The notes under the pieces: model-generated
What the model was told of the DNA's origin: nothing
Database searches by the model: none
The model's input: only the letters and a program-made list of their open reading frames with translations
Made by a program: the position numbers and the translations under genes
Virus record (IMG/VR): IMGVR_UViG_3300031576_000788
Coordinates: 1-24,883 of that record
Strand: one strand, 5' to 3'
DNA length: 24,883 nt
DNA from: a virus
Part shown: positions 1-24,883 of the stretch, one piece after another
Numbering within the stretch: the stretch's first letter is position 1
How the letters are laid out: every line of letters begins with the position of its first letter

Positions 1-937
1 TAGCCAGTTGATCCCGATCCGTGAATTCTCCCGATCCGATGTTCTCATCCTCACCTGCGACGTCCACGAGCAGCGCGTAATCCCGACCCGGCTCGGGCGC
101 CCGCTGCCGCGCGTGCGTCCCGCGCATGAGCGCCTGGCGGGCATCGGGAAACAGGCCGCCTTCATGGTCGATCTCCTCCAGGTAATACTGCGTCTTGATC
201 AGCGGATGACTCCGACCGAGCCGATCCACCTGATTCGCCACGTGCGCCGCGTACGCCGGAACCACCCGCGCCACCACATCCGCCGGATACTCGAACACCC
301 GCCGCACCCCGTCTTTGGCTTGCTGGCGCAGCGCGGCTTGTTTTACGTGAAACAAGAGCGTGCTCGTCGTCCACGCCGTCCCCCACAAAACGGTTGTGGC
401 GTTTGTGGAGGCCTTCATCGGCTCGAAGTCCTTGTCCCACTTCGCCGCCTTGATGTCCTGCGCCTCGTCGCCCTCCAGCAGCAACGAGGCCGTCGCCCCC
501 ACCACAGAGGCTTTCGGCTCCGCGCTGAAAAACATCGCCCGCGCCTCGCCGACCTCGACGACGTAGCCCGACCTATGCTTCACTCTCCCAGCGTGCCAGG
601 GGGTCTTGAGACGATCCTTCAGCCTCTGCAGCGAGTTCAACGTCTGCGGCTTGAACGTCGGACTGGCCTTCACAATCTGCCCGCCAACGCGCTGGAAGAT
701 CGTCAGCAGATACGCCTCGATCTGCGCGCTCAGCTCGTTCTTGCCCGCCTGCCTCGACATCTCGACGACAAAAGTCAGACCCTCGCCAGCGACCACGCTC
801 CTTACGATGGCCGCGCCCGCCTCGAGCTGATACGCGCGCAATTCGCGCCGCGTGACGTAACGGCTGTACGCGCCGATGCTGGACAGCGCGTGCCGGGTTG
901 CCTGTACGAGCGGATCGATTGGATCTCCCGTGCATCC
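1..937 (-). CDS. terL: Terminase large subunit, partial (runs off left edge)
   Basis: This is the DNA-packaging motor ATPase/nuclease, which docks on the portal and cuts and translocates phage DNA. The frame is open from 937 to the edge (about 312 codons). It shows a conserved LRAYQLEA segment (near 33-40), a Walker A-like SRQAGKNE (61-68), a Walker B-like LLLEGDEAQD, and later LLVDVAGEDE, which fits the first acidic residue of the RNase H-like nuclease domain. No ATG, GTG or TTG lies in frame between the TAG at 938-940 and the conserved region. The ATG at 933-935, which has an AGGG upstream, is in a different frame, so the start is unresolved: a frameshift, a sequence error or an unusual start. 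A dispersed repeat at 23-44 encodes IGSGEF near the visible end. The family call is firm; the 5' end is not. Confidence 0.9.
23..44 (-). repeat. Dispersed GGATCGGG-type repeat, in terminase
   Basis: This is a copy of the dispersed repeat with core GCGGATCGGGWGAATTC on the minus strand. It lies inside the terminase reading frame and is read as IGSGEF. Other copies are at 2012-2032, 4266-4286, 16891-16912, 19454-19473, 21418-21439, 22457-22480 and 22893-22911. Confidence 0.7.
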
Positions 938-947
938 CTAGCGCCCT

Positions 948-1268
948 CTAGGTGTCGTGTTCTATTTCCGCTATCGCCTGCCGCGCCATCTTCAACTCCA
1001 ACTCCAACTCGTCAATCCGCCGCGCCAGCGTCGGCACAATCCCCGCCCTTCTCTTCTCCTCACGCAATTCCGCTTCCTTCTCGCCGAGTTCCCTCTGCTG
1101 CGCCGCGACCAGCGCCGCGAACCCGTTCACCAGCGCCAGCGCCGCCTGCGCCTCCGCCTGTTTCGCCTCCGCCACCTGCTTCGGCCGCGCACTACGCGCC
1201 GCGTAGATCGCCCCGGCCAGGATAATCAATTGCAGCGCCACGGGAATGTAAGGAGTCAACTCAATCAT
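948..1268 (-). CDS. Small protein with one N-terminal membrane segment and a coiled coil
   Basis: The 106-residue product has a hydrophobic stretch at about residues 9-26 (VALQLIILAGAIYAA). A long charged, Ala/Glu/Lys-rich stretch to the C-terminus looks like a coiled coil. It lies between the small-terminase-like gene and the large terminase, ending 8 bases before the first terminase codon. No family is recognised; single-pass coiled-coil proteins in this position are common in phages. The ATG sits at the end of a tandem ACGGATG/ACACGGATG repeat, which supplies the only upstream purine-rich sequence. Confidence 0.7.
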   Translation of the reverse strand: MIELTPYIPVALQLIILAGAIYAARSARPKQVAEAKQAEAQAALALVNGFAALVAAQQRELGEKEAELREEKRRAGIVPTLARRIDELELELKMARQAIAEIEHDT

Positions 1269-1297
1269 CCGTGTCCATCCGTGTCATCCGTGGTTAC
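1269..1297 (-). repeat. ACGGAT tandem repeat at a start codon
   Basis: There are three degenerate copies of an 8-10 base ACACGGAT unit, beginning TAACCACGGATG on the minus strand. They abut the ATG at 1268. Sister copies lie at 3864-3894 and 15762-15795, also at gene starts. Confidence 0.75.
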
Positions 1298-1764
1298 AGA
1301 CGCACCCCAAGCTCCTGACTCATCATGTCCAGCACTTGATTCAGCGCCCCCGTCAGCTCGCGATTCGTATCCCCCTGCCCGCGATACGCGATCAGCCGGC
1401 CGAGCGTCGCCGTATTCTGCCGAAACAGATCGAACGCCGCCAGCTTGCGCGCCTCCACATCCGGGTCGTCGTTCCCGTTCAGCCGGCGCAGATACGCGCC
1501 GAGGTCTTGTTGTTTGGCGTACAACTCAAGGATCAGATCGTCGAGAGTGGGAATCGGCGAGGGGGCCGGCGACACCTGTGCACCTGACACCTGTGCACCT
1601 GACACCTGTACACCGGCCCCGTCTGGAGGAGAAGCGGCAGCGTGGGCGCCGCTGCCGCCATCAGCATCGAGGTGAGACCGCGACCGGCGGGCGTAGAAAC
1701 CGTGTCGGCGGGCGTTTTGATTCCCCGCCGGCGCACCCCGTTTGCTGTTTTGAGAAGAAGGCAT
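1294..1764 (-). CDS. Terminase small subunit-like protein
   Basis: The 156-residue protein has an N-terminal GAPAGNQNARRHGFY (residues 10-24), a signature often seen at the start of small terminase or terminase-linked proteins. An acidic/helical C-terminal half follows (about 72-156). Its position just ahead of the large terminase supports a packaging role in DNA recognition. Residues 52-65 (VQVSGAQVSGAQVS) come from a tandem DNA repeat at 1574-1613 and are probably a linker insertion. The ATG at 1764 has AAGGG upstream and a strong promoter 33 bases further up. Homology was not tested, so the role is inferred from motif and position. Confidence 0.65.
   Translation of the reverse strand: MPSSQNSKRGAPAGNQNARRHGFYARRSRSHLDADGGSGAHAAASPPDGAGVQVSGAQVSGAQVSPAPSPIPTLDDLILELYAKQQDLGAYLRRLNGNDDPDVEARKLAAFDLFRQNTATLGRLIAYRGQGDTNRELTGALNQVLDMMSQELGVRL
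1574..1613 (-). repeat. In-frame minisatellite (CAGGTGTCAGGTGCA)
   Basis: A roughly 15-base unit is repeated two and a half times within the small-terminase-like gene, so each unit adds five residues (VSGAQ). A shorter related piece occurs at 7596-7609. Confidence 0.75.
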
Positions 1765-1796
1765 GGCCGACCCTTGGGCCGCCCATGCCCACGATG

Positions 1797-1825
1797 ATCA
1801 TAGAACACCTGTACCGCACCGTCAA
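1797..1825 (-). promoter_or_regulatory. Sigma70-type promoter for the terminase operon
   Basis: On the minus strand, TTGACG (1820-1825) is followed by a 17-base spacer and TATGAT (1797-1802). Expected transcription starts near 1790, 26 bases before the ATG at 1764. It lies just downstream of a terminator, so packaging and late genes probably start here. Confidence 0.75.
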
Positions 1826-1913
1826 TTACAAACCTATTACAAGACCGTGCCAGCACGCACAAAAGGCACGAACCGAACCAAACCTTAACAATTCAAGACG
1901 CCCCGAAAACCCG

Positions 1914-1954
1914 GAAACAAAAAGCCGAGCGAAGGAATCTATTCTCCGCTCGGC
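1914..1954 (-). terminator. Rho-independent terminator
   Basis: On the minus strand an 8-bp stem (GCCGAGCG/CGCTCGGC at 1924-1931 and 1947-1954) encloses a 15-base loop and is followed by TTTTTGTTT. It ends the 3867-2021 gene cluster before the terminase promoter. No gene is seen in the rest of 1765-2020. Confidence 0.85.
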
Positions 1955-2011
1955 CCAGGGAAGGCGGCCGCCCGCCGACACTTCCATTGTAGAACGCCCG
2001 TTCAAATCCGT

Positions 2012-2032
2012 CAATTCACCTCATCCGCTGTT
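2012..2032 (-). repeat. Dispersed GGATCGGG-type repeat at a stop codon
   Basis: This is a divergent copy (GCGGATGAGGTGAATTG) overlapping the final codons and TGA of the Cys-rich gene. Confidence 0.6.
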
Positions 2033-2236
2033 AGAAAGCTGCCGCCACAACTCCCCCCGCGTCCGATCCCGGCTGTACGCCCAGCACACCAGCCGCGTCA
2101 CATCATTCGCCAGGTCCCGATCCCACAGCGTGCAGTGCCCCGTCACCGGAGCCCCTGACACCGGAGCCCCTGACACCAGATACACACACGTCCCGCAACA
2201 CTGCGGCTGCGGCCGATCGAGCACCAACAGGCGCAC
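2021..2236 (-). CDS. Small Cys-rich protein, possible zinc binder
   Basis: The 71-residue product starts at GTG 2236, chosen because GGAG lies seven bases upstream, overlapping the stop of the preceding gene. The N-terminal half has CCGTC (14-18) and later HC (34-35) and a further Cys (51), a pattern that could bind zinc. VSGAPVSGAPV (21-31) is encoded by a 15-base tandem repeat. The last codons (NSG, stop) coincide with a dispersed repeat. The family is not recognised; small zinc-ribbon-like proteins are common in phage accessory clusters. Confidence 0.6.
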   Translation of the reverse strand: MRLLVLDRPQPQCCGTCVYLVSGAPVSGAPVTGHCTLWDRDLANDVTRLVCWAYSRDRTRGELWRQLSNSG

Positions 2237-2240
2237 GCGG

Positions 2241-2495
2241 CTACTCCGATCGCTCCTCGTACACGACGGGAGAGGAGCCGGGGGTGAGGGCTGGCATGTC
2301 CGCAGAAATGACCTCGAACCGATCCCCGTCCACCCGGCAGCCGACAATCAAGATTGCCAGAAGTCCCCCGGTCGTGTTGGCCGCGCGCACCGTCAGCCCG
2401 GCGCTCTGGCAATAGTTGATGGCACTTGCCAGCATGTCAAGCGCCGCCTGGGGCGTGAGTTCTGGCAACTCGCGCCCTTTCCTTGTTGCGCTCAT
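2241..2495 (-). CDS. Small protein of unknown function
   Basis: The 84-residue product starts at ATG 2495, which has AAAGGAGAG upstream; a longer in-frame reading to 2690 lacks such a site. The mature-looking fold pattern is an N-terminal helix (LTPQAALDMLASAINYCQSAG) followed by beta-strand-like stretches (LLAILIVGCRVDGDRFEVISA). It sits in the terminator-bracketed cluster with membrane proteins and is directly followed by the Cys-rich gene. No family is recognised. Confidence 0.65.
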   Translation of the reverse strand: MSATRKGRELPELTPQAALDMLASAINYCQSAGLTVRAANTTGGLLAILIVGCRVDGDRFEVISADMPALTPGSSPVVYEERSE

Positions 2496-2667
2496 ATGCC
2501 ACTCTCCTTTCAGGCATTCTGGCAAATAACTCGCTGGCACGCCCGCCCGGCCGGCTCTGGCGGCTTTTGCCAGACCCCCGGCGCCAGTGCCAGCGCCGGC
2601 CGCGGTGGGTGATCTCATTCCGCCAGCGCGTGCGGAGGGCTGGCAACGGCTCGGCGGTTGCCAGCAA
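2437..2667 (-). CDS. Possible small basic protein, TTG start
   Basis: The 76-residue Arg/Trp-rich frame fills the gap between the membrane gene (stop 2703) and the gene starting at 2495, overlapping the latter by 59 bases. GAGGGG precedes the TTG start by six bases. The in-frame upstream stretch (DEEAHNLIEAW) also reads like protein but has no start codon. It may be a real small gene or a remnant, so confidence is low. Confidence 0.35.
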   Translation of the reverse strand: MLATAEPLPALRTRWRNEITHRGRRWHWRRGSGKSRQSRPGGRASELFARMPERRVAYERNKERARVARTHAPGGA

Positions 2668-2702
2668 CGCCGGCCCCTCGCTGCTGGCAATCCACGCCTC
2701 GA

Positions 2703-3374
2703 TCAGGTTGTGCGCTTCTTCGTCGCTTTTGGGGCGGACGTCGGCCCCTCAACCGCCATCTCCACATCCGGCGACTTGCCCGCATTCGCGTTGTTCGTGC
2801 TCGGACGATATCCGGCCATGAAGCCCGCGACCATCTCCGCCTGCCGGTGCGCCGCCGCCTCCGGCACCGCGCCCGCCGCCACCTGAGCCGCGTTCTGGCG
2901 CAGGTGATCCGCCAACTGCCACTCGAGCTCGTCCGAAAGCGCCCGCTGCGCGTCCCGGATCGACTGTCTCGGATCGAACAGGTGTGCCAGCACGATCGCC
3001 GCCACATTCGAAATGACGATCGCCGGCACGACAAACACCGCCACCGTCTCGACCGCACCCGCATACTGCTCGCCGCCGGCCACCAGCAGCGTATCCCCGA
3101 TAACCGCCGCCGTGATCCCGATCAGGCACACGACGACCATCAGCATGCCAATCGTGCGCTGCGCGCCGCCGCGCGCAGTGCGCGTCGTCCAGAACAGCCA
3201 GGCAATCAGCCCCACGTCCAGACCGAACAACGCCGCCACCCCCAGGATCATCATCTCCGGCGGCAGCGTCGACGTCACCAGGTGCACGCTGCGCGCCGCC
3301 GTGAAAATCAGCAGCGCCCCAGCCACGATCCACAACAAGATCGCTCCCCCGTTATCCCGACTCAGCTTCTCCAT
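2703..3374 (-). CDS. Four-pass membrane protein
   Basis: The 223-residue product has four hydrophobic helices at about residues 10-30, 41-62, 75-98 and 107-132. A charged cytoplasmic-type C-terminal region follows (about 133-223). The ATG at 3374 has AGGAGG upstream and overlaps the end of the previous membrane gene by 23 bases, so the two are probably co-translated. The location suggests a host-membrane role such as lysis or superinfection control, but no holin family is recognised, so function is unassigned. Confidence 0.75.
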   Translation of the reverse strand: MEKLSRDNGGAILLWIVAGALLIFTAARSVHLVTSTLPPEMMILGVAALFGLDVGLIAWLFWTTRTARGGAQRTIGMLMVVVCLIGITAAVIGDTLLVAGGEQYAGAVETVAVFVVPAIVISNVAAIVLAHLFDPRQSIRDAQRALSDELEWQLADHLRQNAAQVAAGAVPEAAAHRQAEMVAGFMAGYRPSTNNANAGKSPDVEMAVEGPTSAPKATKKRTT

Positions 3375-3867
3375 CTCGATTTCCTCCTGTCAGAGATTGA
3401 TACACCACTGCGCCGACGACCACCATGATCGCCAGCGCCCGCACGATAGGATGCGCCGCCGGCAGCAGCACGCCCGCCATCCACGCGAGCGCGCCGGCCA
3501 GCAGCAGCCCGCCAAAGCCCGCGCCAATCCGCGCCACGAACCCTACCGGCACCACCAGCAGCACACCCGCTGGCAGCAGCGCCGGCACATCACCGCCGAA
3601 ACTCGCCCACACCGGCCCGAACGAGACCGCCACACCGGCCACACACGCGACCACACACGCCACCCGCACCAGCACGAACGCAAACGGCTTGATCGCCTGG
3701 AACGCAACCGACAGCGCGGCCAGGCCGAGCGCCAGCACGACCGCCGCCGCACCGATCACCGCCACCCCCAGCGCGGCCAGGCCGAGCGCCAGCGCCGCCA
3801 GCGCCGCCGCCGCAAACACCACCGCCCGCACCAGCGCATCCAACGCCATCCCCACCAACGCACCCAT
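3352..3867 (-). CDS. Multi-pass Ala/Leu/Val-rich membrane protein
   Basis: The 171-residue product is almost wholly hydrophobic, with about five to six potential membrane segments. The LALGLAAL motif appears twice (about residues 27-34 and 45-52), matching a duplicated 20-base DNA stretch, so the N-terminal helices may have arisen by duplication. The ATG at 3867 is formed within an ACACGGATG tandem repeat. It is the first gene after a strong terminator. Function is unknown; it is probably paired with the following membrane protein. Confidence 0.7.
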   Translation of the reverse strand: MGALVGMALDALVRAVVFAAAALAALALGLAALGVAVIGAAAVVLALGLAALSVAFQAIKPFAFVLVRVACVVACVAGVAVSFGPVWASFGGDVPALLPAGVLLVVPVGFVARIGAGFGGLLLAGALAWMAGVLLPAAHPIVRALAIMVVVGAVVYQSLTGGNRDGEAESG

Positions 3868-3894
3868 CCGTGTCTATCCGTGTCATCCGTGGTT
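3864..3894 (-). repeat. ACGGAT tandem repeat at a start codon
   Basis: Three degenerate ACACGGAT units occur on the minus strand, and the last supplies the ATG of the membrane gene starting at 3867. It is almost identical to the repeat at 1269-1297. Confidence 0.75.
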
Positions 3895-3936
3895 AAAAAC
3901 ACACCGGCCTGGCAACGCCCAACCGCCAGGCCGGTG
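3893..3936 (-). terminator. Strong rho-independent terminator
   Basis: On the minus strand a perfect 12-bp stem (CACCGGCCTGGC with its complement, 3902-3913 and 3925-3936) with an 11-base loop is followed by TGTTTTT. It separates the 4052-5313 genes from the membrane-protein cluster. The rest of 3937-4051 holds further inverted repeats (3941-3947/3964-3970 and around 4001-4032) but no gene. Confidence 0.9.
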
Positions 3937-4051
3937 CAGGGCTTGCGCGCCATGATACACTTACGCAAGCCCACACGCCGGTCTCGTCGGCGTCTCGGGT
4001 CAGGCCGGCGAGGTGTTCCCGCACCCCGCCGGCCGCATCCGTGAAGTCAGT

Positions 4052-4246
4052 TCAGTAGCGATCCCACTTCATCGCCTCGCTTTCAGACTCTTGCTCGACG
4101 AACTGCTCCAGATAGTCCGCCATCTGCAGCGCGAGCGTGTCCGAAAGGTGAATGACCCGCGAGCCTTCCGGCACGTCCACCGCCTCGCCATACCTGTACG
4201 CCGACCGCAGCATCCGCACGATCTCCGCCAGACTCCACTCAGCCAT
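4052..4246 (-). CDS. Small acidic protein of unknown function
   Basis: The 64-residue product starts at ATG 4246, supported by AGGAGGAGT upstream. It is predicted mostly helical, with an acidic C-terminal part (LEQFVEQESESEAMKWDRY). The 5' junction is built from a dispersed repeat (4266-4286) followed by an ACGGAT unit and the ribosome site. No family is recognised. Confidence 0.7.
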   Translation of the reverse strand: MAEWSLAEIVRMLRSAYRYGEAVDVPEGSRVIHLSDTLALQMADYLEQFVEQESESEAMKWDRY

Positions 4247-4265
4247 GTGACTCCTCCTATCCGTC

Positions 4266-4286
4266 GAATTCACCCGATCCGCTGTT
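4266..4286 (-). repeat. Dispersed GGATCGGG-type repeat after a stop codon
   Basis: This copy (GCGGATCGGGTGAATTC) begins within two bases of the TGA that ends the 4287-4601 gene and forms most of the junction to the gene starting at 4246. Confidence 0.75.
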
Positions 4287-4601
4287 TCAAAACAACTTCG
4301 GCTGCTCCGCAACCGGCCAGATCAACAGCCACACGTGATCCAGCGTCTCGTGCTCCACCTTCTGATGCCGCCCCGGCTCAGGGATGCCACCGGTCGCCCG
4401 CTGCAAGGCCAGCACGATCCGATCTACCTCGTCTTCCGTCGCCCATCGCTTCGGATGCGCCACACGCAGCACGTGTGTCCCCGCGCCCAGGGTGTGACTG
4501 ATCGCCAGCCCCCCCAGGTACAGATTGCCCGAGCGCGGCTGAACCAATAGCGCCTCCAGGATTTGCGCAATCGCGCCCAGCTTCTCGTCACTCATCATCA
4601 T
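4287..4601 (-). CDS. Conserved-looking phage protein, unknown function
   Basis: The product has about 102-104 residues. Three consecutive ATG codons at 4593-4601 overlap the end of the preceding gene (GATGATGATGAGTGA), so initiation is probably translationally coupled. The N-terminal helix is MSDEKLGAIAQILEALL. The middle has alternating strands (NLYLGGLAISHTLG, THVLRVAHP) and the C-terminus contains HVWLLIWP. Nothing diagnostic is seen. Confidence 0.7.
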   Translation of the reverse strand: MMMSDEKLGAIAQILEALLVQPRSGNLYLGGLAISHTLGAGTHVLRVAHPKRWATEDEVDRIVLALQRATGGIPEPGRHQKVEHETLDHVWLLIWPVAEQPKLF

Positions 4602-5313
4602 CGTCCCTCTCGCTTTCCAACGCCTCGATCCGCCTCAACACACCCGCGAACCGAGAGCGCCATGCACTCCAGTCCGTTCCCCCTCGAGCTGGTTCAACCG
4701 GCGTCATCGGCGCCGTCTCATCCCCCTCGATCTTCGCTGCCACGAAGCGCCCCACCGCGTTGATCGTCCGACCGCGCGGACTCTCCGCATACACCCACCA
4801 GGCCAGGATCTGCAGCTCGACCCAGCGCGCAGAATCCCCCCGGTTGAGGGCCACGCCCACCACCTGCCGGGCGCGCGCCCGCGTCACCCCGCCCACCTCG
4901 TTGTACAGCACGTCGGCCAGCCGCTCCAGGTCTGACGCGGAATTTTTCCTCGTCAGATCGGGGGGTAGTAGTGGTTCCCTCACTAGCTCTGCGGTCTCTT
5001 CAATTAGACTACTACTACTACTACCGCTGAGGCGGAATTTTTCCGCCTCAACATAATCTTCCAGGCCCGGCAAGGACAACTGCCGTGCCTTGTCAGTCAG
5101 CACCCACCGCGGATGCCGGCCAGGACCCAGCGCGGCCGTGTACCCGTCGCTCTCCATCGCCCGCAGCGCATCGCTAACACTGTCCCGGTGACACCCGATC
5201 TCCCCCGCGATGTCCACCGCCAGCAGCGGCCCCACCGAGCCGGCCAGCACCAGCCACACATGCAGCCGCAAACCCCGATTATCCCGCACCAGTTGCTTGA
5301 TCCGGTAGTCCAT
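4588..5313 (-). CDS. Winged-helix DNA-binding protein, possible replication or regulatory protein
   Basis: In the 241-residue product, residues about 15-75 read as a winged helix: DIAGEIGCHRDSVSDALRAMESDGY is a helix-turn-helix with an arginine recognition helix, followed by a wing ending in RWVLTDKARQL. A Ser-rich linker (about 95-100, SGSSSSS) from a trinucleotide run separates it from a second helical domain with a conserved-looking ILAWWVYAESPRG. This two-domain layout recalls phage replication initiators and transcription regulators but is not decisive. The ATG lies inside a palindrome (5310-5346), so the gene may control itself. No clear ribosome site is seen. Confidence 0.7.
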   Translation of the reverse strand: MDYRIKQLVRDNRGLRLHVWLVLAGSVGPLLAVDIAGEIGCHRDSVSDALRAMESDGYTAALGPGRHPRWVLTDKARQLSLPGLEDYVEAEKFRLSGSSSSSLIEETAELVREPLLPPDLTRKNSASDLERLADVLYNEVGGVTRARARQVVGVALNRGDSARWVELQILAWWVYAESPRGRTINAVGRFVAAKIEGDETAPMTPVEPARGGTDWSAWRSRFAGVLRRIEALESERDDDDE

Positions 5314-5346
5314 AGTTGCACTCTTGACGCCTGTGCTATACTATGG
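5310..5346. promoter_or_regulatory. Palindromic operator-like site over a start codon
   Basis: Arms CCATAGT (5310-5316) and ACTATGG (5340-5346) enclose GCAC (5318-5321) and GTGC (5333-5336). The site covers the ATG of the winged-helix gene (5313) on one strand and an extended -10 (TGTGCTATACT, ending 5342) on the other. A dimeric repressor bound here could control both directions. Confidence 0.5.
5324..5342 (+). promoter_or_regulatory. Promoter-like motif TTGACG-N7-TATACT
   Basis: An extended -10 (TG-C-TATACT) is preceded by a TTGAC box only seven bases upstream instead of the usual seventeen. The same arrangement recurs at 7062-7080 and 8820-8838. The TTGAC box may be an activator or repressor site rather than a -35. 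Confidence 0.5.
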
Positions 5347-5348
5347 AC

Positions 5349-5415
5349 AGCAGTTTGTCGCTGCTCGTTGTGTCGGTGGGCGCGCTTCCGGGGGAGGAAG
5401 CGCGTCCGTTTTGTC
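5349..5415 (+). ncRNA. Candidate small RNA (copy 1)
   Basis: Downstream of the extended -10, a transcript of about 65 bases would contain a short CAGCAG/CTGCTG-type hairpin. It would then end at a strong stem (5378-5389 with 5396-5407, 12 pairs including one G-T) followed by GTTTTGT. No protein is encoded. It lies antisense to nothing obvious, in the gap between ParB (stop 5422) and the winged-helix gene. This is inferred only from promoter and terminator shape. Confidence 0.35.
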
Positions 5416-5421
5416 TCGCGC

Positions 5422-6984
5422 TCATGGTTTCTTCCTTTTGGCTTTTGCCCCTTTGGATTTTGGCGTTTGGGGTTTGGAGTTCGCGCTCGGCGCGCTGTCC
5501 CAGCCGCGCGGCAACTTGACGCGCGCCGCCTTGGCCAATGCCGTCACCTTCTGCGTCGCCGCGTCCACGGACGGCACACTCCACGGCGCAAGCCCCACGT
5601 GCTTCTTGAGCAGCGCACCCGCGATCAATGCGCCGCGCTCGTCGACGCTAGCTTTCTTCCAGGCCCGATCCTTCTCGCCACTCGTGCGCCCCGACAGGTC
5701 AAACCGAAACTCACGGTACAACAACTCCTGCAGCACAACCGGAATCACCGGCGCAAACGCCGGCGCCGCGTTCGACAGCAGCGTCCGCACCTGCTTCGCC
5801 CGCTCGCGCTTCGCCGCCTCCTGTGCCTTGGCCCGCTTCTCCCACGCCTCGAGCACGCGATGCTCCGGCTTAGGCTTCGCCTCCGGCGCAGCGGTCCTCA
5901 TGGCCTTGCGCAGCGCCGGCAGATCCGTACTGCCGATGCTCACGAAGTCCGAGCCGGACACGGTAGACCTGTAGTGCGTCCGGTCCGTATCGGTCGCCGG
6001 CACGGTCCGCAACGATTCGTGCTTCGTCGCCAGCATACGCCGCGCTTTTTCCACCTTCCCCCAGTTGCGGCCGTCGAATACAACGCTGACCTTCTCCCCC
6101 TTCTGCGCCACCGAGATACCGTGCTCCTTGGCCACGCGCTGCGCTTCGACTTCCGACCAGGCGACCAGCTTCAGCTTGTAGCACTGCTTACGCACACACC
6201 CGCGATCCTGTTTATCTTGCGAATCGCAGCGCACGTTGAACGGGCAGCCCGTGCACGCTGGGACCGTCGGCACGTGCTGATTGCCCGTCTCGATGGGCTG
6301 ACGCGGCCAGTCCAATGACTTCCAGGGCACCCAACGCAGGTGGTACCCATGCCCATCGACGTAGTGCTCGAGCTGAGCGTACAGCTCTCCATCCCGCTCA
6401 TCCGGCTCCGCCTTCGCGATAGCCTTCGCCGCCGCGATCGCCGCCTTCGCGTCCACCTGCGCCAGGCTCTTGAGCGCCCGCGCGATGCGCTCCGGCAGCA
6501 AGCCCTGCTGCATCAGCTCGCGCATCTCCGCCGGTAACCTGAGCAGGCCCAGCAGATTCGAGACTGCGCCTTGCGTCCGCAGATTGAATAGCTTGCCCGC
6601 CTCGACCTGGCTCCCCCCAAACTGCTCGATGTACGCGTGCAGCGTCAGCGCCTTCTCGATTGCACTGGGATCCAGACGGTCCGCGTTCTCGGCAACCATC
6701 GCCTCAAACATTGCCCGATCATCGGCCTCTTGGATGAATACCGGGATCGACTCGCCCGGCCGGAAAACCAGCCAGGCCGCCAGCCGGCGATGGCCGAAGT
6801 GCTGCTGATACCGGCCGTTCCCCTCCGGATGCGAGCGCACCCGAAACGGCTGCAGCAGCCCGCGCTCGCGCACGTCCTCCAGATCAACCAACTGCTCCGG
6901 CGTGAACGCCACGCGCGACGCCGGCTGAAACGGATTCGCATCGATCAGCAGGGGATCGACCAGCATCAATCGTTCTTCGTCCAT
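5422..6984 (-). CDS. ParB-like protein with a cysteine cluster
   Basis: The 520-residue product starts at ATG 6984, which has GAGGAGG upstream; longer in-frame starts lack this. The N-terminal ParB/sulfiredoxin-like domain has NPFQP (17-21), GLLQPFRVR (42-50) and the GHRRLAAW box (64-71). HTH-type helices lie near 125-150 (QVEAGKLFNLRTQGAVSNLL). A cysteine cluster (C244, C247, C253, C263, C268) probably binds metal, and the tail is basic. Phage ParB-like proteins serve in partition, nucleotide hydrolysis or transcription control. The product is longer than typical ParB (about 300). The 8-bp-spaced CGACCA repeats just upstream may be its binding site. Confidence 0.85.
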   Translation of the reverse strand: MDEERLMLVDPLLIDANPFQPASRVAFTPEQLVDLEDVRERGLLQPFRVRSHPEGNGRYQQHFGHRRLAAWLVFRPGESIPVFIQEADDRAMFEAMVAENADRLDPSAIEKALTLHAYIEQFGGSQVEAGKLFNLRTQGAVSNLLGLLRLPAEMRELMQQGLLPERIARALKSLAQVDAKAAIAAAKAIAKAEPDERDGELYAQLEHYVDGHGYHLRWVPWKSLDWPRQPIETGNQHVPTVPACTGCPFNVRCDSQDKQDRGCVRKQCYKLKLVAWSEVEAQRVAKEHGISVAQKGEKVSVVFDGRNWGKVEKARRMLATKHESLRTVPATDTDRTHYRSTVSGSDFVSIGSTDLPALRKAMRTAAPEAKPKPEHRVLEAWEKRAKAQEAAKRERAKQVRTLLSNAAPAFAPVIPVVLQELLYREFRFDLSGRTSGEKDRAWKKASVDERGALIAGALLKKHVGLAPWSVPSVDAATQKVTALAKAARVKLPRGWDSAPSANSKPQTPKSKGAKAKRKKP

Positions 6985-7005
6985 GGTTTCCTCCTCGCCA
7001 GGGCG

Positions 7006-7056
7006 CGACCACGCGACCACTCGACCGCTTCGCGCGACCACTCGACCATATGACCA
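7006..7056. repeat. Iteron-like CGACCA array upstream of ParB
   Basis: CGACCA or one-mismatch versions start at 7006, 7014, 7022, 7035, 7043 and 7051. These are two triplets with 8-base spacing, separated by 13 bases, ending about 22 bases upstream of the ParB ATG. This suggests a ParB operator or centromere. Confidence 0.55.
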
Positions 7057-7061
7057 CGCCC

Positions 7062-7080
7062 TTGACACCCGTGCTATACT
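7062..7080 (+). promoter_or_regulatory. Promoter-like motif TTGACA-N7-TATACT
   Basis: This is the second copy of the motif at 5324-5342, with the same extended -10 (GTGCTATACT), pointing away from ParB. Confidence 0.5.
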
Positions 7081-7085
7081 GTACT

Positions 7086-7155
7086 CAACGTGTGGCCCAC
7101 GCTAGTGGGTCTGTTCGGCGGGCGCGTGCTCTTGGGCGAGAGCACGCGCCTTTCG
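7086..7155 (+). ncRNA. Candidate small RNA (copy 2)
   Basis: It has the same plan as 5349-5415: a motif with extended -10, about 35 bases with a small GCCCAC/GTGGGT hairpin, then a perfect 12-bp stem (7121-7132 with 7139-7150) followed by TTT. Its 3' part overlaps, in antisense, the last codons of the minus-strand gene ending at 7102. Confidence 0.35.
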
Positions 7156-7398
7156 CGCCTTGTCAACGCCTCTTGGCCGAGGCACGTACTCCGGCGGCGC
7201 GTTCAGCGCCACCAGCTTGCTTTCCTCGACGAGCGCCTGACCCCGCAGACCACTCGTGCCCGGACACGACACACCCACGATCCACTTGCCCGTAAACGTG
7301 TTGCTTACGTCGACCACCGGCCCGGTGATTCTGCCCACGAACTCGGGATCGCCGAGCAGGCCGACAGCCTGATTCGGACTGAATCCTCTGTGCTGCAT
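7102..7398 (-). CDS. Small protein of unknown function
   Basis: The 98-residue product starts at ATG 7398, with GGAAAGGAGGG upstream. Residues about 10-65 form a strand-rich segment (FVGRITGPVVDVSNTFTGKWIVGVS, RGQALVEESKLVAL) resembling a small beta-barrel. A basic/acidic tail follows that overlaps a strong hairpin on the opposite strand. No family is recognised; it lies in the early cluster ahead of ParB. Confidence 0.65.
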   Translation of the reverse strand: MQHRGFSPNQAVGLLGDPEFVGRITGPVVDVSNTFTGKWIVGVSCPGTSGLRGQALVEESKLVALNAPPEYVPRPRGVDKARKARALAQEHAPAEQTH

Positions 7399-7570
7399 GA
7401 CGTTCCCTCCTTTCCTGCAACCACACCCGCTCACGGGTCCAGAATCGCAACCAGGCCCGCGAGTGCTCGATCTGCGCAAGCGGCGCGCACTCCTGCACCA
7501 GCCCGCGCAGACTCCGATACATATTCCGCCAGATCGTCCTGGCGTAATCCAACTCCAACTCCAAACTCAC
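7163..7570 (-). CDS. Small gene with a doubtful C-terminal extension
   Basis: The GTG start at 7570 overlaps the previous stop (GTGA) and has AAGGAGGTG upstream, so initiation looks real. The first 55-60 residues read like protein (MSLELELDYARTIWRNMYRSL). From about 7398 on, the frame overlaps the well-supported 7102-7398 gene for over 230 bases and becomes Gly/Arg-rich like an out-of-frame shadow. A lost stop or frameshift near 7400 is the simplest reading. Confidence 0.5.
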   Translation of the reverse strand: MSLELELDYARTIWRNMYRSLRGLVQECAPLAQIEHSRAWLRFWTRERVWLQERRERHAAQRIQSESGCRPARRSRVRGQNHRAGGRRKQHVYGQVDRGCVVSGHEWSAGSGARRGKQAGGAERAAGVRASAKRR

Positions 7571-7764
7571 TTGCGCTCACCTCCTTTCTCCTTATTGCCT
7601 GACACCTGCAACCGGACGACCTCCACCTCATCCCGAAGCGTCAGCAGCATATGAGCCACCGCCTCCGTCCGGGTGTGCCCAGTCGCCTTCAATTCCCCGT
7701 AGCTGGCAATCCACCAGCTGCGAAAGCGCCTCACCTTCAATCCTATTGCCTTCTTTCCACTCAC
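7567..7764 (-). CDS. Small basic protein of unknown function
   Basis: The 65-residue product starts at GTG 7764 with GGAG about eight bases upstream. Residues 10-45 (KVRRFRSWWIASYGELKATGHTRTEAVAHMLLTLRDEVE) look like a compact strand-helix domain. The LQVSG near the C-terminus comes from a CAGGTGTCAGG repeat unit. It is the first gene of the leftward early cluster, coupled to the next by GTGA. Confidence 0.65.
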   Translation of the reverse strand: MSGKKAIGLKVRRFRSWWIASYGELKATGHTRTEAVAHMLLTLRDEVEVVRLQVSGNKEKGGERK

Positions 7765-7780
7765 GTGCTAATCTCCTGTT

Positions 7781-7811
7781 GCCGGCTGCAGGACCAACCC
7801 CGCAGCCGGCT
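7781..7811. repeat. Inverted repeat between early gene and integrase
   Basis: A 9-bp stem (GCCGGCTGC/GCAGCCGGC) with a 12-base loop lies between the divergent early cluster and the integrase. It may be an operator or a weak terminator. Confidence 0.4.
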
Positions 7812-7857
7812 TCGCAGAACGCCACCGACGGGGGCGGCGCGCACTGCCAACCGCAGG

Positions 7858-7877
7858 CACGGCATCCCCATGCCGTG
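7858..7877. repeat. GGCATCCCCATGCC palindrome, copy 1
   Basis: Perfect 8-bp arms (CACGGCAT/ATGCCGTG) enclose a CCCC loop 17 bases before the integrase start. Related copies are at 21921-21938 and 24397-24418. Confidence 0.7.
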
Positions 7878-7894
7878 ACAAAGGAATAAGTCCA

Positions 7895-8734
7895 ATGACC
7901 CTCACCGCCGCCGCCGCCTCCTGGTTCGCCTCGCTGCGCCTACGAAGACGCAGCGCCAAAACCATCACCTGGTACGCCATGTGGCTCGACGATCTGCAAC
8001 GCATGCTCATGTTCGACGACGTCGCGCAGGTCACGCTCGCAGATCTCCGTATCTGGCTCGCCGGCCTGCTCGCCCGCCAACTCTCGCCGGCCTCCGCGCA
8101 CGGCGCCGCGCGGACCGTCAAAGCCTTCTTTCGCTGGTGCGTCGCCGAAGAATTGCGCCCCGACGACCCCACCCTTAGACTCGAAATGCCATCACTCCCC
8201 AAGCGCATCCCCAAGCCACTCTCACCCCAGGCCATCCAGCAACTCATCAACGTCGCCGCAGGATCGCACCATCCGGAGCGCGACCAGGCCTTGATCATGT
8301 TCCTCGTCGATTCGGGCGTGCGGCTAGGTGAGCTAGTGGGGTTGCAGGTGAACGACGTCGACCTGACCAGTTACTCGGCGGTCGTGTGTGGCAAAGGGGA
8401 TCAAGAGCGGTTCGTCTTCTTTTCCGACGAGACCGCCCGCGTCTTGGCCGCCTGGCTCGCCATGCGCCCTGCCAGCGCGTCGAACCTGTTCGGACTGCGC
8501 TATCACTCCGTCGCCGGCCTGCTGCGCCGCCTGGCGAAGCGTGCCCACGTCGTCGAGCGAGTCCACCCCCACGCCCTGCGCAAGACCGCCGCCACGCGCT
8601 ACGCCGAGACCGTCGACGTGCACACCCTCAAGCAGCTCTTCGGCTGGCAGCAGCTCGAGACGTCCGAGCACTACGTCAGCCACAGCCGCGCCCGCCTCGC
8701 CGAGCGCGCCCGGGCCGCACTGCAAAGCAAGTAG
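7895..8734 (+). CDS. int: Tyrosine-family site-specific integrase
   Basis: This 279-residue recombinase integrates and excises the phage at the tRNA site just downstream. The N-terminal SAM-like core-binding domain covers about residues 1-95. The catalytic domain shows R143 (GVRLGELVGL), K167 (GKGDQ), H226-A-L-R229, W251 (FGWQ) and Y260 (TSEHYVSHS), a complete active-site set. The length is short, as in XerC/D-like enzymes without an arm-binding domain. The ATG at 7895 has AAGGAAT upstream. The stop is 147 bases from the attachment core. Confidence 0.95.
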   Translation: MTLTAAAASWFASLRLRRRSAKTITWYAMWLDDLQRMLMFDDVAQVTLADLRIWLAGLLARQLSPASAHGAARTVKAFFRWCVAEELRPDDPTLRLEMPSLPKRIPKPLSPQAIQQLINVAAGSHHPERDQALIMFLVDSGVRLGELVGLQVNDVDLTSYSAVVCGKGDQERFVFFSDETARVLAAWLAMRPASASNLFGLRYHSVAGLLRRLAKRAHVVERVHPHALRKTAATRYAETVDVHTLKQLFGWQQLETSEHYVSHSRARLAERARAALQSK

Positions 8735-8792
8735 TGGCGTGCCGGCTCATCCCGCTTCGCTCGATCATCCCGCGCTTCGCGCAGAGTAGCCG

Positions 8793-8809
8793 ACTGATTC
8801 GGTATCAGT
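8793..8809 (+). other. Second attachment-core-like hairpin
   Basis: ACTGA-TTCGGTA-TCAGT has the same 5-7-5 geometry and nearly the same sequence as the tRNA anticodon arm at 8882-8898 (ACTGA-CTTCGGA-TCAGT), 89 bases upstream. It may be an accessory integrase site. Confidence 0.4.
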
Positions 8810-8819
8810 TGTGTGCGGC

Positions 8820-8838
8820 TTGACAGGGGATGTACAAT
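8820..8838 (+). promoter_or_regulatory. Promoter-like motif TTGACA-N7-TACAAT
   Basis: This is the third instance of the TTGAC-N7-TANANT arrangement, between the integrase and the attachment core. When integrated it could read into whichever sequence joins the core. Confidence 0.4.
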
Positions 8839-8881
8839 AGAAGACGCCCCACATCGCACTTGCCGGAAGTCCCCCCACCCG

Positions 8882-8928
8882 ACTGACTTCGGATCAGTAG
8901 GCTGGGTGTTCGATTCACCCCGGGGGCA
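8882..8928 (+). other. attP: Phage attachment core: 3' half of tRNA-Arg(UCG)
   Basis: It contains an anticodon arm (stem ACTGA/TCAGT, loop CTTCGGA with anticodon TCG at 8889-8891) and a five-base variable loop. A T arm (GGGTG-TTCGATT-CACCC), a 3' acceptor strand CGGGGGC and discriminator A complete the 3' half. No D arm or matching 5' acceptor strand lies upstream, so this is not a working tRNA gene. The integrase next door makes it the phage copy of a tRNA-Arg integration site. The rest of 8735-9022 holds no gene. Confidence 0.8.
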
Positions 8929-9022
8929 TTCCGGCTATTCGGTTTTTAACGTCCGCTCGTCGTCTGCCTGTCCACGGTCAAGACGGCGACGGCCCGCATG
9001 GGCCGAGTAGCTGGACGCCCGG

Positions 9023-9214
9023 TCAGTCGGCAGACTGGCCGGGCGCTTTCTTCTTGTGCGCAGTGTTGTAGAGGCGATCCGACCAGCGCTCGAGCTTCAT
9101 GCTCAACCGGATCGCCAGCGAGCGAGGACGACCACACCACGGATCGGTCACGTGGTCGATCCGAATGCTGAGGCGCAAAATGTAGAGGGAAAGACGGTCG
9201 AGGAGCTTAGGCAT
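9023..9214 (-). CDS. Small basic protein of unknown function
   Basis: The 63-residue product's ATG overlaps the end of the excisionase-like gene by eight bases (ATGCCTAA), so it is translationally coupled. It is rich in Arg/Leu/Ile and amphipathic (LLDRLSLYILRLSIRIDH), with a second similar segment (SLAIRLSMKLERWSDRLYN). No family is recognised; the position suggests a role near recombination or its control. Confidence 0.6.
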   Translation of the reverse strand: MPKLLDRLSLYILRLSIRIDHVTDPWCGRPRSLAIRLSMKLERWSDRLYNTAHKKKAPGQSAD

Positions 9215-9440
9215 GTTTCTTCACGTGCGTGTTGGGGGTGCGCTCCGCGAGCAGCGCGTCGACCGACCTGCGCTCGATGATATACGGCATCGTACGGCCA
9301 CCGGCCAACTTGCGCGCGTTCAGCTTGCCGCGCTCGATCAGCCGCAGCACCGTTCGCACGTGCACGCCCAGGAGTTCCGCCGCTTCGGCCGTAGTGACCG
9401 GCGGAAGCGGTTCCGCCTTGGGTTGTCTCACCTTAGACAT
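9207..9440 (-). CDS. Excisionase/MerR-like helix-turn-helix protein
   Basis: In this 77-residue product, residues 14-65 fit the excisionase-type HTH: TTAEAAELLGVHVRTVLRLIERGKLNARKLAGGRTMPYIIERRSVDALL, i.e. HTH, wing, then helix. Such proteins bend attachment-site DNA to direct excision or act as small repressors. It lies about 280 bases from the attachment core. The ATG sits six bases downstream of a consensus -10, so the message is probably leaderless. Confidence 0.8.
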   Translation of the reverse strand: MSKVRQPKAEPLPPVTTAEAAELLGVHVRTVLRLIERGKLNARKLAGGRTMPYIIERRSVDALLAERTPNTHVKKHA

Positions 9441-9446
9441 GCCGTC

Positions 9447-9474
9447 ATTATAAAACCATTTCCACGGAAGTCAA
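9447..9474 (-). promoter_or_regulatory. Consensus promoter giving a leaderless excisionase transcript
   Basis: On the minus strand, TTGACT (9469-9474), a 16-base spacer and TATAAT (9447-9452) are followed by only six bases before the ATG (9440). The transcription start would be at or next to the A of the start codon. Confidence 0.75.
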
Positions 9475-9504
9475 GTTAGAAATTTGTGCGATTCAGGTTT
9501 GCAC

Positions 9505-9672
9505 ATGAACGATTACCGAGCCGACAACAAGACCGTCTTCCGCTGGAGCCTCACCCTCGCCGTGCTGGGTGTGCTTGCGGGTTTGCTGGCGCGGGATTGG
9601 GGTTCGGTGGCTGCGGCGTGTGGGATTGGGTTGTACGGCTGGGCGCTGCGGCGAGGGTGGATCAAAGAGTAG
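9505..9672 (+). CDS. Small two-pass membrane protein
   Basis: The 55-residue product has hydrophobic segments at about residues 13-30 (FRWSLTLAVLGVLAGLLA) and 33-48 (GSVAAACGIGLYGWAL), with a short charged tail. The ATG at 9505 has CAGG upstream; an earlier in-frame start lacks a site. It is divergent from the excisionase-like gene. Function is unknown. Confidence 0.55.
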   Translation: MNDYRADNKTVFRWSLTLAVLGVLAGLLARDWGSVAAACGIGLYGWALRRGWIKE

Positions 9673-10020
9673 GTCATCTGACTCTTGATCCATCGAGCAT
9701 GCGCCGCGAGTTCCGCAAGCGACCAGCTCGGGCCACACAGGGCGCGCCCACGAGGCCAAATGGCCATACCCGGCCAACGTGAACCCGCCCGCGCCATTTG
9801 CTCAGCCGGCGACCGCGTGAGCGGCCAGCGCTTTCATCGTCCATAGCCGTCCAGCACCCGTCGCTCAGCCAGCCCCATGATCGCCAGTCTCGTGCTACCC
9901 GCCGCCCTCTGCCGCGCGAAAAGCAACAGCCGCGCTTTTCCTTCGGCGGCTTTGCCATGTGTTCAGCCAGGGGTATCTCTCGTCCAGCGCCGTTGGAACT
10001 GTCTCTCGGCCGGCGTTTCC

Positions 10021-10059
10021 CGCGCATCAGGCATCACGGTTGGCTAACATCCGTGGGAG
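10021..10059 (+). repeat. 39-base direct repeat, copy 1
   Basis: It matches 11157-11195 with about five mismatches and contains GCATCAGGC and CATCCGTGGGAG. Confidence 0.75.
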
Positions 10060-10142
10060 AAAGATACCGACTCCCCCCCCGCCCCCAAAGGGGGAGCTTC
10101 GCTTGGGGCCGCTTGTTCCGCACACGCCGATCGCATTCACCA

Positions 10143-10252
10143 GGGGCGGGGCTACGGGCCGAAGCGGCCCGTTGCGGGGGCGCGGCCGGCGTCCCGCGCA
10201 TGCGCGTGCGTCCGCGCCCCCGCCGCGCGAAACAAATCGCGCGCCCCGCCCC
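10143..10252 (+). other. Cloverleaf-like inverted-repeat cluster
   Basis: An outer 10-bp stem (GGGGCGGGGC 10143-10152 with 10243-10252) encloses three perfect hairpins. They are 8 bp with an AAG loop (10154-10172), 12 bp (10174-10185 with 10212-10223, its loop containing GCGCATGCGC), and 7 bp (10224-10230 with 10237-10243). It could fold as DNA or RNA. Confidence 0.55.
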
Positions 10253-10333
10253 TTCTCGCCACGCCCCTCCGATCATCCGAGCAATCCGCGTCCATTGTTT
10301 CCAGAAAAAAGCCCTCCCTCGCCGCATACACCC

Positions 10334-10362
10334 TTGACAAGCGCCTTGCTGTGTGCTAGACT
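10334..10362 (+). promoter_or_regulatory. Sigma70-type promoter
   Basis: TTGACA (10334-10339), a 17-base spacer and TAGACT (10357-10362) with TG one base before it (extended -10). The gene at 10380 follows with GGAGG immediately before its ATG. Confidence 0.8.
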
Positions 10363-10379
10363 CAGCGCAGGAGGAAACC

Positions 10380-10829
10380 ATGACCTACGGATACGCCTCG
10401 TCGGAACCCACGCTCACCCTCAATCTCACCCCCGAGCAGCGAAAGGCCGGACGCGATCTCGCCCGCCTGCTCGGCCTGGCCCAGACGCGCGGCGCCACCG
10501 CCGGCGAAGGCAGCCTGAGCAAGCTCATCACCGCCATTGCGCAACACGCGGCCGACCACAACGCCCGCGACACCGCCAGCCGTCTGGGCTGGACCCGACG
10601 CGTCACGCCGGCCGTGGCGTGGAAGCACCACACCATGGTCATGATCGAAGACACGCTGATCCCGCAGCTCATCGCCGTGGCAAAGTACGCCGGCCACACG
10701 CGACACACCGGGCAGGCCGATCGCATCGGAGAGGGCAGCGCCAACGCATTGATTGCCAGCATCGCCCAGCACGCGCACGACCACGGCCCCGAGGCCACCG
10801 CGCGCAAATTGAAGTGGCTCGTGAATTAG
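10380..10829 (+). CDS. Internally duplicated helical protein, unknown function
   Basis: The 149-residue product is two similar halves. GEGSLSKLITAIAQHAADHN with a following TASRLGW matches GEGSANALIASIAQHAHDHG with a following TARKLKW, about 80-85 residues apart. Each half is helical and ends in a K/R-rich turn that could bind nucleic acid. The ATG at 10380 has AGGAGG and a strong promoter directly upstream, so it is transcribed alone. No family is recognised. Confidence 0.75.
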   Translation: MTYGYASSEPTLTLNLTPEQRKAGRDLARLLGLAQTRGATAGEGSLSKLITAIAQHAADHNARDTASRLGWTRRVTPAVAWKHHTMVMIEDTLIPQLIAVAKYAGHTRHTGQADRIGEGSANALIASIAQHAHDHGPEATARKLKWLVN

Positions 10830-10852
10830 GCAGCCACGGAAAAAACCCAGAT

Positions 10853-11008
10853 GGCCGACGGCGCGCGCGACCCGGCGGCCCTTGACAGGCGACCCAAAAA
10901 CGGTTTTAGAAAAGTGTGGGGGGGTCTCTGAAAATTATACCGTTTTTGGGTACCCCGCCTGTCAAGGGTACGGAGGCCCCGCCGGGTACCCCGCGCGCGC
11001 CGTCGGCC
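10853..11008 (+). repeat. Large imperfect hairpin IR1
   Basis: The left arm (10853-10904, 52 bases) pairs completely with the right arm (10939-11008), which carries three extra pieces: ACCC (10952-10955), a 10-base piece (10969-10978) and ACCC (10988-10991). The loop of 34 bases contains GTGTGGGGGGG. It shares its inner half with IR2. Confidence 0.85.
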
Positions 11009-11034
11009 AAAAACCGAATGCAACGGATCAAAAA

Positions 11035-11094
11035 CCCCGGTCAGCACCATGGCCGGCGAGCATTCCTCCCCTGCCAGTGCACCTCTCGCCAAAG
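11035..11094 (+). repeat. 60-base direct repeat after IR1
   Basis: It aligns without gaps to 11345-11404 with about nine mismatches and contains CTGCCAGTGC and CTCTCGCCAAAG. With the hairpins it defines a duplicated module of about 310-345 bases. Confidence 0.8.
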
Positions 11095-11156
11095 TTCTTG
11101 AAAAACCAAGCTCTGGAAAAAGCAAGCTCTTGTACAACCACGTTCCAGGACTCACG

Positions 11157-11195
11157 CGCGCATCAGGCGTCACGGTAGGCCGGCATCCGTGGGAG
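11157..11195 (+). repeat. 39-base direct repeat, copy 2
   Basis: This is the second copy of 10021-10059, located between IR1 and IR2. Confidence 0.75.
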
Positions 11196-11220
11196 GTGGA
11201 AGGCGGGCACCCCGCGCGCG

Positions 11221-11310
11221 CCCTATGACAAGCGACCCAAAAACGCTATAGAAAAATTGTGGGGGGGCATCCACAATTATAGCGTTTTTGGGTACCCCGC
11301 TTGTCAAGGG
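11221..11310 (+). repeat. Large imperfect hairpin IR2
   Basis: Stem segments are 11221-11234 with 11298-11310 (13 pairs, one bulged A) and 11235-11250 with 11278-11293 (16 pairs), separated on the right by ACCC (11294-11297) exactly as in IR1. Inside is a further 7-bp stem ATTGTGG/CCACAAT around a G-rich loop. Confidence 0.85.
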
Positions 11311-11344
11311 CCGGAAGACCTCGCGCGCGGCCCGCCGTTTCGTG

Positions 11345-11404
11345 CCCCGGTCAGCGCCACAGCCGGCAAGGACACTTCCCCTGCCAGTGCTCCTCTCGCC
11401 AAAG
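11345..11404 (+). repeat. 60-base direct repeat after IR2
   Basis: This is the second copy of 11035-11094. It ends just before the A-depleted tract begins. Confidence 0.8.
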
Positions 11405-11465
11405 GTGGATCACAGCGCCTCGCCGACACCAGCGTCCTCTTCCCCGCCGGCTTTCCCCCTTTCTT

Positions 11466-11482
11466 GGGTGGGGGGGTGGGGG
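11466..11482 (+). other. G-quadruplex-like run
   Basis: GGGTGGGGGGGTGGGGG, at the upstream end of the A-depleted tract, fits a four-tract quadruplex motif. Confidence 0.5.
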
Positions 11483-11565
11483 CGCGTCCCCGGCGCTCCT
11501 TGCCTCGGTCCGGCGCCCCGTTGCTGTGTGCTTGTGCCTTTTTTCTCGCCTGTCCTTTTGTCCTG

Positions 11566-11594
11566 TTGCTTTTTGCTGTGCGTTGTGGTATCCT
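11566..11594 (+). promoter_or_regulatory. Candidate A-poor promoter for the A-depleted operon
   Basis: TTGCTT (11566-11571), 17 bases, then TATCCT (11589-11594) with TG one base ahead (extended -10). Its only A, at 11590, is the -10 position most needed for opening. It is the only A in the roughly 440 bases from 11432 to 11870. Confidence 0.5.
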
Positions 11595-11661
11595 TGTTGC
11601 GTTGGTGGGTGTTGTGGGTCGCTTCGCTCTTCGGGGCTTTTGCTGTGTGTGGGGGTGCGCT

Positions 11662-12006
11662 GTGGTTGCTTCCTCTTTCTCGCTTTCGTCGGTTGCTTCC
11701 TCGTCGTTCTCGGTCTCTCCGGGTCTGTCCGCTGCGGCCGGGTTCCTCCGGCGCTGGGCGCGCCGGCTGGGCGGGGCGGGCTGCTTCCGCGTGGGCGCCT
11801 CCTGGCGCTCTGCCCGCTTCGTGCTGGTGTTCCCGTCCGCTCGTGTGGCTGCCCGGTTCGCCGCCTCGCCACTGTTCGGCGCGTTCTGGCGCCTGGCCTG
11901 GTCGGCGGGCGGGTCGGCTGTGCCCGCCGGCGCTGTGTCCGGCCTGTCGGTCTCCCGGCGTGGGCGCGTGGTGGTGGTCTGGGGCTCGCCGCTCGTCTGG
12001 GGCTAG
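11662..12006 (+). CDS. A-depleted gene 1: ten-letter-alphabet protein, unknown function
   Basis: The 114-residue product starts at GTG 11662, chosen because GGGGGTG lies five bases upstream, the same arrangement as the next gene. It contains only A, C, F, G, L, P, R, S, V and W. There is a Ser-rich N-terminus (about 1-20), an Arg-rich helix (GFLRRWARRLGG, 27-38), strand-like RFVLVFPSARVAARF (52-66) and a hydrophobic GRVVVVWGSPLVW end (101-113). No family can be claimed. Being A-free, ending 23 bases before the SLOG gene and having a parallel start signal support it as a real partner gene. Confidence 0.6.
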   Translation: MVASSFSLSSVASSSFSVSPGLSAAAGFLRRWARRLGGAGCFRVGASWRSARFVLVFPSARVAARFAASPLFGAFWRLAWSAGGSAVPAGAVSGLSVSRRGRVVVVWGSPLVWG

Positions 12007-12029
12007 CGGCGTTTGTTTGGGGGTGTGCC

Positions 12030-12683
12030 GTGGGCGCTCTGTCTGGTCTGTCCTTCTCCGCTGTCGGGTTCTGTGGCCCGCGCTCCCTGCCGCCGGCCGG
12101 GTGTGCGTGGGTGTCTGCCGCCGCCGCCTCTGCTGTGGCGCGCGGCGCTGTCGTCGCCTCCGGCTGTGCTGTTGGCGCCGATGCCGCCGCGCTTTCCGGC
12201 GCGGGCGGCGCGGGCGGCCTGCCGCGCGTCTTCGCCGTCGGCTCGCTCGCCGGCGCGGGCTTTCCCGCGCCCGGCGTGCCGGCTGCCGTCGCGGCTGCCG
12301 CTGCCGCCAGCGCGTCCGTGCGGTGGTTGGCCGGCGGCCCGCTGTCCGTGCCCCTGCCCGCTCGTCTGGCCGGCCGCTCGCTCGCGCTCGTGCGTTGGCT
12401 GTCGCGCGCCGGCGGCGTGCTCGTGTGCGCGGCCTCGTCCCTGCCGTCGCGCGCCTTCGGTCCGGGGCCGTTCCCCTCTTGCGGCTCCGGCTCCTGGTCG
12501 TCCGTCGCGGCGGCGGTGTTGGCCGGCGTGCCGGTGGCCGTCGCGCCCTTCGGCGTCGCGCCGGCGTCCTTCCCGCTCCTGCCCGGCGGCGGCTCGTGGG
12601 CGCCTGCGGGGGTGGTGTTGGCCGGCGTGTCGCTGTGGTCGCCGGCCGGCGTGGCTCTCCGCCTGCCGGGGTTCGGGGTGTGA
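12030..12683 (+). CDS. A-depleted gene 2: SLOG/DprA-like Rossmann-fold protein
   Basis: The 217-residue product starts at GTG 12030, preceded by GGGGGTG. It has SLOG-superfamily marks in order: GFCGPRSLP (13-21, as in GxxGxRxL), GCAVGADAAAL (46-56, as in GGxxGAD), an Arg-containing helix ARLAGRSLALVRW (111-123), then VLVCAASS, and GSGSWSSVAAAVLAGVPVAV (152-171). Known SLOG proteins bind nucleotides or nucleotide-derived signals; DprA also loads RecA. Composition is limited to ten amino acids apart from D51 (GAT, one of the few A residues). Lys, Glu, Asn, Ile, Thr and Tyr are absent, which is extraordinary for a soluble domain. The longer in-frame upstream reading is rejected. Confidence 0.75.
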   Translation: MGALSGLSFSAVGFCGPRSLPPAGCAWVSAAAASAVARGAVVASGCAVGADAAALSGAGGAGGLPRVFAVGSLAGAGFPAPGVPAAVAAAAAASASVRWLAGGPLSVPLPARLAGRSLALVRWLSRAGGVLVCAASSLPSRAFGPGPFPSCGSGSWSSVAAAVLAGVPVAVAPFGVAPASFPLLPGGGSWAPAGVVLAGVSLWSPAGVALRLPGFGV

Positions 12684-12694
12684 GGAGGATATAA

Positions 12695-12973
12695 ATGTTG
12701 GGGCTCCGGGGTGTGTGGGGTGTTGGGAAAGACAAGCGCGTCCCTTGGCCGGCGGGGGGTTGCCGCTGGCCGGGGCGCGTGGCGAGCCTACCAGCGGGCT
12801 TCGCTGCGGAGCGCGCCAGAATCGCCCGGCGAACAAAGCCGCCGGGCGGGCGCGCCCGCAGACTGCCCGCTTTGGCCGTGTGGAAAGAGGACGCGCGCGG
12901 AAAAGCAAAAGCCGCGCGCGGAGTTAGCAGCAAAAGCAAAAGCAAAATCAAAAGCGAAAGGGGATTGAAATGA
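12695..12973 (+). CDS. Small very basic protein, unknown function
   Basis: The 92-residue product's ATG follows GGAGG by six bases, directly after the SLOG stop. It is rich in Arg, Gly and Pro (about residues 20-60). It ends in a Lys/Ser tail (SSKSKSKIKSERGLK), suggesting nucleic-acid binding or disorder. A residues return abruptly in this gene. The stop overlaps the next start (ATGA). No family is recognised. Confidence 0.55.
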   Translation: MLGLRGVWGVGKDKRVPWPAGGCRWPGRVASLPAGFAAERARIARRTKPPGGRARRLPALAVWKEDARGKAKAARGVSSKSKSKIKSERGLK

Positions 12974-13110
12974 CTAGCGAACAGAGGAAAGAGATCGCCT
13001 ACAGGCGATGGAACGAAGCCGGCCAGGTGGGCGAGCCGGAAGACTACGCGCCGCGCTGCGTGCACGGCGCGCCGTGGGAGTGCGAGGAGTGCCAGGAGGA
13101 GGAGAAATGA
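12970..13110 (+). CDS. Tiny Cys/His protein, possible zinc ribbon
   Basis: The 46-residue product has C30, H32, C38 and C41 (CVHGAPWECEEC), which could bind one zinc ion, followed by an acidic tail. The start overlaps the previous stop and the stop overlaps the next start (ATGA at both ends), so translation is coupled. Such small zinc proteins are common in phage early operons; the function is unknown. Confidence 0.6.
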   Translation: MTSEQRKEIAYRRWNEAGQVGEPEDYAPRCVHGAPWECEECQEEEK

Positions 13111-13391
13111 TACCGCTCTCGTATGTGTGGGATCGTGCTCGTGATCATCGCGCCGTTGTGTTCGGGTGGAGGCCGAGTATCCGCGCCGATTGCGTCGCCG
13201 TCGCCATGTTCGAGGCGATGGCGCAGGCGCAGGCATTCGCCCGCGCCGTGAGCCGGGCCGCCATCATTCGCCGCTGCTGGTTGTCGGGCTTGTGGCTTGT
13301 TTCCGTGCCCGTGCCGCGTGTTAGGTGGTTGCCGCTCGTGGACTTCGGCGCGCCGTCCGATTTCCGTATCACGCTCGCCGGAGCGTGCTAA
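13107..13391 (+). CDS. Small protein of unknown function
   Basis: The 94-residue product starts at ATG 13107, overlapping the preceding stop, with GGAGGAG just upstream. The N-terminal half has an Ala-rich helix (AVAMFEAMAQAQAFARAVSRAAIIRR, about 32-57). The C-terminal half is strand-like (LVSVPVPRVRWLPLVDFG). No family is recognised. Confidence 0.6.
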   Translation: MIPLSYVWDRARDHRAVVFGWRPSIRADCVAVAMFEAMAQAQAFARAVSRAAIIRRCWLSGLWLVSVPVPRVRWLPLVDFGAPSDFRITLAGAC

Positions 13392-13420
13392 CCCTGCATC
13401 CGTGAAAGGAACCTGTAGCC

Positions 13421-13741
13421 ATGTACAAGCAGATTCGCCGCCGAGACCGCATCACCCCCGCCGACGACGCGCGCGCCAACGCCGTCATCGACGCCGCTGT
13501 GGAACAGTATCAGTTATCGCTGCTCTTTGGTGGTAAGCCCGCCAAAGTAGTCCCCCCGGCGATGACCGACATTCACTATGCCAAGATCATCAGCGAGGCG
13601 AGGATGAGCAACTATGTACCCTTTATTCGCCTTCGGGGTAAATGGCTGATGCGCGCCGGGTTTGAAAGTGGCAACCAAATCAGCATCGAAATCGGCGAAC
13701 CCGGAACGCTCATTATCCGCAAGGTCGAAGCCGGCGCGTAG
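13421..13741 (+). CDS. SymE-like domain protein
   Basis: In the 106-residue product, residues 65-103 (YVPFIRLRGKWLMRAGFESGNQISIEIGEPGTLIIRKV) match the pattern of SymE toxins: P-x-I-R-L-x-G-x-W-L, then AGF, a charged strand and a hydrophobic final strand. SymE is an AbrB-fold-derived RNA-cleaving toxin of E. coli normally controlled by antisense RNA. The N-terminal 64 residues are extra. The ATG has GAAAGGA upstream. In a phage operon this may be a toxin, a regulator or an RNA-binding relative; activity is not implied by the match. Confidence 0.65.
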   Translation: MYKQIRRRDRITPADDARANAVIDAAVEQYQLSLLFGGKPAKVVPPAMTDIHYAKIISEARMSNYVPFIRLRGKWLMRAGFESGNQISIEIGEPGTLIIRKVEAGA

Positions 13742-13753
13742 CCGGCACAAAGC

Positions 13754-13785
13754 GCCCGGCCTACGGATGAGGCCGTAGGCCGGGC
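13754..13785 (+). other. Intergenic hairpin
   Basis: A perfect 13-bp stem (13754-13766 with 13773-13785) with a six-base loop lies between the SymE-like gene and the next ribosome site, without a T tract. It could be an RNA-processing or stabilising element. Confidence 0.6.
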
Positions 13786-13807
13786 AGGACACCAAGGAGG
13801 AAACCCA

Positions 13808-14068
13808 ATGTCCGCCCAGATTGTAGCAGATTCTCTCATACTCGTCGCCGTTGACCCGCAACAGTTGCACGCCCAGGCACGCGCGCTGCACCACCAGGCG
13901 CGCCAGCTCGAGCGCACCGCCACACAAATCGAGCTTGCCGCCGAGTACGCGCGCATCGCGCAGAGCTTCGAGCTGTGGCAAGAGCAGCATAGCGACGACT
14001 TCGCACCATTCGACGAGTTCCCGGAGTTCAGGCGGATGTGCGACCTCGAAAGCGAGTTGGGGATATGA
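13808..14068 (+). CDS. Coiled-coil-like small protein
   Basis: The 86-residue product has a continuous helix-prone, heptad-like stretch (about 17-58: QQLHAQARALHHQARQLERT...) and an acidic C-terminus. AGGAGG precedes the ATG by seven bases. The stop overlaps the next start (ATGA). Function is unknown. Confidence 0.65.
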   Translation: MSAQIVADSLILVAVDPQQLHAQARALHHQARQLERTATQIELAAEYARIAQSFELWQEQHSDDFAPFDEFPEFRRMCDLESELGI

Positions 14069-14328
14069 CCCGCCGCGATCCCGTCACCAATGACCGCTTC
14101 GAAATGCTCGCCGAGCAGTGGCGCGGACGCTACGACGTGCACTACTTCCGCGACCAGGACCACGCGCAAGCGTGGATCGCCGCCACCCACAACCCGCGCA
14201 TGATCGAGCCGCCCGCCGCGCGCGGGCGACTGAGATGGATCATCGACCACCAGGCCGAGGACGTGCCCGAGCCGACGCCGGAGCCTGACATCATCTACAT
14301 GCACCGCCTGGAGTACGATCCCGTCTAG
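14065..14328 (+). CDS. Small protein of unknown function
   Basis: The 87-residue product starts at ATG 14065, overlapping the preceding TGA. It is a mixed sequence with DRFEMLAEQWRGRYDVHYFRDQDHAQAWIA (10-39) and an acidic, Pro-rich part (EDVPEPTPEPD). No family is recognised; it is co-translated with the coiled-coil gene. Confidence 0.6.
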   Translation: MTRRDPVTNDRFEMLAEQWRGRYDVHYFRDQDHAQAWIAATHNPRMIEPPAARGRLRWIIDHQAEDVPEPTPEPDIIYMHRLEYDPV

Positions 14329-14333
14329 CCGCA

Positions 14334-14357
14334 GGCCCGGCGCCCCCGCGCCGGGCC
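14334..14357 (+). other. Intergenic hairpin
   Basis: A perfect 10-bp stem (14334-14343 with 14348-14357) with a CCCC loop lies just upstream of the GAAAGGAG site for the gene at 14382. Confidence 0.6.
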
Positions 14358-14381
14358 ATCACACCGAAAGGAGCCTAAGCC

Positions 14382-14759
14382 ATGCCTACCGCGTTCGACG
14401 TTTACGAGTTCTACCTGCGCGCCGAAGACCTCCACGGCCGCACCATCGCCGCCACCGTCGCCGGCGTCGTCGTCAAAGAGCTTTGGGATCCCCGCATCAA
14501 GCGCAACGTGCCGCACCTGGTGCTGAGCTTCGTCGGCAAGAAAAAGCGGCTGCCGCTCAACAAGACGCAGGCCGCCGCCATGATCGCCACCGCCGGCACC
14601 GACGATTACAGCAAGTGGATCGGCGTCGCGGTCCTGCTCACGCCGACCGTCGCCAACAACAAGCAGAACACGATCGCCATCACCCCCGCCCCGGCCAGCG
14701 CCGGCGACGGCGAGGTCAGCGAGCCGCCCGAATCCGCCCCATCCGAGCAATCCGCGTAA
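14382..14759 (+). CDS. Conserved-looking phage protein, unknown function
   Basis: In the 125-residue product, residues 1-100 look like a small folded domain: DVYEFYLRAEDLHGRTIAATVAGVVVKELW, then PHLVLSFVGKKKRLPLNKTQAAAMIATAGTDDYSKWIG. The pairing of a strand-rich core with a Lys-rich loop and LNKTQA helix resembles a family seen in phage recombination/replication operons, whose role I cannot name. An acidic low-complexity tail follows. It is the last gene of the operon. Confidence 0.65.
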   Translation: MPTAFDVYEFYLRAEDLHGRTIAATVAGVVVKELWDPRIKRNVPHLVLSFVGKKKRLPLNKTQAAAMIATAGTDDYSKWIGVAVLLTPTVANNKQNTIAITPAPASAGDGEVSEPPESAPSEQSA

Positions 14760-14774
14760 AGCAAAGCACGCGAA

Positions 14775-14802
14775 ACGCGCCGGCGCCCCCACGCCGGCGC
14801 GT
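14775..14802 (+). terminator. Possible terminator hairpin of the plus-strand operon
   Basis: An 11-bp perfect stem (ACGCGCCGGCG and complement) with a six-base loop, 16 bases after the last stop. There is no T tract, so termination is uncertain. Confidence 0.4.
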
Positions 14803-14882
14803 CCCCGGCAAACGCCAAAAGCATCTGGGGCGCGGCGGCGTTCGTGTCCGGCAGGCCAAGCCCTTCTTGACGAGCGGCAGCT

Positions 14883-14933
14883 GCGCCGGGGGCGTCGGGC
14901 GAAACGACAGCAGCCGCCCGTCGCCCCCGGCGC
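14883..14933. repeat. 18-pair inverted repeat
   Basis: A 12-bp outer stem (14883-14894 with 14922-14933), a T/T mismatch, a 6-bp inner stem (14896-14901 with 14915-14920) and a 13-base loop. Confidence 0.75.
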
Positions 14934-15096
14934 GGAACCGGCGCGCCACATCTGTAAGGCCGGCGTGTCTCTCGCAACAGAACCAACAGCGCCATTCCCA
15001 CCAGCCAGCGCCATACCCGGCCGGCGCACCAACGTTTGGTTTTTGAAAGCTTGGATTTTTAGGTTGGTTTGCAGCGGCGATCCTTTGCAAAAGTTC

Positions 15097-15210
15097 GCTC
15101 GTCTCACCGCGACCGGCGGGGGCGCGGCGCGCAGCGGCGGCCCAGGTCGAGGACTCCCCGCCGCCGACCCGCGCCGCACCGCCCCCGCCTGCCTCTTTTC
15201 GCGGTCGAGC
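15097..15210. repeat. Large nested inverted repeat
   Basis: Stems from inside out: GCGGCGG/CCGCCGC (15134-15140, 15158-15164), 8 bp (15124-15131, 15170-15177), 9 bp (15115-15123, 15181-15189), ACCGCGA/TCGCGGT (15106-15112, 15199-15205) and GCTCG/CGAGC (15097-15101, 15206-15210). Extra bases lie mostly on the 3' side, including ACC and CGACC, recalling the ACCC bulges of IR1 and IR2. Confidence 0.65.
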
Positions 15211-15252
15211 ACTCTCTTCGAAGCGAACCCTCGATCCCGGCCGGCGCCACAC

Positions 15253-15528
15253 CTACAGCAGGCGCTTGTGTAGTCTGGCGCCGGGTGTGGGCAGTTGAAG
15301 CTTGAGCACGCTCAGCTCGGGGTTAGGCATGTGAAAGTGCGTGTGCACCTCGACGATCGGCGCGCCCGGCGTGGAGTTGTCGATCGTGATCCTGATGTCC
15401 GCCGACGGCAGTTCGGGATGCCGCTCGAACACCGGCGCCAGATAGTCCGACGCAAACACCGTCAGCAGGTCCGACAGCGTCCGCGTGTCCTGCGCGATCT
15501 GTTGTAAGATCCCTGCCTGGTCAAGCAT
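15253..15528 (-). CDS. Small protein of unknown function
   Basis: The 91-residue product starts at ATG 15528, overlapping the previous stop by eight bases, so it is coupled. It has an N-terminal helix (MLDQAGILQQIAQDTRTLSDLL) and strand-like ADIRITIDNS. IVEVHTHFHM (about 58-67) has three His that could bind metal. It is the last gene of the leftward structural operon. Function is unassigned. Confidence 0.65.
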   Translation of the reverse strand: MLDQAGILQQIAQDTRTLSDLLTVFASDYLAPVFERHPELPSADIRITIDNSTPGAPIVEVHTHFHMPNPELSVLKLQLPTPGARLHKRLL

Positions 15529-15754
15529 GCTTCTTCCTCGTGCCCCACCCCGGCGGCAACTCGCCTTCGGCGCGATAGCCGGCCTTGCGCAGCGCTTCCC
15601 GCAGCCGCTTCCCCGGCCCGAACACCGCCGCCCGAAACTCATCCCGCGCATACATCGCCGTCAGGAAGCGCCCCACCATCTCCAACACCACATCCGACAG
15701 GTCCGCCACCGCCAGCAAGTCCTCGTACTCCGGCTGATCGACTATCCTCGGCAC
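15521..15754 (-). CDS. Small protein of unknown function
   Basis: The 77-residue product starts at GTG 15754 with AGGAGGTG seven bases upstream. It has an acidic N-terminal part (PEYEDLLAVADLSDVVLEMVGRFL) and a basic C-terminus (KRLREALRKAGYRAEGELPPGWGTRKK). The upstream junction is an ACGGAT tandem repeat. No family is recognised. Confidence 0.65.
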   Translation of the reverse strand: MPRIVDQPEYEDLLAVADLSDVVLEMVGRFLTAMYARDEFRAAVFGPGKRLREALRKAGYRAEGELPPGWGTRKKHA

Positions 15755-15761
15755 GCCACAC

Positions 15762-15795
15762 CTCCTATCCGTGTCATCCGTGTTATCCGTGGTTT
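15762..15795 (-). repeat. ACGGAT tandem repeat upstream of a start
   Basis: Three degenerate ACACGGAT units (ACCACGGATAACACGGATG on the minus strand) run into the ribosome site of the gene at 15754. Confidence 0.75.
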
Positions 15796-16000
15796 AGAAC
15801 ACCGCATACACAATCGCGCCCGTCAGAACCGCCGTATCCGCCGGATCCTCGAACGCCACCGCCACGCGCGCCCCCGCCACCAGCAGAGCACTCGAAATGT
15901 TCCGGCTGCATGGCACATCCTGCGCAAAGCCAAATCCGCCTTTGAGCGACAGCGTCGCCGTATACGCACCACTGTCGAAACTCTCGATCACCGCAAACAT
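15794..16000 (-). CDS. Small protein, possible OB-fold tail or baseplate component
   Basis: The 68-residue product starts at ATG 16000, with AGAGGT upstream and three bases after the stop of the large tail gene; a longer in-frame reading would overlap that gene. It is strand-rich throughout (FAVIESFDSGAYTATLSL, SALLVAGARVAVAFEDPADTAVLTGAIVYAVF), in the style of short gpV/gp5-type OB domains found beside tail-hub genes. The role is inferred from position and strand pattern. Confidence 0.6.
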   Translation of the reverse strand: MFAVIESFDSGAYTATLSLKGGFGFAQDVPCSRNISSALLVAGARVAVAFEDPADTAVLTGAIVYAVF

Positions 16001-16002
16001 CG

Positions 16003-17934
16003 TCACGTCGTACCTCTTAACGTCAGTGTTTGCTTCAGTCCGTGAGGCCTCCGGTATTCTTCCGCCATCCCCACCACCCGCCACTTCTCCCCGTCCACCG
16101 TCACCACATCCCCCCGCTCCACGCCAAAATGCGGCAGTGTCGTGATCTTCCCGCTCCTGCGCTTTTCCTTCTGTACGATCAGCTCCGCCGTCGCCCGCGC
16201 CTGCACCAGCGCCAGCGTCGTCAAATGCCGATCCCGGATGTGCAGCGGCCGGGCGAAACTCGCCGGCGCGTACGCAAACGCCTCAGCCAGGTCCGTCCCC
16301 GTCCCGTATACGAAAATCTGATTGGCCGCCGCCGCATAGCCCTCCCGCGTCTCGATCACCCCGCCATGATTTGCAAAATCGTACGTCGACGCCGGCGAAG
16401 CGACCGCCACCACCGCCTGCAGCGTCCCCCCATCCATCTCCACCACGAACGGATAGTAATCCTGCAGCCGCGCCAACACCTGGTTGCCGCGCGTGCCCGG
16501 CGTCACCGTGAACGCCGTCAGCGTGTTCGACCAGGCGCTCGCCGAATCCACACTCACCGCATGAATGTCGCACCACGCCGCCAGGCGCTCGAGCAGCGAG
16601 CGCAGCGTCCCCGTCCAGGCCAGCGTGTACTCGCACACCCAGCGCGCCATGCGCCCGATCGCCGTTTCCGCCTTCACCGTGATCCGCGCCCCGTCGATGT
16701 CCACAGAAATGATCGCAAACTGATGCAACTCCACCCGCTCCGCGCCGATCACGCTCACCGCCCCCCGCGCCACATCGATCCGCCCCCCCTCCACCAGCAG
16801 CGCCGAGCTTGCCAGACTCCCGTCAGAATCGTGCAAGGTGACGGTGATTCGCTCGTCCGAGAAATCGTAGCGCACCACACTCAATCCGCTCAATTCTCCC
16901 GATCCGCTGTTCTCCGCCCGCCACACCTCGGCCGGCTTGATCAGATAAATGTACTTCCCGTGCTCCAGCAGCCGCACCCGCGCGAACTGCAGCGCCCGGA
17001 TCTCCGTCGCCACATACTGCGAGAAAAACAAGCCATCATCCGAGCGCGCCAGGTACACCACATTCCCCGTGTCATGGTAGGCCTGATTCCAGGTCAGCCA
17101 GTAGTAGCCGTTGATTTTGGTTTGCGAGAGTTGAACCAGCGTGCGATTCGACGCATCGTAGATCGTCACGTTCAGCGCACTGTGCGTCTGCGTGTCCGCC
17201 GCCACCCACGCGCTCGCCGTCGCGTGCAGCAGCTTGATCGGCCGCGCCAGCAGGCTCGCCGACTCGCGCACCTGCAGCAGCGCCACCGTGTAATCGTCGC
17301 TGTCCGCCCGATACACGCCCGCCACCGAATCCGGCTCGTTGATGTCCGCGCCCGGATAATCGCCGATGCTCGCCCACGTGTTGGTCGACTCGTTGTAGCG
17401 CCACAGCAGCAGGTGATAGGTCTCCGGCGTCCCGTCCTCGTCGTAGGCGATCGCCACCCCGCCCCGCTGCGCGACCGCGCTCGAAATCCCGCCGAGCGCC
17501 GTCGACGTGCTGGTGATCGCGCCGGCGTAGGCCGCCGTGTCCGTGCTCCCCGACCACGTCGCCCCGTCGTCATCCGAATAGCGCCAATTCACATTGTTGC
17601 TCGCCAGCCAGGCCACCACCACGCGCCCGACCGCCCGAAAGATCACGATCCGCGTCGACGAACCCACCCCGCTGACCAACGCCTGCCACTGCGTCCAATT
17701 CGACACCGTGTCCGGCTCCGTGATGCGCATGAAGCGGAGGGTGCCCGCGTCGTTGCACACCCGAATGATCGCCGTGCCCGTGCTCACCGCGTCCCCGTCC
17801 CGCGTCACCGGCGCAATCCGCACCGCGTGCGCCGCGAACGCCGGCCAGTTGTTACTCTTCAGCGTCGCCGTGACACTGGGCTTAATCGCGCTCTGCTGCT
17901 GCGCCGTCGTCAGCGTGCTCGTCAACGTCTTCAC
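16003..17934 (-). CDS. Large tail/baseplate protein (propeller-like N-half, hub-like C-half)
   Basis: In the 643-residue product, residues about 60-330 contain Asp-box-like pieces (WRYSDDDGATWSGS near 121-134, VYLARSDDGLFFSQY near 290-304) typical of beta-propeller/sialidase-like tail proteins. The C-terminal half reads like a tail-hub protein: AWTGTLRSLLERLAAWCDIHAV, repeated strands, then HFGVERGDVVTVDGEKWRVVGM. It probably acts at the tail tip in host attachment or injection. The start is a GTG inside a 14-base tandem repeat with no clear ribosome site. ENSGSGELSG (about 343-352) comes from a dispersed repeat. Confidence 0.75.
   Translation of the reverse strand: MKTLTSTLTTAQQQSAIKPSVTATLKSNNWPAFAAHAVRIAPVTRDGDAVSTGTAIIRVCNDAGTLRFMRITEPDTVSNWTQWQALVSGVGSSTRIVIFRAVGRVVVAWLASNNVNWRYSDDDGATWSGSTDTAAYAGAITSTSTALGGISSAVAQRGGVAIAYDEDGTPETYHLLLWRYNESTNTWASIGDYPGADINEPDSVAGVYRADSDDYTVALLQVRESASLLARPIKLLHATASAWVAADTQTHSALNVTIYDASNRTLVQLSQTKINGYYWLTWNQAYHDTGNVVYLARSDDGLFFSQYVATEIRALQFARVRLLEHGKYIYLIKPAEVWRAENSGSGELSGLSVVRYDFSDERITVTLHDSDGSLASSALLVEGGRIDVARGAVSVIGAERVELHQFAIISVDIDGARITVKAETAIGRMARWVCEYTLAWTGTLRSLLERLAAWCDIHAVSVDSASAWSNTLTAFTVTPGTRGNQVLARLQDYYPFVVEMDGGTLQAVVAVASPASTYDFANHGGVIETREGYAAAANQIFVYGTGTDLAEAFAYAPASFARPLHIRDRHLTTLALVQARATAELIVQKEKRRSGKITTLPHFGVERGDVVTVDGEKWRVVGMAEEYRRPHGLKQTLTLRGTT
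16891..16912 (-). repeat. Dispersed GGATCGGG-type repeat, in tail gene
   Basis: An in-frame copy read as NSGSGEL between the propeller-like and hub-like halves, a likely domain linker. Confidence 0.7.
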
Positions 17935-17935
17935 T

Positions 17936-17992
17936 GTTCACTGATCACTGATGACTGATCACTGATGACTGATCACTGATGACTGATCACTG
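17936..17992. repeat. 14-base tandem repeat (ACTGATCACTGATG)
   Basis: About four units of a TGATCA-containing 14-mer fill the gap between two genes. They overlap the end of the gene stopping at 17987 and abut the GTG start at 17934. Confidence 0.95.
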
Positions 17993-18631
17993 TCTGGGCA
18001 CTCGCCTTCTGCGCTGCACCGGGATCCCCACATACCCCCCCGCCGCCTTCTTCCGAATCGCATTCAGTCCTGCCCGGAACTCGTTCAGACGCCGGAACGA
18101 AAAGCCCGCCAACTGCTTATAGGCGTCACTCTCGGCCGTCACCGTCTCGGTCAGGGCACTCGCCCGCGCGCTCGCCGCGTACGCACTCCCGCCCGTCACC
18201 AACATCTGCGCGTGCTCGCCGGGCAGCGTCGTGCTCGCCGCGGCGTCCAGGCCCTCCACCGTCTGCGCCCGCGTGAACCAAATCCGCGCCACGTCGTTGA
18301 TCGCCGGCTCCGTGCCGCCGACCACGTACAAGATATTCCCCGGCCACAACTCGAACTCCCGCCAGCGCGCCGGATACTCCGGGTCCGCCGACGTGTACGG
18401 CAGCCACACCCGCGCCACATCGATCAGCCGCGCGAACGTCGTCGCCGACAAGGTCGCCTCGCGCGACGCGCTCGCAAACGTGTGCGTCGCAATCGCCTCG
18501 TCCGGGTTCACCGCGTTATAGTCCTCCAACGCCTGGCGCAACGCCTGGTCAAGGACGTCGTCTTCCCACGTCGCCACGCCCAGGTCCGACAGCTCCAACC
18601 GCAGCTTCTCCCGATACTGCAAAACGTTCAT
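17987..18631 (-). CDS. Head-tail adaptor-like protein
   Basis: The 214-residue product has an N-terminal MNVLQYREKLRLELSDLGVATWEDDVLDQALRQALEDYN and a following NPDEAIATHTFASASREATL. This is the layout of phage adaptor/head-tail connector proteins: a helix pair, then 'wedge' strands, then helices SGGSAYAASARASALTETVTAESDAYKQLAGFSFRRLNEF. The C-terminus is strongly basic (RRRRVPRQ). The ATG follows an ACGGAC cassette with GAAGGG. Family assignment is by pattern. Confidence 0.65.
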   Translation of the reverse strand: MNVLQYREKLRLELSDLGVATWEDDVLDQALRQALEDYNAVNPDEAIATHTFASASREATLSATTFARLIDVARVWLPYTSADPEYPARWREFELWPGNILYVVGGTEPAINDVARIWFTRAQTVEGLDAAASTTLPGEHAQMLVTGGSAYAASARASALTETVTAESDAYKQLAGFSFRRLNEFRAGLNAIRKKAAGGYVGIPVQRRRRVPRQ

Positions 18632-18657
18632 GTCCGTGATCCCTTCTGTCCGTGAGA
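18632..18657 (-). repeat. ACGGAC start-site cassette
   Basis: TCACGGACAGAAGGGATCACGGAC leads straight into an ATG (minus strand). GAAGGG is the ribosome site. Near-identical cassettes precede 19011 and 19055, with looser relatives before 22382 and 22844. Confidence 0.7.
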
Positions 18658-19011
18658 CTAGAAGTTAGCGATGACCCGAATAATGAAATTAGCGCCCGTC
18701 GGGTAACTCACGATCTTCCCCGCCCCATCCGTGACCCAAAAGAACAGATTGTAGTGCCCCTCCGTCAACACAAACTCAGCCGCGCCCGGGTAAAACGTCA
18801 CCTTCCCCGTCGTCGCCGCCGTGATCGCCAACTTCGTCGGATTCGCCACCGTATCGTAACTCGCCAGCGGCGCCCCATCGTGCGCCTGGATGCGCATCTC
18901 GACCTTGCTCACCGCCGACAAGTCCACGGCCGTCCCGTCCGCCGTCAGTTGAAACTCAATCGGCTCCGTCGATCCAACCCGCCACGTCCACGTGCTATAT
19001 GGCGCCGTCAT
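18658..19011 (-). CDS. BppU-like baseplate N-domain protein
   Basis: In the 117-residue product, the order of motifs (YSTWTWRVGSTEPIEFQLTADGTAVDLSAVSKVEMRIQAH, then TGKVTFYPGAAEFVLTEGHYNLFFWVTDGAGKIVSYPTG) fits the N-terminal immunoglobulin-like domain of baseplate upper proteins, which attach receptor-binding proteins in siphophages. The ATG overlaps the stop of a 15-codon mini-frame (19008-19055) carrying a duplicate start cassette. Confidence 0.7.
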   Translation of the reverse strand: MTAPYSTWTWRVGSTEPIEFQLTADGTAVDLSAVSKVEMRIQAHDGAPLASYDTVANPTKLAITAATTGKVTFYPGAAEFVLTEGHYNLFFWVTDGAGKIVSYPTGANFIIRVIANF

Positions 19012-19055
19012 GTCCGTGTCCCCTTCCGTCCGTGAGTCGAATCAGGCGCCGTCAT
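19008..19055 (-). CDS. Mini-frame made by duplicated start site
   Basis: A 15-codon frame (MTAPDSTHGRKGTRT) starts with the same ATGACGGCGCC as the gene at 19011 and has the same upstream cassette. Its TGA overlaps the next ATG (ATGA). It looks like a duplication of the initiation region and could couple or raise translation of the baseplate gene. Confidence 0.4.
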   Translation of the reverse strand: MTAPDSTHGRKGTRT

Positions 19056-19082
19056 GTCCGTGCTCCCTTCCGTCCGTGAGGA

Positions 19083-19859
19083 TCAATCCGTCGTCCCATC
19101 CCGCACGCCTTTGTACTTCGTCGTCACCTTCGCCGCCCTCAACCCGATCGTCACCACCATCCCCCGCACCGTGCTCGTCACCCGCACCAACCCGATCGTG
19201 AACCCCGGCAATCCCGCCAGCATGTTCGGACCCGTCGTCCAGTTAAACAGCGAATCGTCGAAGGCAATCTCACTCTCGACCAACTCCCCCAGCGGCAGGA
19301 AGTCCTCCGGCAGCACATCCCCCGCCAGCGGCCAGGCCGCCCACTGATACAGCGTATCGTCGAACTCGACCCCCGCCTCCACCAACACCGGCAACGCCTG
19401 GAAGTCCATCACCAGGTCTTCAATCGCCCCCCGCAGCCAGCCTGGATCCGATTCATTCTCCCGATCCGCTGTTATCTCCCCCCACTCCGCCAGCGGCAGA
19501 AAGTCCTCCACATCCCCCGGCGTCAGCCAAAAAACCCAACCCGCCTCAGCAACCTCAGCGTCCTCAACCGCCTCAGCCAGCTCAGCGATCGGCGGCATCT
19601 CCTCGACAACGACCACATCCCCCGGCGTCAGCCAAAACGTGTAATCGTGCGCCTCGACGTCGTCGCCGATCTCCTCCTCGAGCATCCCCAGCGGCGGCAT
19701 GACCTCGACGACCACCCCATCCGCCGGCGTCAGCCAGAAGACCCAATCGTGAAGTGTGTCGTCAAAGAACGCGTCGCCGGCCTCGAAGGCCGGCGCCGGC
19801 GGCATGTCCGGCGCAGGAGCAGCGCCCTGGTAATAGTGAGCCTGTAGCCGAATACTCAC
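19083..19859 (-). CDS. Acidic repeat protein with WLTPGD motifs
   Basis: The 258-residue product starts at GTG 19859 with TTAGGTGAG upstream. It contains five degenerate repeats: FDDTLHDWVFWLTPADGVVVE (32-52), DYTFWLTPGDVVVVEEMPP (72-90), GWVFWLTPGDVEDFLPL (107-123), FDDTLYQWAAWPLAGDVLP (166-184) and FDDSLFNWTTGP (200-211). The C-terminus is basic (TIGLRAAKVTTKYKG). It is strongly acidic in the repeats. Lying among tail genes, it is probably structural or adhesive; no family is recognised. The TADRENES stretch comes from a dispersed repeat. Confidence 0.75.
   Translation of the reverse strand: MSIRLQAHYYQGAAPAPDMPPAPAFEAGDAFFDDTLHDWVFWLTPADGVVVEVMPPLGMLEEEIGDDVEAHDYTFWLTPGDVVVVEEMPPIAELAEAVEDAEVAEAGWVFWLTPGDVEDFLPLAEWGEITADRENESDPGWLRGAIEDLVMDFQALPVLVEAGVEFDDTLYQWAAWPLAGDVLPEDFLPLGELVESEIAFDDSLFNWTTGPNMLAGLPGFTIGLVRVTSTVRGMVVTIGLRAAKVTTKYKGVRDGTTD
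19454..19473 (-). repeat. Dispersed GGATCGGG-type repeat, in repeat-protein gene
   Basis: An in-frame copy read in a different phase from the terminase copy (TADRENE), between the third and fourth WLTPGD-type repeats. Confidence 0.7.
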
Positions 19860-19870
19860 GGCGCGCTCAC

Positions 19871-20200
19871 CTAATCAATGCTCAACAGCACCCAGTCAAA
19901 ACTGCGCCCCGTGCCCGCCACTTGCTTTAGCGTACACACGATCTCGATGTTGGCTGGCACAGGCGGGCTGTACTTGTTGGGCATGGCTTGCACATTGGTA
20001 TAGTTGGCCGGATAGGCCAGCCGCGAACTCGATCCGCTCAGTACCTTCGTCTTGATGCGCAGCTCCAACACGTCGCCGTTGGCCATGGCATTCGTGTCGA
20101 CGACGAGCACGTAGGTCTTGCCCGTGGTGCTGGTGACCAGGGTGTGTTCTGTTCCGACCGTGGCCGCCTGTGTGCCGCTGCTGACAATTGCGAGCGTCAT
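19871..20200 (-). CDS. Small virion-type protein, unknown function
   Basis: The 109-residue product's ATG directly follows the previous TGA. It is strand-rich (TLAIVSSGTQAATVGTEHTLVTSTTGKTYVLVVDTNAM), with GDVLELRIKTKVLSG and a final TGRSFDWVLLSID, a pattern seen in small beta-sandwich structural proteins encoded near phage tail genes. The role is inferred from location only. Confidence 0.65.
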   Translation of the reverse strand: MTLAIVSSGTQAATVGTEHTLVTSTTGKTYVLVVDTNAMANGDVLELRIKTKVLSGSSSRLAYPANYTNVQAMPNKYSPPVPANIEIVCTLKQVAGTGRSFDWVLLSID

Positions 20201-21028
20201 TCAATCCACTCCGTACACAAAGATGTCGATCAGCCGGTCGGTCACGTCGATGATCGAGCACTGCGCCCGCGCCGCCAGGCGCGTGCCGGCCGGAATGTTC
20301 ACCCCCAGCGGCGGAAAAATCTGCGGCTGAATCAGATCGACCGACCCGCCGCAATTCAGCATGATATTCTCGATCAAGACCTGCTCCGCCCCGGCCGCGC
20401 CCACAGCCAGATCGGCCAGCCACAACGCGGTCGTCCGCAGCACGTTAGCCTGGTTGCCCATCGCGATCGTGAGCTGCCGGATCGGATTCGTCGTCGAGGC
20501 CACAATCTCACTATATGCGCCCTTCGTGTGAGCCGTGCCGCCCGGATCGATTTGCGTCCCACCGCTATCCGCTGTGCTTGCGCCGTAAGTCGTGATGCGC
20601 CCCAGGCCCGGCGGAGTGATGAAGCCCTCGCCGAGCAGAATAATCAAGATGCGGAGCGTGGCCGAAGCGCCCGACGACTGGACACGCGCGGATAGGCGCG
20701 TTCCGGCCGGAATGGAAATGGGCAGCAAATATCCGCATGCATCTATCGTCTGCGCTCCATCCCCGGATCCGGCGTACAAATTCTCGGCGATGATCGTCTC
20801 CGATCCGCTTGCGCCCACGGCGACATCCGTCAAATAATCCAGGTAGGATGACGAGCCATTGCTGAGGCTCACTAGCAGGCCATGCGCATCAAAGGCCGTG
20901 CTCGCCACCACCTCCGCATACGCCCCCTTCGTGTTGGCCGCGCCGCCCGTCATTAGCGTCCCGGTACTCGCCGCCGTGACCGCGCCGACCGTCTCGAAAC
21001 GCTGCGCCTCAATCAAAGACCAGTCCAT
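20201..21028 (-). CDS. Duplicated beta-rich structural protein, fibre-like
   Basis: The 275-residue product is two tandem copies of a domain of about 130 residues. NTKGAYAEVVAST (32-44) ... IPAGTRLSARVQSS matches HTKGAYSEIVAST ... IPAGTRLAARAQCS. The arrangement suggests two beta-sandwich modules of a head or tail fibre/decoration protein. The start overlaps the previous stop by one base (TGATG). Function is inferred from architecture and place. Confidence 0.7.
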   Translation of the reverse strand: MDWSLIEAQRFETVGAVTAASTGTLMTGGAANTKGAYAEVVASTAFDAHGLLVSLSNGSSSYLDYLTDVAVGASGSETIIAENLYAGSGDGAQTIDACGYLLPISIPAGTRLSARVQSSGASATLRILIILLGEGFITPPGLGRITTYGASTADSGGTQIDPGGTAHTKGAYSEIVASTTNPIRQLTIAMGNQANVLRTTALWLADLAVGAAGAEQVLIENIMLNCGGSVDLIQPQIFPPLGVNIPAGTRLAARAQCSIIDVTDRLIDIFVYGVD

Positions 21029-21369
21029 CAGCCTAGCTCCACGGGTTCGCCGACAGCCCGATACCGCGCACGCCCCAACAGCCGCATCAGCGCATTCGTC
21101 AAACGCTGCCGATTGGCGGCGCTCAGCGCATTGTAGGCCGTCTGGAACTCGGCGTAATCCGGATTCGTCGCCAAGTCCTGCAGTCTATCCACCGGAACCT
21201 TAGCCGGACGCGCCACAAACAGGCGCGCGCCTTCGTTCCACATCTCCTCGTCACCCGGCCGGCCGGCAAGCAAAGAGGCGACCTGATCCCCCGGCAAGGG
21301 ATCGGCCACCACCTGGCCCACCGACACCAGCCGGCCCGTCGCGCTACTATAAACCGCATACCAGGCCAT
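21028..21369 (-). CDS. Small phage protein, unknown function
   Basis: The 113-residue product's ATG has GGAAGGA upstream. The N-terminal MAWYAVYSSATGRLVSVGQVVADPLP is strand-like. A helical C-terminal part (VDRLQDLATNPDYAEFQTAYNALSAANRQRLTNALMRLLGRARYR) recalls small proteins accompanying tail-fibre genes. No family is recognised. Confidence 0.65.
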   Translation of the reverse strand: MAWYAVYSSATGRLVSVGQVVADPLPGDQVASLLAGRPGDEEMWNEGARLFVARPAKVPVDRLQDLATNPDYAEFQTAYNALSAANRQRLTNALMRLLGRARYRAVGEPVELG

Positions 21370-21417
21370 CGCGATCCTTCCAAAGAGGGGCAGGCCCGCG
21401 CCCGCCCCTCATCCGCT

Positions 21418-21439
21418 GAATTCACCCGATCCGCTGTTC
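21418..21439 (-). repeat. Dispersed GGATCGGG-type repeat after a stop codon
   Basis: GCGGATCGGGTGAATTC follows the TAA at 21440 directly and is followed by a shorter AGCGGATGAGG remnant. Confidence 0.75.
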
Positions 21440-21877
21440 TTACGTCTCGTCCCACTCCATATAGCCCGAGACCGTCGACGTCCCCGTCGCCGAGCGCAGC
21501 GACATCGTCGCCGCATTGCGGATCTCGATCATCGCCCTGGGATCGGTCGTCTGCCAGCGGTTGATCCCCCCGTTGGCGTTGACCCCCAGTAGTTTGAGCA
21601 CATCATCCAGCGTCGGCTGCGTCGCCCACGTCGTGTTGACCGTGGAGGCCACCGCCGCCTGCTCGCCGCCGAGCGGTTCCGGCGTGATCGCGCCGCCGCC
21701 CGTCACCCCGCCGCTCGAGCGCGCCACCTGCACCGAATTCGCCGCGCTCGCCGTGCCCATCCCCGCGAACTCCACCAGGTACACATAGCCGCGCCGCGCC
21801 GAGGCCGAGACCAGCGTCATGAAATCCGCCGTCGTCGACAGAGCAACGTTATCCCTACGTGCCGACCAGCGTCCCAT
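21440..21877 (-). CDS. Small structural-type protein, unknown function
   Basis: The 145-residue product's ATG has AAGGGGTGAGGT upstream, overlapping the previous stop. RGYVYLVEFAGMGTASAANSVQVARSSGGVTGGGAITPEPL (29-69) is a recurring phage pattern of a strand followed by a Gly-rich loop. The C-terminal part is strand-rich (PRAMIEIRNAATMSLRSATGTSTVSGYMEWDE). It is likely a virion component, with role unknown. Confidence 0.65.
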   Translation of the reverse strand: MGRWSARRDNVALSTTADFMTLVSASARRGYVYLVEFAGMGTASAANSVQVARSSGGVTGGGAITPEPLGGEQAAVASTVNTTWATQPTLDDVLKLLGVNANGGINRWQTTDPRAMIEIRNAATMSLRSATGTSTVSGYMEWDET

Positions 21878-21880
21878 ACC

Positions 21881-22129
21881 TCACCCCTTCCCCTTCGTGG
21901 GCACGGCATCCCTCGTGGGAGCGGCATCCCTATGCCGCGCCGCCCCGAGCTTCAGCGCCGCATCCTCCACCGTGATCGCCGCGATCAAGACCAGCACCAG
22001 CGTATTGACCGCCTCGCTCATCGCGGGCGGAATGCCCGGCAGCAGATGCGCCGCCACGGTCTGCGCGACCGCGAACACCGCCAGCAGAAACTTGCGCGAC
22101 CGCAGCAAAGACTTCAGAGCGTCAAACAT
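21881..22129 (-). CDS. Small two-pass membrane protein, holin-like
   Basis: The 82-residue product has hydrophobic helices at about residues 13-31 (FLLAVFAVAQTVAAHLLPG) and 39-56 (EAVNTLVLVLIAAITVED), with a charged N-terminus (RSRKF) and a basic tail. Size and topology fit small phage holin-like proteins, but the place inside the head cluster is not diagnostic. The tail (RHRDAAPTRDAVPTKG) is encoded by two palindromic repeat units, suggesting the end of the gene was remodelled by repeats. Confidence 0.6.
   Translation of the reverse strand: MFDALKSLLRSRKFLLAVFAVAQTVAAHLLPGIPPAMSEAVNTLVLVLIAAITVEDAALKLGAARHRDAAPTRDAVPTKGKG
21899..21938. repeat. GGCATCCCTATGCC palindrome, copy 2
   Basis: A perfect 7-bp palindrome GCGGCAT-CCCT-ATGCCGC (21921-21938) is preceded by a half copy (GCACGGCATCCC), inside the 3' end of the membrane gene. 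Confidence 0.7.
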
Positions 22130-22382
22130 GGGAATCTCCTTGTTCGGCCAGGGTCTCCGACCCCGCCACTTTGATGTCCGCAGACATGCGCGCCTTCCGC
22201 TTCCCCGGCGCGCGCTCCGGCTCGATAGCAGTCACGACTTCAGTCGGCGGCGGCGCCGGCCGGTACGTCAGCTTCCGGCCATCCTTCACGACCAGCACCA
22301 CCCGATCCGCGTACACCCGATGACCGAGCACCTCGTCGACGCCGACGCCCAACCCCTTGCAGGCCTCTTCGAGAGTCAGCAT
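22122..22382 (-). CDS. Small phage protein, unknown function
   Basis: The 86-residue product has an N-terminal helix plus strands (MLTLEEACKGLGVGVDEVLGHRVYADRVVLVVKDGRKLTYRP, about 1-42) and a charged, probably flexible tail. GGGAGGGAG lies just before the ATG. The stop overlaps the next start by eight bases. Similar small proteins often sit near capsid genes; the role is unknown. Confidence 0.6.
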   Translation of the reverse strand: MLTLEEACKGLGVGVDEVLGHRVYADRVVLVVKDGRKLTYRPAPPPTEVVTAIEPERAPGKRKARMSADIKVAGSETLAEQGDSHV

Positions 22383-22456
22383 AGCTCCCTCCCGTCCGTG
22401 TTCCTTTCGTCCGTGGGATGAGGGTGGCCGCCACGCGACGCGGCCACCCCGATCCG

Positions 22457-22480
22457 CAAATTCTCCCGATCCGTTGTTCT
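22457..22480 (-). repeat. Dispersed GGATCGGG-type repeat after a stop codon
   Basis: AACGGATCGGGAGAATTTG follows the TAG at 22479-22481 directly, with a second GCGGATCGGGG just after it. Confidence 0.75.
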
Positions 22481-22844
22481 ACTCGTCCACGTCCACCGTC
22501 AGCACGATGCAGCCGTCCGTGGCCGTGGGCGTCGTGCCCGCCACAAAGTTCAGGTCGATCGCCACGATCGAGTCCGCGTCGACGTGCGCCGGGATCGCCA
22601 CACTCCCGCCCAGCCCCGTCGTCTTATACGTGGCCGGCGTGCCGGCGGTGGCCACCGAGCACACCGCGGCCGCGATCGCCGTCCCGTCGTCGTTGACGTC
22701 GATGTTCGAGCTCGTCGGCGCGCCGGTGTACGTCTGCGGGCAGTACGACGCGCCCAGCAGCCAGAAACCCTTGATCGCCGTGAACTCGAACAACGGCGCC
22801 TGCGCCGCATTCGCGTCGAACGTGAAAGTCAACTGCGTCTTCAT
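22479..22844 (-). CDS. Small capsid-associated protein (possible decoration protein)
   Basis: The 121-residue product starts at ATG 22844 with GAAAGGA upstream; a much longer in-frame reading to 23519 overlaps the capsid gene and is rejected. It is strand-rich, with FEFTAIKGFWLLGASYCPQTYTG, then VAIPAHVDADSIVAIDLNFVAGTTPTATDGCIVLTVDVDE. Its place right after the major capsid gene suggests a head decoration or stabilising protein, which is inference. Confidence 0.7.
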   Translation of the reverse strand: MKTQLTFTFDANAAQAPLFEFTAIKGFWLLGASYCPQTYTGAPTSSNIDVNDDGTAIAAAVCSVATAGTPATYKTTGLGGSVAIPAHVDADSIVAIDLNFVAGTTPTATDGCIVLTVDVDE

Positions 22845-22892
22845 GATGTTGCGTCCTTTCTCCGTGTTCCTATCCGTCCATCCGAGTGATCC

Positions 22893-22911
22893 GTTGTCCC
22901 GATCCGCTGTT
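22893..22911 (-). repeat. Dispersed GGATCGGG-type repeat over a stop codon
   Basis: TAACAGCGGATCGGGAC begins within the TAA of the capsid gene. Confidence 0.7.
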
Positions 22912-24883
22912 ACGGCACGTTGTTCTTGTGCAGCGGCCGGAAGTCGATCACGCCTACGGTGTAAAAGTACCTGACCTTCACCGGCAGCGTGTCGTTGTGG
23001 AACATCAGGTAGCTGTTCGGGTCGGCCGCGATGAAGATCTCCGGCGTCTCCCCGAAGCGGAAGCCGCACCCGATGCCCGGCGCGATGCGCGGATCGATGC
23101 ACGCCGCCCAGTCGTTCGCGTCGGTCCACTCCGGCACGACCACCACGTTGTCGTCGCGGAAGTTCTGATCCCGCCCGGCCACGTTCACGTCGTTCAGACT
23201 GCCGCCCGGCTCCTGCGAGCTGACGAACAGATTGACCGCCGTCTTGCGCACCTCGATCGGCACCATCACGATCGACGGCCGCATGCCCAGGCGCTTGCTC
23301 GAACTGAGCTCGGTCTGCTTGAACACCGCCTGCACCACCGCATCCCACTCGGTTGCAGACAGGGCCACCGTGCGCAGGTTGTTGTGCGAGGCGTGGAACA
23401 GCGCGAGGCCGTCGCCCAGCGTCGGCCCGGCACCGGACGCCTGCGTGAAGATCGTCGCCACTTCGTTCGACAGCGTGCGCAGCGCGGCGATGGCCATGCC
23501 CACCGGCACCGCGCGCCACTTCTCCGTATCGTCCCGGTCGATCATCTCAAGCGTCAGGCCCAGATAGCCGCCCTTCTTCAGCCAGTTGCTCGTCTCCCGG
23601 CTGTCGTCCCACACCAGTTCGGTGTAAGACGCGCCCTCGCCGATGGTCGGCAGATCGCCGAAGCCGCCGTAAGTCACCCAACTGACTTGCTGGATCGACT
23701 CGAACGAGCGCACCGCCACGATCTTCTGCCACCAGCGGTAATCCTGCAGGTTGCTCCACGTCGCATACACGGCCTTGTTGATCACGTTGCGCGTGAACTC
23801 CGCCATCGTGGTCGTGTTCGCGTTGGCGAACTGCACGCGGCCCGGGTTGTAGACGCCGCGCATCTCGCGGTCACCCGTCAGCAAGTGATACAGCTCGCGG
23901 ATGCCGGTCAGACGCGGCACGTCCGCGAACTGCGCCTCGACCGGATAACCCATCAGCCGGTCATACGCCGCCTGCAGCCTGTCCAGGTCACTCCACATCG
24001 CGTTTACGATCGGGGCCGGCCGGCGACCGTCGCCGACGGCGTGCCCCATGCCCTGAATGCTGGCCGGCCCGGCCAGCGCCGCGGCCGCCGCACGCGCCCG
24101 CACCACTTCCGCATCCAACTCGGCCGGGCTGAACACACGCGCCTGGCCGTCCAGGCCGGTGAAGTGCGCGCGCACCAGGCTCGTGATCCCCTCCGGCAGA
24201 TTCGCCGTGGCCAGCCGCATCTCCAGCAGTTGCGCACACTGCGCGCGCTGCACGGCTTCGGTCTGCTCCCGCTCCGCGCGCTGCAGGGCAAGAGTCAATT
24301 CGTCGTGACTCGGGCCGCCAGCCGGCGCCGGCACCAGAGAAGACAGGCTCACATTCGCCGGCGCTTGTGTCGCCGCCGTCACACTCACAGACGTGGTCGA
24401 GGCATCCCCATGCCTCGAACCCACGCCCGTTTGGTTCTGTTCGTTGCTCATGTTGTTGCTCCCTTGTCGAATGGAATTGAGAACACGACTGACTTCACCG
24501 CCTGCCGCAGCCTCGTAGACCTCGTCGACCGACCACACCTTCGTAATCTCCGCGATAGCGCGCTTGCCGTTCTTCAACTCCGGCTCCCACTTGACGCTGA
24601 GCAACGCGCTCAGCCCCAGCCGGGGCGGAGTGACGCCAGCCTCTCGCATCGAGGCGATCAGGTCCAGCCGCTCGATCGCTCGCTCGGACTGCTGCAGCCT
24701 GAACACGTGTAACTCGCCGAGCATCGCGTTATCCACCACCGAATAGCGCGGGAACTGAACCGTCCCCAAAAAGCGCTCCACGCTCGGCGACTCGAAAAAG
24801 CCCGGATGATCGACAAACATCGAGGCGTTCGCCCACAGCGGCGCGCTGCGCTGCAGCACCTCGCTAGGCAGCACCCACCCGTT
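22910..24883 (-). CDS. Capsid maturation protease-major capsid fusion, partial at right edge
   Basis: At least 654 residues are visible. The frame is open to the edge (codons NGW before a GTG at 24874), so the true start is probably outside. Residues about 1-135 resemble a prohead protease/scaffold module (FVDHPGFFESPSVERFLGTV, PRLGLSALLSVKW, EITKVWSVDEVYEAAAGGEVSRVLNS). A Ser/Thr/Gln-rich linker and coiled-coil-like segment follow (about 140-260). From about 290 a major capsid domain follows, with NLQDYRWWQKIV, LPTIGEGASYTELVWDDSRETSNWLKKGGYLGLTLEMIDRDD, LFHASHNNL and a strand-rich end. Self-cleavage would release the shell protein. A palindromic repeat inside the linker encodes SRHGDAS. Confidence 0.85.
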   Translation of the reverse strand, partial: NGWVLPSEVLQRSAPLWANASMFVDHPGFFESPSVERFLGTVQFPRYSVVDNAMLGELHVFRLQQSERAIERLDLIASMREAGVTPPRLGLSALLSVKWEPELKNGKRAIAEITKVWSVDEVYEAAAGGEVSRVLNSIRQGSNNMSNEQNQTGVGSRHGDASTTSVSVTAATQAPANVSLSSLVPAPAGGPSHDELTLALQRAEREQTEAVQRAQCAQLLEMRLATANLPEGITSLVRAHFTGLDGQARVFSPAELDAEVVRARAAAAALAGPASIQGMGHAVGDGRRPAPIVNAMWSDLDRLQAAYDRLMGYPVEAQFADVPRLTGIRELYHLLTGDREMRGVYNPGRVQFANANTTTMAEFTRNVINKAVYATWSNLQDYRWWQKIVAVRSFESIQQVSWVTYGGFGDLPTIGEGASYTELVWDDSRETSNWLKKGGYLGLTLEMIDRDDTEKWRAVPVGMAIAALRTLSNEVATIFTQASGAGPTLGDGLALFHASHNNLRTVALSATEWDAVVQAVFKQTELSSSKRLGMRPSIVMVPIEVRKTAVNLFVSSQEPGGSLNDVNVAGRDQNFRDDNVVVVPEWTDANDWAACIDPRIAPGIGCGFRFGETPEIFIAADPNSYLMFHNDTLPVKVRYFYTVGVIDFRPLHKNNVP
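24397..24418. repeat. GGCATCCCCATGCC palindrome, copy 3
   Basis: Perfect 9-bp arms (TCGAGGCAT/ATGCCTCGA) with a CCCC loop, inside the flexible linker of the capsid fusion gene. Confidence 0.75.

Follow-up and report, generated by a model that had tools for sequence, protein, structure and literature searches.

A phage operon nearly free of coding-strand adenine encodes a predicted DprA-like SLOG protein and has adenine-depleted relatives

Results

An adenine-depleted tract spans two genes and their non-coding DNA

The sequence analysed here, referred to as the window, is the entire 24,883-base IMG/VR virus record IMGVR_UViG_3300031576_000788. It carries a tract of 1,251 bases with only five A residues on the coding strand, at positions 11590, 11871, 12005, 12181, and 12309, alongside 445 C, 488 G, and 313 T residues. 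The tract begins in non-coding DNA, runs through a weak candidate promoter, and contains a gene for a small protein, g1, followed by a gene for a putative DprA-like SLOG protein (Table 1). Both genes are preceded by GGGGGTG, which we infer from sequence alone to be a ribosome-binding site where GGAGGTG would be usual, and the copy 5′ of g1 is conserved in the related locus L002. The counterpart of the upstream non-coding DNA is also A-free in L002 and nearly so in a second relative, L011, despite poor sequence conservation. The promoter, proposed in an earlier sequence-only reading of the window, held only in part: it is weak and was not picked up by a consensus promoter scan, though its A at position 11590 is kept in the alignment (TATCCT in the window and L002, TACCCT in L011).

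Table 1. Coordinates of the tract, its parts, and a related gene outside it, numbered along the window.
Feature	Position	Strand	Basis
Adenine-depleted tract, 5 A in 1,251 nt	11432..12682	+	Base count, segmentation
A-free non-coding DNA upstream of candidate -10	11432..11588	+	Composition, alignment
Weak candidate promoter, TTGCTT-17-TATCCT	11566..11594	+	Read in sequence, alignment
GGGGGTG before g1, putative A-free variant of GGAGGTG ribosome-binding site	11651..11657	+	Read in sequence
g1, 114 aa, GTG start, TAG stop with A at 12005	11662..12006	+	
GGGGGTG before SLOG, putative A-free ribosome-binding site variant	12019..12025	+	Read in sequence
SLOG gene (predicted DprA-like), 217 aa, GTG start, TGA stop	12030..12683	+	
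Gene outside tract, 9.2% A, related to L011 5516-5815	13107..13391	+	Cross-genome BLAST cluster, composition

The rest of the window is 17.9% A, and in a binomial comparison with the phage's own composition the log10 P for five or fewer A residues in 1,251 bases is ~ -97. The lowest fraction of A or T in any other 1,251-nt stretch of the window is 10.7%. Two-state segmentation gave tract ends identical to those from the base count, and the first A 3′ of the tract is supplied by the SLOG stop codon TGA (12681-12683). No A occurs in the 156 nt upstream of the -10 element, in the 68-nt leader, or in the 23-nt spacer; g1 has one in 342 nt and SLOG two in 651 nt, while the 100 nt that follow the tract contain 12. 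Three of the five A residues are unavoidable or functional, belonging to the candidate -10, the g1 stop codon, and the SLOG Asp codon. A recount reproduced exactly the number and positions of A residues given in the sequence-only reading, and its claim that depletion ends exactly at the SLOG stop codon also held.

At the phage's codon usage the two proteins would be expected to require 16.5 A residues (g1) and 24.9 (SLOG), compared with the one and two observed, and for a phage protein as long as SLOG the average would be ~93. Therefore, A is missing from the amino acids, from synonymous codons, and from non-coding DNA. The entire alphabet of the two proteins consists of ten amino acids (A, C, F, G, L, P, R, S, V, and W) and a single Asp, encoded by GAT at 12180-12182 within the SLOG motif GCAVGAD. 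An assembly artefact, raised as an objection alongside the original observation, is ruled out: the A-depleted state recurs in independent contigs from other metagenomes, and two related loci were found at 100% identity in separate assemblies.

Just upstream of the tract, at 10880-10970 and 11218-11310, are two long imperfect palindromes that resemble each other, with CTTGACAGGCGACCCAAAAACGG-like arms and a run of G in their loops. Just downstream, at 12830-12970, the sequence is the opposite of the tract, being A-rich and T-poor with GCAAAAGC repeats. A weak tRNA match at 8856-8928 (30.5 bits with Rfam, none with ARAGORN) adjoins an integrase gene (7895-8734), and the pair could represent an attachment site. 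A second low-A stretch, at 3430-3866 with ~3% A on the minus strand, lies within a gene (3352-3867) for a hydrophobic, probably membrane, protein, and is likely to need no explanation beyond ordinary amino-acid composition.

The SLOG protein is predicted to have a DprA-like fold

An AlphaFold2 model of the SLOG protein, calculated with an 18-sequence family alignment as input, has a pLDDT of 88 and a pTM of 0.87, and the solved folds nearest to it are DprA, ShosA, and Moco carrier proteins. G-S-R and GxAxGxD motifs are invariant in the family alignment. Judged by fold and motifs together, the window protein passes as a DprA-like member of the SLOG superfamily, with the fold itself predicted by a model. 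Its scores against DprA/Smf profiles did not meet the cut-offs (19.4 bits vs 29.6 for Pfam PF02481, and 17.4 vs 191 for NCBIfam TIGR00732). By eye, the LOG phosphoribohydrolase motif PGGxGTxxE is absent from the family alignment, where its place is taken by CGSGSW/CGSGTW or PGxGSL and the Glu is missing. We conclude that the SLOG protein has no evident LOG catalytic motif, and its function has not been shown. The small partner protein g1 gave no match in Pfam or PHROG.

The SLOG proteins of L028, L033, L034, L035, L036, L038, L043, L046, and L048 end in Q-x-x-[LM]-F, with QLALF, QLPLF, QPSLF, QVSLF, and others as C-terminal variants among the relatives. In the window clade the protein ends in LPGF, without the Gln. 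The CAG codon of the C-terminal Gln is among the few places where A is kept in the near-A-free SLOG genes of L035 and L043. A Q..LF ending resembles the bacterial DNA sliding-clamp-binding motif. With only this general resemblance and no binding data, action of SLOG at the replication clamp is possible and should be treated as no more than a lead.

Related SLOG loci form an A-depleted gene class

We recovered 31 distinct SLOG loci by searching viral contigs and one genome collection, and in all but one of them the A content of the SLOG gene is under half the local value (median 5.0% vs 23.4%). The recurrence of the depletion is shown by these counts, with background A of ~18 to 32% across the depleted loci and ~43 to 67% GC in the genomes that carry the depleted operon. 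The sequence-only reading had asked whether homologs are A-depleted regardless of genome GC and had named homologs with ordinary A as the refuting result; the test was passed in 30/31 loci, and the refuting result was met only by L094, a distant, long-branch relative (SLOG A 19.4% vs local 19.6%). Because L094 is ordinary in A, the SLOG fold and protein need no A bias. When the ORFs of 19 records were ranked by how strongly they lack A after G or T, the highest ranks went almost entirely to ORFs of the SLOG operon, in one frame or another.

Capsid and terminase genes are common to most of the SLOG records, so the depleted loci largely represent one phage group with diverged genomes. The group's terminase shares only 31% identity with the terminase of a cultured Bacillus phage, and no host was found for the group. 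None of the cultured phages and plasmids in the searched collections encodes this SLOG, and extending the search across the phylum of the MAG returned nothing closer than remote DprA-like matches. DprA-like genes of other genomes (L017-L024) contain 12-31% A, mostly near that of their surroundings. In the SLOG tree, extreme A loss is found on separated branches (window/L002/L011; L043/L083; L035). Ascertainment through GC-rich search patterns was considered and rejected: a control scan with AGR arginine codons gave no additional SLOG, and a peptide-based scan recovered the depleted loci and also the ordinary L094.

The existence of an A-depleted gene class that obeys a dinucleotide rule, described below, is in our judgement very likely. 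We found no such class, and no description of adenine-free genes, in the open-access literature searched; the sequence-only reading likewise knew of no named element with this property. Two of the records have peculiarities of their own. The record behind L007 (G004) carries an identical ORF at both ends (415-633 and 24434-24652), which suggests a direct terminal repeat, and in L041 the SLOG reading frame seems to enter unrelated sequence past ~1330, possibly through a chimeric join.

Position relative to the tract decides A content

In the single-gene loci L035, L038, and L048, depletion extends from the start codon to the stop codon, with A-rich sequence flanking both sides. In L046 the sequence 5′ of the start is A-rich and the first 60 nt are mixed. 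In the extreme multi-gene loci the spacers, the leaders, and ~150-215 nt before the promoter are also A-free. The start-to-stop limits are a direct observation. One gene family occurs both outside and inside a tract: outside the tract it contains 9.2% A in the window and 9.5% in L002, and inside the tract of L011 it contains no A at all (Table 1). The kinship of the window and L011 genes rests on a cross-genome BLAST cluster and a reading of the aligned sequences, without a separate pairwise comparison. We conclude that it is the gene's position relative to the tract, not its protein, that decides A content.

The remaining A follows a strand-specific neighbour rule

Pooled over nine milder lineages, the observed and expected counts are 25/438 (0.06) for GA and 19/204 (0.09) for TA, with 268/431 (0.62) for CA and a ratio of 0.49 for AA. 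Trinucleotides over fourteen lineages give the same picture, with CAA at 1.05, CAG at 0.83, CAT at 0.69, and CAC at 0.36 of expectation, GAN at 0.03-0.09, and TAN at 0.12-0.23. The controls for these expectations were long ATG-started ORFs or the rest of the record, not curated genes. The rule spans codon boundaries, with codons that start with A preceded by C in 10/11 cases in L028 and 15/17 in L007, and these counts show it to be a rule of nucleotide context. It also varies: L048 tolerates GA (13 vs 53 expected) and not CA (1 vs 43), and its sister L035 keeps little GA or CA. A is retained at functional spots, namely the -10, stop codons, the GAD Asp, and the C-terminal Gln. The description of the tract as having almost no A thus holds for the window, but as an extreme form of a broader rule that bars A after G or T. 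Across the nine lineages there is no systematic loss of the mirror dinucleotides TG, TC, and TT, and segmentation found few low-A segments on the opposite strand, which shows that the depletion is strand-specific.

A constraint from protein or codons, whether hydrophobic composition, tRNA limits, or avoidance of out-of-frame stop codons, is largely refuted by these data and can be all but set aside. In its favour, hydrophobic GC-rich genes can get to ~3% A, as in the minus-strand stretch of the window at 3430-3866, and A after C can never sit in a stop codon. However, third positions, leader, and spacer are depleted too, and the context rule spans codon boundaries. In L094 a member of this protein family is encoded with ordinary A, and the gene family discussed above goes from 9% A in the window, where it lies outside the tract, to no A in L011, where it lies inside. 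Against stop avoidance, GA is shunned in all contexts, beyond TGA, and out-of-frame stops are present in L048 and L035. The earlier claim that neither codon choice nor protein composition is enough by itself to explain the tract is supported.

A local mutational process that destroys coding-strand A, with functional A restored by selection, is also unlikely. Such a process could be transcription-linked adenine deamination or depurination, or A-miscopying reverse transcription as in diversity-generating retroelements. Neighbour-dependent loss is typical of mutagenic enzymes, and the depletion is strand-specific and extends into non-coding DNA above the candidate promoter. However, at fourfold sites after G or T the fraction of A drops from 0.14 to 0.01 (-0.13) and C, G, and T gain 0.05 each. 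The lost A is shared evenly by the three other bases and not shifted to G, so A-to-G editing is not the cause and the footprint of an adenine deaminase is absent. A diversity-generating retroelement was rejected on the reverse-transcriptase criterion alone, leaving template and variable repeats out of account: PF00078 had no match in 19 records, the majority of which are fragments. Finally, the limits in single-gene loci are start and stop codons, which a DNA-level process would not know.

Discussion

We propose that selection keeps the operon's message uncut by an adenosine-dependent single-strand RNase. We favour this proposal over the alternatives below, although the agent has not been shown and the proposal is slightly more likely to be wrong than right. 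In this model, g1 and the DprA-like SLOG gene would form a short phage operon from whose message adenosine has long been selected out. The core rule, seen in the milder lineages, is no A after G or U from start to stop codon, and in the extreme lineages, including the window, nearly all A has been lost, also from codons, spacers, and ribosome-binding sites. During infection, translation of the message would continue in the presence of an active adenosine-dependent single-strand endoribonuclease, and the SLOG protein would still be made as cleavage removes other messages. Candidates for this agent are a collateral HEPN nuclease of the Csx1/Csm6/Cas13 kind and an mRNA interferase. The start and stop limits would be accounted for if only cuts between the ribosome-binding site and the stop codon destroy the message.

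An RNase-proof message that is needed intact from its ribosome-binding site to its stop codon predicts strand specificity, context, limits, and the functional A that is kept. The mark by which we judged such a message, strand-specific loss of a nucleotide context, is present. That RNA is the target of the depletion is inferred, and we lean towards it with moderate confidence. A nuclease as the agent and a protein that acts during the attack are likewise inferences, and survival of the message under an A-dependent RNase is inferred without expression or RNase data. Several points stand against the RNase reading. The nuclease is unidentified, as is the host. The A-free 150-215 nt above the candidate promoter fits mRNA only if transcription begins further upstream, and without known transcript ends the claim of an A-rich 5′ leader rests on the ribosome-binding site and nearby bases. 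In addition, L046 is mixed over its first 60 nt and L094 is not depleted.

A possible alternative is a self-exempting effector, in which the g1 or SLOG product targets adenosine in RNA or single-stranded DNA, either itself or by an indirect route, and loss of A made the operon immune to its own product. This alternative is supported by the restriction of the depletion to this operon in every record, other phage genes being ordinary, and by a forbidden neighbour that varies by lineage, as if specificity evolved with the operon. Against it, SLOG has a predicted DprA-like fold without an evident catalytic motif, g1 has no known domain, several depleted loci have no recognised g1 before SLOG, the L094 gene for a protein of this family has ordinary A, and the phage's remaining genes would be hit. 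Whether a nuclease would come from the host or from the operon is a related question, on which L094 slightly favours an outside agent. It is very unlikely that A-poor transcription is itself selected, for example through ATP sparing or escape from A modification in RNA during a defence that depletes ATP or edits A. The deficit does lie on the sense strand, in leader and spacer as well as codons, and RNA modification with a neighbour preference is not excluded. However, ATP sparing predicts neither that A is tolerated after C or A but barred after G or T, nor A-rich leaders adjoining the start codon.

Extending the RNase reading, these operons may be a natural class of phage genes whose messages were rewritten to be uncuttable by adenosine-dependent RNases, with half of the amino-acid alphabet given up and lineage-specific forbidden dinucleotides recording the specificity of the enemy nuclease. 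This bolder version is tentative, and on balance we would not favour it at present. Base composition is usually a by-product of mutation bias, and here one operon keeps a one-strand, one-base rule at the cost of a protein of ten amino-acid types and one Asp, for which a SLOG fold is nevertheless predicted. Should the nuclease reading be true, the residual dinucleotides would be a readable record of an unseen RNase's specificity, and strand-specific loss of one base or dinucleotide would offer a simple computational screen for genes that work during RNA-degrading immunity.

The phage SLOG protein shares its predicted fold and the GSR and GxAxGxD motifs with DprA/Smf and other SLOG proteins (DprA 3uqz, ShosA 8zva, and YspA-like phage proteins), but scores far under the family cut-offs, and ordinary SLOG/DprA genes are not A-depleted. 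As in diversity-generating retroelements, the effect is adenine-specific and lies in a phage locus; unlike in those elements, depletion covers whole operons. Adenosine- or purine-specific RNases of varying specificity exist, and Csx1/Csm6-type enzymes cleave after A or purines with a specificity that differs from one enzyme to another (PMC7192623; PMC9676260). The Csx1/Csm6 HEPN RNases of type III CRISPR, single-strand cutters at A or purines, are the type of agent that the model needs. No Csx1 or Csm6 was found here, and to our knowledge no described Csx1 or Csm6 has a strict [GU]A rule. The closest parallel to the proposed message is the engineered MazF single-protein-production (SPP) system, in which a message that lacks the target site escapes MazF and stays intact and translated while others are cut (PMC4775720). 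In the phage operon, too, a site-free message would outlast an RNase. The MazF system is engineered, has the three-base site ACA, and relies on codon changes only (PMC4775720). In contrast, the phage operon is natural, its nuclease is unidentified, and that nuclease would recognise A or [GU]A; the changes also extend to amino acids, spacers, and ribosome-binding sites. If the nuclease reading is true, the operon would be the equivalent in nature of this MazF-based expression of a single protein.
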